DNA from: Pelagomonas calceolata | Lineage: Eukaryota > Sar > Pelagophyceae > Pelagomonadales > Pelagomonadaceae | Length of the DNA stretch: 64,000 nucleotides | Assembly (NCBI GenBank): GCA_918797485.1 | Contig: CAKKNE010000001.1 | Coordinates: 2,852,001 to 2,916,000, forward strand | Direction: 5' to 3' | In this document: piece by piece, positions 1-64,000 of the stretch | How the letters are laid out: each line of letters begins with the position of its first letter | Position numbering within the stretch: the stretch's first letter is position 1 | Position numbers and translations under genes: made by a program | Notes under the pieces: generated by a model | What the model was told of the DNA's origin: nothing | Seen by the model: only the letters and a program-made list of their open reading frames with translations | Database searches by the model: none

Positions 1-64
1 GATGCGCACTACCCTGAGCCCACTATCTCTAACAATGCCTTAGCTACGACACTACACTTTCTAG

Positions 65-1066
65 GTACTGCAAGCGGCTCTCTGTTCTTTCAAGAGATAA
101 AACGAGGCTTGCTGCACGCACACGCTTTATGCTACGAGACCTCTTGGAGTGCCGTCGCAATGGCTGGAGAGAACGGCGAGCTAAAGATGGTCCGCACAAA
201 TTGGGAACAAAAGCATCCACAACACAAGGAAAAGGCGAAAATCAGTCTCGTCGTGATGAGGAACGAAATCTTGCCCGTGAGCGCCAGCGCCAAGCTATCT
301 CACAGCAGCAGCAGCAGCAACGGCGTCGGCTCCTGAGTGCTAAGGACGTAAGCAGCAAGTCCCAGGATGCGCGCCAATCGCGTCATAGCCAGGCATCGAC
401 TGTGCGGATTCTGTCGAGGGACCAGGAGACAACGAGCAGTGCACACAAATCAGCGAGTGACACATATGACACCCCTTTGGCACGGCCGGCAGCCAAGGAC
501 ACTGCTAAGCTGTGGACAGATGATCGCGCGCAAAATCGCGCGAGATCTTCGCTCGACGAGTTTGCACAGCTCCAGGATCAAGAGGAACTAATTGCATCTC
601 TAGACGAAGTTCCCAACACGAATCGGGTGTATAAACATGTTTTCGAGCTGATAGTTGGCCGCATTGTCGAGGGCAAGGATGCTGAACGGAATTCATCTCT
701 GGCAGCAATTCACGCTCTCGCATTAAAATCAAAGTTAAAGGCAGAAGATGTTACCGATGCGCTTGGCAATACCATTGAGTTTTTATCTGATATTTGCATC
801 GACTCACCGATGGCTGTAGAACATGTGAGTTAGTTACTTCTGATATCTTATGAGCTATTCTACTCTGTCAGGTTGCAAAGCTCGTTTCAGTGTGTCTGGA
901 GCTTAAAATAATAGACATTGCCTGGTTAACTGCCAACTCGCGGCTCAGAGGTGATGACCCTAAAAGTGATGGTGCCTTTGAGCGAAACGCCCTGTTTGAG
1001 CTCCTCACATCAACCTTCGCCAATTACCCTGAAGCATCTGAGCTCAAAAGCCAGCTCAAGTATTAG
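65..1066 (+). CDS. eIF4G-like translation initiation factor, 3' part (end of MIF4G and MA3 domain)
   Basis: Partial gene running in from the left edge. An AG at 63-64 looks like a 3' splice site; the open frame then reads to a GT donor at 825, a 47-nt intron (825-871), and a second exon 872-1066 ending in TAG. Around 117-200 the protein reads RTRFMLRDLLECRRNGW, the characteristic end of the MIF4G domain of eIF4G. A low-complexity Q/R/S linker follows, then from about 600 an alpha-helical MA3-type segment (AIHALALKSK..., later AKLVSVCLELKIIDIAWL). eIF4G scaffolds eIF4E, eIF4A and eIF3 on mRNA; that role is inferred from family. Most of MIF4G and the eIF4E-binding region lie outside the window. 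The in-frame ATG at 129 is internal to the domain and not the start. Confidence is good for the family, lower for the exact upstream exon edge. Confidence 0.78.
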
Positions 1067-2844
1067 CTTAGCTGTTTATTTGTATTTGTTTAACATCGCG
1101 GCCGAGGGAGATTTTGGCTGCGGGGTCCCACAGTGTCCCTTTGTTCGCCCCAAGACCGGGATGGGGGGAAAGGGTCACTCTCGCGGCGAGACGCGGTGCC
1201 AATCGGGGCCTAACGTCCGGTATTTAGCTTAACTTGCGGGTATTTGGCGTGGGGCACATGAAGGGCCGGGAACCCGCCCCTAAAATCGGCTCTGGCGCAG
1301 CCGCATTCCGATGGATACGGACGCAGTTCGAGAGCAAGAGGGATCAGACCCTTATGGATCCCTCCGCAGAGTCTGGAGAAGCGTGCGTTGCTGGAACGGT
1401 TACAGGGCAACTCGCACCTGAAACCCCCTTCGATGAGGCTTATTGCCACCGTGCGGGCCACCGCAGTGTCGGAAATCATCGACTATAACCCCGCGCCGGT
1501 CCCCGGGCCCGTGGTTTCTCGCAGGAGCGCCCTCGAAGCTCTCAGTTCGTCCCGCGTCGACCTCGACGCGGCCGCCGCGGTGCGATTATTGCCAGCGTTT
1601 TGAGCGGGCGAAGTCGTCCGCGGGGCTCGGGGCATACCCACCGTACTGTCCGCACGGTTTTTTGTGCAGGGGCGTGCCCACATCGCGTATCGCACATCAT
1701 GTGGTGGGAGAGCGATTTGGCGCACCGCGAAATGTTGTGCTGCCGCGCTTTTTCTTGGCGCACCACATCGGCCGACCCCTTGGGCGGTCAGTAATAGCTT
1801 GGGGCTGCCTACGGGCGCATTTTGGCTGCACACACGAGGCCAAAAAAGTTTCGCGTTTAATCGAGTTTCACGGGTTTTTGCCGTTTTTGGCGCGCCGCTG
1901 CGCCCTAGTCCCGATCCCCGTAGACCCCATCGCCCCTATGGATCCGTGAAGGACCCCCCATCCGCGGGAAGGCTCTGAAAAAACCCGGGCTCCCGGCCCC
2001 TGGCACATGATGGGGCTGGAGACGGGTTTCTAATCGAGCCTTCCCGCGGATAGATACGACGCAAGCCATGGCAACTTGAAATGCAGCCATGGCGCATTTC
2101 AATCGATGTGCCAGTGTAATTTACTAGTATAAACTATGACTGCAAGCAACAGAGGTACCCCGGGGAACTGAAAATCGAAGTCCCTGAGCGTGCTCGGACC
2201 CCCCAAAGTCGTCACCGTGCTTTAGAGGGACCTTAAAAGATCAAACCCGAGTTGGTAAATTGCAAACGGATGAGCGAACCGCAAATAGATCTCAAAATCG
2301 CTGCTACAGAAGTCGACCAATAGTCCGTCGCCGTGTGCAAACCAGCGGCCGGCCGGACGAAAGCTTGTAGTCTGCCGGTCGACGTAAGGCCTACCGGTCG
2401 AGGACGTACGTATGCATTCCAGCAGACGAAGGAGCCACTAACTTAACGCCGGATGTGCATCGGCGTTCGATAGGCCGTTAGATTGATCCCCGAAGTTCGA
2501 CACCAGGAAAGATAGAAGACCCCGCCCATCAGGTTACCAACCAGGGTTTCAAAAAAGAAACAAAAAAAGCAACAAAAGCGCATCTTCAATAACGCGTGGC
2601 GTCTCCTATTATGAACTCCAGACAATATTGACCTAATTGACAAGAGACGTAGCTCGGGATAGAAGGACAAATTCTCGAGGAACAACCAGGGTCGTCGAGC
2701 ATTATATTGAATTCTGTCTTCGACACATTATTGTCACCTCGACTTGAAGTTGCTGCCAGTGGCTCTGCACCCGAGCACTGCCTAAGTTACCCAGACAAGT
2801 GACGCCGCTTAGTAGTACTAGAATAATAAAGCACGCTAAAAACT
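1067..2844. other. intergenic, no supported gene
   Basis: Overlapping short open frames on both strands between about 1,230 and 2,100 are not recognisable and lack the splice pattern of neighbours. From 2,100 to 2,840 the sequence is of mixed composition without clear coding signal. Confidence 0.5.
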
Positions 2845-5156
2845 TCATTGACTAGTCACCAGGTGTCGCTTGGCGCGAGTGATGGAAAGCAGATTTGTGT
2901 GTCTTGTGTACGGATCCACAATAGTTCGCATTTTTTCCCAATGTAACTTTTTCTGCGTTAAGTACGCCGCTTTCTTTTTGGCGATTACTTGTTTCTGCAG
3001 CTTCATCATTTCCCGAGTTCCCTCTGCCACACGTGTATCTCCGCTTGTTTTTTCTTTTTTCTGCGCCTCATTCTCAAGTGCGTGGTTGCGATCAATTTGA
3101 CGACGGTCCCTGCGTTTTCCTACCTCGTACTTTGCCATCAACCCCAAGCAATTGCGTTGATCAACCTTGGCCATGCGTGCTGCTCCTTGTAAAAGTTCTT
3201 CTTGAGCAATGCGTTCCTTAACCATTTTATCAGCACCAGTAACGTGTTGGTTTTTATTGGTCTGCGCTTCCTCGACTATAAGCTTCTGTTGCTTGTTTTT
3301 GAAATCTTCGCCGAGTTTCAACAGAAGTGAAGCCTCGCGGTGTCTTAGGTCTGCTTTAAAATTCGACAGCCGCTCGATATGTCCCTGCTTTGTCTGATGG
3401 TTTTTTGCTGCAGCTGCAACGCGAATCCTTTTTATATTTTCAATCCGTTCAATCAAGCGGTGTTGTTTGGCCCTGTTGGCTTCAATGAAATCTAAACGCC
3501 TGCACTTGCGCTCTTCATCTGCCCTTTTTTTGTTTTTAGCAAGTCGTTGATGCATTTCCACCAGGGACATCTCATCAAGCAAACCATAACCACTGGCATC
3601 TGTTGGGTCGAAGATATTCATATTCTTTGAATGCACACTATGCTCTGCTTTAAGCTGCTTTACACGTTGAGTCAGCATTTTGGTTCGTTTCTTGTCATGC
3701 AAATCCTGTTCGTGTAATCGGCATTTGATATCTTGCTGTAGCTTTGTACGAAACTCACGTTTTTCAATCAAGATCGCCTCAAGCGCATGCTGCCGTGCAT
3801 GCGTGCGACCCTGCTTCAGTGCACTCACTAGCTGGCGCTTTTTGAGCAAACTCAGGTTTTTCTCGAGGCAGAGTTGCGTCTGCATCGCGTCGCGTTCCGC
3901 AACGCCGAGCAACGCAGTTTGCCTATTGTGCACCAGTTTGTCCAATCTTGCTTGCTGTGCCTCTTCTGCACTCGCTCTGGCAAGATCCCGAGTTCGCGCG
4001 ATTTGCTCATAGCGTGTCTTCTGGTCCCGAGCACGCATATCCAGTTGCCAGTGATAAAAATCGGCGCAATCTCTAAGCTCTGCCTCGTATGTATTAATAT
4101 TTACGGCCTCCTGTTCCTGCTTTGTGCGAAACAGTGCATCCTCCCGGAACATAGTTGCTGCATTTAGTTTTACCATTGCCACCTATGCGCATGCGCGTAA
4201 TAAATGATTTCTTTAGCCCCAGGTTCCCCTCGGGCGCTGCGTCGATGTTTGAGTGCACTCCGAAAGCGAACGCTTGATGCACATTTGCCCTTGCTGCCGT
4301 TTGTCCTTGAGAAATCTAGCTGATCCACCCTTTTTGTTTCCATTGCCTCTTGAGCTACTAAGACGGTCGACCTAGTCCCGTGCAGCGCTATTGGGTGGCA
4401 GATCGTATTTTCTAACTTCCCAGTTACTCTCCGCTCAGGCGTCATGTCTGCGACAAATCCAGAAGACTTACAACTTAATTCCTGCTCAATCACTGATGGT
4501 TCTGGTACCACTCGGGGGACAGGAGCCGTGAGTTTGGGCGGCTTAACTTCTTTTCTCTGACCTGGTGTCATGACCATGGTTCCACAGTCCTTACATGCCT
4601 GCTTTGCAGCTGTAATACCCGTCGACTTGTCGCGTAGTTCAGCAATTATCTGCTGAATTTCAAGTGAAGAAGATGTCAACTGTTTGAGTAACGTATTGCG
4701 TACATAATCTGGATCAAATATCTTGGTCCAGTGTGCAACTACGCCACTGTCCTCCAGACTCGAGGCATTGAATACATATTCTAGAAAATTTACCATCTTA
4801 TCTGGGTCAATGCTCAGTACAAACTTGCGGAACTCTGAGATTGTTAGCTCCTGGAGCCGAAACACACTGAGATATGTCAGTATCATGTACATGGTATAAT
4901 CTGAACGAAGTACCCGAGCTGACATGTCGTTGAAAAAGCAAGCTGCGAATACCTTCAAGGCTGCTTTGCAGCGCATTACTCCATAGAGAACTTCCTTGAG
5001 AAACGCTCCATCCGCATCATTGGCATTGAGCTTATTTATTGACAGATATTCGTTCGCATGCGATTCAAGAGTTGTTCGCTTTGGGTTGTAAGTCTTGATC
5101 AGCTCCTCAGCTTGTTCCAATAGCTGTCGACGTTTGCCCTCCGTGTGACACGACAT
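2845..5156 (-). CDS. CFAP99: CFAP99-like cilia and flagella associated protein
   Basis: Two minus-strand open frames that together match one CFAP99 protein. Exon 1 is 5156-4272 (ATG at 5156; the longer frame upstream begins with a non-ATG codon). Exon 2 is 4182-2845. The bridging intron 4183-4271 has GT...ATAG ends and keeps the frame; the donor is the least certain point. The N-terminal half is helical, with conserved text such as FLEYVFNASSLEDSGVVAHW. The C-terminal half begins LNAATMFREDALFRTKQE and is a long, highly charged coiled coil of about 440 residues. About 740 aa in all. CFAP99 is an axonemal protein of motile cilia; its molecular role is poorly known. Its presence argues that the organism makes flagella. 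The alternative reading as two separate genes is less likely because both halves match the same family in order. Confidence 0.75.
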
Positions 5157-5186
5157 GATTAGAATAACGGCAGGCAAGTTTACCAA

Positions 5187-6026
5187 AGGTACCTAGACAG
5201 TTTCAGCTGGTCCTGTCACCCGATGGCTCGATGTAGTAGAGAGGCGCCCGGCGGCCCCCCATCTGGCGGGTCGCCCGGCACCTCTCCAGCCTTCAAATTA
5301 AGACAGAGTCCGCGGCGCCTTCAACTTGAACTTGAAGTTGGTCTTTAGATCAATTGCGCTGCCCCTTCGGCATTCCGGTTTTGGTAGATCTCGAGCTTGT
5401 TGTCCGAGTTTAGCTCGACGATCTGGCCAACGCGTAGGCACTCTGCGGCTGACTCAGGCTCGGACTCCGAGTCGGAGCCCGTTTGCCCCTGTGTGTGTGT
5501 ATATTATAGATTACCTATTTTTTGCCTTTGACCACCGTTGAAGAAGTGGCTCGCGAACCAAGTGCGCGGTCCCAACGCCGCGCACCATGCGCACCAAAAT
5601 CGGCAGGGCACTAGATATGCCCTGTAGCGACGTCCTGCCCGTGGCGTTTGCGACCGCGCAGTCCGACCTCGAAATAACGCTACTTTAGTGCTCGCCCGAC
5701 CCACCCAAGGGAAGGGTCCCGTGACGCGGTCCGAGTCGCTCATGCAACGCGTGTCGCGCATCTCGCTGCGACTGTTTTGCCTACCGGCCTCTCGCGGCCG
5801 GTAGGTATCAACGCCTCGATGACAACCGCGACGCGTTTTGCCAGGCCGCTTTCCCGATCTGACGGCTGGCGCCGTCCTGGCCGCGACTCGGAGTGTCACA
5901 GTGTCACGGTTTTGCCAGTCACTCTTCTATCAACGACCGACGACGAACGACTACACCCAAGGACGAACGAGCGGCGGTGGATGCGGACTTTCCTCCTGAA
6001 ATAGTGGAACACAGGCGATTGAAATT
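5187..6026. other. intergenic region upstream of RPS24
   Basis: No gene seen. It contains a tandem TTCAACTTGAACTTGAAGTT-type motif at about 5319-5340 that recurs in other intergenic stretches of the window. 5,880-6,026 is the likely promoter and 5' leader of RPS24. Confidence 0.45.
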
Positions 6027-6079
6027 GTAAGTCACTCATTCTAGCCCAACCCATAAGTCATACTACTAATACTCTGTAG
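6027..6079 (+). other. probable 5' UTR intron of RPS24
   Basis: A 53-nt GT-AG intron: GTAAGT at 6027 and CTGTAG ending at 6079, with a yeast-like branch site TACTAAT about 10 nt before the 3' end. It lies 27 nt upstream of the RPS24 start codon, a common arrangement in ribosomal protein genes. Inferred from signals only. Confidence 0.6.
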
Positions 6080-6106
6080 CTATCTTTTAACTCGCCAATC
6101 GCCATC

Positions 6107-6673
6107 ATGACAGTGACCGTCCGGACACGGAAGTTCATTCGCAATCCTCTGTTGCAACGCAAACAGTTTGTAAGTGGATAAGTAAACGACACTTCTCACT
6201 CGCGCTATTGCCGCTCAGGTGGTAGACGTCTTACATCCTGACCGAGCGAATGTCCCGAAGTCCGAGCTCCAGGATATGATCGCTAAAGCCATACCCGGAG
6301 CCTTTTACCATGTCAACTGTGTCTCATTCCCTCCCGTAGACCTACAAAGTCACCGACAAGAGCCTCATCTCCCTGTTCGGGTTCCGCAACAAATTTGGAG
6401 GTGGCAAGTCTACTGGCTTTTGCTTGATTTACGACTCTGCCGAATCGGCTAAGAAGTATGAGCCCAAGTACCGCTTGGTTCGGAACGGCTTTGTCGAGAA
6501 AAAAGAGACATCCCGCAAACAGATCAAAGAGGCTAAGAATCGCAAAAAAAAGCAGATTCGACAGTGTTGATGCCAGCATATCACTATTTAATAAATGTCC
6601 GTCTCGTAGGATTCGAGGAACTGGGCGCCGAATTGCCAATCACAAGGCCAAAAAAGCAGCAAAAGACGGATAG
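6107..6673 (+). CDS. RPS24: 40S ribosomal protein eS24
   Basis: Four coding exons reconstruct a nearly full-length eS24 of the small ribosomal subunit. Exon 1 is 6107-6169 ([20 protein letters not shown]), intron 6170-6218 (GT-AG); exon 2 is 6219-6287 ([17 protein letters not shown]). Exon 3 starts at 6340 ([20 protein letters not shown]) and exon 4 at 6610, ending TAG 6671-6673. Alignment with human RPS24 is gap-free if the second intron is 6288-6339 with a GC donor; the only GT nearby would leave a 28-nt intron and eight extra residues. The third intron is either 6564-6609 (GT-AG, four extra residues) or 6552-6609 (GC-AG, no extra residues). ATTCGA repeats on both sides of it. Length is 135 or 139 aa, close to the family norm. 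Confidence 0.9.
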
Positions 6674-7339
6674 TGGGGGTTTGAGAGTACATCAGAATTA
6701 AGAGATAGCCGCACGTTGCCATGAACCAAACGGCTCTGAGACGAAGTCGGAAATTCCCTTTAGAACGTCTTAGAACGTTAGGAAGAGAATATTCTTCGTA
6801 ATTATGGTTTAAAGTTCAATTTATACCGTGACGTCACCGTGATACTAGGACCAGGAGCGCCGATAACTACTTGAAGCCTGAGTGGCTGAGTGATTCGGAT
6901 CATGATTCTATTTAGACTCGGAAATCTAGGACGCCCCCCAAATCGCTCCAACGCCCCCATCACGCCGATCAACAGCCTGCGCCCAACGCCCCACTGGCAT
7001 GCTCAGGCTACCCACTGGCAAAATTTCTCAGGCTCCGAGTCTTGCCAGTCACGGTAACTTTTTTCATTTTTTTTTACCCACTCGACTCGGTATTTCAAGT
7101 TAGCTACTCGTAGCTCAGCTTGCAAACTAAGATACCCGAGCCTCAGAGTCGCCCGAGCCGTATCTTTCCGTGAGAAGGCCCTTCATTTCCGTCCGCCCTG
7201 GTGTGAAGGGCCTCGTGTGACCCGGCGCCAAAGGCTCAGCTCGCAAAGCCATCACAGCTTATTCCGCGACTTCTTCCGCAGATATTTGAGGATTTTAGCG
7301 TGGCGAATGAGCTTAACTACCTTGCTATGCGCCACACAA
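6674..7339. other. intergenic with a dispersed repeat copy
   Basis: No gene. Bases about 6757-6830 (GGAAATTCCCTTT..., GTAATTATGGTT..., TTCAATTTATAC) are similar to 30,522-30,605, indicating a dispersed non-coding repeat. Confidence 0.5.
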
Positions 7340-9391
7340 TCATATGACTCTCACATCGATCAGAGTTACCGCGTTGGTCGATGTTGCGGCAAGGCGAGTA
7401 CCATTTGCATTCCATGCTACTTCAAAGATGTCGGCACCCCCTTGGTTGTAGGTTTTTAACAATTTGCCATTAGGGACGGACCAAATGTTAAGTTGGCCAC
7501 CGAGTGAGCCAGATGCGAGCAGTCTGCCATCAGGAGAGAAAGCAATGGTATATACTTTTTTGGTGTGATTTCGCAATGTGTGCAAACAAACTCCCATGTC
7601 TGTGTCCCAGAGGCGAACTGTTGCATCAAATGATGCAGAAGCCAACCTCAGGGGCGCCTACGATGATAAAACACTGGTTAAAAGTTTAGGAATCTTCAGG
7701 TCATACATTGGGCATATTCGTAGTTTGGCCAGTCGGTGACCAACGAATTGTGTATATCTCCTCAGTGTGATTACTGAACCGATGAACCGGGACGGACCTG
7801 AGCAAGGGCAGGTGGCAAAAACTTTTGTCTATCGATCATGCTCTGTGCAAGAGACTGCCCAAGCTGCCAAATCAGAACCTGGTGGTCATCAGAGCATGAT
7901 GCAAGCAGCCCGCCGGATGGGTCCCATCTTATTGCGTTGACTTCATCAGCGTGGCCAACTAGCACCTGCAACGGTGTGGTAGTTGCTGCTGCCGGGTCGG
8001 TGTCAGCCTCTCTGTCTGCAAGCGCACAGACAGCAATTGTGCGATCTGTTGAGCACGACGCGAAAACATCAAGCCCATGATATCCACCTGAACAATTGAG
8101 CTATTGCTGATGCAATCAGAATTCGAATGGGCTCGGGCGGACACCAGTTTTCCAATCAACGTCAAGGACTTGTGCTGAATGGGCTTCAAACTTATGCTGC
8201 AACTTTCCTGCAAGGGTCTTTTAACTTGTATAATGTAAGTTCTGCACTGAATGCTACCAGTACGTACATCCCACACTGACACACACTTATCATATGAACC
8301 AGTTAAGAGCCGCTTGCCCGCGGAATCAAACCTCAAAGAGAATATGGACTCGGAGTGAGCGTTGAGAGAATGCTGTAAAACGCCTTCGCGAGACCATAGG
8401 CGAGCAATGCCGTCCATGCAGCCTGTTGCGAGTAGACTTCCATCGACTGACCACTCTAATGTAGTCACCTAGTACAATGTTAGCTAAGGATGAGAAACTC
8501 GGTAAGAACTCGGCTGAGAAACGTCGTGATCGTCACCCGCTGAAGTAGATTTTTTTTCTTGTTGCATGGGCGCAATGCATTCAAGGACTCTAGGTAAGGG
8601 GGACTTGATCTTAAGATTTGCTGTTGTTTTGTCATCTGGGAGGTTCCAGAGGCGCACAGTAGAGTCACCTGAGCCTGATGCAAGAAGCTCGTCCCTTGGA
8701 TGCCAGGAGCAGCAGAATACTTCTGCTTCGTGGCCAGTCAGGATCAGCACATCCGCAGATGAAATTGCCTGCGCTAACTTAGTTGGACCATGCTTATTAA
8801 TTTGCTTGTACTCGCCTGTTCTTCTGTCATCCCTGTGGACTGAATTTTAGGAAATGAAGTGCTTTCTGTGGAATGAATTTCAGGGATCGCACTACCCTCC
8901 ATTTCGCTCGTGTGTTTCTTAGAGAAGTCAATGGACTGTGTTGCGTTTGGTGCCACGCATATTCCAATACGCTTTCGCTTGCCAATGGTTCTGCTTTCTG
9001 CCTTTTCTACCTCCTCATCCTCATCTTCATTACGATTCTTGTCATGTTTGACGTACCACTTGGAGTACTTGATGGACTTGCTTTTTGTTATACCTTGTAG
9101 AACTGTGGCACTCAAGATACTTAATTCTTTGGATGATTCAATGCAACAGGTCGGGTCGGTGCTGCATTTTGAAATGTCTGCATCCAAATTTTCTTCCACC
9201 TTGAGGTACATCAGGCCCTTTTGAATTATTGAAATGAGTGCTCCTGGTGGCATCGTATCTGCGTACATCTTTGCAATCTCAGATTGTGTGACCAGAGATT
9301 CGTAAGCAAAGGTGAACGCCGAATGTAGATGTCCTGACTCTTGGAGATAGCGATACACCAGCAGATTAATTTCTTCCGCTTTCAAAGCCAT
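7340..9391 (-). CDS. TBL1/TBLR1/HOS15-type LisH-WD40 corepressor protein
   Basis: Seven exons give an uninterrupted 588-aa protein: 9391-8812, 8773-8523, 8468-8258, 8207-8145, 8087-7798, 7760-7707 and 7657-7340. Introns are 37-57 nt, all GT-AG, and all phases fit. The N-terminus is a LisH dimerisation motif ([21 protein letters not shown]) followed by the region that is F-box-like in TBL1. An acidic, basic and low-complexity linker (about residues 90-200) follows, then WD40 repeats with [52 protein letters not shown] and [12 protein letters not shown]. In animals the family bridges NCoR/SMRT-HDAC3 corepressors to histones; in plants HOS15 also acts as a DDB1-CUL4 substrate receptor. A nuclear histone-deacetylase cofactor is the inferred role. 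The start is the first Met before the LisH motif. Confidence 0.93.
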
Positions 9392-10264
9392 GATAACACT
9401 AAGGCAGCCGGAGCACAAAGTATACCTAACTTCCCCCTATCTAGCGTTTTGTCTATACTACTAATAAATGCATTCGGTACATGCCTAATCATTCCCCACA
9501 AATTCCCGATGATATCCCGGAGTCCGTAGCCTGAGGAGTTCAAGTTCAAGTTCCCCGAGCCTGAGGTTCTGGCGGGTATCCCCAATGACTATAAATGCCA
9601 ACGAATAAAATATTTTGGTGATTTTTGTGCCAAGTGCCAGTTTTTTTAACAGGGCGTCCGAAATGAAGCGGCCAGTCACGGTAGACCTCAGGCTTGATGA
9701 CAAGCTAAAGGGAGCCAATTCAGACTCGGAGAAACTAGTAAACCAAGACTGGTTCAAGTTAGTATTGTATTTAAAGGTAGCCTGGGCTCTCTGGCAGACT
9801 ATCTCAGCCGCCGCTGCGCTATTCGTAGCAGCTTTCAAGTTGGGCACTCGCAGACCGCCGAGGCGGCTAGCTTTCGACGCGCGCTCTTTACGCCTGGCGC
9901 AAACGAGTCACTAGGACCTCCACACGCGCTGGCGGCACCAATGCGCCTCCGAAGCGACACGTAGGCCCAAACCCCGAAGCGACACGTAGGCCAAGTCGGA
10001 CTAGTAAATAGGGGCGAATTTGCAGGGCGAATTTCGATTTTATGGCTCCTGCCAGCGTTATCTGGTTAGCTGGCTATTGATGGCTTATTGCCCAGCACGC
10101 GCTCCATGTGTGGTGGGCATCCGGAGCTGCGTGCCATGCCGGCACAGCTGTCACGGTGGGGGAGGGTGAGATGCATCAAATACCGGGGGCGGGCTCAAGA
10201 AGATCCAGAAACCCGCAGGAGCTTAACCCTTATCCTGCAGCTATGGCTATTGATGGTGTGAGGG
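9392..10264. other. intergenic with dispersed repeat segments
   Basis: Open frames at 9485-9914 are not recognisable. Bases about 9590-9645 resemble 24,755-24,805 (AATGCCAACG... then ATTTTGG(C/T)GATTT...). The stretch near 9791-9811 is shared with 17,157-17,178 (GGCAGACTATCTCAGCCGCC). These are non-coding repeat fragments. Confidence 0.5.
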
Positions 10265-11484
10265 TCAAAAGGATAGCTCCTTAGGTTTCTCCCAGGTAAA
10301 TAAATCATCTTCGCGACCAAAATGACCATATGCAGCTGTCTTTTGCATCATTGGCCGTCGCAACTGCAAATCGCGCACTATGCAACCAGGCCGTAGATCA
10401 AAATTAGCTTTTATGATTTCCACCAGCTCAACGTCAGTTTTGCCACTCAAGGCAGGTCCGGTGCCGTAGGAATTTGCATGTATTGATAAAGGATAAGCTA
10501 CGCCAATGGCGTATGATAATTGGACTAGAACACGGTGGCAAAGTCTGGCATTCACAAGGGACTTAGCTACCCATCTAGCGGCATACGCAGCAGAACGATC
10601 TACCTTGGTCGGATCCTTGCCCGAGAATGCTCCACCACCGTGAGTACCCCATCCACCGTATGTATCGATGATAAGTTTTCGACCAGTCAAACCAGCGTCT
10701 CCATGCGGTCCGCCAACAATGAATCGACCGGAAGGATTCATGTGATAAATTGTATCATCGTCCATATATTTTCCTGGAATAACAGCCCGCACAACTTGCT
10801 CCATCAAGCTTTCACGTATCTGCTCTTGACTAACAACCTCAGTGTGCTGTGTTGAAATCACAACAGTATGCACGCGTTGGGGCAATGGATGTCCAGACTT
10901 AAGTTTGTACTCGCAGGTAACTTGTGTTTTACCATCTGGGCGAACCCAGTCCAAGAGTTTTGTTTTACGAACCTCTGTAAGTCGCATGCTGAGTTGTGTT
11001 GCAAGCACATGGGTCAATGGCATCAACTTGGTTTCCGTTTCATCGGTTGCATAGCCAAACATGATGCCCTGGTCTCCGGCACCAATCTCTTCGATTTTTG
11101 TAGCATCCACACACTGGGCTATGTCCGGACTCTGCTCCTCGACAGCAACTATCACATTAACAGTTCTATAGTCCATGCCCTTGGCAGGATCATCATACCC
11201 TATCTCTCGAAGTGTTTCACGAATTACTGCCTCGTAGTTGACAGTTGCTGATGTAGTGATTTCACCGAATATCATTATCATGCCAGTTTTGGTGCAACAT
11301 TCACAGGCTACTCGGGAAGTTTCATCGTCCTTGATGCATGCATCGAGCACAGCATCACTCACCTGATCACAAACTTTATCTGCACACACATAAAGTATTA
11401 TGGTAAATTCTAATCGTTATAGGGAATACCTGGATGACCTTCACTAACAGACTCCGAAGTGAACAAGAACGTGCTTTCATCCAT
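10265..11484 (-). CDS. S-adenosylmethionine synthetase (methionine adenosyltransferase)
   Basis: Two exons: 11484-11430 (start [18 protein letters not shown]) and 11379-10265, joined across a 50-nt GT-AG intron that splits the Asp codon of the GHPDK motif. The 389-aa length is typical. It makes SAM from methionine and ATP in the cytosol as a dimer or tetramer. Visible signatures are GHPDK (ATP and methionine site, His general acid-base region), [12 protein letters not shown] (the first PROSITE signature), [19 protein letters not shown] (the glycine-rich P-loop signature) and [10 protein letters not shown] near the C-terminus. A short insert relative to animals (TGPALSGK) sits before the last helices. 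No sign of degeneration. Confidence 0.97.
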
Positions 11485-11499
11485 AGCTAGGCGTAGCAG

Positions 11500-12598
11500 G
11501 CCGCTGTTCAAACCTAGGGTGAGTTCGGGTTCACTCTCATGAGATAAGCCGATCGGCCGCCAAAAGGGGACAGTGCCCCCTTTACGGACGCAGTTTTCGC
11601 GTCGAGGCCGCCGTCGGCGACCTAGAACCTGCGCGACGCTTCTTTCCGCGAGCGCGGGCGCCGCGCGCGCGCAGAGTTAGCGTTTTGGGCCCGTGAGCGC
11701 TCCGAGCCCTGCTGACGCGCCGTGTGACGGCCGCCCAAGCGCGTCCGCGGCTCGGTCGCACCGGACCGCGCCTCTGGAGGCCGCGGGCCACAGGTTCGGC
11801 GCCGCGTCGCTCTCCCGCGCCGCCCTCGCGTCGGGCGGCCCGACGATGCCCCGCGCGTCAACCGCTGAAACCGGCCCGGCCATGGTGGGACCGCGGCGGG
11901 CGGAGCCCGCATCCGTGGCGGGCGCCCTCGCGATGGCCAGCTCGGCCGTGCGCACCCTGCCGGGCCCGGGCGGCGGCGGGCCGCAGCCGACGGCGCGTCC
12001 AACTTTTTCCGCGCCGCGTCCGCCGCGAGCGGCCTCGCGTTTCGGGCGCGTTCGGGCCGGCGTCGCGAACGTGCCGTCGCCTGTTTTTTTGGATGGGTCC
12101 CCGGTCCGGCTGCCGCCGGCGCCCGCCGGGCGCGCGTCGGCTCGAAAAAATAATGTAAAATCACCACGTCGCGAGGAGCCCTCAGAGGCGGTTCCTGGAG
12201 ACGCCGTGTGCTGTAGGCGTCCTGACGGAGGGAAGGGGTGTGCGATAAACAGGGCGAAATACCCCCCCCTATCCTATACCCATCACCCTTCAACACGCCA
12301 CGCGTAATAAACACAGTTAAACCAAAACTACTTAGGAGTATCTTAGGACCGTGTCTTTAGGAGTATCTCTTAGGACACGATTCTTCAAAATACACACACG
12401 CACACGCGGGCGTCTTGTCTCTACTATCAACTCCTTTTAGGAGCCCTCGCTTTTCCTTTTAAAACTTGAAAAGGGGGGGGGGGGGTCGAAGAAAAACGAA
12501 AATCATCGCACTGGCATCGCTGGCATCCGTGCGACTCGCGTACTTTTCCTAGCGGCATGGTAACGATCTAGGGTTTTAAATGTAATGATCTAGGGTTG
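11500..12598. other. GC-rich non-coding block and repeat copy
   Basis: 11,590-12,150 is a GC-rich island in which all frames on both strands stay open with R/P/A-rich translations, a compositional effect rather than a gene. 12,258-12,345 is a repeat (CCCCCTATCCTATACCC, then ACACGCCACGCGTAAT) also found at 16,540-16,625. Its AAAACTACTTAG tail recurs at about 17,120. Confidence 0.5.
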
Positions 12599-12599
12599 C

Positions 12600-15500
12600 T
12601 TGAGCCGATGCCGATGCCAACTATGGTGTCAAAGATTTCTCGGCGTAGATGGAGTCGTGATAATTATCAGTTCGCCTTTGTGGCACCAGCATTAGACCTT
12701 ATCTCCTTGCTACGCGGTTTAACGACGGCAGGGAATGAAACGAACGCACTCTGTATCCTACTTGTCAGATATATGCGTGGTCTCGGCCAGACTGAAGTGC
12801 CCCTGCACTTATGTTCAACCACGATGCGTTGTCGAGCACGAATCCTTGAAAAGGTGAATGTCTTGCATTATACACCTCTCTGGAGGGCGCTTGAGAGTTT
12901 AATCATACTCATGAAGAATCATAATGTCTCCATGAGTAAACAAAGCGCATCGTACCTGGTGAGCAATCATTGCTTCATGGTCAATGGTATGTAATTTGCA
13001 TGTATTTTTAGGCAGCTCAGTTGGCGGCAATAATTAGTTCATCGAGTCACAATGGCAGGTATGCAAGCATTTTGGCTCTATTCCGCGGCTTTATCCAAGC
13101 TGCTGTTGGTGATGTGTCAGTGACCTTGGATGAGACGCCGCACAGACTGAACGCACAGACTGAATGTTCAAGTTTAACGTTTCTCCTTTCGGTATCATCA
13201 TCTCTTGACTTACCGTTTTGGCTGATCCACAGTCTGCTCCGAGAGCTCACTCTCCTGGTCGATTTGAAGCTTCCATTGCATAGTTTTGCATATTCTTTTT
13301 TAATAATCTGGTCAGAGAAACCATGCTATGTGCACCATTAATATTGCTGGTGTGAGTAGGGCGAATGCACAGAATTGTCCTGATCAAGAGCCACAAAATT
13401 ACCTGAATCATGTGCTTGCAATGGATACTACCAGCACTACCTCAGGATTACCTGTGATACATGAAAGACGGGAGACTGATTTGCACATTAAACCAGCTGG
13501 ATCAAATCTGTCCGTGGAAGAGTCGACATGAATCAACCCCATGTTGAAGGTCCTAGCAGAAAATTTGTAGGTGCTTCCACTTCCGATGTTTTGGTGAGCT
13601 TGTGCACACTATCCAAAATTCTTTCTTGTCATTATTGGAACGAATGGCAGATTCCTTGCCCAACCAAAGAATGAACAAATTCGAAGATATTGTTTGCAAT
13701 GCTGTCCTTGAAATGACTGGAGAGCTTCAGACGTTGAGTTCAAGGGTAACCACCGATCGCGCATTGGATCTCCTGATATATATTGCCATTCTTTCCGGGC
13801 ATCCTATTGATGTTTGCAGAGCAATGAACGTCTTCTCATTGCATTATACTTGCTATGTTCCATGAATTCTATGACCATAGGTTGATCGTGCTTGCGGACA
13901 TGCCCTACTTGTTCTAGTTGACTTTCTCGCACCACACACCAAAAATGGTAATGCCTTTGCTTGCTGGGATACCGTACTGCACAAAATTATTGAGCTACTG
14001 GACATTCAGTCTCGATGCACGATATCATCGAACTGTAGACTATGTCATTCTATTCCTCTTAGCATAGTACTAGAGACCCACATATTTAATATTTTATTGA
14101 GATCTGCAACAAACGAGCATTCCGGCGCCAAAAAAATCTCAAGCAAGACATTGTGGTATTCTTGATATAGGCTCATTTGCACCTGGCAGTGAACTCAACA
14201 GTTAGTGAGTTGGCAACGCTGGTACTTGGGAGTCCTGCTTTTTCCCGTGGTCCTGCTTGTGGTTCTGTGCGAGCATTGTCCATGGCTGGAGCACATAATG
14301 AGGATGATACCTCTAGGCGCTTGTTGATGCAGTTTTGACTGAGGCCAGAATAGACCAGAAGCACCACAAATTGATCTTTGAACTTGAAGCCCATAGCTAT
14401 GGTCTATTTGAAAGATGTATTTCACCGACTCAAGCTTGCATGCTACTGGAGTAACTGATTGAGCCATAATGAAATAATCACACTCGTGTCATAGAACCAT
14501 CAGTCATCTAGGTGGCTACTTGAGGGTGACAGTGACTGCTGCTCATACCAAAATGTACGCGTATTCGAGTTCTGTTTGGAACTAACTCAATATTGCCCAA
14601 TAGGCCTTAAGCAATGCCTCGATCTATGCAAATTTCTGTGTCACTTGAAAGCAACAAGTCTCCAACCATCCAACTGATATTGTAGGAACAAGCTTTCATT
14701 GGTAACATGGTGCACACGCCGTATCCCCTTATTGTACATCACAGTTCAGCTATTCAGGTTCCTGTGGTGATGTGTCGTGTCTTCCATCGACATGTCTGTG
14801 GTCTGATTTCACATCCTTTTCGTGATCCTTCCAGCCCCAAGACACTTCAAAATTTGGTTGGGAGCATACGATGTAGTCAAACTCACACTATGCGAAACTC
14901 ATATATTGGGATGCGTCAACCCTTTGAGCGCATAACTCAACGAGTCAGTTGCATGCCAAATGGCTTCACTCCAAGGCATTTGTGGCTAACTTGGCTTCCT
15001 GGGTGCTTTCAAGCTCTTTTCGCCACAGAATTGTCTTCAGAGGACTCATCCTCAGTAGTCTCCTCTGTCCAATGCTTGTTTTCAATTGGTTACGCGAGTG
15101 CTCTGGCAACATATCCCCCAAAGCCAATGAAAGAATTGACAACTTGGTTATTTCTTGGAACGTTTATTGGTTGCCAAAAGTTTATTTTAGAGTGTACCTC
15201 TTTATTCTTCAAGGATCTGGTGTGGATTGTCAACAACATTGTACATGCACCCGGGAATACCATGAAAAGTCGTCATCGAGCAGTGCCTTTTAGCTTGTCA
15301 TTCAGATTGGCCAGCTGTTAGGCTCGTGGGCAGCTAGTTCCTATTTGCTCCGTCTTGACTTCTACATGCCAATGGTAGCTGTCTGTTAGCTGCGCCTTCT
15401 CTTTGCAATTCACAGGGCTAGCATGCTCCCTCTCAGGTCTGGTCGCCCAATGACGTTTCTATCAAAAAGGAAAGCAATTTCACTCACCTTGTCTCAGGGC

Positions 15501-16414
15501 GATGCGGCCACTCATCTTTTCTTACTTACCTTCAGCGGGAAATCAATCGAGACAATAGAGACGAAAGCAAGCGGTATGCTTTATTCCTTCGCCTCTGGAG
15601 TTTTTTGTATGCACAACGTAGTAGCGCTATAAGGTCTTCTGGTGAAGATAAGCTCCCCTATAGCGCCACGGCGTCTAATGACCTGTGCTGCTGCCTAACC
15701 TCGTTCGCATGCAGTCAAAGCTACCATTGTCTGACATCAAAGCTGCTGGACGACAGCGAAGTAATCCTTCTGAATTTTATCCAGTGCATTCGGGCCTCCT
15801 CCAGAATTCGACGCCTGAGCCTTCAACAGCTTGATCTGCCACCCTTGCTTTTGGCAATTCAACTACTTTCTGGCAACGCTACTGGTATGCGTCTTCCTTG
15901 CGTGGTCTTGGGTACTCTTTCCTCTGTTTCTGCAACTGAATCGTCGTTGTCGTTGAAAAATGTTATGGAATCCTGCAATACATTTCGACAGCTAGCCACC
16001 AAGCACGATACGTCTCTCACTTGCCACGTGTTTACCGTAGTTTTGAGCATGATATATGATTACAATCGCTTGCTGGAAAAGTTTTTTTCCGCCAAAATCA
16101 TTTCGCTTCGAAAGTGGCTGCATGCTGTTGGTTTCCTCTCTCAGCTGCTTAACCAAAACCCACGAGTGTGCTCTCAGACTGCAGCGTTAAGAAGCTTAAA
16201 TTCGCGTGTTCAGTCACGTGCCCTCAGTAGTACACCATCGCATTCCACTAGTCAGATGGAAGCACTGCTAAATGAAGACAAGTATTGGAGGCAGTGGATG
16301 ATAGAAGGTGAATTGCATTTGTTGTACAAACAGGCAGTCCATGCTGATCTCCTGCGCTCTAGTACTAAATGCCAGTGGCAAAACAGTCAACCCCCCAATG
16401 CTTTATCCCAATGA
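12600..16414 (+). CDS. large multi-exon gene, unknown helical protein
   Basis: Not recognised. A regular exon series is visible: about 12,599-12,958, 13,012-13,329, 13,373-13,521, 13,571-13,829 and 13,881-about 14,160. The GT-AG introns are 43-53 nt and preserve the frame each time. Further coding segments follow at about 14,175-14,338, 14,700-15,300 and 15,620-16,414 (TGA), but their joins are not settled. The translation is rich in Leu, Ser and Cys, without signal peptide or transmembrane pattern. It looks like a continuous alpha-helical, HEAT/ARM-like scaffold (for example RALDLLIYIAILSGHP, GHALLVLVDFLAPHTKNG, DDSEVILLNFIQCIRA). A large scaffold such as a Mediator- or Integrator-type subunit would fit, but no family-specific motif was found. 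Several frame changes in 14.1-15.6 kb could be unplaced introns or decay. Confidence 0.5.
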
Positions 16415-18023
16415 AATCGGTTTTGAACCTGCTCAAGAAGTTTTAGGAACTGGCCATCTGCCCCGAGTTGCCCAAAATTGCCGACGGTAGAATCTCCGGG
16501 TAACTTGAAGTTCTTACGCCCGAGGAAGTCGCCACTTGCTATACCCCCCCTATCCTATACCCTTTTATATACACTTACACACACACTGGCACAACACGCC
16601 ACGCGTAATTAAACACCGTGACATGTGGGGGAAGCCAGACTAGGATTGCTCCATAGCGAATATAAACGCTGTCCTGTAGTGTGGATTTTCTAAAACGAAG
16701 GTTAACCAGGTCGATTCCCGTCCCCTAACAAAGTTTGGGATGGGGTCGTCGGGATTTGGCGTTTTGGCAGACCGATGACTGCAAAAAATACCCGCACGAT
16801 GTGATTCGGCTCGCTCCTAAGCGGTCTTCTTCGGCCCGAACGGCGTCCAGAGCCGCCACACAGTCATCGCCTTGCTTCAGCACCCTTGAATACCGTTGTA
16901 GCCGCCGTGCTGAACGCATGCAGCTGCAGCCGGCGCCAATCGTACTAAACGGGTTTTTTACGACTTTGGAGCTCTCCCTCTCATCGTCATCGACCTCCGT
17001 ACAGACCCCTGACCGATCCCTCTCGGAGACTTCATGCGAAAAAGCCGGTAATTTCGGATCGATTAAGACTTAGTCAGTACCTGGCTTCCCCCCCCCTACC
17101 GTGACCGTAAACTTGAACCAAAAACTACTTAGTGTATTTTACGGTAGCCGCTCCTCGGCAGACTATCTCAGCCGCCGTACTCCCAAAGGTGCGTACTCCT
17201 TTGGTCTTGCATCATACTCCGCCGTATTGCCTTTCAAGTTTGAAATCCTACACTTTCACGAGTGACCACACTTCACTCGTTGGGAGAGAAAACCCAGCAG
17301 TTTGTTAGCATTTTAATAAAACGAGCCTCTGAGTCAGCATCTCCGCCCTCTGAGTCAGCACCGGGCCTGAGCCAGACACCCAGGTTACCGTGTGACGGAC
17401 GAAGTATTCGTCCAAAGCATATTAGGTGCATGTTGTGATGACAACCCTCATTTTAAAGACTGCGTCTTGAAACCAGGACGAGATTCGGGGTGAGGCCGCA
17501 TATTCAAGTTACACGCCTCCCCTTCCTATGCAGCCCTCCGGACGACCTCGGGCATCGAAACGGACCCCTGGTGGGCACTTTAATACCCAACATCTTATTT
17601 TTCACTGGAATAGACTCCGAGTCTCTCATTACAATTCACACCACGCAAATCACATCAACCTCGACGATCCGGCCGAATAGCGGCCTGCCAATTGCGACGC
17701 TTTGTTTGGCTAAATTTAGCAAAGCGCACCGTCCGGGTATCAGTAAGAAGAAGTTCATACCTTTTTGGCCACGAGCTCGAGGCCTAGGCCTCGTGAACAG
17801 CTGCTCTCAAACACCACCGCATAGGCTTACGGGACACATTTCGTCAAGCAGCGTGGCGGGCGCGTGTGTTCATTGTGATGCTGTCGGCTGCCACGAAAAG
17901 CTTTTGCAGCGCTGACAGCCTCGGCACGCGAGTGACTTCAAGGAGACCTGTCGCAGATGCCAGGCCCATGGTCGAGGTGGCAGTTTCACGCCTAGCAACA
18001 GCGCGTTCAATTTCCTATCCATT
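16415..18023. other. intergenic with repeat copies
   Basis: 16,540-16,625 and about 17,085-17,150 are copies of the CCCCCTATCC.../AAAACTACTTAG repeat that also occurs at 12,258-12,345, so similar sequence flanks the unknown gene on both sides. 17,157-17,178 repeats 9,791-9,811. The short open frame at 17,490-17,915 has no recognisable features. Confidence 0.5.
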
Positions 18024-19301
18024 TTAGCGTTCGATAGCGTCCAGGCTAAGTAAAGTCTCAACAACGAGGGCCTTTTCCTCAGCAAATTGAGCATCTGCGT
18101 CCTTGTCGTTGTGGAAGTTACGAAGGTATGTAACTAGCTTATCTCGATTCTTCACCAGAATGAGGGTAATATCTACGGGTTTCCGGGGATTTGCAACAAA
18201 TACCTTTATCATCCGCCATGGTGACTCATTAACTGAATTTGCAAGACTACCTTGAAGAGATGGAAAGCTTCAATTTGAATGCGTTTTCGTTTGCATCTGA
18301 GCAGATTCATAAGTATCTTTAGGTTCTCACGGTCTGAAATGTAACTCATCATAATACTGAAGTTCTCACGCAGAAGAAGGAGCTCGCCGAGGAGTCGGAT
18401 ACTTTCACGGCATGTCACATAATTATTTGATTGAAGCAAAAGGTTGAAATGGCACACAAAGGCTGCATAATTATTTTGGATAAACCTCGCAGCCAGGACA
18501 CCATGTCCCATGAGAAGGACCTTTAGCAACTCAAATGCATCTGCTGTTACCTCAAAACTTTTTAGCTGCACTAAGTCCTGAAAAAGAAGGATTGCTACCT
18601 GGATCCCCGGAGTGAAAGGTGACACTGCTTGGATGCGGTGAAAAAAAAAAGCCAGAAGTTTGGGGCCTCCAAAAGTGACTTTGCCACTATTTCATGTCGC
18701 GCTGCTTCCCGGAGCCTAATTTTATAATAAACTGCAGATTTGATCTGGGAGCATGCTGATTCTGGTGGATTTGGGCGCACTTACATCATACCGCGAATCA
18801 ATGCGAGATCGGCGGTCTCATCTTTGTAGGCGTTCGTAAGAGAGGAGATGATTATAGGGCTCTTTGCAATTACTGTAGCAAATTCAGTAGTATCTGTTCG
18901 ATTCACCAAGTTGGCAAACACATGCGCTGCACTTTTACGTTGTTCTAATGGCAAAAGATCAAGGCACGAGACCAAGCCTGCAGCAAAGTCAGGTTGCGTA
19001 GCAGCCGCAGCTGCAACAAGGGCTCCTCTGCTTTCATCAGGATCACTCTCAGCGTCACCTAGATCAATTGGAGTTAGTTGATTGAAGGTTTCCAAATGAT
19101 ACCAATCAGTATCAAGCCAAGTTCTTGAAGGTGCGTGGCCACAACTGTCGTAGACCTGTTTGCAATTTCTAGCGATGTTTTGTCAACACCAGCAAGTCGA
19201 GTTTGAAACCGCGCGTATCTGGTGGAAGTCAATTCCAAAGTTGCGGAGACTAGGCCTGAGACCAACTCCTCGGGAGGCGCCGGTCGTCTTAGAAACCACA
19301 T
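18024..19301 (-). CDS. MO25/CAB39-like protein
   Basis: Five exons: 19301-19103, 19058-18785, 18715-about 18626, 18577-18251 and 18203-18024. Four joins are ordinary GT-AG introns of 44-69 nt. The protein matches MO25 through conserved runs LRLLGELLLLRENFSIMMSYI (with SIRLLGEL), RIQIEAFHLFKV and FVANPRKPVDITLILVKN. MO25 is a helical-repeat scaffold that activates STE20-family kinases and LKB1 with STRAD. Its role in this alga is inferred to be kinase regulation. Odd point: the join of exon 3 to exon 4 does not keep the frame with any GT-AG pair. A run of ten A (18,641-18,650) lies just inside exon 3, so a homopolymer length error or a real frameshift is possible. Confidence 0.87.
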
Positions 19302-21886
19302 GCGCGTTGCGTCTCGAGCCAACCACAGGCGTCAGGCACGACCGACCGACCTGCCAGCTACGAGCTTGTACTAGCTATCTACTTTGGAGCCTGGTTCTCT
19401 TACTTAAGTACTTTGAGAGTAGGGATGCCTAGTCTTAGAGCTAAGAGCGACACAGTATTGGACACCGCTCCAGAGTTTAAAAGACAACGGGTAATCGGAA
19501 TGCGGCGCGGCCGCTGGCGAGCTTATTTTGCCAAATCGGGAAGCCGGCGTCCTCGGGAGTAGCGGGAACGCTCGTTTCGCATCAGGTCGGGCGGCGTGCG
19601 GCGTGCGTCACGCACGTTCGGAACAAGCGACACCGCAGCGGCACATGCTGCACATGGTTGCGGAAGCGATGCTAGGAGCCGACAGAGTCGCCAAGATCAC
19701 CAGAAACGGTCCGGGCACGGCGAACTCCTGCCGCGTCGCGGCGCGCGGCGCTCCGACCCAAGTCATCTCTGGCGGTCGCTCACAGTGGAGAAATCGTTCA
19801 CACGGCGCGTATAGATGTGCTCGTAAAGCCGCAGGTGGTGGCGTTGCATACACGCGGACTCATTTTTCACTCTTACCTACTAGCGGAACTAGCAGAGCTC
19901 GGTGCGCGACGCGAGCGGCGCCTCTGCGGAAATCGCGGCGGCTAGCCGAGTTTGCGACCAAACGGTCGGGCCTCAACAAAAAAAAACGGAGCGAAAGGCG
20001 TCTTTGCGCGCGCACGGGCGATTTCGTCGAAAAAGAGGAACCCAGTATTTAAGCTATTGGAGCTGGGGTACCTAGTACCCAGTATGTCTGTCGAGTAAAG
20101 GCACCTACGTCTAGTACCTACGGTATGAGAGGAGAGAGGAGAGCAGGGTAACTAGTAGTACTCAGAATTGGATGTGCAAATAAAGCTCAAGGGCTCCCGG
20201 CCTGGATATAGTATGATATAGAGCCGGGCCCCGGGGGCGCCGGGCCGTGGCACTGCATGGGCCGCGACGAGGCATGATTGGTGCTTAACAGAACATGCAT
20301 GAATGAAGACTACGCCTTAATCCAGGACGAGGTTTAGAGGATCCACATCCAACTACTAAATCGACCCGAAAATTCTACCATCACATCTTGCATCATTCGC
20401 ACTGGCACGTCGTCCGTGACGGCCTCCCTTGGCCTTCACTGAGTAGTGTTCTAGCTACTACCTCCTAAATACTAAGCTAGAGCCTGAGCTCCTCGCTTGC
20501 GATAGCGCCTACGGTACCGTACTGGTAGGTACCTACGGTACCTACGGTACTCGGTCTTGATAAGCCTCCTACCCATCGAACCCCGTTTTGCAGGGTTTTC
20601 GAAATTAAGGCAAAACCGGCCCGTACGCGCCCCTTAGGTCTCCCCAGGAGTCCTCGTACCGAATGGGAGATGTCTCGGCGCCCCCCGGCCAAGATGAGGC
20701 AAACTGGGTGACCAGGCCCTAGATGCCTCCCTGGAGGGACCCTCCCCCCGGTCGCTGTTGTTATGTGTCACTCGCAAGTAAGTTTCCCTTTTCATGTTAC
20801 TCGAAAGGTCCTCTGCGCGAGCTCCCGGGCGCCCCACAAAACGACGCCCGCGCGGGCGTGTGCTCGAGGCCCGCGAGCGCCTCTCGCGGCCGTCGCGAGG
20901 CCGCGCCGGCGCCGCGCCGCGCCGGATTTGCGCCGCGCCTTCGACCTCGCTACCGCGGCGGTAGGCGTCGGCCCGGCGCCGCGCCCCGGCGGCGCGCCAG
21001 AGCCGCGCCGCCCCGGCGCCGTCCTCGGGACGCGCGGCCGTGGCCACCTCCCGGCCTCAACCGCGCCGCCGGCCCGCAGAGTGCCTCTCGGCATCCCTAC
21101 GCGGCGCTCCGCCGACGGGGATCGATCCGCGTAGCGATGTGGCCGACCGCAGCCATCGCGCTCAGAGGGCGCTTTTCTCCGCCGTCGAGGCCGTTCGCGC
21201 TGCACTTTTTTTAGCCAGGCCCCTAGCTCAGTACCCAGTCTCGACTCCTACCGAGTCTCGCCGCCCGAGGGGCCGCCAGGGCCGCACTAGAGGCCAATGC
21301 ATCGACTTAATAGACACACTAGACTAGCATCATGCAACCGACCGCTTGGCTATAGTCAATTCGGGTTGCGGGGGCGCGCGCCTAGAGGGGTGACGGGGTA
21401 GCTATCCCCCGCGAGCGTGTACGTAAGCTTGCTGCCGGTCGTAGAAGCGTGCGTCGTCGTCGCCGTGCCCGGGCGCTAAAAAACCCTAAAACAATTCACT
21501 TCTTAAACGGGTTTTCCAGCGCAATGGCCCCGGCCCTGCGCGGCGCGCGGGGCACCTCCGAGAAAACCGAGATAGGTGCGATCGCTCCGCCCCACGCCCG
21601 GCCCCCGGTCCAAAGGAGAAGGCCCGAGGCGCCGACGCGGCGAAGAAATCGACGGACTTGGGAAAACCTTAAGTGTGGGCGTGGCTGACACAAATCTCAT
21701 CGCGCGGCGGCGAGGGGCCTTCGGGAGTCGCCCCGGGAGATATGATGGCGCTGCGACGGGTCGGAGCGACGATTGGGCTGGCGGACTTGGCGCGGCGGGC
21801 GTCGCCGCGATCGGGGCGTTTTGCTGGAAACGGATGCGGTGCCAGCCATGAGCGAAATTTAGGCCGCAGAAGCGTTTAGGGGTGTC
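19302..21886. other. intergenic, GC-rich in part, no supported gene
   Basis: 19,530-20,050 and 20,720-21,330 have long frames open on both strands because of high GC; none is recognisable. 20,040-20,560 contains many short GGTACC/CTACGGTACC repeats. Nothing else can be supported. Confidence 0.45.
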
Positions 21887-23121
21887 CTACGGCCGCCGCG
21901 GTGCCGCGGTGCTAGCCGCCGAGGCTATTTCGAGGTGATAAAGCCGCGACGAGGAGATTTCGAGGTCGGTGCCCGTACGATCTCGAAATCTCGTCGCAGC
22001 TAGTAGCGCGATTTGTGGAAACGGCGTCGACACGCGTCTAAACGACTGATCGAGTATGAACGAGATCTGCTGTCGGCCGCGCTTTAAATTTGGACTTGCG
22101 TATCGCCGGCGATTCACCCAGTCTACGAAATGACTAGGTTTGCCCTTCTCCGGCCGTCGGAGCGGCACGGCCGGCTCCCGCGTTGTGTTTCGAGACGCCT
22201 CGGGCTCTACTACGAATTGCGTGCCTCCAAAAAAAGGGCTAAGTGGCTTTCGTGCACGGTAGACGTGGCCATGTAGCCACCGCATGGCCTTCTCTGAGTA
22301 TCTATCAAAATCACGTGCACGATAGCGAGGCAGTGGTTTTTTTGGGAGCGCCACGCCATCCTCGTCCACCTCATCATCTTCATCTGAATCGACGCAGCCG
22401 TCGTCAGTGATGTCCACGGACTCCTCGTCGTCGTCACTGGAGTCAGACTCGTCGTCGGAGCCCGCGTCGACATTTAAGGACAGCACAAAGGGCTGCACAG
22501 GTGCTGGTTCAGGTTGTGCTTCTGCGTGTTTTTGTTTTTTCTTCTTTCTCCTTGCGTCAGGGCCCCACCGAGTAAAGGACCCTCGCTTCGCCGCCGGCTT
22601 CCTGCCTTCTACTCTCTGAAGACGCCTACACAGGTCGGCAAAGCTTCGCCGATAGCAAAAGGATCATCTGGAGGTGGCCGTGATGGCTTCGACGACCTGC
22701 CCTCTTTATCCTCCCTTAAATCGTCCGCATTTTTGACGACGTCTTGCCAAGTGGGAAACAAGCCGAGACGTCTGATTGTGCTCTTAGCGCTTCGACTGTG
22801 TCGGCTCCTATCATACTCGTGAACTGAGAGGAACCACTGCCCAGCTCGACGCTGCTTGCGGTTTTGTTCGTTGTCGGGCCACTGCTGGACGTACGCCGGC
22901 GGCTCGCCGCTGGGAATGGGCTCGGTTGGGTTGGGCCACAGCGTCGTGCGCACGTACTGTTTGTCCGCCGGAGGCGCTGACATGCTGCGCGAAGAAGAGC
23001 TGTAGCTGCCCTGGCAGCGGCAGCGCGCCGTGCCCCACAGGGGCTTTTTAAAGCGCGTGCCCCCGCTGAGAGCGGGAGCTAGCGTCGGTGGGATACTAGC
23101 CGATTGAGGGCTCCCTGACAC
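21887..23121 (-). CDS. unknown hydrophilic protein with acidic region
   Basis: Not recognised. Two minus-strand frames read on from each other: 23121 to about 22,620 and about 22,615 to 21,887. They are joined by a small intron or frame change near 22,590-22,625 that I could not fix; candidate GT-AG introns of about 32 nt exist. The first part contains TLWPNPTEPIPSGEPPAYVQ and WFLSVHEYDRSRHSR. The second begins with a Lys/Arg-rich stretch, then a strongly acidic Asp/Glu/Ser tract, then RYRARDFDRYSEKAMRWLHG. No signal peptide or membrane segment. The consistent protein-like composition in one frame supports a real gene. Confidence 0.5.
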
Positions 23122-23429
23122 ATTAGTATGAACACAAGGATGAAAACTCCCTATGTATCAATTTAACTATCGGGACAGACGCATCGCTTGGGGCCCTCTG
23201 AGCGGAACTTTGGCAGCATTCAGAGGTTTCCCAGGAGGGCTGCCACCGTCGGCGAGACCGTTCACATCCTTAATCGAGTCCTTACCGATGTATACAGTTC
23301 CCTTATGGGGTGGGGGACGTAATTCGGCCATCCGTTTCTGTCAGGGGGGGGATGTCGCTGCATGCTGAAACCCCCCTCGTCGTAGTTAATAATCGGTCTT
23401 GTAAGCCTCCTATCAGTCATCATGAGGTG

Positions 23430-24032
23430 ATGGCGTACGATCACCTCTTAAAGGTCTTGCTGATCGGCGACGCGGGGGTCGGCAAGAGCTCGCTACTCCT
23501 GCGCTATACAGAAGACAAATTCGACGAGGCGCTCGGGTCCACGATCGGCGTAGACTTCAAGGTAAAGACGGTCGAGGCTGACGGGAAACGCGTGAAACTG
23601 ACACTCTGGGATACGGCGGGCCAGGAGCGTTTCCGAACGCTGACGTCGTCGTACTATCGCGGTGCGCAGGGTGTCGTTCTCGTGTACGACGTGACCCGGC
23701 GCGCGACATTCGATGATCTCCAACGATGGCTGGAGGAGGTCGACGCGTACGCGCCCGGTGGCGGCGAAGAGGTTGTGAAACTGCTCGTCGGCAACAAGAT
23801 CGACCGCGACGTCGTTGTCCCGCGCACCGAGGCCGCAGCCTGGGCCCGCCGCCGGGGCATGCTCTTCGTCGAAACGTCAGCCAAAGCTGCGGTTGGTGTC
23901 ACCCAGGCTTTCTGCGAGGTTGTTAACAAGATCCTCGAAAACCCCGTTCTTGTCGCAGCCACGATGCCGGGCAGGAAGCGGGCTGGCCTCGCGGGTGCCA
24001 GACAGCCTACGGCGCCGGCTGCATGTTGCTGA
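23430..24032 (+). CDS. RAB18: RAB18-type small GTPase
   Basis: Single-exon 200-aa Rab GTPase starting MAYDHLLKVLLIGDAGVGKS. All nucleotide-binding motifs are intact: P-loop GDAGVGKSS, switch I Thr in STIGVDFKVKT, switch II WDTAGQE, NKID and ETSAK. The effector-loop text (TIGVDFKVK, RTLTSSYYRGAQGVVLVYDVTRR) is that of the Rab18/RabC group. The C-terminus ends in a double Cys (AACC) for geranylgeranylation, so it is membrane-attached. Rab18 acts in ER, lipid-droplet and autophagy-related traffic; the exact role here is inferred. The ATG at 23430 is preferred over an upstream in-frame ATG at 23310, because the domain begins at once and upstream residues do not match Rabs. It has no intron, unlike its neighbours. 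Confidence 0.93.
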   Translation: MAYDHLLKVLLIGDAGVGKSSLLLRYTEDKFDEALGSTIGVDFKVKTVEADGKRVKLTLWDTAGQERFRTLTSSYYRGAQGVVLVYDVTRRATFDDLQRWLEEVDAYAPGGGEEVVKLLVGNKIDRDVVVPRTEAAAWARRRGMLFVETSAKAAVGVTQAFCEVVNKILENPVLVAATMPGRKRAGLAGARQPTAPAACC

Positions 24033-25547
24033 GAATGTCAAGGACTCATCTCAGAGGTCAACTGTTTGTTGATCGACCAACATGAATCTTTCGTGAGGCA
24101 ATGGCGACCTACGACCGTTTACGACGGGCCACCAGCATCAATCATGATGTCACGATGATGTCTATCGGTATCTTGAGACTCGGAGTGAACTCGACCGTTG
24201 CGCTTGTCCGCCGTCGAACCGAGCACTGCCCCGCCGAAAAGTGCAGTAGCAAGTGGTACGCACATGACGGAGACGACACTTGGCCCTGCTGAAGCAATTC
24301 ACTATAGAGTAAAGCTAGAGCTGCCTTTGAACCTGGCCACGCAAAAACAAGCTCCCCCAGTGACCCCCACGGTGCCACAGGAGCAGGGTAGAAATCGAGA
24401 TCTGAACTTCAAGTTAACTTTTAACTTTTCCGGCGGCCTGATCAGTGACTCCGAAACCAAAAGTCCGACTCGGGGTCCTGTGACATTCAACTTAAAGTCG
24501 AAGTAGAAGGGAGGAGGGGGTAAATTCTTGAATGTTCTAGATGTCCAAAAACCGGGCCTGAAGGGGAGGACTCGGTGGACTCAGTCAGGCTGTGGTTTCG
24601 GCAGGCCCCGACCTGTCACGGTGTGTCCGAGTGGCCTGGGGGGCTCCGGAGGCGGATGTATCTTCCGCGAGCGCGGCGACTGGCGGGAGGCAGCGCGGTT
24701 ACCAGTACTAAGTCCCGGCGAGAATTCCAAGTTTGGCGGGTATCGCCGAGGACTGCTAATGCCAACGGTTAAATTATTTTGGCGATTTATGTCAGTTTTT
24801 TTGACATGTTTTTATTAGAGGGGATGGTTCAAAAAAGTGGAATTTGTATATTTATATTCTATGTATCATCCGTCAGAAGGGAACATAAAGTATACACAAA
24901 ATCCCTATTATACTACTGGGACTTGAATCAAGCGACCAAGCGGTCCGCACAGATCCATAGGACGCGCCGAAGCCCCACGCAAAATGTTGTGGTCATGAAG
25001 CTCGCCGCGGCGCTGCTGTTGTCATGCTGCGGACTAGCGATAATCGCCCCCCACCCCCGCGCCGCATGTCGCCCGGAGCCGCCCCGGCGCCGCGTCCGAC
25101 TCGGCAGAGAACCGGCGGATCCAGCCACGGCGATGTAGTTGGCGTACGAATCACCGAGAGAATCCCCCCGCGGGTTGCCCCTGCAGCGGCCCTTGAGAGT
25201 GTCACGGTATAGGAGATCGTGGTAGTTTTTCAATTACCGCAATCACAGGGGGACAAAATACATGACATCTACAAAATAGGCAATTGCAACTACTCTCTGA
25301 TTACGGCGAAGGAAAAAAACAGCAACACCCGTTTGTTAAACTCCAGCGCTCACACGCACGGCCGTAGCTCCAGGCCGTTATTGCCCGGGAACCTTGAAAG
25401 CGGATGCTAGCAGCAGCAATAACACACGTTGTTTAGAGGAGGCCTGGCTGTGTGGTCTGCGGAGAGGAGGTGATACCGCGAAGCGGTGATACTCAGCCGG
25501 TCATTGTGGAAAAAACAATCCGCTTAGGGAGATAGTCCGTTGTGACA
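24033..25547. other. intergenic; dispersed repeats and one signal-peptide-like ORF
   Basis: 24,755-24,805 is a copy of the repeat at 9,590-9,645. 24,400-24,500 contains AACTTCAAGTT-type motifs. A short open frame 24,995-25,138 begins MKLAAALLLSCCGLAIIAP, which looks like a signal peptide, perhaps a lost first exon of a plastid-targeted gene, but nothing recognisable follows it. Confidence 0.4.
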
Positions 25548-28500
25548 TCATCTAATCCATCTTTTGATGTAAGATGGATCGAGCTGTTCGTCTATTGCCT
25601 GTGCAACTAGCGAATAGGCATCACGCAAGGTATTGTAGTCACTCTTGCAGAATACAAAACAATGACAAGAACGACTGCTGCAAACGATGCGAATCTTTAA
25701 CCTGACCCGCTTTTCAGTGGGCGTGAGTATCATAGCATCACCAAAAAATGTCTGGGGACCGTACATTTCGTCAGAAATCGTGTCCGTGGCACACTTGCTT
25801 GCGCAAGTTGTGTACAGCACATTTACTGAACCTTTCACTATGAAATGAAGCTCGCGTGCAGAGATTCGGGCAGAGTTGATAATTTGGCCGCTAGAGTAAC
25901 TAGCCGGTCTTAGACTTCTGAGAATAATAGCCACGGCCCCCATGTACTTTTTTTCAATTGTTGAGAATAAAGGTAAATAAGGAAGTACGGCACGATGGAC
26001 ATAAACTGTAGACACAGTTTGCATGTGAGGAGGAAATAAATCCACTATTCTTCTCTCATCAAATACGCCGCTAATCAGAAGAAAGTGATGGTGATTGCGA
26101 CGTACACGAAGGAGGAGCTCCGAAGTTGGAGAGATGGAATGGATTTCACAGAGAAAATCAGAAAGATAGCTTTTTTCTGCCTGCAATTGCCTCTTTGCCT
26201 GATCAAGATTCGTCACTATACTAACAAGTATCCCAATGACATACGCAAAAATCATGGTACCTAAGACCTGGGAGACTATGGTGACGATGAGGCTGCTTGC
26301 ACTATTCAAGGAGGGTTTCTCATCTCCGTATCCGACTGTAGTCATCGTAGCAAAAGCCCAATACATCGTTGTCAAATATTGTGTGGGTCGCTTTTTGGAT
26401 TGACGCATTCTCCGGGAGGCCCGAAAGAAAATGCATGTCAGAGCATGCGCAACTGCGCCCATAACAATAAGGGGCTTGAGAAGCTTTAAGATGGAGGGAT
26501 TTATCCCAAGATTATCTTCAACATGCTCAGCGAGCTCTCCGAGCTTAAGCTTCTGCTGAATTTTGGCCAATCGCACAAGGCGCATTGCGCGGAACAACTT
26601 AATTGCCCTAAAACCTGCATTTCTTCTCTTAAATACACAGTTTGCCTAATGCCCAGTGCAATTATTATTTTGCAAACTTAATTCACGCTGCCACTTTTAC
26701 CAATTTATCAAAGGGGACTGTTGACACCAGGTCAATTGGCAACCAGCCCGAGGTGTACTTTCTTATAATAAGTTTCCGTGAGAATACTAATGTTTGACTC
26801 TTATCAAAGTATGCCGTTTGGAATGAAAGGATCATATCCAAACCAAAGCAAACGTCTATGCAGAGGTTCATGCCTACGGAAAACTCATAAATCACTATTT
26901 TTCAAGACACAGCAATGACCCATCCAAATATTTGTTGGCGGCGAGCAGGGTCGCTCTATGATTTCAAAACAAATTGTGTAGGTGATTGCAACTATAGAGT
27001 AAATGATGAAGAAACAAATCAGGGCGTCCCATGTCACTTTTGCTGGGAGTTCTGGGTGAATGATCCAGTGCTGGCAACAGAAATCAAGCGAAGATATCTC
27101 AAGGACTGCCGCATTGTTACTATTTGAACCAAAACCACGATGCGCATTCACATATCCTGAAGTTGCAACAAATGGAGACTCCTCATTTTTTTCAATATTC
27201 GCCCCTCCCATCATAGTAGAAGGTGATCCATTGAGTCGAGAACGACGATTACATATTTGCTTGTGAGCTTCAGAGGCAACCTGCATGAGGTCAGTGCGAA
27301 AGGGATCGTGGCCCGTTAACGCCCCAAGTAGGACTTCCTTCTTGATAGAATACAAAATTGCCTTGTGCTGCACATAAGCAGAAAACGGGTTGATTAATGT
27401 GAGCAATATGGCTACATCACCAAGAATCTGTCCCGCACTAAAGGTGCCACAACAAAAACCGACGGGAGATGGAATGCGTATATTATCTGAAGCATCTCCA
27501 GACAGCTCTCCAGACAGCGTTGTTAATCGAGTAAGATCATAATGACCAACAGAATTGACATCAAGTGCAGTCAATAGAATAGAAACAACACCGGAGCCAA
27601 TTACAAATAAATGGGTTCCAACTGAGCCCTCGAAAAAAAGAAACTCGCCGTCATTGGCATTGCATGGTAATAGATTTGGAGCAACTGCGACAATAAACTC
27701 ACAATGAGCTCCCTGGAAAAATGATGTGTTGTAAACCAACTGATTATAGCATGTATATACCAAGTCATTGGCCGTTGTTGCTGGAAGCACCTCTAGAATA
27801 TCTTGCATGTCGAAGATTCCGTCCGTCGTAAAAATGTTATTAAAGTGCCTTTTGATTTGAGCGGCGAGTACTGGGGGATACTGTCGGTCATATAGGTACT
27901 CTTCGACTGCGTCCATCTTCTCATTGTGAGTCTTTGATGAGAGATCAAGATTTTCCAGGATTGAGGTAACACCACCAATGATGTAACCAAAGCATGCGCC
28001 GCCCACAATCATTGCAAACATCGCGACGAGTCTTTCCGTGTTGTTTACAATCGCGATGTCTCCATAACCCACCGTCGTCATTGTTGTAAAGGCCCAGTAG
28101 AGTGCGACACGGTATTTGTAGCGAGTTGTTTTCAGGGGGAGAGAGTTTGCATTCACCCAGTGTCTCACGCGCTTTGGGTCCCCCCGCTGGTGTTGAAGAA
28201 CAACCAGCCAATACCAGACCTACACAAATAATTGCTGCCTTATTCACCTCACATACATAATTGCTGCGACACAATAGTGTACACAACAGAGCATATGGGC
28301 TATTACAAAAAGAGTGAGGAGCATACGAACTGCAGACACGAAACCGGGCTGAAAGAGGAGAGACGGCTCTTCCGTAGGATTATTCTTCTTGCTTCGGAGC
28401 CTCATGAGGCGAGTGAGTTTAAAAAGCTTGGACAATCGGATTACACGGACAAATTTAGTAATCTTAGTTAGAGTGGCCTTAATATTACAAAATCTTAGGA

Positions 28501-29075
28501 TGTATGGCAGCAGCGTAGAAATAAAGTCAACTGGAAAACCGTGCCACTGAATGAGATAATGCGCACCAATCTTCCATGGGTCTCCTACCAGAGCTCCTGT
28601 TGGGGTTTGATATGCAGTGAAGCACGAAAAAAACATATCTAGCAAAAAGCTTAGGTCAACCACAAAATCTATGCCAAATCTAATGCATGCTCGCCATGGC
28701 TTGTCTGATAGATGAAGGCCACCCAGGATGTGACAACTTGCCTCGGCATTGAACCCCATGGAATATGGCATTGTCATAGTGAGATAGACAACACAACAAC
28801 AAACAAATGCATCCCAGCAGATTTTACGCCGACCAGATGGATTTATAATTCCACGGGGCAAATTTTCAAGTTCTTCACACGCCGCTGCAGAGTGTGTAGA
28901 TCGGATTTTAGGTTCATTTAGGCTACCAACTTGTGCTACCAGATCACACCACGTCGCTGCGGACTGGTCGTGATATACTCTGATGGCGCCGTCCACTGCC
29001 GGCCCATTGACGGCCTAATTGTAAAATGAAATTAGACGAGTTAAAGCGATGGACCACCGAAGATTGCCGGAGCAT
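25548..29075 (-). CDS. two-repeat cyclic-nucleotide-type K+ channel
   Basis: Five exons (29075-29058, 29014-28253, 28219-26920, 26894-26701, 26645-25548) give a continuous 1,123-aa protein. It holds two complete channel repeats in tandem, each with six membrane helices, a pore and a cyclic-nucleotide-binding-like fold. Repeat 1: S1-S3 about residues 70-150, an S4 with regularly spaced Arg/Lys (FVRVIRLSKLFKLTRLMRLR), selectivity filter TTVGYGD near 310, then a C-linker and CNBD. Repeat 2: S1 near 680, S4 (RAIKLFRAMRLVRLAK) near 772, a second TTVGYGD near 863, then a weaker CNBD. K+ selectivity is inferred from GYGD. Family: CNG/HCN/KCNH superfamily. Introns are 43, 33, 25 and 55 nt; the 25-nt one (26895-26919) is unusually short. 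The start ATG at 29075 makes a six-codon first exon and is the least certain part. Confidence 0.88.
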
Positions 29076-29264
29076 TTGGAGTCCGAGTTGACCAATGCAC
29101 AAGGGACGAAGACACGTGAGCCAGGAATAGCGTTTCATCAGGATCCATCTGGGTGTTATATTGAACGTACGAGCTGTAGGAGCAACAGGGGAGACGATCT
29201 TGATTATATCCATAGATACAAAATATAGATACAGTATCGACCGATTGTCACCTAACGACGAATA
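29076..29264. promoter_or_regulatory. shared divergent promoter region, channel and CYB5D1
   Basis: Only about 190 bp separate the start codons of the minus-strand channel gene and the plus-strand CYB5D1 gene, so both must use this stretch for transcription start. It is relatively AT-rich. No individual motif is identified. Inference from gene arrangement. Confidence 0.5.
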
Positions 29265-30147
29265 ATGTCCCCCCAAATGCTCTTAACACAGCACGGTAGG
29301 AGGCGCCGATTTTACACACCGGAAGAGGTAAAAGCACACAACTCTGCCGACGATGCGTGGTTCTCTTTGTTTGACAAGGTGTTGGATCTAACCAAGCTTA
29401 TAGCAAAGAATACTGCTTTGGCAACCCCTCTAATAGACTGTGCTGGCAGTGACATATCCCATTGGTTTAATAGCAAATCACGGACAGTAAAAAGTTACTA
29501 CAGTCAAGTTAAAAAAGTAGCGCTTCCATATATTCCGATGGGGAGATTTATACATGTTAGTTTGTAAGAGAATTCATCTCTCCAACAGTGTCTTCGTCTT
29601 ATCGCCACACGTGGCTTGGGTGAACCCTGACATATAGGTGCCGCCTTCGGAACCGAGCTCAAAATGGTGTACTAGTGATTCGAATGGGCTCGAAGAAATT
29701 CCATGGTTGTTTGCTGTGATCTTTCAATCATGATTAAATTTTTTTTTTAGGTGGAGCGACACTCAGTACATAATTGGGAACATCTCTCGTAATGTTCGCA
29801 AGTTGAGGGTAGTGAATACTTTGACGCAACAGTCCGATGTCTTTGAGGTTTGTGGTGAAGAGACAATTAAAGAAATCCAAACTCGGCGCGGTCCAGTGTT
29901 CTCTGGCGTGACAAAATCCGTACACACACGCCGCAACAATAGCTACACGGAATACAATACCCATGCACAGTCTTATACATGGAAATATCTGAAAGATCGC
30001 ACTTTTGTTCCGATAGAAATGAGCAAAACATTGGAACAACTTGGCATTGTGGATGAGAGCAAAGTATTTGAGCATGCGGGAATTAATCAAGACCAGTACA
30101 TGCCCGTCGTGCACATTTATTTTAATGATGATTTGACAGATGACTAG
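29265..30147 (+). CDS. CYB5D1: cytochrome b5 domain-containing protein 1 (ciliary)
   Basis: Three exons: 29265-29555, a 29-nt microexon 29638-29666, and 29751-30147, with GT-AG introns of 82 and 84 nt, giving 238 aa. The N-terminal half is a cytochrome b5-like domain (RRRFYTPEEVKAHNSADDAW..., SDISHWFNSKSRTVK). The C-terminal half is the CYB5D1-specific ubiquitin-like segment (LRVVNTLTQQ..., QSYTWKYLKDR, ending VVHIYFNDDLTDD). The microexon supplies VPPSEPSSKW, at the place where the human protein reads VPPQLP. CYB5D1 is associated with cilia and radial spokes in Chlamydomonas and vertebrates. Only one His of the usual heme pair is obvious (SHW). It is divergent from the channel gene and shares its promoter space. 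Confidence 0.92.
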
Positions 30148-31161
30148 ATGTTACCCAGCGAGCAACTCAATTTGGGGCCTGCTTTCCCCAGTTCCATATT
30201 TTGGACCGAGTTGAATCAAGCTAGCTGACTCAACAACAACAATGACAACGACCTCAGGATTCCCCCAAAATTTTGCACACTCGCAAATTTGCCACCTGTG
30301 CGCTACAAGAGGGCATCCGCTAGGAGGCCACCGGCGTGACTTACCATCAGTCGAGAATGAGTCTTCGCGCCCAATTGATCGAGAGCCTCTGTATGCCATT
30401 GACGTGGCATTTTCCTCAAGGTTATCCTGATCACCGGGAGCCCGCACTCAAGTCCGCACTCAAACTCAAACCCGCACGTAAGACTTGTTTGATAGGGGCC
30501 GTTTCGGCTTAGCCACACACCGGAAATTCCCTTTGAGCCCTATATAGATATGGAATGTTAGGAAATAATTTTCAAGTTGCGTAATTATGGTTCAATTTAT
30601 ACGTCTCAGGGGCGATTTTTGGGTTGGGGCGGGTTTTATCTCGGACCATCGCACCGCGTCGCAGCTGCTTTCTCAGCGCGAGGCTGCCCGCATGGTAAAA
30701 AACTTTGTACAGCCCATTATTTTAGCACTGGCATACGGAACCTGCGCCTCAGCAAAAATTTCCTGCCATTCGGCTGGCCCGGGCGGCCCGGGCGCGTGCG
30801 GCCGGCCGCCGAAAGATCCGGCGAAGAAAGCGGCTGAAGCCGAGCAGAAAAGAAGAGATGCACACAAAAAAGCAACTATTGATTTTGATAAAGTCTATGA
30901 TGACAGAAAGCGATACTTGGACGCTGGTATCGGAGACGAGTTCGCGGGTTGGAGAGCTGACATAGAACGCCTGCCGGATCGTTTCGCTCGCCCATTTCAG
31001 TCACGTCCTAGAGGGGCAAGTAGGCCCGTTAGGCTCGGCTTGCCCGGCAGGTTTGGGGTTCGGACCGGGTGCCAGTTTCCGCAAGTGTGTCCGCCCCCTT
31101 GCAGATCAGCGACGTCCGGTGCCCCCGGTACTAACCTAGGCTACTTGACTGACCCACGCTA
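30148..31161. other. intergenic and composition boundary
   Basis: 30,522-30,605 is a second copy of the dispersed repeat at 6,757-6,830. Just to the right the GC content rises sharply. A plus-strand open frame (from an ATG at 30,692) begins MVKNFVQPIILALAYGTCAS, signal-peptide-like, followed by a charged segment (KKAAEAEQKRRDAHKKATID). It is unrecognised and runs antisense into RPL35, so it is not called a gene. Confidence 0.45.
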
Positions 31162-31533
31162 CTACGCCGCCAGGACGGCGTACTTTCGCTGCGGGAAGTT
31201 CTGCTCCCGCTTGCGCTGCTTCAGCGTCTTCCGGCCGCGCTCCGCGGGCGTGAGCGCGCGCCGCAGCGCGCGCGTCTGCTTGGGCCGCAGGTCCTTGGGC
31301 AGGAACTTCTTCCCGGCGTAGGCCTCACGAAGCTTTGCCTTCTGTGTCTGGTTGTACACCGTCAGCACGCGCGCGATGGACTTGCGCACGACGCCGATCT
31401 TGGCGAGCTTCGACGCCGCGCCGCCCGTCACCTTGGCGACGCGCAGCTGCGCGAGCTCATTCTTCAGCTCCTCGAGCGTCTTCAGCAGCTCGCTCTTGTT
31501 CTTGGTGCGCAGCTCGTGCGCCTTGATCTTCAT
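31162..31533 (-). CDS. RPL35: 60S ribosomal protein uL29 (L35)
   Basis: Intact 123-aa uL29 with the family text [56 protein letters not shown] and the C-terminal FPQRKYAV. It is a large-subunit protein located near the polypeptide exit tunnel. It is encoded in one exon; the first Met is accepted, though one residue present in most homologues (Ala after Met) is absent. It is the first gene on the GC-rich side of the composition boundary. The plus-strand open frames across it are shadows. Confidence 0.95.
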
Positions 31534-32400
31534 CGCGGCGTCGCGAATGCCCTCGCGGCCGGCGGCGGCCTGCGGATGGGGGGAGGGCGGGGGCGCGTCG
31601 GGGCGCAGGCGCTCGGATCGCGCGCTCGAAGCCCTCTCGCGAAGACCTTGGCGGGCGTCTGCGGCGGCGACGGCCTCTCACTCACGGTCGAGCGTGCCGG
31701 CTCCAGCACGCTCGACCGTGCCACAGCCGGCGACGACGGTCTCAAGCGCGAGCTCGCGCCGCCGGCGCCGGCCCCGGCTTTGAGCGCGCCGGCAAGAGAG
31801 CCGCCTCGCAGAGACATGGCTCAATGCGTCGTCGCACACAACCCGACGCCCGCGCTCGACCCGTGGTGGCCGGCTCGGCGGTTCGTGGCGCGCGCGGGCA
31901 CGCGCCGCCGCCCTCGGGTAAAGCTCTATATGGCTTTTTTTGTGCTCGCTTAAAACCGACGCGCAACCGCGGCGCAAGTCTCTCTCTCTCTCGACGCAGC
32001 GCGCACCTCAACCAGCCGCTCAATAAAGACGCCGCGTCAAACGCACGACAAAGGCGCCGAGCGGAAACACGGACAAGAGGCAACAATCGCCTCCTCGCCG
32101 AGCTTACTCTTAGAGTATAGGACTGGGGGGGGGGGGGCGGAGGCTAAAAAACCGCGCGTGCCAAAGCGTCTCCTCGGGAACAATGTTCCCCAAAGAGCAC
32201 GTTTTGCAACATCCAGTGGAAGAAAAAATGCTGTCAGGGACATCGCCAAGCTGCTTTACTATTTCATTCATGTGACTGGGATCAAATGATCTGAAATCTC
32301 CATCTCCAACTATTTGAAATCGATCTGCGGGCACGTATCGATCGTGGAGGATCGTGGTGACGCGGGCATGCTGGTGATTTTGGCACACTAAGACTTACAA
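31534..32400. other. GC-rich intergenic with small inverted repeat
   Basis: No gene supported. An inverted repeat lies at about 31,686-31,722: CGGTCGAGCGTGC is followed after seven bases by its complement GCACGCTCGACCG. A CT-rich tract is at about 31,978-31,995 and a G-run at 32,125-32,137. Confidence 0.45.
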
Positions 32401-32407
32401 CAATGCC

Positions 32408-33279
32408 GTGCCCCGTACCGTTAACGGTACGGGGCACACAGGCCCTAGTGAGTTTTGCGCCACTAGCATTTAAGCTGTTTTGCGCCGCTCGTCAGAACGC
32501 TGTTCTTCGCGCTCGTCCTTTTAGCCCTTGTAAAAACGTTTCTCTCGCTCCCCGCGTTCCGATGAGCACCTTTTCAAAACCATCCGAGCCCATGCTGCCG
32601 CGAAACTGCCACCGATCTCTGTGCAGAGCGCTCACACGCGCGCACGCCAGCCGCACTTCATTCCGTGGACCGCGCACGCACAGCGCATAGCATGAGGACG
32701 TGATCCGCACACGTGTGGGATGCATACAGCTGTAGCAGACGACGACAACGACCTATCGGTTTCCCTCCTGAGCTCCGGCTGGTACACCCTGCGCACCCAC
32801 TGCGACACGCTACACAAGTCGAAAAGAGCAGTCGTCGCCGTCTGCGCCCGATCTGCTGCCTCGTGGCGCCGCGCGCTGTCAAAGCTCGGCGCTGCGGCGG
32901 CGTCCGCGACGGAGCACGACGACGTCAAAACCGTCAAACCTGCGGTCGCTGCGGCATCGTGCGCCGTCGTCGCGCTGCCCCGCTGCAGCGGCGACGAAGG
33001 CGTGCGTAGCGGCGCTCGCGAGCGGTGCTCGCCTGATCCCCGAGAAGCCCGCGGCGTAGGAGGAGCTGCCGCGCCGCACCCGGCGGTGGTGCGTCCTCAA
33101 GAACTGGGCGCTTAAGCCGGGCGTACTTTGCGTCGGCGAGTTGTGGACGTTGGAAGCGGAACGTCCGCTTGGCGCTGCCGCCGCCGGCGCGCCGCGCCTT
33201 GTAAAATGCAAGTGCCCGTGGCCCGTCAGCGTTGTGAAAACTGTCCTCACCAATTCATCAGCAACGCAGCTCCGGACCG
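32408..33279 (+). repeat. palindrome-edged dispersed repeat, copy A (internally deleted)
   Basis: Starts with a perfect 30-bp palindrome (half site GTGCCCCGTACCGTT, 32408-32437). It continues with the common module (CACTAGCATTTAAGCTG..., GAGCACCTTTTCAAAACC) that is also present in copies B to E. It then follows copy D to about 33,165, jumps over several hundred bases of D, and ends in a fragment of the zinc-ribbon ORF (MQVPVARQRCENCPHQF at about 33,205-33,255). Within it 32,720-33,115 encodes LLSSGWYTLRTHCDTL, conserved between copies. No recombinase was recognised. Confidence 0.7.
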
Positions 33280-33578
33280 TGGAGCTGGGGCTGGAGCTGG
33301 AGCTTGGCCACAAATTTAGAAAGGATAAAATCAAAGAATTCCGACTGACTTGATGCTACGATCAATGTTGGATCGAGCGATGGATCGGGCGATGATGGCT
33401 CTCATTTCGACGTAGCTTAACATAGTAGTGCGGGTTTGTTATCCGGACATCGAGCTACCTCCCGCGCGCAACTGCTGACACACTACGCAGCTAATCCGCA
33501 GCGATACATAGCTTGCGCAGGAGTTCAGAAGCTTTGCGCACCTCTGCGCAACACCTGACACGAAGCGCGCAGGACACC

Positions 33579-33983
33579 ATGTCCACGCTAGAGACCATGT
33601 CGGAGAAACCAAGTGTTGATGTGACCTTTACGGAGCAAAGCTTGCACGTGCAGCTCACCCTGCATAAGGCTGGGACAGTATGGCTAGATTGCGTTGAACC
33701 GCAGAGCGCGGCGCACGGACGCGTCAATGTGGGCACATCGCTGGTTGCGGTCAACGGCGCACGGATGGGGAAGCTATTTGGCCGGCAGGCCTGGGTTACC
33801 TTCTGTGAGCGTATCAGAAATATGCAACGACCGATGACACTCACATTCTCCTACTACCCCATTTCTGACGTGTCCTCTAGTCCATACTCGTCAGTGGTTG
33901 ACGACGAGTCCACCTATCGCCAAACTCCCTCCTTTTGGGCTACGGACCATTCCCTTGCCCCTGTTAGTTCCTCATCCTCTTGA
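33579..33983 (+). CDS. small PDZ-like domain protein
   Basis: Open frame of 134 aa from the Met at 33,579 (the frame itself opens at 33,513; a third Met is at 33,597). The segment KAGTVWLDCVEPQSAAHGRV-NVGTSLVAVNG has the hydrophobic pattern of a PDZ domain with the usual G-x-L/I-x-x-V-N-G strand. A Ser/Thr/Tyr-rich tail follows (ending SSSS). No signal peptide. Function unknown; PDZ folds bind peptide C-termini. It sits between copy A of the dispersed repeat and a gene fragment. Identification rests on pattern only. Confidence 0.55.
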   Translation: MSTLETMSEKPSVDVTFTEQSLHVQLTLHKAGTVWLDCVEPQSAAHGRVNVGTSLVAVNGARMGKLFGRQAWVTFCERIRNMQRPMTLTFSYYPISDVSSSPYSSVVDDESTYRQTPSFWATDHSLAPVSSSSS

Positions 33984-34061
33984 TGTTATCCCCATCCTCT
34001 CCCTAGACCCGCGTGAAAAATAAAAAATAAGTAACTTTCTAACCGTTCTATCTTCTGTTAG

Positions 34062-34143
34062 GGCCAGCGCGGCCTTGAGCGACTTGTTCTTGCTGATGCT
34101 CGACATATTGGGGGTTTCGGCTGAGTGTGCCGCTGCTATATGG
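34062..34143 (-). pseudogene. fragment of the leader/Tudor-family gene at 44.8 kb
   Basis: About 80 bp match, in reverse orientation, the leader and first codons of the gene at 44,836 (bases about 44,795-44,880), including CCCCCAATATGTCGAGCATC at the start codon. The match stops in the coding region, so only a 5' fragment is present. It shows that this family has been copied piecemeal in the region. Confidence 0.7.
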
Positions 34144-34225
34144 TTGCGTTCGTAAGTTTTGGCGTAAGTAAAGGATGCATCTCGCGAATTTCCCCCAAAA
34201 CGGAACGTGGAGTGCTCCCAAACAA

Positions 34226-34425
34226 TTAACGGTACGGGTCACACCAGCCCTAGTGAGTTTTGCGCCACTAGCATTTAAGCTGTTTTGCGCCGCTCGTCAG
34301 AACGCTGTTCTTCGCCGCTCGCACTTTCCGCCCGCGTAAAAACGTTTCTCTCGCTCCCCGCGTTCCGATGAGCACCTTTTCAAAACCATCCGAGCCGATG
34401 CGGCCGCGAAACTGCCGCCGACACC
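34226..34425 (+). repeat. palindrome-edged dispersed repeat, copy B (end module only)
   Basis: Contains the right half of the palindrome (TTAACGGTACGGG) followed by the full about 190-bp module up to GAAACTGCCGCCGACAC. The left palindrome half is missing. It lies about 190 bp upstream of the Tudor-like gene starting at 34,612, so it may form part of its promoter. Confidence 0.7.
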
Positions 34426-34611
34426 CCGTGGGATGGGGTGGCGTCGTCGGGTGCACAGCCTCTCGCACGCGAGTTCCAGCTGCGCTCGTTAGTGCGCAGC
34501 AGCGACTGACTCTAGCGAACCACAGAGCGCCGCGCTGTCCGCCGCGCGCGCATTCTTCCTCTAAGGCGAGCCGCCGGAGCGAATCGCGAGCCGCCGGAGC
34601 GAATCGGCGCG

Positions 34612-35537
34612 ATGGCGTGCGTGAACTCGTGCGAGTCGTGCGAGATCATCGCCGTCGGCGCCGTGGTCACGGTGAGAGAGAGGCAAGGCACTGGCAGTGG
34701 CGGCGTCGGCGTAGCACTTGGCGGCGCCCTGTGAAAGTCAAATTGTGTGTGTGCTCGAACGCAAATTGCACGCCGCGCGCGTGGCCGCGTGATTTTGGCC
34801 GGCGCAGGTCCGCGCTGTCAACCACGATGGGACGCTTTGCGTCAAGTACACGCTCGGCGGCACAGCACGCGCAGTCGCGAGCGCTGACTGCAGGCCCGGG
34901 AACCACGCGGGCGAGCACTATGAGAATAAGCTGACCAAGTGGCGCAAGCGCGTCGACGGCTTCTTTGGTTGTGACGAGAAGGAGGAGGACGGGGCCTTCG
35001 CGGCGCGGGTTGCTGTGCTCCGGTTGGACGACCTCATCGACAAGAAGAGCCCCGAGCAGGTAGAGAGCCAGTGCAGAAATGTTCATGGTACGTTCAAACT
35101 GGAGTGGGACCGACAGGACATAATCAATCGACTCGCTCTCAATCTCAAAGAGGAGCCACGGCTTGTGACCGGCATAACTTCAGGTGGAGTACGTACTCGA
35201 CAAGATGCTCCACGTGCCGCGGCCACCGGTCCAGGTCGCTTTCCTCCAGGGTGCGATTCCGCTTCAGGCCGGCGCCTGCTTCGACAAGCTAATTGACTTG
35301 CTTCAGGGGCCCACCGGCGGCGGTGACGGTGGCGGTCTGGCCATCGCGACCACGTGCCAAGGCCGCGGCTGCGCAAAGAAAAAGGAGGCCGCCGCCTGGC
35401 GGACAACGGGATCGTCGTGGCTTGGTCGGCGCATCATCCTAGAGCCCGCGTGCATCGGCGCCAAATTCTTGCATCCTTGCGGGGCGCTTTCGAAGTGCAA
35501 CCCTCCGTCGAAAAAGGTGCCGAAGAAAATCATTTGA
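34612..35537 (+). CDS. Tudor-like domain protein, unknown
   Basis: Exon 1 (34,612-34,671) reads MACVNSCESCEIIAVGAVVT. A 136-nt intron (34,672-34,807, GTGAGA...GCGCAG) joins it in phase to exon 2 from 34,808, giving VGAVVT-VRAVNHDGTLCVKYTLGG, a compact Tudor/agenet-like beta-barrel pattern. Exon 2 continues with a charged helical region (HYENKLTKWRKRVDGFFGCD). A third segment 35,184-35,537 (VEYVLDKMLHVPRPPVQVAF...) follows an acceptor ending at 35,183; its donor is uncertain (AAT|GTTCAT near 35,080 keeps frame). Not recognised beyond the domain type. It may continue into the next open frame downstream. Confidence 0.5.
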
Positions 35538-35743
35538 TGGTACGCTCAGGCGGACGGCGAAATTCCGTCCATGGCAACGGTCGACGGCTACCGGCCGCCC
35601 GCTGAGACACGTTTGCGCATCGAGCAGCATGGACCCTACGTGCCAGACCGTGCGGACATCAAAGATACCTTCAAATTTCTTTGATAGGAGTCGCACCAAT
35701 CGTCGAGCATGTTGCCACTGCTCTCTCTCTCTCTCAGTCCCAA

Positions 35744-38571
35744 AAGAAGAGAATTGCGAAGACCTCGAGTTAAACTTATCTGATCAGTCAATATCTGGGC
35801 AGGTGCCTCTCTTCCGCGCGCGCTTCGACGATGCGGCGTTTGACGCGCGCACGGACCTGTACGAGGCAGACGTCGAGCACGCGGCGGCGGAGGCGCTCGC
35901 TGTCGAGGGCCTCACGTCAACCGCCGAGGCTGGAAAAAACGCGCTGGCGCCCAAGCGCGCAGCAGCGCGCATCTGGTCTATCAATCTAGGCGAGCTGATC
36001 TTCGCGCCGGCAGAGTTGGGGCGGCTCTGCGAATGCTTTGCGAACGCACGCTGCGGCGTGACGCATATCTTTCTGGAGTGCAACAACCTTAGTTGCGTAC
36101 CCTATGACCCAGGAGGACTGGGAAATGATTGCGTGCGCGAGCTGGCGCGCGCTGTTGCGGCGCGGAGGAGGGCAGACCGCTTGGATCTGCGGGGGGCGTG
36201 GAAGAATTTGATTCGTGATTTGGTCAGAACAAACCGCGCGAAGCACGACCTGTACCTTTTCTGTGATGGTGACACAGACTAGAACACTGTGGTGCGGCAG
36301 GCTGTCAAGAACTGGTTCAACCCCACTGGCCACTCTGTGAACAAGGTCTGGCTCGCACGGCAGAAGGGTGGCGGCGGCGCTGATACCGATGGGGCACTTA
36401 TGAAGGCTGTCGCGACGCGGCACCGCCGCACGGATGAAAAACGGGCATTACCAGGCGACCGCGTCCGCGTCCTCTGCGATGACGGTGCTTGGGCGCGCGG
36501 CGTCGTGGCGCTTGCCACGGCTGACGGCAGCGACGCGACGCCCCTCAGAGTGGCGTTGGATGCGTCGGCAACCACGATGCTGCCGGCCCAGCTCGACGCC
36601 GCGACGTTTGGCGTGGCCTGGCGCTGGGACGACGTGCCCGAGTGCGGTGACGTGCTTGAATACGATCTCACGCACCAGCCAGGCGTAGCAGCCGCGGGCC
36701 ACCACGTGCCGGCGCACCTCGTCGCACGTGACGGCCTCCGGCGCTGTGTCGTCGTCGGCGCACGCTACGGCGACACCGGCGAGTGGCGGACCTGCAGTTT
36801 TGTGGATGCGGGCGGCGCGTGCCGCGCACAGCATCGCGTATTGCGGCTGCCGCCGATCGACACACATGGCCTTACGCGGCCCGTCTGGCGCTTCCAGCAC
36901 GCAGCGGGTACGACAGGTGCGGCAGTGGTGGCGGCCTACGTCCGCGGCCGGGGTCGCGGCACTGCCTCGGCGGCCACGGCGCCGGCGGCCGTTGCGGGTT
37001 TGCGGGTCGTCTGCCGCATCAACGGCATCAACCGCACGGGTGTCGTCGAACACGTCGGCGCCACACGCCGTAGGTATGCACTCGAGGAGGCGGCAGCACC
37101 GCCTTGGGAGCTAGCGCCGGCGCCGAAGAAGGCACGGGCGTACAAGCAGCGCGGACCGTGCGACGCGCGTATAGGCGCGTGGATCGAGGTCTACTGGGCT
37201 GGCGATGACGATTGGTACCTAGGCCGCATCGCTGGCCAGCGGACGGTAGCCAGCGGTGGCGTCGAGTTCCAGGTCGCGTACGCCGACGGTGAGACGATCT
37301 ATCATGCGCTCCAAAACAAGCCGTTCGCGGGCGACAGCACGCCGCCGGCTGGGGCCAACGGCGACCCCGAGCAGTTCCGTTTTGCTGCCGCGCCGCCACC
37401 GTCGCCGTCGTCGCCGCCACGCGCACCACACGTGCACGCAACGCCGACAGACCCGACGCGGCTCAAAAAAGGCGACGTCATCGACGTCTTGCTTGCCGGC
37501 GCGGCGACGGCCACGCGCGTGAGGGTCGAGAGCAGCTACGTTGTCAAGGATGACGGCAACTGGAGAGCCGACAATGGCGATGCTGCGCCGCCTCGGCATG
37601 CACGCGATCCGACCGCTGCGCCAGCACTGTTACCGGCCGCTGCTGGGCGCCGCGAGCGCCGCAAGCCCAAGAAGTTCGCCGCTGACCTCTCGTCGACAGA
37701 ATATTCGCGCGCACTCCGACTCGCGGCCGAGAAACGTGCTTCCGCAGCGCGCGCCGCGATGCGTCACGACCTTTTGCTTGCCGACGGCCGCAAAATAGTA
37801 AAATGTCGCCTCGCACGCGTCGTCTGCGGCGAAGACACAAGCGGCGCATCGTGGACATTCGTCAGACACATGAGCAAACCCGCGAAGGCATTGAAACGGA
37901 AGCAGGCACCGGCCAAGAGACTGGCACAGGCCAAGAAGCCGGCGGCTGAGACCAAGCCGGCACCGCATGCACCTGCAGCGCCACTGCCGCTGCAAACCGG
38001 CGACCGGCCGCGCCGCGCTGCACTGCGCACTAAGCGGCCAACCGACGATTTGTCGTCGACTGAGCTTACGTGTCTTCTGCGTAAGGATGCGCGCACGAAG
38101 GCTGACACCTGCGACGTCCTGCTTGACCCGGCACACGGCCTCAAAGAGCGCAGCGTCCAGCTGCGACTCGGTCCGAAGGCCTTCCGCGACGGTTTGTGGC
38201 AGCCCGAGACATCCGTTGGAGCCGCCGCCGGTGGCAAGGCGCCGTTCGTGATGCAAACCGAGTCGTGGGAGGCTGCTGCCGAGGCGCGCAAGGGCAGCGC
38301 TGTGGCGACACGCGGGCGGCTCCTGGCCAAGTACAAGGGCATCGTCTTCCGCCACATAGACGCCACGCACGACGAAGTCCGCGTCGTCGATGACATCGTC
38401 AGCTCGCGCGACAACGACCGCTGGGAGGTCTCAACGAAGCTTGTCGGCGGCAACGGCGACGACGTCCCTGTGCCCTACGGCATTGGCCCGCTCATCGCCC
38501 TGGGCATGGTGGCCGCGGCGCCTACCTACCTGCAGACACGCGACATCGTCCTCGAGATATCCAAGAAGTGA
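35744..38571 (+). CDS. LRR-like plus multi-Tudor-like protein, frame split by one stop
   Basis: Unrecognised large protein. A CT-rich acceptor ending at 35,739-35,740 probably starts the first exon. The first part (to TAG at 36,280-36,282) contains leucine-rich-repeat-like text (WSINLGELIFAPAELGRL, GVTHIFLECNNLS, ADRLDLRGAWKN). The same frame continues from 36,289 to 38,571 (760 aa). That second part has several SH3/Tudor-like strands: ALPGDRVRVLCDDGAWARGV, GAWIEVYWAGDDDWYLGRIA, then Lys-rich linkers and two DLSSTE motifs. No alternative splice pair that removes the in-frame TAG and keeps frame was found. So it is either two genes, readthrough, or a recent lesion. Likely nuclear (basic linkers); a chromatin-reader role is only a guess. 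Confidence 0.55.
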
Positions 38572-38888
38572 GGCCTTTTATCTGCCCCCACTACTCCCCG
38601 CGCCGTTAGCCTCCCAGATAAAGCTAAATCGGGATATTCCACAGTCGTCCGCATTTACAGAACAATTTTTGGAGTCTATACATGGGCAATACCCCGCATT
38701 TACATTGCTACTACAATCATGCGCTAGGGCCGAGAATAATGATTTAGACTCCCTATCCATTGCGGCCCCAGCGCGCACCGCGGAGAGAGAGAGTTGCTTA
38801 GTAACGGGGGGGGGTTTCACCCCCCGCCGTTAGCTAAGTAACGCACTCTCTTCCTGCGGAGCTAACCCGTGATGGTCAAATCTTGAGC

Positions 38889-38918
38889 GGCTAGGTGGCC
38901 TAGCTCTAAGCAAAGCAA
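38889..38918 (+). repeat. 29-30-bp dispersed motif, copy 1
   Basis: GGCTAGG(T/C)(G/A)GCCTAGC followed by TCTAAGCAAAGCAA. Two further copies are at 60,678-60,706 and 60,741-60,769. The first half is a near-palindrome. Function unknown. Confidence 0.6.
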
Positions 38919-39058
38919 TCGACGCGACTAGTAGGTTTACGTTATTGCAAGTTGGCTGGGACTCTAGTCCGGAATAGAGCGTCCACTCTACTGAGCTATT
39001 GGTTGAAGGAGGTCGCTCCTATTACGGTGGGAAGAAGGGGATTCGGTGGGAGCGGCAC

Positions 39059-41446
39059 TCACTCGCAGGCCACGCGTTTGGCCCTCTTGTTGTCGACGGT
39101 CGCTGACTCGGCCACGAACAGCTCCCGCTTCTGGGCGCGGCGCGCGGTGCGCCGCGCCAGCATCGTTGGTTCCGGCGGCGCGTCCTCCTCCCCCTCCTCC
39201 TCCCGCTCCGAGGACACGGCGTCGCGGTCGAGGTCGTAGCCGATCATGGCCGGGCACTTCACGACGCGCAGGAAGCCCTTCTTGTAGTTGTGCAGCACGT
39301 CGCTCTTGCTGCCGCCCAGCGCGATGACGTCCGCTCCGCACTTGGCCTTCTTGTAGGCCTCGTAGCGCGTGTAGCTCGCCGACTCCGGGCGATTCGGGTT
39401 CGCCTGGGCGAACGCGATCTCGAAGCACGCGTTGACGAGCAGCATCTCCGCGACGACTTTGGGCGCGGCGCCATCCAGCAGCCACCGCACGCTCTCGGCA
39501 TGTTCCTCCCCCTCGTTGCCCACGGCGGCTGCCGCGGGCGGAGTCTCCTCCTCGGGCGCGGACGCGGCTTGGGGAGGGGGCGCGGGCGCGTCGCCGACCG
39601 CCACGCGCACGTCGGCCGCAGCGACAGTGTTGAACACGTCGGGCTCGTCGACCCACTCGACGTCGTAGGTCCCGTCGTCGTTCACCCGGTCGATGACGGC
39701 GCGGGACCACTGCCAGCCCCACTTCGCCTCGACGCGCGCGCCGACCGCAAAGGCTGGCAGCGCCGCTGCATCCGCCGCGGTTGCCTCCTCGCGCGCGGGG
39801 GGCGTCTTTCTCTTGGGCGGCGTCGCGGGCGCGGCCGCCACCGCCACCGCCACCGCCGCAGCCTTCGCCTGCCGCCAACCCGGCGGCGGTTCTGCCGCCC
39901 GTTGTACGGGCTGCAGCATCGGCGGCGCCGCGCGCGGCGGCCCCAGAATTGTCGCGCGCATCAGGTCCAGTGCGGAGGGCCGCGGCAGGTTTGTGCTCTT
40001 GAACCGCTTTTTGGGGCCGCGCGGCGGTACCGGCCGCGGCGCCGGCGCCGGCCACCGCCGCGGGATCGTCGCCGCCCCGACCCGGGTCACCTTGAGCGCG
40101 TCCTTCTTCTTCTTTTTCGGCACCGTGCGTTGCCGCGGCGCGGGCGCGGGCGAGGGCGCCGGCGCGCGCCGCTGCGCGGACAGCGCGTCGTCGTCGTCGC
40201 CGATTGATGCCGCGAACGACGAGAAGTCGTCATCACTAATAACACGGCGCTTCTTTGGCAGCACGGCCTCGCTGAGCTCCGCTGCTTGGCGCGCCGCCTT
40301 GGCCTTGAGGCGTCTCCTGTGTTCTTCGATCCAGCCCTGGACCTCGTCGACGGCCGAGTACTCGCAATCATCAATAGTGCCCTTGTCGCCAAACTTCGCG
40401 TCATGGTAGAAACAGACCGGCTCATCGTGCTCGGCGTCGAAGCTGACCTTTAGGACGCGCCACCGCTCGCCGTCGTCGACAAATTCTACACCCTTGAGTT
40501 GGGTGTTCAGTCTCGCGATGAGTCTCTCGTCGTACTCAACGCCGTTTTCCGGGATTTCTGGGTGATCGGTTGCCTCGAAGGCTGCCGCGGCCATGAAGTC
40601 GTCGTTCTCTCTCTCAAATAGGTCGTCCGGCGCGACCGGTTGCTTGTCGTCGTCGTCGTTGCTCGCAGCGGGCGGCGCCGATGGCGCTGCGGGCGGCGCC
40701 GCCGCCGCGGGCGGCGCGGCGGCCTCGCTGAGGCTGGCGAACTTGGCCAGCTTCTTCTTCTTCTTCTTCTTCTTCTTCTTCTTCCTCTTGGGGTGCGCTG
40801 GCTCGGCCAGAACGGCAGCCGGCGGTAGTGCAGCTGGCGCAGGTACGTCGCCGACCACCGCGCGCACGTCGGCCGACGCGACAGTGTTGAACACGTCGGG
40901 CTCGTCGACCCACTCGACGTCGTAGGTCCCGTCGTCGTTCACCCGGTCGATGACGGCGCGGGACCACTGCCAGCCCCACTTCGCCTCGACGCGCGCGCCG
41001 ACCGCAAAGGCTGGCAGCGCCGCTGCATCCGCCGCGGTTGGCTCCTCGCGCGCGGGGGGCGTCTTTCTCTTGGGCGGCGTCGCGGGCGCGGCCGCCACCG
41101 CCGCCGCCGAAGCCGCAGCCTTTGCCTCCCTCTTGCGCGCCTTTTTCACCGCGGACTTTGACTTGATCTTCTTCTTGTGTTTGCCCGTCCTGGTCTTCTT
41201 CGGGGCGAGTTCCAGCACGCCGCCCAGTGACGACCTCGCGGAGTCCAAGACGGCCGCGGCCGCGCCCGCGACCGCGCCGCCCACCTTCTCGGCGAGCTCC
41301 TTAGTCGTTGACTGCATCTCCGCGAGGACGGCGTCCGGCGGCCCGTCGTCGGCCGTCATCACGCTCATCAGGCTCAGGCCTAAGAGACCGGCACCTACAG
41401 CCAGCGATGCTTTGCCGATCGTCAATCTCGTTCCTTTGACCGACAT
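39059..41446 (-). CDS. leader/Lys-rich/Tudor-like family protein, long form
   Basis: The open frame begins in the palindrome spacer (41,557), but the Met at 41,446 (MSVKGTRLTIGKASLAVGAG) is conserved in the other arm and is preferred, giving 795 aa. Order: a 20-residue Gly/Ala/Leu hydrophobic helix (leader or membrane anchor), acidic DDGPPD, an amphipathic helix ending SLGGVLELAPKK, a Lys-rich stretch, then Tudor-like module 1 (FAVGARVEAKWGWQWSRAVI...). Poly-Lys, an acidic region with VKVSFDAEHDEPV-like strands, and Tudor-like module 2 (near-identical to module 1 even in DNA) follow. Last comes a C-terminal domain (LLDGAAPKVVAEMLLVNACF, YTRYEAYKKAKCGADVIALG, DVLHNYKKGFLRVVKCP). Function unknown. 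Paralogues: 41,684-42,577 and 44,836-45,900. Confidence 0.65.
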   Translation of the reverse strand: MSVKGTRLTIGKASLAVGAGLLGLSLMSVMTADDGPPDAVLAEMQSTTKELAEKVGGAVAGAAAAVLDSARSSLGGVLELAPKKTRTGKHKKKIKSKSAVKKARKREAKAAASAAAVAAAPATPPKRKTPPAREEPTAADAAALPAFAVGARVEAKWGWQWSRAVIDRVNDDGTYDVEWVDEPDVFNTVASADVRAVVGDVPAPAALPPAAVLAEPAHPKRKKKKKKKKKKKLAKFASLSEAAAPPAAAAPPAAPSAPPAASNDDDDKQPVAPDDLFERENDDFMAAAAFEATDHPEIPENGVEYDERLIARLNTQLKGVEFVDDGERWRVLKVSFDAEHDEPVCFYHDAKFGDKGTIDDCEYSAVDEVQGWIEEHRRRLKAKAARQAAELSEAVLPKKRRVISDDDFSSFAASIGDDDDALSAQRRAPAPSPAPAPRQRTVPKKKKKDALKVTRVGAATIPRRWPAPAPRPVPPRGPKKRFKSTNLPRPSALDLMRATILGPPRAAPPMLQPVQRAAEPPPGWRQAKAAAVAVAVAAAPATPPKRKTPPAREEATAADAAALPAFAVGARVEAKWGWQWSRAVIDRVNDDGTYDVEWVDEPDVFNTVAAADVRVAVGDAPAPPPQAASAPEEETPPAAAAVGNEGEEHAESVRWLLDGAAPKVVAEMLLVNACFEIAFAQANPNRPESASYTRYEAYKKAKCGADVIALGGSKSDVLHNYKKGFLRVVKCPAMIGYDLDRDAVSSEREEEGEEDAPPEPTMLARRTARRAQKRELFVAESATVDNKRAKRVACE

Positions 41447-41683
41447 GGGATGCCGCTCGAAGCCGTTTGATGTGGTGCTGAGAGCTGGGGCAGCCCGCGC
41501 GAAGTTCTGTCGCCTCTCTAAGCGCGCTCCCCAAAAGAGTAATTTGCGCGGCTCCATTTGAATGAATTAAAAAAAAAAAAATTCAAATTACTCTTTTGGG
41601 GAGCGCGCTTAGAGAGGCGACAGAACTTCGCGCGGGCTGCCCCAGCTCTCAGCACCACATCAAACGGCTTCGAGCGGCATCCC

Positions 41684-42577
41684 ATGTCGGTCAAAGGAAC
41701 GAGATTGACGATCGGCAAAGCATCGCTGGCTGTAGGTGCCGGTCTCTTAGGCCTGAGCCTGATGAGCGTGATGACGGCCGACGACGGGCCGCCGGACGCC
41801 GTCCTCGCGGAGATGCAGTCAACGACTAAGGAGCTCGCCGAGAAGGTGGGCGGCGCGGTCGCGGGAGCAGGCGCGGCCGTCTTGGACTCCGCGAGGTCGT
41901 CACTGGGCGGCGTGCTGGAACTCGCCCCGAAGAAGACTAGGATAGGCAAACACAAGAAGAAGATCAAGTCAAAGTCCGCGGTGAAAAAGGCGCGCAAGAG
42001 GGAGGCAAAGGCTGCGGCTTCGGCGGCGGCGGTGGCGGCCGCGGCCGCGACGCCGCCCAAGAGAAAGACGCCCCCCGCGCGCGAGGGGGAGGCCCCGCCC
42101 GCGGCGGCCGCCGTGGGCAACGAGGGGGAGGAACATGTCGAGAGCGTGCGGGGGCTGCTGGATGGCGCCGCGCCCAAAGTCGTCGCGGAGATGCTGCTCG
42201 TCAACGCGTGCTTCGAGATCGCGTTCGCCCAGGCGAACCCGAATCGCCCGGAGTCGGCGAGCTACACGCGCTACGAGGCCTACAAGAAGGCCAAGTGCGG
42301 AGCGGACGTCATCGCGCTGGGCGGCAGCAAGAGCGACGTGCTGCACAACTACAAGAAGGGCTTCCTGCGCGTCGTGAAGTGCCCGGCCATGATCGGCTAC
42401 GACCTCGACCGCGACGCCGTGTCCTCGGAGCGGGAGGAGGAGGGGGAGGAGGACGCGCCGCCGGAACCAACGATGCTGGCGCGGCGCACCGCGCGCCGCG
42501 CCCAGAAGCGGGAGCTGTTCGTGGCCGAGTCAGCGACCGTCGACAACAAGAGGGCCAAACGCGTGGCCTGCGAGTGA
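41684..42577 (+). CDS. leader/Lys-rich family protein, short form
   Basis: Right-arm copy of the preceding gene, 297 aa from the conserved Met at 41,684. It retains the hydrophobic leader, SLGGVLELAPKK, the Lys-rich stretch and the C-terminal domain (LLDGAAPKVVAEM, YTRYEAYKKAKCG, YKKGFLRVVKCPAMIGYDLD). It lacks both Tudor-like modules and the middle region. The frame is intact, so an alternative domain arrangement may be expressed. The two genes are divergent, with start codons only about 240 bp apart in a palindromic intergenic region. Confidence 0.6.
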   Translation: MSVKGTRLTIGKASLAVGAGLLGLSLMSVMTADDGPPDAVLAEMQSTTKELAEKVGGAVAGAGAAVLDSARSSLGGVLELAPKKTRIGKHKKKIKSKSAVKKARKREAKAAASAAAVAAAAATPPKRKTPPAREGEAPPAAAAVGNEGEEHVESVRGLLDGAAPKVVAEMLLVNACFEIAFAQANPNRPESASYTRYEAYKKAKCGADVIALGGSKSDVLHNYKKGFLRVVKCPAMIGYDLDRDAVSSEREEEGEEDAPPEPTMLARRTARRAQKRELFVAESATVDNKRAKRVACE

Positions 42578-42980
42578 GTGCCACTCCCACCGGGCGAATC
42601 CCCTTCTTCCCCACCGCCGACTGAAGTAATTCTAGAGTTACTTCAGTAAGACCCCCTACTACTAGGGTTACTTTGGATCATACTAGCGCGATATACTTAC
42701 CTCGCCTGGATCGAGCCATTAAGACCGTGGCGTTGTTGTTGGAAAGCGCGCCCGTCGACGTATATTAACCAGACTTAATTTCAGCAGAAGTCCAAAGTGA
42801 AACGTGAAATCATTTGATGATGTGGTTGTTTAAAATGCATTCGTGTGTGCGTGGTACCTCCACAATGACTCCCCTCAAGTGTTCCACGAATTCACTGCTA
42901 GTACTTCTGCTGGGTTCTTCCCGGAGCTTTTGGACGTCGAACATAGCGGCCAAGTAGCTCCAGCGGGAGGAAGTACTTAG

Positions 42981-44066
42981 TCACGATTCACCCACGACGG
43001 ATTGTAGTCTAGAATACGCTTCCGATCGAAGTTGTGCTATTATGGCGCGCTCGGACATGCGTATATGATCGTCGTCGAGCTCGCGTGTGCAGAAGTAGTC
43101 TGCGCGCGTATCGTCAGAGCACCAGGCGACGCGGACGCAGCCCCGGACCATGTCCACCGACGTCAGCTCTTGTTCGAAAGAGACTGCCTCGGCGAGCTCT
43201 CGCTCGTGATCGAAGGCTGGGTGGAGACCATCGAGGTCTGCCGTGGACAAAGGCGCGTCCTGGAGCTCAACGAGCATGGCCCGCGTATACATGTAGGTAA
43301 ACACCAACTTCAGATCGACGTCGGCGTTGGCGTTGGCATCATCTAAGGGTTCATCGTAGTACATTTCTTGGACCGCGACGACGTACTCGTCTAGGGTGAC
43401 CTCACCGTTTTCTTCACCGGCGACCACTCGAATTTTTGGCATTACGCAGCCGTCGGCGTCGTCGATGCCCATGCTGTCCAAAATGAAGGGCTCGAAACCG
43501 GGAACCGTCACGGTTGCCTTCCGACAGAAGATCCGTTTGAAGCCGCGCTCAACCGGAGGCAAAACAAAGCACGGGTGGACCGGCTCGGAGGTTTCGTCCT
43601 GGTCTTCCGTGGACCATGATAAAGCGTCCATTAAAGGCGCCTCGACGCCCATCGTCGTCCGCGTGCCGATACCGCCTATATGTAGAGATTGAGGTGGCCT
43701 CGTGGGCTCGGTCGTGGCGTCCGGCGCCTCGTCCTCCACCTGCGCCTCGACTGCCTTCTTTATCGTCGTCGTCGTCGTCGTCTTCTTCTTTTTCTTTTTC
43801 TTCTTCTTCTCAAGCACATGCTTCGCCATGGTCGTGGTTGACTCGGCTTTGGTTTTCGACTTGTATTTGCTCTTCTTGGCCTTTTTCGACTTGGGAGTGA
43901 GGCCCAGCATGCTCCCCAGCGATAGCCGTGCATTTTTGCCGGCATTTTCCCATGCATCGTCGCCGCTCATGCAGAGAATTGCGCCCAGGCACAACCCTGT
44001 TCCAGCCAAAGCCAATACGGCTTGGGCCTTAGACGGTCTGTTTTCTTTCATCGGGCGACTGGACAT
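42981..44066 (-). CDS. leader/Lys-rich family protein with different C-terminal half
   Basis: 361-aa open frame. The N-terminus repeats the family plan: a hydrophobic helix (AQAVLALAGTGLCLGAILCM), SGDD acidic turn, SLGSMLGLTPKSKKAKKSK, then poly-Lys and poly-Thr runs. The C-terminal half is different from its neighbours (FCRKATVTVPGFEPFILDSM, LDEYVVAVQEMYYDEPLDD, ELDDDHIRMSERAIIAQLRS) and not recognised. It suggests a modular family in which a common leader is combined with different bodies. The poly-Lys/Thr tract comes from trinucleotide-like repeats and may vary in length. Confidence 0.55.
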   Translation of the reverse strand: MSSRPMKENRPSKAQAVLALAGTGLCLGAILCMSGDDAWENAGKNARLSLGSMLGLTPKSKKAKKSKYKSKTKAESTTTMAKHVLEKKKKKKKKKTTTTTTIKKAVEAQVEDEAPDATTEPTRPPQSLHIGGIGTRTTMGVEAPLMDALSWSTEDQDETSEPVHPCFVLPPVERGFKRIFCRKATVTVPGFEPFILDSMGIDDADGCVMPKIRVVAGEENGEVTLDEYVVAVQEMYYDEPLDDANANADVDLKLVFTYMYTRAMLVELQDAPLSTADLDGLHPAFDHERELAEAVSFEQELTSVDMVRGCVRVAWCSDDTRADYFCTRELDDDHIRMSERAIIAQLRSEAYSRLQSVVGES

Positions 44067-44835
44067 GTCACTGCAGCCTGCGTGCGGAGAGAGCTGGACG
44101 AGCTGGGCTGCTTGGCGACAGCAACTCGGAAGCGCGAAGTTGGCTCGGACCTGTTGGGCTCCGCCGTCCCCGGACTCGTTTGAAACGCCGTGCGGGTTAT
44201 CTAGACCTACTAGGGTCGCTTATTACCCTTAGCTTAAAGTAGCTTTTACCGACACTAGCCCCTAGTAGGTTGTGCTTTGGAGGGCCGGTAGACCACCTTG
44301 CACCCACCCACACGGGCCACCCGGCTGGTGCTGGACGCGTCCAGACCCCTCAAGGCTCCCACCCAGCGGAGGGCCGTCCTGTGCCGGCTGTCGAGACGAA
44401 TGGAATTAAAAACATTAGCGCTCCAAAAAAGGCACTTGTAGCCCCCGCGATGACCGCGATCCGGTCACCCGCCGGCCAAGCCTGCTGGCGGACGTCTTGC
44501 GGGTCTTTTGAAGCCTCGGAATCGTAGGGTTGGTGGAGTAACATTCTCAATCTAAATTTGGCCGATTTGGGGCAAGACCCCCCCTAGCAGGTTCGGGCTT
44601 CAGGACGGCGCACTTCCGCACAAGGACGGATCCTTCCTGGGAGGGCTTCCCTACCGTTCGCCCCCGAGGTTTGCTAAAGTATTAAGTTCAAATCTGTGGA
44701 GCGCGGACTGCCCCAGCCCATAGAGGAGCGGCGCACTCGCAGCCGAGACCTCGCAAAGCGGCCACTCAGCCGAAACCCTCGCAGAAGCGGCTGCCCCAAC
44801 GTATAGCAGCGGCACACTCAGCCGAAACCCCCAAT

Positions 44836-45900
44836 ATGTCGAGCATCAGCAAGAACAAGTCGCTCAAGGCCGCGCTGGCCCTCGGCGGCGGCCTCGTGAC
44901 CGTCGGATTGATGGCTGCCATGATGAACGACGACGACGGACCGCCCGAGGACGTCGTCGACGGCGTGCAGTCGACGATGACCGGCCTCGTGGACAAGGCG
45001 GGCGGCGCGGTCGCGGCCATGGCCGCGTCCGTTGGCGACGCCGTCAAGGCGTCGCTCGGCGGCGTGCTGAAGAGCTCGGCGCCGCCAGCCGCGAAGAAGG
45101 CCAAGAAGAAGAAGACGGCGAAGACGAAGGCGGCGTCCAAGGCAAAGAAGGCGCGCAAAGCGGCGAAGGCTGCCAAAGCGGTGGCGGCGCCCGTGACGCC
45201 GCCGAAGGCGCCGCGCGCGGCGCCCACGCAGGAGGAGCCGGTCGTGGCGGCCGCGCCGCCGGCACCCGAGGCCGCGCCGCCCGCGGAGGCGCCCACGACG
45301 GCTCCGCCGGCCTTCGCGGTCGGCGCGCGCGTCGAGGCGCGGTGGGCCGGGACGTGGTACGGCGCCGTCGTCGATTCAACGCACGGGGACGGGAGCTACG
45401 AGCTCGAGTGGCTCGACGACCCCAACGTCTTCAACACCGTGGCGGCGGCCGACGTGCGCGCGGCGGCGGCCGACGAGCCCGCGCCGCCGCCGCCGCCGGA
45501 GGCCGAAGAGGAGGCGGCGGCCGCGCCCGAGGAGGAGGCGCCCGAGGCTGCGGCCGCGGCCGCGGCCGAGCAGCCCGCGGACGACGAGAGCTGCGAGGAG
45601 GCGGCCGACGTGCAGGGCCTGCTCGACGGCGCCGCGCAGCGCGTCATCGTCGACATGCTCCTCGCGAATGCGAGCCTTAAGATCGCGTTCGACCAGGAGA
45701 ACCCGAAGCGCCCGGACTCGGCGAGCTTCAAGCGCTACGAGGCCTACAAGGCGGCCACGTGCGGCGCCGACGTGCTGGCGTGGGGCGGTTCCAAGAGCGA
45801 CGTGCTCCACGACTACCGGAAGGGCTTCCTCCGCGTGACGCGCTGCCCGGTCATGGTCGCCTACGACCTCGACCGCGACGCAGACGTAGGGTTGAGTTAG
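44836..45900 (+). CDS. leader/Lys-rich/Tudor-like family protein
   Basis: 354-aa open frame starting MSSISKNKSLKAALALGGGL. It has the hydrophobic leader, NDDDGPPEDV acidic turn, SLGGVLKSSAPP, a Lys/Ala-rich stretch, one Tudor-like module (FAVGARVEARWAGTWYGAVV, SYELEWLDDPNVFNTVAAAD) and an Ala/Glu-rich linker. The family C-terminal domain ends it (LLDGAAQRVIVDMLLANASL, FKRYEAYKAATCGADVLAWG, VLHDYRKGFLRVTRCPVM). The sequence diverges from its paralogues right after YDLDRDA, where telomere-like GGGTTGAGTTA repeats and then dispersed repeat copy C begin, so the native 3' end is probably lost. A 5' fragment of this gene is present at 34,062-34,143. Confidence 0.65.
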   Translation: MSSISKNKSLKAALALGGGLVTVGLMAAMMNDDDGPPEDVVDGVQSTMTGLVDKAGGAVAAMAASVGDAVKASLGGVLKSSAPPAAKKAKKKKTAKTKAASKAKKARKAAKAAKAVAAPVTPPKAPRAAPTQEEPVVAAAPPAPEAAPPAEAPTTAPPAFAVGARVEARWAGTWYGAVVDSTHGDGSYELEWLDDPNVFNTVAAADVRAAAADEPAPPPPPEAEEEAAAAPEEEAPEAAAAAAAEQPADDESCEEAADVQGLLDGAAQRVIVDMLLANASLKIAFDQENPKRPDSASFKRYEAYKAATCGADVLAWGGSKSDVLHDYRKGFLRVTRCPVMVAYDLDRDADVGLS

Positions 45901-47400
45901 GGTTGAGTTAAAACCGAGGGGCGGGGCCGAGGGCGCGGGCGTGGGCGCCGCGCCACCCGAGCGAGGATCCGTATGTCGCCAGGTCAGGCGCGAAATCGAC
46001 GGTCTCCCGCTCGTAGAACGCTCGCTTGTTGGCCGCTGCGCGCAGCCGCTTCGCCGCGGCTTGTATGCCGTCGCGGTGGGCGCGCAGCCGCTTCTTCTCC
46101 TTGCGGGCTGCCTTGCGTGCTTCGCGGTCCGGGGCTGCGTTGCTGATGAACTGGTGAGGACAGTTTTCACAACGCTGACGGGCCACGGGCACTTGCATTT
46201 TACATTTCGGGCACGTCTTCTTCGGGGTGCGGGCGGCCTTCTGGTTTCGTACTTCAACGTGGGTCAAATCTTGTAGAGTCATCATGAACACTATGTTTCA
46301 CAGATGTCCGCGCTACTCCGTGCGCTCCGTGCACTTGCGCCCTTTGCTGCTTGAAAATTTTCTAGACATTTTGGCGGCTCGCCGGCACCTCGCTGTTACA
46401 TACAGCAAATGTCGATCTCGACACCGTGCACGAATTGATCCCATGACACGTTGTCATTCTCCCTCGACGCCTATCCATCGAAGAGCTCCAAGACCGCGCC
46501 GCCGCTCACGCCCGACTGCTCGTGAGCCAATGAGCACTCGACGCGTCTTTCGTCCGCCGCATGCACTATTGGTTACGCGTGTGTCGCCGAACCAGAGCAA
46601 CGCAGCGCTCTTAATAGGTGCACGTGCCAAAAACTCGCAAGCCACGTCGGCTCGGCACCGGTCGCCAGGCGCGGCGCGCAGGCGGCGGCAGCGCCAAGCG
46701 CACGTTCCGCTTCCAACGTCCACAAACTCGCCAACGCAAAGTACGCCCGGCTTAAGCGCCCAGTTCTTGAGGACGCACCACCGCCGGGTGCGGCGCGGCA
46801 GCTTCTACGCCGCGGGCTTCTCGGGGATCAGGCGAGCACCGCTCGCGAGCGCCGCTACGCACGCCTTCGTCGCCGCTGCAGCGGGGCAGCGCGACGACGG
46901 CGCACGATGCCGCAGCGACCGCAGGTTTGACGGTTTTGACGTCGTCGTGCTCCGTCGCGGACGCCGCCGCAGCGCCGAGCTTTGACAGCGCGTGGCGCCA
47001 CGAGGCAGCAGATCGGGCGCAGACGGCGACGACTGCTCTTCTCTTGCGTAGCGTGTCGCAGTGGGTGCGCAGGGTGTACCAGCCGGAGCTCAGGAGGAAA
47101 ACCGATAGGTCGTTGTCGTCACCTGCTACTGCTATATGCATCCTACACGTATGCGAATCGCGTCCTCATGCTGCGCGCTGCGCGTGCGAGGTGCACGGGA
47201 TGAAGTGCGGCTGGTGTGCGTGCGACATGAGATGGTGCGGGTTAGTGTCGGCGGCAGTTTCGCGGCAAGGTGGGCTCGGATGGTTTTGAAAAGGTGCTCA
47301 TCGGAACGCGGGGAGCGAGAGAAACGTTTTTACGGGGACGGGAAGGGCGAGCGGCGAAGAACAGCGTTCTGACGAGCGGCGCAAAACAGCTTAAATGCTA
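45901..47400 (-). repeat. palindrome-edged dispersed repeat, copy C (both ends trimmed)
   Basis: Near-identical to copy D (51,800-53,270) in reverse orientation. It lacks the outer palindrome, ending inside the module at CTTAAATGCTA (47,400). It also lacks the 3' two thirds of the zinc-ribbon ORF: the frame 46291-45908 gives only 127 aa (CPKC...CENCPHQF and the following basic helix). It abuts the end of the family gene at 45.9 kb. Confidence 0.75.
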
Positions 47401-47546
47401 CCGCGAGCTCGGCTCCGGCCCGCCGGTCCGCGTAGTGCATCGAGCCTCGCAGCGTTTTCTCACGTCGCACGCACTCCAAGCGGCTCGCCGACCCCTCCGC
47501 GACGGGGCCGCCACGGCTCTAGTAATCATAGTTTTGGATCATAGTC

Positions 47547-47939
47547 TTAAACGCGGGCAGCCTCCGTCGCGGCGGCCCCGGGCGGCCGTGCGGGCGCCGG
47601 CGAGGCGTCGGCCCGGATGCGGTCGACAGGCACGTCGGCCTCGCAATCACCGGTGTCAAAGGTCACGGTGTACTTGCGAACGCGCCGCGTTTTATTGGCC
47701 TGGGCCTGGCAGGCGACCTTATACGCGGACCCCCGGTCGTAACGTTTCGCCATGACCTGCACCTCATTGACGGCCGTGACGATCCCCGGCGACCACGCGG
47801 CGCCGAAGAGGGTGTCTTCCATCTCGCCCGTGTGCGGGTTGCGGAACCGCCTGACGTGCTGGAGCTTGACCGCCGCGACGCGGTTGCCGACCTTGAAGAA
47901 CTCCTGCGGCGGCGCCGGCTGCGACGATGAGCAGCCCAT
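47547..47939 (-). CDS. N-myristoylated Tudor-like protein, unknown
   Basis: 130-aa open frame beginning MGCSSSQP, a classic N-myristoylation plus palmitoylation signal, so membrane attachment is predicted. The rest is one Tudor/agenet-like module: FFKVGNRVAAVKL, a conserved-looking insert (NPHTGEMEDTLFGAAW), SPGIVTAVNEVQVMAKRYD, then YTVTFDTGDCEADVPVDRIR. The tail is Pro/Ala-rich. A lone acylated Tudor-like module is unusual, as these domains are mostly nuclear. No homologue recognised. It lies just beyond the edge of repeat copy C. Confidence 0.6.
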   Translation of the reverse strand: MGCSSSQPAPPQEFFKVGNRVAAVKLQHVRRFRNPHTGEMEDTLFGAAWSPGIVTAVNEVQVMAKRYDRGSAYKVACQAQANKTRRVRKYTVTFDTGDCEADVPVDRIRADASPAPARPPGAAATEAARV

Positions 47940-48217
47940 GATGCGACAGATCGGTGATCCACCACAGGCTGCCTTCCCAGAACCAGACCAAGGAGTTGCA
48001 AGGAGTTACCCCCACCACACTTTCATCAGTAGCAGCCCTTTGAGCACACAACTGGACGCAGCCTTGCCAAGCTGGCTGCCCACGGCTTCCCTACTCTGGC
48101 CAGACTCCGCGCGCGGCCGGTCTGGCTGATCCTGCTAGGCATCCCTAGTGTCTTTCTGCCGCTAACCCTATTATTTGTCACCCCCCCCAGGGGCTCCGCC
48201 CACTAGTTCTAGCACCG

Positions 48218-48245
48218 CGAGCTGGACCTTATAAGGTCCAGCTCG
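48218..48245. repeat. perfect 28-bp palindrome
   Basis: Half site CGAGCTGGACCTTA followed at once by its reverse complement. It is followed by an A-rich stretch (CGACAGATA...AAATCGAGTC) that recurs at 53,894-53,925, and by AGGGTTAGGGTTA. Probable hairpin; role unknown. Confidence 0.8.
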
Positions 48246-48355
48246 ACAGATATAAAAAATCGAGTCGGTCAGGGTTAGGGTTAAATATCCACCAGGAAAT
48301 TACGTGAAGATGCCAAGGACGCGGTTTCCCCTTCATTCTTTTCGTGAGGTTGAGT

Positions 48356-49918
48356 CTAGCCGGGGGCAATTTTTTGGGCGGCACGCGCCGCTCCGATCAT
48401 GTCACGGTTCAGGTAGCACGAAACCAACGAGCGGACACGGAACCAGCCGGGATCATCACTTTCGTACCACGGCTCTGTTGCGCAGTGCGGCGCCGAAGGA
48501 TTAAACAAGAGTATGTCGCCCTGACGCAGCGAGACGTAGATTCCCTCGGGTCCACTGGCAGGAAAATAGAAACCGCTTCCACGCACGTTTTGGCCGTGTG
48601 CCCGGGACTGAGCACGTGCGCGCTTACGGGGCGGTCTCACCGTCTCGTCATTCGAACCCCACGCGCAAGCGACCATAAACGCAAGACCAGGATCATCGTC
48701 AACATGTGCTAAAATGGCACCGAGATCCAACCAGACGGCCGCCAGTAAGGGTACACTGGGGGCTTCCGTCCTGCCTTCGCCGAGCCAATCCTGCATGTTG
48801 AAGGCCAGCTTCGCCATTTCGTGCGGCAAAAGCTGGGCATAGAGGTAGGGTCGAGCTTCCTGGTATATTTTCTCCAAGGTGCATCGTAGCTCCTCGTTGA
48901 GGCGTGCGCGCCGCGCCGACGGCGCTGCTGGCTCGTAAAACAAATTCCTGACTGATGTTTTCCGGTCAAGGTGGGGTGGTGCGCGGTACCCGCTGTGCCA
49001 CGCCCGCTTGTAAACTCTGCTACGTGCCTTGGATTGTGCTTGCTTGGAACCGCTGAACTCGTCCACCTCATCAGCGGTCTCACTCGCGATGGCCGCGAGA
49101 ATGCGCGCTAGGTCGACGGAGGGTTTGGCGAACGGTCGAAACTCGCTGTTTAGCTTGCCACGGACTACGACGAAGTCGAGCTCGGCATCTGGTGTCGGCC
49201 CGGCGCAAATCGCATCAGCGCCCCGCCTGAAGTGTGAGTTTTTCGGGATGGGCCTGAGGGTCGTCTTTGTATAATCTTCCGGCCAGGTTACGCGTAAGCG
49301 CGTAATGTCGGCGAGGATGCGAAGGCGCATCGGAAACTTTTTTGCATTGAGCATGTGTCGCAACTCAGGATCACGGTCAAGAAGCGGACGCAAAATCTCC
49401 TCGCACTTTGCCGTAGTAACGCAGAGCGACGGTGGCGAACAACCTTTGCAAGCAAATTTGCAGACGGCCGCTGCAGCAGCCTTGTCTAGCGCGTGCTCGA
49501 GGTGCTCCCGCACCTCGGGGCGCGCCATGTCCGGCGCGGTGGTCCAAAAATTACCAGTGTGGCCTCGTTGTCCCGTCCTGCCGTTTGCATCGATTCGCAG
49601 CTGCGAGCCCGCATGATTCCCCCCCACGCTGCTCCTGCTCGGCAGGTGGCATGCTCCCTTGAGCCGCGCTAGCTGATCCTCTCGCGCACGCTCCCCAAAC
49701 AGCGAGCCGTCGCGTACGACTGCGGCAACGATTTGCGCCCAGGCGAGGGCAAATTTCTTCCCATCACCTAGTTTTCTCCGCTCGAGATGCTCCTGCGCGC
49801 GCAGATCCTCCAGTGTTGCGGCCGCATCATGGAAACCACTCCGACGTAGCACCTCGAGAAGATCTCCCTGCAGTGTTCTCTTGTCACAGGGCAGCTTTGC
49901 GTCGTCGGAAGATGCCAT
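48356..49918 (-). CDS. 2-oxoglutarate/Fe(II) dioxygenase-like protein, TET/JBP-like
   Basis: Single-exon 520-aa open frame (ATG at 49918). The N-terminal half is unassigned, with a Cys cluster (CKFACKGCSPPSLC). The C-terminal 150 residues have the jelly-roll iron-site pattern: LAHVDDDPGLAFMVACAWG (H-x-D), then a strand GSGFYFPASG, GDILLFNPSAPHC (distal His after a G-D-x-L-x-F turn), and RVRSLVSCYLNRDM (Arg for 2-oxoglutarate). The order and spacing resemble the TET/JBP group of nucleic-acid-modifying dioxygenases more than prolyl hydroxylases, but this is judged by eye. If right, it would oxidise modified bases in DNA or RNA. It lies in a repeat-rich block. Confidence 0.55.
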   Translation of the reverse strand: MASSDDAKLPCDKRTLQGDLLEVLRRSGFHDAAATLEDLRAQEHLERRKLGDGKKFALAWAQIVAAVVRDGSLFGERAREDQLARLKGACHLPSRSSVGGNHAGSQLRIDANGRTGQRGHTGNFWTTAPDMARPEVREHLEHALDKAAAAAVCKFACKGCSPPSLCVTTAKCEEILRPLLDRDPELRHMLNAKKFPMRLRILADITRLRVTWPEDYTKTTLRPIPKNSHFRRGADAICAGPTPDAELDFVVVRGKLNSEFRPFAKPSVDLARILAAIASETADEVDEFSGSKQAQSKARSRVYKRAWHSGYRAPPHLDRKTSVRNLFYEPAAPSARRARLNEELRCTLEKIYQEARPYLYAQLLPHEMAKLAFNMQDWLGEGRTEAPSVPLLAAVWLDLGAILAHVDDDPGLAFMVACAWGSNDETVRPPRKRARAQSRAHGQNVRGSGFYFPASGPEGIYVSLRQGDILLFNPSAPHCATEPWYESDDPGWFRVRSLVSCYLNRDMIGAARAAQKIAPG

Positions 49919-50166
49919 CCGAGGCGAGTCCGCCGCAGTGGATAGGGAGGGCGGCAGTAAGCCGCGGATGCTTGCCGAGGCGCCCTCCTGGGGCAGCCTG
50001 GGTGCAGGCAGGGCGCAAATTGCTCTGCCTCAAGGGAAAGAGGGAAAGCCCAAGCTGGGGCACAGCTAAAGATCAATACTTACGTACCGAGCTCCGGAGC
50101 CTTTGCGCCGGAAGCTTCTAGTTCTACGCAGCCCTAAGCCTCGCCCGGGCCGGGGGCTGCGGTGTA

Positions 50167-50196
50167 CACTAATGTACCGCATGCGGTACATTAGTG
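50167..50196. repeat. perfect 30-bp palindrome
   Basis: Half site CACTAATGTACCGCA followed by its reverse complement. The core GTACCG-N4-CGGTAC is the same as in the palindromes at 32,408, 53,293 and 53,582, although the outer arms differ. Confidence 0.8.
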
Positions 50197-50326
50197 AAAC
50201 TTCAACTTGAGTTCATTGTAAAAAAAAAATCTAGATAATTAGAAACATGTCTGAATCATCTTCATCCTTGCGACTTATGGAACAACTTTACAAGAGCGAT
50301 GAGGAACGCTGCTCAATTTGGCAAAG

Positions 50327-50458
50327 TCACAAATCCAAGTCGAAGCTGCCCACGGAGAAGGCCGAGTAGCCCTTTCGCTCGACGATGCGCTGGAGGTCCT
50401 CGATGGAGTGCTCCTCGCGCCAGTTGTGGATGATTTCGACGTCGCCTTGATAGGCCAT
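50327..50458 (-). pseudogene. short fragment of an unknown acidic-helical gene
   Basis: A 43-codon open frame reading MAYQGDVEIIHNWREEHSIE then DLQRIVERKGYSAFSVGSFD, protein-like and well-structured but lacking any recognisable continuation on either side. It may be a remnant exon of a repeat-protein gene. Unassigned. Confidence 0.4.
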
Positions 50459-50839
50459 GTCAATGTCCTCGTGCGCCGACCAAATTGATTTAACAATTCT
50501 ACTTGAAAAATTCCAGGAACAAACAATCTGTATTCATAGCCATTTTTTTGGGTTAGCGACCATCGAAGCGGGCTTTGGTGGCCTCGACCAATTCAACGCA
50601 TCGCTCAAGGGCGTCGTGGCGGATCTGCTAAAGCGCGCCGCGGACACGCCACGCGGCGGGCCATCGTTCTCCGTGCGGTCGTCGACGAGTAATTTGTGAT
50701 CTGTGGTACTCGCCCTTAATCAAACCCAGTAGTGCACGGGTTTTACATAGAGGGGAATTACTCCGATTTATAACCAACCCCCAAATAGAACCACGACCAG
50801 CACTGCGACGCCATGACCGCCTGCTGACGAACAACCCAG

Positions 50840-52147
50840 TCACTTCAGAAAACCGGACAGCGTGGACTGAACAAGCGCGCTAGCGCGCGCCGCCATTCCG
50901 CGAGGTCGTGCATCGGGAGCGACCGGGGGCGTTTCTTCGTCTTTCATCCAGAAGACGAGGTAAATCGTATTCATGGCTTCGTGCACGCCGTTTCCAGCAG
51001 CCTTCAATGTATTTGTGAAGCCCTCGTATTTGAGCCTCTTGACGTATGCTTGCAAATCCGTCTCGATTTTCTGTGCAGTACCCTTGCCCTCGACTTGAAA
51101 AAGGGCGAACATGCGTTTCTTGGTTCCGTTGCTCGGATCTTTCTGGCCCAAGCGGACGAACGGAGCTTGCTTCGTCACGCCGATGTCGATGTCGTACCCA
51201 AGCCTCAAGAAGCATTGAATGACGCGAATCGACCAGTCTTGGTAGAGCCTAATAGCCTCTTCCTTCCTTGGATGCGTCTTGTAGACAGAATTTTTAATTG
51301 GATCCAACTTCCACGGTCCGCTCTTTGCGACCTCCTTCTCGCTCCCCCAGCTGTGCTCGTGGAGATCTGGTTCGTCACCTCCTCCCTCGATCAGCAATGC
51401 CAGCTCATTTATCACCACGCACGACCCACGACTTAACCGCTGCGACCGCTTCTTCCACATAGCGACCTCTTGCCTCAGAGACCGCTGCATCTCCTGGTAC
51501 TTGGCGCGCTCACGCGCGGCGGCTACCTCCAAAGCGGGAGCAGGCGGATACAGCGTGGGAGCAGGTGCCTCCGGCGCGACATCAATCTGCATGGGCGCCT
51601 CCGGCGCGACGGCTGGCGCATCCGGCAAGGCGACCGGCACATCCGGCGCGACATCCATCGGCATGGGCGCCTCTGGCGCAGACGCAGGCGTCTCCGGCAC
51701 TGCGGCCAAAACTGTCGGTTCGAAAACGGTTGGCTCCGCCGGCGCGACATCTAGCGCCTCGCGCGCAAGCGCCATCCCTTCCGTCGGAGCGGCCACGTGG
51801 GCGCCGCGGCACTCGTGCGAGGATCCGTGCGTCGCCAGATCAGGCGCGAAATCGACGGTCTCCCGCGCGTTGGCCGCTCGCTCGTTGGCCGCTGCGCGCA
51901 GCCGCTTCGCCGCGGCTTGTATGCCGTCGCGGTGGGCGCGCAGCCGCTTCTTCTCCTTGCGGGCTGCCTTGCGTGCTTCGCGGTCCGGGGCTGCGTTGCT
52001 GATGAACTGGTGAGGACAGTTTTCACAACGCTGACGGGCCACGGGCACTTGCATTTTACATTTCGGGCACGTCTTCTTCGGGGTGCGGGCGGCCTTCTGG
52101 TTTCGTACTTCAACGTGGGTCAAATCTTGTAGAGTCATCATGAACAC
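50840..52147 (-). CDS. zinc-ribbon ORF of the dispersed repeat
   Basis: 435-aa open frame. Near the N-terminus is a zinc ribbon, C-x2-C-x10-C-x2-C (CPKC...CENC), followed by a basic helix (REARKAARKEKKRLRAHRDG). Then come imperfect repeats of about 14 residues built on (P/V)APEAPMPMDVAPD, a coiled coil near 215-245, and a folded C-terminal domain (DWSIRVIQCFLRLGYDIDIG, KKRMFALFQVEGKGTAQKIE, MNTIYLVFWMKDEE). No family recognised. The C-terminal part has alternating strands and helices and could be enzymatic, but no catalytic motif is evident. A truncated copy lies at 45,908-46,291 and a short piece at 33,205-33,279. Confidence 0.6.
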   Translation of the reverse strand: MFMMTLQDLTHVEVRNQKAARTPKKTCPKCKMQVPVARQRCENCPHQFISNAAPDREARKAARKEKKRLRAHRDGIQAAAKRLRAAANERAANARETVDFAPDLATHGSSHECRGAHVAAPTEGMALAREALDVAPAEPTVFEPTVLAAVPETPASAPEAPMPMDVAPDVPVALPDAPAVAPEAPMQIDVAPEAPAPTLYPPAPALEVAAARERAKYQEMQRSLRQEVAMWKKRSQRLSRGSCVVINELALLIEGGGDEPDLHEHSWGSEKEVAKSGPWKLDPIKNSVYKTHPRKEEAIRLYQDWSIRVIQCFLRLGYDIDIGVTKQAPFVRLGQKDPSNGTKKRMFALFQVEGKGTAQKIETDLQAYVKRLKYEGFTNTLKAAGNGVHEAMNTIYLVFWMKDEETPPVAPDARPRGMAARASALVQSTLSGFLK

Positions 52148-53320
52148 TATGTTTCACAGATGTCCGCGCTACTCCGTGCGCTCCGTGCACTTGCGCCCTT
52201 TGCTGCTTGAAAATTTTCTAGACATTTTGGCGGCTCGCCGGCACCTCGCTGTTACATACAGCAAATGTCGATCTCGACACCGTGCACGAATTGATCCCAT
52301 GACACGTTGTCATTCTCCCTCGACGCCTATCCATCGAAGAGCTCCAAGACCGCGCCGCCGCCCACGCCCGACTGCTCGTGAGCCAATGAGCACTCGACGC
52401 GTCTTTCGTCCGCCGCATGCACGGGCGTGTTGATTAGGCGTGTGTCACCGAACCAGAGCAACGCAGCGCCCTTGATAGGTGCACGTGCCAAAAACTTGCA
52501 AGCCGCGTCGGCTCGGCATCGGTCGCCAGGCGCGGCGCGCAGGCGGCGGCAGCGCCAAGCGCACATCCCGCTTCCAACGTCCACAAGCTCGCCGACGCGA
52601 AGTACGCCCGGCTTAAGCGCCCAGTTCTTGAGGACGCACCACCGCCGGGTGCGGCGCGGCAGCTCCTCCTACGCCGCGGGCTTCTCGGGGATCAGGTGCA
52701 CGTCGCTCGCGAGCGCCGCTACGCACGCCTTCGTCGCCGCTGCAGCGGGGCAGCGCGACGACGGCGCACGATGCCGCAGCGACCGCAGGTTTGACGGTTT
52801 TGACGTCGTCGTGCTCCGTCGCGGACGCCGCCGCAGCGCCGAGCTTTGACAGCGCGCGGCGCCACGAGGCAGCAGATCGGGCGCAAACGGCCACGACTGC
52901 TCTTCTCGACTTGCGTAGCGTGTCGCAGTGGGTGCGCAGGGTGTACCAGCCGGAGCTCAGGAGGGAAACCGATAGGTCGTTGTCGTCGCCTGCTACTGCT
53001 GTATGCATCCCACACTTGTGCGAATCGCGTCCTCATGCTGCGCGCTGCGCGTGCGAGGTGCACGGGATGAAGTGCGGCTGGCGTGCGCGCGTGTCAGCGC
53101 TCTGCACAGAGATCGGCGGCAGTTTCGCGGCAGCATCGGCTCGGATGGTTTTGGAAAGGTGCTCATCGGAACGCGGGGAGCGAGAGAAACGTTTTTAGAC
53201 GGGCGGAAAGGGCGAGCGGCGAAGAACAGCGTTCTGACGAGCGGCGCAAAACAGCTTAAATGCTAGTGGCGCAAAACTCACTAGGGCCTGTGTGCCCCGT
53301 ACCGTTAACGGTACGGGGCA
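50840..53320 (-). repeat. palindrome-edged dispersed repeat, copy D (longest)
   Basis: Reading leftward from a perfect 28-bp palindrome (53,293-53,320), it has the common module, then the segment encoding LLSSGWYTLRTHCDTL, a second conserved segment at 52,584-52,327 (AALLWFGDTRLINT) and the full zinc-ribbon ORF. Copies A and C align to parts of it. The left boundary is not defined because no other copy extends that far. No transposase, integrase or polymerase motif was recognised. Confidence 0.7.
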
Positions 53321-53328
53321 GCCGGTGG

Positions 53329-53610
53329 TCACGTCCCAGGAGACGGTGCCTCGGACATCTCGACGTCGCCGCCCGACACGGCGCCGGTGACATTTGAAGT
53401 CTTTCGCTTCTTGGTCCGCTTGAGCCGATCGTTGTCCCGTCTGAGTTGTTCTAGCTCCTCGCGGAGCTCCTCGATCTTGGCCTCTCTGATCCTCTTGAGC
53501 CGATCGTTGTCCCGTCTGAGTATTTCCAGCTCTTCGCGGAGCCGAAGCTGGCGCCTAAGACTCGCGACGTGGTCGCGCACCTGCCCCGTACCGTTAACGG
53601 TACGGGGCAC
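53329..53610 (-). CDS. small coiled-coil ORF between two palindromes
   Basis: The frame opens at 53,610 inside the palindrome; the coiled coil itself begins at about 53,580. It has two tandem copies of L-R-R-D-N-D-R-L-K-R heptad units (the DNA repeats GAGCCGATCGTTGTCCCGTC twice), then KRKTSNVTGAVSGGDVEMSE. Likely a dimerising leucine-zipper-like segment. It is enclosed by two identical 28-bp palindromes (53,293-53,320 and 53,582-53,609). Whether it is a gene or a captured exon fragment is unclear. Confidence 0.45.
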   Translation of the reverse strand: MPRTVNGTGQVRDHVASLRRQLRLREELEILRRDNDRLKRIREAKIEELREELEQLRRDNDRLKRTKKRKTSNVTGAVSGGDVEMSEAPSPGT

Positions 53611-53793
53611 ACAGGCCCTAGTGAGTTTTGCGCCACTAGCATTTAAGCTGTTTTTCGCCGCTCGTCAGAACGCTGTTTTTCGCCGCTCGCCCTTTCCGTC
53701 CCCGTAAAAACGTTTCTCTCGCTCCCCGCGTTCCGATGAGCACCTTTTCAAAACCATCCGAGCCCACCTTGCCGCGAAACTGCCGCCGACACT
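53582..53793 (+). repeat. palindrome-edged dispersed repeat, copy E (palindrome plus module)
   Basis: A perfect 28-bp palindrome followed by the module up to CTGCCGCCGACACTA, where similarity to copy C ends. Together with copy D it forms an inverted pair around the coiled-coil ORF. Confidence 0.8.
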
Positions 53794-53830
53794 AGGACCG
53801 TTTCGGACCCGCTCTAACCCGACTCTCGCC

Positions 53831-53851
53831 CAACCCTAACCCTAACCCTAG
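53831..53851 (+). repeat. internal telomere-like repeat
   Basis: Three consecutive CCCTAA units followed by degenerate ATCCTAA/CCTAACC units to about 53,905. Related tracts are at 48,271-48,283 (AGGGTTAGGGTTA) and 45,887-45,912. Telomere-type repeat in the interior of the contig. Confidence 0.6.
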
Positions 53852-53905
53852 TCTCATCCTAATCCTAACCCTTACTCGGACCCAATCCTAACCTCAACCT
53901 CGCGA

Positions 53906-55355
53906 CAGATAAAAAAAAGTCGAGTCAGTCATTCCGATTCTAACGCGACGCGTTTCACCATTCGTTTTCGCGGGAAACGTGGGCGATTTTTTAATCGGGC
54001 TAAATTAGCACCAAACGTGCAGTAGCCGATCCCCATGGACCCCTGGCATTGCCCGGGCACCCTATCCGTAGCCAGATGCGGGTGAAGGTACTTTTGTGGG
54101 CCCCCAAACACAGCCAAAACGCACTGGGCGCGTCTTCGCGGTGGCATAGCAAGCGACCATCCCAGCCAATTGTAGATCTGCGACCGGTCAAATGTGGCCC
54201 AGGACCGTTGCTTTTGGCTGGGAAACGAACGTGTAGCATCGGATTCGAAAATAAGCAGCTAGGGGGGATTCCGTTGGAGCAAAAGACCATGCCCGCGCTC
54301 AAGTTTTCGACCTGTCCGGAAATTGGACCAGGCTTGGTTCCTACTCGTCCGCGGGACGGTTACGGATCGTTTTTCGGGCAGCGGAGGCAGGAGTAGGGGG
54401 TCGAGATCTTGGAGCCGGGCCTCGGCAAGGACTGCTAAATTTGTGCCTTTACCAGAGCGATACGCAATCCACTGAGAGAAAACAAATTGCGAGTGTCACG
54501 CGCGGATTGATTAGCGTTCCCAGCTCGAAAACTGCGGATGCTGCGCCTTTGTGGGCCCTGATAGAGCCTCGGACAGCTTAGCAGCTGCCTGGGTCGCGCG
54601 GCTGGCGCACGACGCGTCCGGCTGGCTCGGCGACCGTGTTCCGTCGCGGTGGCGCCGCATGGCTGCGCTGGCGCCGCGAAACGTTCCGAGCGGCTCTTGA
54701 CACACCCGCATCCGACTCGAGGCCTCCGAGAACGCCGCCCCAAAACCGCAGAGGCGCGCGCGTCGACGAGTCGCCGCGCCGCACCCGCCTCACCGCCCCA
54801 CCACGCCTCACCCTCCCCCTCAATCACAGGTACGACGATAACCCGCAATCTCAGCCCAAGCAGGTCAGTGTGCGAGTAATTTTGCAGCCACAGCGTTGGC
54901 AGACGTGCTCAACACGGTCGGAAGCATGCAGCGCTGCGCCGGTTTGGCGCGCCGTGGCTCTGACGCGCCAGGGGACCTCTGCCATCGTTTCCATCTGCCG
55001 CGGGCGCTAGCCCGTCCACGCCTGGTCCTTGGACCAAGACGGGCAGCGAAGCCATTGCGGGCGACCGGACAACCACGCTGGGGGAATCTGGTTGCTACAC
55101 ACAAAAATCTTGCCGAGCCGTGACTCGTCACGCTGGCCATGGACCTCTGGTCCCGGCCGCGGCGCTGCTCGCGGACGTGCGCCCTCGACGCTATCGCCGC
55201 GACGCCGTCTCCGTGTGAGCGGCGCGGCGATGGCGTGGCGCCGCTGGCACGGGACATGATGGATTTAGTACTTATCTACACACACACAACGCAAGCGAGA
55301 GGCGCGCGCGCCGCGGCAGGCCCGGGACCGTAACACAACGCAGGCAGAGACAAGG
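53906..55355. other. intergenic, no supported gene
   Basis: Open frames at 54,435-54,848, 54,636-55,010 and 54,865-55,257 are Arg/Ala-rich and overlap on both strands. None resembles a known protein or has clear splice structure. The last 150 bases are the likely FCP promoter and 5' leader. Confidence 0.45.
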
Positions 55356-56372
55356 ATGAAGCTCGCCGTCGCACTGGCGGTCCTCCCCGCGGCCGCGGCG
55401 TTCGTCGGCCCGGCGGCCGCGCCCGCCGAGACGCGGCTGCGGGAGACCAAGGCGGACCTCGAGGCGCTGGCCAAGGAGCTCAACCCGACGGTCGGCTTCT
55501 ACGACCCGCTGGGGCTCAGCTCCCAGAACTTCTGGGGCAAGAGCGAGGAGGAGACCATCGGCTTCCTGCGCCACGCCGAGATCAAGCACGGCCGCGTTGC
55601 GATGGCGGCCTTCTCGGGCTACGTCGTCCAGGCGAACGGCTTCCACTGGCCCTGGGCCATGACCATGGACGGCCGGTCCTTCGACGTCGCCGGCTCGCCG
55701 CCGGAGCAGTGGGACGCGATCCCGCTGAACGCGAAGCTGCAGATCGTCGCGTTCGTCGGCTTCCTCGAGCGCGCCGCGGCGCCCGCCCCGCGCCGCGCCG
55801 CCCCGCCCCGCCCCGCCCGCCGGCCGCCCGCGACGCGCCGGCCGCGCCCGCGCAGGTTCTACAGCGAGATCGCGGGCACGCACTACATGAAGGGCGGCGT
55901 GCCGGGCAAGTACCCCAGCTTCGCCGAGACCGGCTTCGACGCCGTCATGCCCTGTGTGGAAATCAACCAGTGTGTCGGGCGCTCATTTCTCGGCGATGAC
56001 GCGGCCGTGCTGTGCTGGCTCCGTCGAGCGGCGAGGAATCGGCACCGCCACGCCATCGAGCAGGCATCGCGTCGATGGCGTGGAGGTCGACGCGACGATG
56101 CAGCACGAACGCGCCGTAAAATTTTGATTTCCACACAGGTCATGCCCGTCGACCTCTACGACCCCGCCGGCCTCTGGGGCGACATGTCGGCCGAGAAGTC
56201 GAAGCGCGGCCTCGCGGTGGAGATCAACAACGGCCGCGCAGCGATGCTCGGCATCTTCGGCTTCATGGCCGCCTCGAAGGTCGACGGCTCCGTGCCCGCG
56301 CTGTCCTTCATCAAGCCCTACGCGGGCGACTACATGCAGCCCTTCGAGGGGAACTTCGACCTGTTCGCGTAG
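55356..56372 (+). CDS. fucoxanthin chlorophyll a/c-binding light-harvesting protein
   Basis: Three exons: 55,356-55,768, 55,856-55,943 and 56,139-56,372 (244 aa). The N-terminus MKLAVALAVLPAAAAFVGPA is a signal peptide followed by an Ala-Phe site, the bipartite plastid-targeting signal of secondary plastids. First LHC helix: FLRHAEIKHGRVAMAAFSGY, with the Glu-Arg chlorophyll ligands. Third helix: EINNGRAAMLGIFGFMAA. The middle helix spans the first intron (VAFVGFLE-FYSEIAG). It binds pigments in thylakoid membranes. Intron 1 (55,769-55,855) must use a GC donor to restore GFLEFYSE. Intron 2 (55,944-56,138) is an introner. The text AVMPVDLYDPAGLWGD is restored exactly after removal. Confidence 0.95.
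   Translation: MKLAVALAVLPAAAAFVGPAAAPAETRLRETKADLEALAKELNPTVGFYDPLGLSSQNFWGKSEEETIGFLRHAEIKHGRVAMAAFSGYVVQANGFHWPWAMTMDGRSFDVAGSPPEQWDAIPLNAKLQIVAFVGFLERAAAPAPRRAAPPRPARRPPATRRPRPRRFYSEIAGTHYMKGGVPGKYPSFAETGFDAVMPCVEINQCVGRSFLGDDAAVLCWLRRAARNRHRHAIEQASRRWRGGRRDDAARTRRKILISTQVMPVDLYDPAGLWGDMSAEKSKRGLAVEINNGRAAMLGIFGFMAASKVDGSVPALSFIKPYAGDYMQPFEGNFDLFA
55952..56138 (+). mobile_element. introner element in the FCP gene
   Basis: 187-bp element with perfect 15-bp terminal inverted repeats (CTGTGTGGAAATCAA / TTGATTTCCACACAG) and an 8-bp target-site duplication GTCATGCC (55,944-55,951 and 56,139-56,146). The intron runs from the GT of the first duplication to the AG at the element's right end, so the host supplies the 5' site and the element the 3' site. 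An internal inverted repeat (CCACGCCATCGA ... TCGATGGCGTGG) is present. No coding capacity: a non-autonomous DNA-transposon-type intron generator. Confidence 0.93.
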
Positions 56373-56459
56373 GCGGAACCCCCTCAACTTGAACCCTGAG
56401 AAGACGAGTTGGAATAAAGGAGATTAAGAGGGAGAAGGAAGTATCCTAAGATACAGGCC

Positions 56460-57765
56460 CTATCGGCCCCGCCGGCGCTCGCGGCGCGAGCGCGAGCGCG
56501 AGCGCGAGCGCGAGCGGCGGCGGGCGCGCCCACGGTCGCGGCGGCGGCGGCGGCGCTTGCGGCCGCGGGACGCGTCGGAGGAGTCCGAGGACTCGTCCGA
56601 CGACGACGACGTCTCGTCGCGGCGCTTGGCGACGCCCCAGCCGCCGATGCTCGGCGCCGCCGCGAGGCGCTCGCGGTGCTGCGCCTCCCGCGCGGCGCGC
56701 TGCTGCGCCGGGTTCAGGAACGCGAGCGCCGGGTCCGGCCCCGCGGGGGGCGCCGGCGCGCCCCCGCCGGCGCCCGCGCGCGCGAGCGCGGCCAGGACGG
56801 CGGGCGACGTGACGCCGGCGAGGCCGGCCCCGGGCGCGGGGCCGCCCGCCTCGCCGGCGCGCAGCGCCGACGCCTGCGTCGCGCGGAACGCGAGCAGCGC
56901 CGCGGCGGGGTCGCGCGCGCCCGCGGGCGGCAGCGGCGTCGGCTGGTTCGACTGCGCGAAGAGCCGCGGCTGCATGGCCTTCTCGACGCGCAGCGCGGCG
57001 CCGCAGACCATCGTCCCGTTCATCGCCACCGCCGCCTCGGCCGCGGCCGCGTCGAGGAAGTCGACGAAGCCGTAGCGGCCGTCGCCGGCCACGCGCACGT
57101 CGCGCACGCCCCCGATGCACTCGAAGATCTGGCGCAGCACGGCCGGCGACGCGCCGGGGCTCAGGTTGCCCACGTGGATCGTCCGCGAGGGCGCGAGCAG
57201 CGGGTTCGCGTTCTGGGGCACGCCCGTGGACGTCACGGCTGTGCTGCCCATGAGCTGCGCGGCCTCGGAGAAGCCCGCGAACGCGGCGGCGGGCGCGGGC
57301 GCGGTCCCCGGGCCCGCGCCCGGGAGCTCGCCGCCTGCGCGAATCGACCGGTGAGCCGGGCGCGCGCGACAATTCTCGACGACGTCCCTTCTCGGCGAGA
57401 ACGCGGCTGCGTCGGCCGGAACGAGCGGCCGTAGGCCACAACGCCACGCCATCGAGCTGGCGGCGCGTCGATGGCGCGGAGGCCACGATGCAGCACTGGC
57501 GAAGACGCGTCGCGACGCTTTGATTTGTGCACTGCTCGCCGCGGCAGCGCGAGATGACGCCCACGAGGAACGCCGACGGGTTCCGCACGGAGGCCAGGTT
57601 GCTGGCGAGAAATCTGTCGACGACCACGGCCGCGAGCGGCTCGGGCAGCGCGGCGAGGTCCTGGAGGACCTTGGGGTCGAGCGCGTTCGCCTCGATCAGG
57701 CCGGCGTCGACGGCGCCCTGCAGCCGGGCAGCGAGGGCCGGGGGGAGGCTGCTGTTGCCAAACAT
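56460..57765 (-). CDS. RRM and RS-domain RNA-binding protein (SR-type splicing factor)
   Basis: Two exons, 57,765-57,543 and 57,334-56,460, give 365 aa. The N-terminus (AVDAGLIEANALDPKVLQDL, then NPSAFLVGVISR) resembles the acidic/NURR helical domain seen in hnRNP Q-type and many algal RNA-binding proteins. An RRM follows (RTIHVGNLSPGASPAVLRQI as RNP2 region, GRYGFVDFLDAAAAEAAVAM as RNP1). Then comes an Ala/Pro-rich region and a C-terminal Ser-acidic plus RS/Arg-rich tail. Nuclear pre-mRNA splicing is the inferred role. The Met at 57,765 is chosen because the frame upstream starts with a non-ATG codon. The intron is a diverged introner with a GC donor. Confidence 0.85.
57335..57534 (-). mobile_element. 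diverged introner element in the RRM/RS gene
   Basis: 200-bp insert flanked by the 8-bp direct repeat GCGGCGAG as read on the minus strand (57,535-57,542 and 57,327-57,334). Ends are diverged relatives of the other introners (CAGTGCACAAATCAAAG at the 5' end, GCGCAG at the 3' end). The interior (GCCATCGACGCG..., CTCGATGGCGTGGCG) is homologous to the FCP introner but in the opposite orientation relative to the gene. The intron begins with GC from the duplication, so it is a GC-AG intron. More mutated than its relatives, hence older. Confidence 0.85.
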
Positions 57766-59225
57766 CCAATACGCGTATACGGCGGTCTTACTAGGCAGGC
57801 GGCGAAGAGCCAAAGCTTGTCGAGAGCGGTTTTTACTTCTTCCGCGTCCGGCTTCCCGCGATCGCTTCGAGGTAGGCGCGGTTTTTACTTAGCCAAACAA
57901 CCAGAGCTCGACGGCGGCGATTCCTGGTCTGCCTCGCGCCCTCCTGGCTCAAGGACAACCACGACCGGACGCAGCAGTCGCTGGAGTCGCTGGCGGCGCG
58001 CGGCGTGACGCCCTAGGTCCCTTCCCCTGTCGAGTTGTGCCTCCCTTAGAGACGATGTGGCGCACTACTGTGGTGCCGCTTGGTGCGTCTGGGACTCACG
58101 TGCGGCAAAAATAGCGGACAGGGCAGCAGAGCATCTCTATTTTAGCCTGCGGTGCCTGCGAAATCCGACGACGATTCGTGCTCTCCAGCTCTAAATCGCA
58201 GACAGCCATCTGCACACGAGCAGACGCGCGATGGCCCAGCCGAACCGGCCGACGCGCATAGAAGATGTGGACCTCGGCGCTGATGAGTTCAGCTGGATAA
58301 ATAACTCCAAAAGAAATAAGAAAGGCGTCATGAACAAAATCAAGGAGTGCTACGTCGCGGGCGTCGACATCAGGAGGCCGCCCGCCGGGCGGCCTCTATG
58401 TCCGACTGGCGGCCTGGGCATCGGGCCAGTTTGTTAGCGAGGCGCTCGGGGCTGATGTTTAGGGAGTGCCGTGCGTCGGAACAGTACAACAACGACCCGA
58501 GAACTATCGCCCTGCGTGCCAATGAAGGGTACATGCAGGCGACCTGCGGGTCGCCGCTCCAGCGAGCATACCCACGCCACTTGGTGCCAAGCTAAGTCTT
58601 AACAAACCTCAAGTAGTCGCAGGTGGACGACGACGCGATGCGATAGATGCCCGGCGCCGGCTTGTGTGTGCGTGTGTGCGCGTGCGCGTGCGCGAAGATG
58701 TCTTCGCCGCCGGCGCGGGGCACCTCCCGGAATCGAAGGCCGTGCGCATCGCGATCTCGGACGCGTGCGCAACCGTGTGGCCAGCGCCGTGGTCGGGGTG
58801 CTAGCAGTACCCCCCGCCCGCGTAACGTAACAACCCTGTGCCTCCGGCCCACCAGGAACTTGGCAAGAAGACTCGGACGAACCGGGGATATATGCGAGTG
58901 CAACCCCCAGGCAGGCACTGGCAGGCAAGCCTAGCCGGCTTTCGGGAAGCCGCGCCCCGGGGCGAAGCCTAGCCCACTGAAGCCTAACCCACTAGCCGCC
59001 CCTGCAGCACGTCGAATCGCGCGCAGAAGGACTGGGCCCAGCAGCGCACCGGAACTCTACAAAGCGCGCTCTCAACGGCCACACTCGCGACGGCAAACAA
59101 GCTCAGCGGATTGGGGCGCCCCGAATTCCGTGCGGAGTTTGGACTGCTCGAAACCCGTGCGGAGTTTGGACGAACGCGCGGACTACCCATGGGGGTGCAC
59201 TGGGCATTCCTTTAGTGAAGTGGAC
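57766..59225. other. intergenic with one short ORF
   Basis: An open frame 58,231-58,437 begins MAQPNRPTRIEDVDLGADEF SWINNSKRNK and looks protein-like for about 50 residues. It may be a first exon of an unfinished or decayed gene (a further frame runs to 58,595). Nothing else is supported in this stretch. Confidence 0.4.
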
Positions 59226-59840
59226 CTAGGCGTCGGGCGGCGCGTAGTCCGCGGACAGGATCGACTCGACGAGGGCGTCGAGGGCACCACCGCCGTCGGG
59301 CGCGGCGCCCGGGCCGTCGGCGGCTGACGGCTCGTCGTCGTCGTCGAAGATGGCGCTGAACGTGCCCGCGTCGACGTCCTCCTCGTCGAGCCCGTCGGAG
59401 GCGGCCGCGGGCTCGCCCGCGCCGCGGCGCAGGCGCAGCGTCACGGACCCTTCCCGCGCGCGGATCAGGCCCTCGACGCGGTCGAGCCCCGCGCCCTCGC
59501 ACCGCCAGACGCCGGCGCCGAAGACGGCCGAGACGCCTATGATTTCGTCGCCGGGCGCGACGCCGGCGGCCGCCGCGCAGCCGCCCGCGCGGCAGCCCTG
59601 CACGAGCACGCGGCCGTTCGCCCCCTCCTGCACCGTCACGCCCAGCGGCCGCGTGAGCTCGACCTCCAGTTCGTCGTCCGCGAGGCCGGCGGCGACGTCT
59701 TCCTTCGCCCCGCCGCCGAATAGGCCGTGGAGCGGGGCGGGGCGCGCCGAGCCTCGTCGCCAGCGCGAGGCGGCTGTTTCGGTGGCGGGTATCACGTAGG
59801 CCGCAGTGGCGAGCACGCTGCAAGCGTGAGTAATCCTCAT
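59226..59840 (-). CDS. PDZ-domain protein, probably plastid-targeted
   Basis: 204-aa open frame (ATG at 59,840). The N-terminus (MRITHACSVLATAAYVIPAT) is signal-peptide-like, followed by an Arg/Ala-rich stretch and LHGLFGGGAKED, a composition common at mature N-termini of proteins of secondary plastids. The middle is a PDZ-like domain: LEVELTRPLGVTVQEGANGR, VLVQGCRAGGCAAAAGVAPG, DEIIGVSAVFG. The tail is acidic (EEDVDAGTFSAIFDDDDE). Such proteins in diatoms are of unknown function; a thylakoid or envelope role is only a guess. Single exon. Confidence 0.6.
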   Translation of the reverse strand: MRITHACSVLATAAYVIPATETAASRWRRGSARPAPLHGLFGGGAKEDVAAGLADDELEVELTRPLGVTVQEGANGRVLVQGCRAGGCAAAAGVAPGDEIIGVSAVFGAGVWRCEGAGLDRVEGLIRAREGSVTLRLRRGAGEPAAASDGLDEEDVDAGTFSAIFDDDDEPSAADGPGAAPDGGGALDALVESILSADYAPPDA

Positions 59841-60205
59841 AGTCCCGCGCCGCGTAAAGACCTAAAGACCGGCAGTCTCACGCAAACAGCTTGTGTCGCG
59901 GTCTCTAAAGACCCTACGGCGTAAAGACACGGTGCCTAAGCTTCCTCTACGGCACAGTTGTTTAGGCGCAACCGCGTAAAGACCTGACACCTCTCTACGG
60001 CGTGCAGGAGTCGGAATCAAACAAGTAAAGTGGCTAGTAGGATGCAGGAACCGCAAACACACAAAGCGGGTCTTCCGGCTGAAAAGAGACTCCAACGAGA
60101 AGCTAGAGTACGTAAGCCACTAGGAATAGCAGGCGGTGAATACAGGCCGCGTGACGGCACGCCACAAAAAAGACAACCACTCGCGAACGTATACTCACCG
60201 AGACG

Positions 60206-60640
60206 ATGGCCCTCGCGGGCCAGCCCGCGGACGACGCCGCCACGCTCGCCTTCGGGCCCGAGTTCCCGCTGGACAGCTGCGAGTGCCTCTCGGACGCGGA
60301 GGTCACGACGATCCTCGACACGCACCTGCGCAGCTCGGCCGCGGCCGACCGGCCGTTCCCGCGCAAGGCCCTGGAGTACGCGCGGCGCAACGTGGGCGCG
60401 CGGCCGCTCGAGGCGGTGAAGACCGAGGCCGTGCACGTGCGGCAAGCGCTGCAGGACCTGGACTTCGAGGGCACGGACGCCGGCGCGCTCCACGTCTTCG
60501 AGGTCGCCGCGATCACCAATCTGATGGGCCGGGACTCGGAGCCCGAGGAGGCCCGGGCCCTGGTGCCCAGCCTCCGCCGCTACGACGACGACCAGCTCGG
60601 GCGCATCCTCGCGGCCGCCGCTGGCGCGCGACAAAACTAA
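60206..60640 (+). CDS. RPB4: RNA polymerase II subunit RPB4
   Basis: 144-aa protein with the Rpb4/HRDC-like pattern: FPLDSCECLSDAEVTTILDT at the N-terminus, KALEYARRNVGAR in the middle, and the family end helix pattern ALHVFEVAAITNLMGRDSEP followed by ALVPSLRRYDDDQLGRILAA. Rpb4 forms the stalk of RNA polymerase II with Rpb7. RPC9 (the Pol III counterpart) is the alternative, but the ALVPSL...DDDQL...IL ending favours RPB4. Single exon, GC-rich. Confidence 0.8.
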   Translation: MALAGQPADDAATLAFGPEFPLDSCECLSDAEVTTILDTHLRSSAAADRPFPRKALEYARRNVGARPLEAVKTEAVHVRQALQDLDFEGTDAGALHVFEVAAITNLMGRDSEPEEARALVPSLRRYDDDQLGRILAAAAGARQN

Positions 60641-60677
60641 TAATAAATAATAAATTAATTATGGCGGCGGCCGGGTA

Positions 60678-60769
60678 GCTAGGCGGCCTAGCTCTAAGCA
60701 AAGCAATTATTAAGGAAGCCCCCGCGGCGGGGACCTCGCGGCTAGGCAGCCTAGCTCTAAGCAAAGCAA
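60678..60769 (+). repeat. 29-bp dispersed motif, copies 2 and 3
   Basis: Two copies (60,678-60,706 and 60,741-60,769) of GCTAGGC(G/A)GCCTAGC then TCTAAGCAAAGCAA, also present once at 38,889. They lie just 3' of RPB4. Unknown role. Confidence 0.65.
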
Positions 60770-60846
60770 GACCTAAAAAAGGAACAAGCTCCTAGTAAGA
60801 GCCTTCTCCCTGCTCGGTCAGGATGCCCAACCGGAGCTAGTAAATA

Positions 60847-61182
60847 AAAAAGGTATGAACCACTTCAGGGTCACCTGCCCTGAGGGCAGCTAACCCTGGA
60901 GGAGTTCATGCCTTTTTCCCTGCCGGGGGCTGCTCCGCAAGGGTGCCAAATCCGGCGTGGGGGGTGATGGTTCGGGTTTAAGACTTTTTGATTCTTATAA
61001 ACCACTGATTTCGGGTTTTGGGGATGGTTTATAAGAATCAAAAAGTCTTAAACCCGAACCATCACCCCCCACGCCGGATTTGGCACCCTTGCGGAGCAGC
61101 CCCCGGCAGGGAAAAAGGCATGAACTCCTCCAGGGTTAGCTGCCCTCAGGGCAGGTGACCCTGAAGTGGTTCATACCTTTTT
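60847..61182. repeat. perfect 158-bp inverted repeat with 20-bp loop
   Basis: The left arm 60,847-61,004 is base-for-base the reverse complement of the right arm 61,025-61,182, as far as I can check by eye. The loop is 61,005-61,024. Ends are AAAAAGGTATGAACC / GGTTCATACCTTTTT, with A/T-rich flanks (AAATAAA left, AATAAATA right). No coding capacity. It has the form of a foldback element or MITE, and a transcript would make a long perfect hairpin. Confidence 0.93.
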
Positions 61183-61252
61183 AATAAATAATTCAAGTTG
61201 GAAGGAATATCCTAAAGGAAAAGGACATACACCAAGCCTCTTCTAACGCGCA

Positions 61253-62889
61253 TCACTCCCCCAGCCGCGCGACGACGCACGTGATGTCGTCCCGGTACAG
61301 GCCCTCGGCGTCGCGCCACCGTTGGGCGGCTAGGTCCACGAGCGCGCGGCAGGCGTCCGCGCACGCCTCGGGCCCGCCCTGGTCGAGCTGGGCCCCGACG
61401 AGCGCGGCCGCCTCGTCGCTCCCCACGAACTCCCAGACGCCGTCGCTCGCGGCCTGTGTGGAAATCAAAATTTTACGGCGCGTTCGTGCTGAACCGTCGC
61501 GTCGTCCTCCACGCCATCGACGCGACGCCTGCTCGATGGCGTGGCGGTGCCGGTTCGTCACCGCTCGACGGAGCCGGCACGGCCGCGTCATCGCCGAGAA
61601 ATGACTTAGTGAAGAATTGTCGGGTGCACCCGACGCACTGGTTGATTTCCACACAGCTCGCGGCCACGAGCGCCGCGTCGCGCGCCACGTCGACGGCGTG
61701 TCTTCGCACCTCGGCGTCGCTCACGACGCCCACGCGCTTGGCCGCGCCGTCGCCGAGGCTCCGCGACATGGCCAGCCCGACGCGCGTCCGCTTCGCGTCG
61801 AGCCAGACGCGCGCGCTCAGGCCCGGCGCGGGCGGGTCGCTCACGAAGCCGCCGGCCGCCTCGACGCGGCGCCGCTCGTCGGGCAGGTCCGGGTTGTGGT
61901 CGCGGCTGAGCGGCGCCGCCTCGAAGCCCGCGCCGGCGCGCCGCACGACGACGGCCCGCGAGTCGCCCGCGTTGCCGCAGACGAGCGTGCCGCCGAGGCG
62001 CACGACGACGACGGCCGTCGTGCCCGAGTAGGTCGACTCGACGGCCGAGGCCGCGAGCGCCGCGTCGGCCTCGCGGAAGGCCGCCGCGAGCGCGGCCTCG
62101 CAGGCCGCCGCGCCGGCGTCCGCGGCCACGGCCCGCTCGAGGGCCGCGACGACCGCGCGCGTGCAGAACTCGGCCACCTGCTCGCCGTGCTCGCCGTGGC
62201 CGTCGAAGACGCCGTACAGGGCCCGCCGCGGCGACCCGCCGAAGGGCTGCACGACGACGCCCCGGTCCTGATTAATCTTGGCCACGCTGCCCACGGCAGC
62301 GCCGACCGCGCGCGGCTCGATGCCGTGGTACGTGAGCGCGCCGACGGCGGCGGCGGGCCACGGCTGCGCGGGCGCCGCCGGCCGCAGCGGGTCGTAGGCC
62401 GGGCTGCGGAACTCGACGCTCGCCGCCGCCTCCGCCCCGGCGCCGGCGCCGGCGCCGGCGCCGGCGTCGGCGCCCGCCCCGGCCGGCGCCGTCGCGTAAC
62501 TTAGGCGCCGGCGCCGGAATGTCTCGGGGTCGGCCACGACGCCGCGCGCGGCGGCCTCGAACGCCTCCACCAGCGCGGGGCGCTCGCCCTCGGCCGCCTC
62601 CGCCCACGCCCGATCGCCGCCGCGGCTCTCGTAGAGGTCGTCGAGCCGCGCCTCGACGAGGGCGCGCCGCTCGCCGGAGAGGGCCTCGAGCCCGAGCCGC
62701 GTCCGCAGCGCCGTCACCTGTGTGGAAATCAAATTTCAGACGCCCCACCCATCGACGCGACGTTGTCCCCTTAGCTGCGTCTGCTCTATCCCCGTATATC
62801 TGCGGCAGCACGAACCTAACTCACTGGTTGATTTCCACACAGGCCGCTACCACGGTCTCGTCGGCGCGGGCGCTCGCCGCCGCGCCCAT
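61253..62889 (-). CDS. PP2C-type protein phosphatase
   Basis: Three exons (62,889-62,851, 62,717-61,665, 61,453-61,253) give 430 aa. The first exon encodes MGAAASARADETV, a plausible N-myristoylation signal. The catalytic domain starts near residue 145 and keeps the metal motifs: VFDGHG (about 184), SGTTAVVV, GNAGDSRAVV (about 264), LAMSRSLGD, ASDGVWEFV (about 368) and the final RDDITCVVARL. A Gly/Ala dipeptide repeat precedes the domain. It dephosphorylates Ser/Thr with Mn/Mg; substrate unknown, membrane attachment inferred. Both introns are introners; removing them restores ALVAASDGVWEF exactly. Confidence 0.92.
61454..61656 (-). mobile_element. introner element in PP2C (second intron)
   Basis: 203-bp element with intact 15-bp terminal inverted repeats and a perfect 8-bp duplication (GCCGCGAG on the gene strand; 61,657-61,664 and 61,446-61,453). 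Similar to the FCP introner through most of its length and in the same orientation relative to its gene. The 5' splice site is the GC at the start of the duplication, giving a GC-AG intron 61,454-61,664. Probably young. Confidence 0.93.
62718..62842 (-). mobile_element. short introner element in PP2C (first intron)
   Basis: 125-bp element with intact terminal inverted repeats but a shorter, mostly different interior. Flanks GTAGCGGC (5' on the gene strand, 62,843-62,850) and GTGACGGC (3', 62,710-62,717) match at 6 of 8 bases, so the duplication has changed or this is not a simple insertion. The donor is GT from the 5' flank. Intron 62,718-62,850. Confidence 0.87.
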
Positions 62890-63466
62890 CCCGAGGCTGC
62901 CCCGCGACCGCGACGCTCGGGCGCGTACGAAGTCGGCGGGCCGCCGACAAGGAGCGGACCTGCCGGGACCTGCCGCGCGGCGCGCAAGCAGCGCCGGAGA
63001 TTGGCGCGTGCGAAGGAGGAGAAGCAGGGGTCAGACGACTAGTGGCCGGCCCCAGGGACCAGTTTTTTTTTGTGTGTGCTCTAGATTTTCAATTCAATCC
63101 AAAACGGGTTTGCTTGAGAGTGCTTTTGCCTTGCTGCTTCGGCTTTGAGTGCTCGCCGAGATCCGAGCTCGCTGTTTCCACAGCCTAGTTAAACAGCAAC
63201 GCCGACCTTTTACTCTGCTGTGCTTCTTCCTGGCTCGGCCGTGCATCGCCCCGTCAATTAGCGTGTCGCGTGAGAGTGGGCGAAACGCGCGACCAGGAGA
63301 CGCTGTTTGGGCGTACCTGTCGAGCACATTTGGCTGCAGAGGAGACTAAGGCCAAAGATAAATCACGGCGATTGAGCCCCGAGAGCTCGCGGTTTTCTAC
63401 GTCGACAGCAACACGAGAGACAGCATACAAAGTACTAGCGTACAAAACTACAGCTGACTTACGTCG

Positions 63467-63976
63467 ATGGAGCGCTCGCGCGACCGAGCGCGTGGCGAAC
63501 GGCACCGGTCGCGCTCCCGGTCGCGGCGGCACGAGCGCTCCCGAAGGCGCCGCCGACGTTCTCCCTCGTCGTCGTCTTCGTCGTCGTCCTCGTCGTCCTC
63601 GTCGTCGGGGTCCGAGGCCGCGCTCTACGAGGGCTTCCACAGCGACTCGGACGACCAGGACGACCGCGCGGTGGCGTGGATGCGGCGCTTCGGCCGCAAG
63701 GCGCACCTCGAACCGCGGCGGCCGGCGCCCATCCGCGGCGACTCGCTGCTCGAGGTCGTCAAGTCGGCGCAGCGCCTGAACGTCGTGGGCAAGTACGGCA
63801 ACTGGGACGATTACTTACGCTTCCTCCATCGGCACAGCCGTCGGTGCCGGCCACCTCCAGGACGTCGTCCAGACGAGCAAACCCAGTTTCTTTTGCGAAA
63901 CTTTTTACGCACGCTGCACGCCACCGACCGGCGTGGCCTCGTGGACCGGATCATCCGCGAGCACCGGGACGTCTGA
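63467..63976 (+). CDS. Arg/Ser-rich protein, unknown
   Basis: 169-aa open frame. The N-terminus is an RS-like tract (MERSRDRARGERHRSRSRSR) followed by a poly-Ser run, then a compact conserved-looking part: ALYEGFHSDSDDQDDRAVAW, LLEVVKSAQRLNVVGKYGNW, FLLRNFLRTLHATDRRGLVD. RS tracts are typical of splicing-related nuclear proteins. No family was recognised for the C-terminal part. Single exon; the stop is 24 bases from the window's right end. Confidence 0.6.
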   Translation: MERSRDRARGERHRSRSRSRRHERSRRRRRRSPSSSSSSSSSSSSSSGSEAALYEGFHSDSDDQDDRAVAWMRRFGRKAHLEPRRPAPIRGDSLLEVVKSAQRLNVVGKYGNWDDYLRFLHRHSRRCRPPPGRRPDEQTQFLLRNFLRTLHATDRRGLVDRIIREHRDV

Positions 63977-64000
63977 CCGAGTAAGGACCTCGTCCGTCGA

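What the first reader, a model, noticed from the sequence alone, without database searches (positions are those of the whole stretch)
55944..62850. Four introners in three adjacent genes that create both GT-AG and GC-AG introns
Seen: elements at 55,952-56,138, 57,335-57,534, 61,454-61,656 and 62,718-62,842. Three have exact 15-bp terminal inverted repeats; three have exact 8-bp target duplications. Each ends in AG and borrows the first two bases of the duplication as donor: GT, GC, GC and GT. Known: introners of this build occur in Aureococcus, where the target duplication provides one splice site. Inference: tolerance of GC donors widens the set of sites where insertion is silent. The inverted interior of the 57.3-kb copy shows that either orientation can splice, because the ends are symmetrical.
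Basis: partly seen in the sequence, partly recalled or inferred. Interest (0 to 1): 0.85.

Follow-up and report, generated by a model that had tools for sequence, protein, structure and literature searches.

The report
Transposon-made introns with GT or GC starts
Small mobile DNA elements in a marine alga insert into genes and read as removable introns, using a two-letter GT or GC already present at the insertion site as the cutting signal; the kind of element is known, but the comparison made here indicates that the GC versions are real and that little beyond those two letters seems to be needed.

Summary
Four related elements (125-203 bp) sit at the stated places; three have exact 15-bp inverted ends and three have exact 8-bp target duplications. 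Each reads as an intron that begins with the first two bases of the duplication (GT, GC, GC, GT) and ends in the element's own AG. The genome matches the published Pelagomonas calceolata assembly in size and contig number and holds 1,562 exact copies of the 15-bp end. The GC claim was tested at DNA level. In 44 of 45 elements where only one end offers GT/GC and both flanks could be read separately, that end is upstream in the gene (28 GC, 16 GT); 8-mers of the same flanks give 49%. Removing element plus one duplication keeps the reading frame in 60 of 61. GC is accepted about 0.13-0.20 times as readily as GT. Beyond two bases there is no strong donor consensus (a weak lean to G at +3 in one of two samples), although two U1 genes begin canonically. 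Both interior orientations occur. This is an Aureococcus-type introner, already hinted at in the genome paper; GC-AG introns are 39.6% of Aureococcus introns in print. New here are the family description and the strand-controlled donor test. RNA evidence is lacking.

The parts
55944..55951 (+). E1 upstream target-duplication copy GTCATGCC; its GT is the inferred donor
   Evidence: 8/8 match to 56139-56146
55952..56138 (+). E1 introner, 187 bp, exact 15-bp TIRs; with the duplication a 195-nt GT-AG intron in a chlorophyll a/b-binding gene
   Evidence: 244-aa homologue P0142 has no insert at the junction
57335..57534 (-). E2 introner, 200 bp, decayed ends, interior inverted relative to its gene; hnRNP-Q/RRM/RS-type gene on the - strand
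   Evidence: homologues P0119, P0120, P0122 have no introner-length insert directly at the junction, though the linker that follows is variable
57535..57542 (-). E2 upstream (gene sense) duplication copy GCGGCGAG; GC is the inferred donor, intron 57335-57542
   Evidence: 8/8 match to 57327-57334
61454..61656 (-). E3 introner, 203 bp, exact 15-bp TIRs, in a PP2C phosphatase gene on the - strand
   Evidence: exact removal restores the PP2C stretch VAASDGVWEF
61657..61664 (-). E3 upstream duplication copy GCCGCGAG; GC is the inferred donor, intron 61454-61664
   Evidence: 8/8 match to 61446-61453
62718..62842 (-). E4 introner, 125 bp (shorter interior), exact 15-bp TIRs, same PP2C gene
62843..62850 (-). 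E4 upstream duplication copy GTAGCGGC; GT is the inferred donor, intron 62718-62850
   Evidence: 6/8 match to 62710-62717
55356..56372 (+). host gene 1: chlorophyll a/b-binding protein (PF00504)
   Evidence: ends read
56460..57765 (-). host gene 2: hnRNP_Q_AcD + RRM_1 + RS-rich tail
   Evidence: ends read
61253..62889 (-). host gene 3: PP2C phosphatase (PF00481), carries E3 and E4
   Evidence: ends read
55769..55855 (+). a further inferred GC-AG intron in host gene 1, GC-rich, without the introner ends
   Evidence: its removal gives GFLEFYSE, as in P0142, P0143 and P0145 (P0144: GFLEFYSE also); P0160 reads through it

Best explanation
These are non-autonomous DNA transposons (introners of the Aureococcus type) of one family in a pelagophyte alga, most likely Pelagomonas calceolata. 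Insertion makes an 8-bp duplication. The transcribed element is removed as a spliceosomal intron that starts at the first base of the upstream duplication copy and ends with the AG at the end of the terminal repeat, so the mRNA is unchanged. Because both ends are the same inverted repeat, an acceptor is present in either orientation; the insertion is silent only where the target begins with GT or, less efficiently, GC in the sense direction. Shown here at DNA level: ends, duplications, sense-end bias for GT and GC, exact restoration of the frame, both interior orientations, and no strong extended donor consensus. Inferred: splicing in RNA, transposase-driven spread, and that selection against unspliced insertions produced the bias.
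For: Element anatomy. 1,562 exact ends genome-wide; 645 preceded by GT and 342 by GC at duplication positions 1-2. Gene strand called from flanks by a self-trained codon model: sense donors GT 30, GC 16, other 0 among 46 well-called of 60 rows. Of 20 further places picked for a GC start without GT/GC at the other end of the listed 8-mer, 19 could be paired; all 19 have GC on the sense side (17 well called), and in 16 of the 19 the real other flank is also not GT/GC. With each flank read separately, so that frame continuity is not assumed: 61 of 78 elements usable, 60 of 61 in exact frame, 44 of 45 one-sided elements with GT/GC upstream. Control: 3,428 of 7,018 one-sided 8-mers of the same flanks point sense. 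Elements of the first 618 kb of contig 1, not selected by duplication: 15 GT, 7 GC, 1 TG of 23; well-called only 12 GT, 6 GC. If retained, 49 of 62 shift the frame, 9 carry an in-frame stop, 4 stay open (set chosen by frame continuity). Element ends in CAG in 77 of 78, AAG in 1. Homologous proteins lack an insert at the E1, E2 and E3 junctions, and P0002 at E4.
Against: No RNA read was seen. The exception, C1:317333, has a 2/8 duplication, TG upstream, GC downstream and a frame offset of 1; yet other elements with 2/8 or 3/8 duplications obey the rule (514009, 798835, 876241). Duplications match at 7 or 8 of 8 in 46 of 60 rows, 8/8 in 31. Sixteen of 78 elements could not be called and one had flanks on different strands. 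Seven exact ends without a partner, one place without a matching pair (L110) and one 412-bp mispairing were dropped. The autonomous partner was not found.
Confidence: 0.92

Rival explanations
1. The GC start is only a target-site preference of the transposase; GC copies are retained, or spliced elsewhere.
For: GC is the second most common dinucleotide in these coding flanks (12.3%) and 342 of 1,562 ends carry it.
Against: A preference seen through symmetrical ends would be the same on both sides of the element, but the single GC end is upstream in 28 of 28 well-called elements and in 28 of 29 with flanks read separately, while the other side is mixed. Retention would break 58 of 62 frames.
Confidence: 0.04
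2. The donor is chosen by a hairpin: the terminal repeats pair in the pre-mRNA and hold the GT/GC near the acceptor, which would explain the weak donor consensus.
For: E1 and E3 fold with the 15-bp terminal stem (z -4.19 and -4.13) and E4 has it too (z -1.70).
Against: E2, with 5/15 matching ends, has no such stem (z 0.06), yet its exact removal puts the RRM in frame with the upstream exon.
Confidence: 0.15
3. The four are parts of a larger repeat or of segmental duplications rather than separate insertions.
For: Dispersed repeats are abundant elsewhere in the window.
Against: Each has its own, different flanking duplication, as have the elements of the wider catalogue.
Confidence: 0.01

Closest known systems
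Introner elements of Aureococcus anophagefferens (Huff, Zilberman and Roy 2016; not held; known here from recall and from passages of citing papers PMC9481584, PMC9860276, PMC10228655, PMC7789003)
   Same: Characteristic length about 210 bp (as cited in PMC9481584), direct and terminal inverted repeats (PMC7789003), co-opted splice sites and both orientations (PMC10228655); same class Pelagophyceae
   Different: Sequence homology of the ends could not be tested; PMC7789003 calls their splicing motifs canonical; here the donor rule is counted against a strand control
Introners of P. calceolata RCC100 noted by length only (Guerin et al. 2022, PMC9481584; passages read)
   Same: Very probably the same genome (six nuclear contigs, 32.4 Mb, plus plastid and mitochondrion); intron-length peak near 210 bp likened to introner elements
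   Different: The passages read give no ends, duplications, splice types or element counts; its Supplementary Note 3 was not available here
Introner families surveyed by Gozashti et al. 2022 (PMC9860276; passages read)
   Same: Families with TSD and TIR that carry the 3' site and take the 5' site from the duplication; 0 to 50% GC donors per family
   Different: 'Pelago' does not occur in the main text; an Aureococcus family shown there carries both splice sites and adds 12 nt to the mRNA, which these do not
GC-AG-rich genomes of A. anophagefferens (39.6%) and Micromonas pusilla (22.2%) (Iwata and Gotoh 2011, PMC3033335; passages read)
   Same: High GC-AG share with canonical U1 start AUACUUACCUG; highest recognition-information deficit in A. 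anophagefferens
   Different: That paper calls the abundance an enigma and points to high G+C; the present data suggest transposon insertion into GC-rich exons as a source

Membership tests
Aureococcus-type introner (DNA-transposon intron) | Dispersed, sequence-similar copies occupying whole introns | tested here: met
   1,562 exact ends; 78 elements catalogued, 52-237 bp
Aureococcus-type introner (DNA-transposon intron) | Terminal inverted repeats | tested here: met
   15/15 in E1, E3, E4; E2 decayed, 5/15
Aureococcus-type introner (DNA-transposon intron) | 8-bp target duplication | tested here: met
   8/8 in E1-E3, 6/8 in E4; 7 or 8 of 8 in 46 of 60 catalogue rows
Aureococcus-type introner (DNA-transposon intron) | One splice site from the element, the other from the duplication; mRNA unchanged | tested here: met
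   DNA level only: 60 of 61 in exact frame, 44 of 45 one-sided with GT/GC upstream
Aureococcus-type introner (DNA-transposon intron) | Splicing shown in RNA | not testable with these tools
   no reads available; homologous proteins only
Aureococcus-type introner (DNA-transposon intron) | Sequence homology with the Aureococcus elements | not tested
hAT superfamily MITE | 8-bp target duplication | tested here: met
   not specific to hAT (recalled)
hAT superfamily MITE | Autonomous copy with the same ends and a hAT transposase | tested here: inconclusive
   one hAT-dimerisation match (C4:4499982-4500185) in a frame of 714 aa, but no such end at up to 3 mismatches within the 3.6 kb read

The most novel reading that the evidence does not exclude
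In this lineage a transposon family carries a portable, orientation-free splice acceptor in its 15-bp ends, and the donor of its introns is specified by little more than G-pyrimidine at the start of the target duplication, in spite of a canonical U1. Insertion into GC-rich exons would then by itself create the GC-AG-rich intron sets of pelagophytes (and of Micromonas) that were called an enigma in 2011.
Probability: 0.36. Interest if true: 0.7.

Novelty: new member of a known kind. Interest (0 to 1): 0.52.

Why it matters
It turns an anecdote of four elements into a natural experiment. Because the ends are symmetrical, the unused side of each insertion is an internal control for what the spliceosome requires of a donor: G-pyrimidine and little more, with GC about five to eight times less acceptable than GT. 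It also suggests introner insertion as a source of the unexplained excess of GC-AG introns in GC-rich picoalgae.

Tried and rejected
Viral vehicle: a 20-base end pattern has no match in viral contigs (the tool says records of this genome or one very near may be left out). Autonomous partner: KDZ family 0 matches, although nothing rang in the controls either; MULE 0 matches, controls rang in 3; one hAT-like gene without these ends in the 3.6 kb read. P-element and Merlin families were not searched. A 2-mismatch end at window 10847 has no duplication partner within 500 bases. A first frame test (62 of 62 exact, 1 ambiguous) is circular, because the 'good' label requires frame continuity; it was repeated with independent flanks. 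The idea that TTGAT in the end is the branch point was not supported: the position of its A is the most variable one at the downstream end (7 of 63), in a sample biased towards exact upstream ends. A first assembly of the loci had wrong orientations and was replaced.

Sample make-up: 30 loci are the first exact-end hits, 60 are the first GT- and GC-preceded hits and 20 were picked for GC at one end, so the pooled GT:GC ratio is not an estimate; the 23 elements of the first 618 kb are (one of them, 336155, has inexact ends and was found by the local scan).

Literature: searches. Huff 2016 is not held. The only paper listed with both 'Pelagomonas' and 'introner' was PMC9481584. I saw listings and passages only, no whole paper.

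Full report
What is there. Four elements lie at 55952-56138, 57335-57534, 61454-61656 and 62718-62842. E1, E3 and E4 end in exact 15-bp inverted repeats (CTGTGTGGAAATCAA); E2 keeps 5 of 15. E1, E2 and E3 have 8/8 duplications, E4 6/8. On the gene strand the upstream duplication copies start GT, GC, GC and GT, and all four elements end in CAG. In gene orientation E1, E3 and E4 share interior orientation; E2 is inverted.

Where. The window is part of an assembly of 32,445,274 bases in 8 contigs. That matches the published Pelagomonas calceolata RCC100 genome (six nuclear contigs, 32.4 Mb, plus plastid and mitochondrion; PMC9481584, passages). The species is an inference from size and contig number. 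That paper reports an intron-length peak near 210 bp and likens it to the introner elements of Aureococcus.

Host genes. E1 is in a chlorophyll a/b-binding gene (+), E2 in an hnRNP-Q/RRM/RS-type gene (-), E3 and E4 in a PP2C gene (-). A PDZ-like frame and an Rpb4-like gene lie between the second and third. Removing E3 plus one duplication restores the PP2C stretch VAASDGVWEF, which has no insert in P0001-P0006. E2 removal joins RCRGE to LPGAGPG and puts the RRM in frame; P0119, P0122 and the transcript-derived P0120 run on at the junction without an introner-length insert there, but the linker that follows varies in length, so the exact residue at the joint is not tested by them. E4 removal gives MGAAASARADETVVTALRT, gap-free against P0002. 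E1 removal, together with a second inferred GC-AG intron at 55769-55855, gives a 244-aa protein like P0142 (98%). E1 alone would remain open if retained.

Genome-wide donor test. Of 1,562 exact ends, 645 are preceded by GT and 342 by GC at duplication positions 1-2. Of the 100 listed GC ends, the other end is GT in 45, GC in 20 and neither in 35; of the 100 listed GT ends it is GC in 24, GT in 14 and neither in 62 (the other end is inferred from the same 8-mer). A codon model trained on the fetched DNA called the gene strand from rejoined flanks: 46 of 60 rows well called, sense donors 30 GT, 16 GC, 0 other. Of 20 further places picked for GC at one end, 19 could be paired and all 19 have GC upstream, 17 well called; in 16 of the 19 the real other flank is not GT/GC. 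In a stricter version the left and right flanks were scored separately: 61 of 78 elements had both flanks confidently on one strand (16 not confident, 1 with strands disagreeing); exact removal kept the frame in 60 of 61; of 45 elements with GT/GC at one end only, 44 have it upstream (28 GC, 16 GT). The same element, C1:317333, is the exception in both: 2/8 duplication, TG upstream, GC downstream. Three other elements with 2/8 or 3/8 duplications obey the rule. The control, all 8-mers of the same flanks, gives 3,428 sense of 7,018 one-sided; 16,433 of 24,269 have GT/GC at neither end.

How good is GC. In the 23 elements of the first 618 kb, which were not selected by duplication, 15 start GT, 7 GC and 1 TG (well-called only: 12 GT, 6 GC). 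Corrected for the dinucleotide frequencies of the flanks (GT 0.052, GC 0.123), GC is accepted 0.20 times as readily as GT in that set and 0.13 times using genome-wide one-sided estimates. Where both GT and GC are on offer, GT is the upstream one in 10 of 13.

Little beyond two letters. At duplication positions 3-6 the GT/GC side does not differ clearly from the other side (p 0.06-0.34, 97 one-sided duplications). Against a pure two-letter rule, position 3 of that set leans to purines (46 of 97 against 31 of 97, p 0.04; G 35 against 19, p 0.016, uncorrected); the 63 well-called elements do not show it (31 against 28, p 0.72). Only 25 of the 987 GT- or GC-preceded ends in the genome read GYRAG; that count includes both sides of elements. 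Yet the two U1 matches begin AUACUUACCUG; they score 64.3 and 58.0 bits, below Rfam's 69.5 cut-off. Aureococcus likewise has a U1 with that start (PMC3033335). A terminal hairpin might help (E1 z -4.19, E3 z -4.13, E4 z -1.70), but E2 has none (z 0.06).

Minimal element. Lengths run from 52 to 237 bp with a mode at 203, so the shortest copies keep little but their ends; that the ends suffice is an inference. Among well-called elements longer than 150 bp, 18 have the same interior orientation as E3, 10 are inverted and 3 unclear; among shorter ones 8, 7 and 17. Eighteen to ten does not differ from even (p 0.18).

Age. P0001 (environmental, 100% over 97%) begins with residues encoded by the end of E4 but lacks E3. 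Either it comes from an allele without E3 or from a transcript with E3 spliced and E4 retained; I cannot tell which.

Known or new. Introners that take a donor from the duplication, GC donors in introners, insertion in both orientations and GC-AG excess in Aureococcus are all in print (PMC9860276, PMC10228655, PMC3033335). The family here and its strand-controlled donor test were not found in the searches; Huff 2016 itself was not held and may hold more. I file it as a new member of a known kind.

Noticed in passing
55769-55855 (+): An inferred 87-nt, very GC-rich GC-AG intron in the same gene as E1, without introner ends; environmental homologue P0160 reads through it.
   Followed up: partly
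55150-55238: Weak similarity of two catalogue elements upstream of the E1 gene; possibly a decayed copy. A second weak stretch lies at 1552-1580.
   Followed up: no
60844-61185: A 161-nt inverted repeat, 99% complementary, with a 20-nt spacer, between the Rpb4-like and PP2C genes (I11).
   Followed up: no
32400-53800: Large dispersed direct and inverted repeats, many of hundreds of bases and up to 98% alike, fill this part of the window.
   Followed up: no
1-32000: Mostly lower G+C (0.47-0.52 in seven of eight 4-kb steps, 0.61 in the other) than the last 8 kb (0.67-0.70); the genome paper links low-GC regions to centromeres.
   Followed up: no
L113:528-2672 (-): The only hAT-dimerisation match listed in the genome, in an open frame of 714 aa from a GTG; no introner ends within the 3.6 kb read.
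   Followed up: partly
G000:C1:317333-317475: An element whose two flanks match at only 2 of 8 bases and which breaks the donor and frame rules; perhaps a recombinant of two copies.
   Followed up: no
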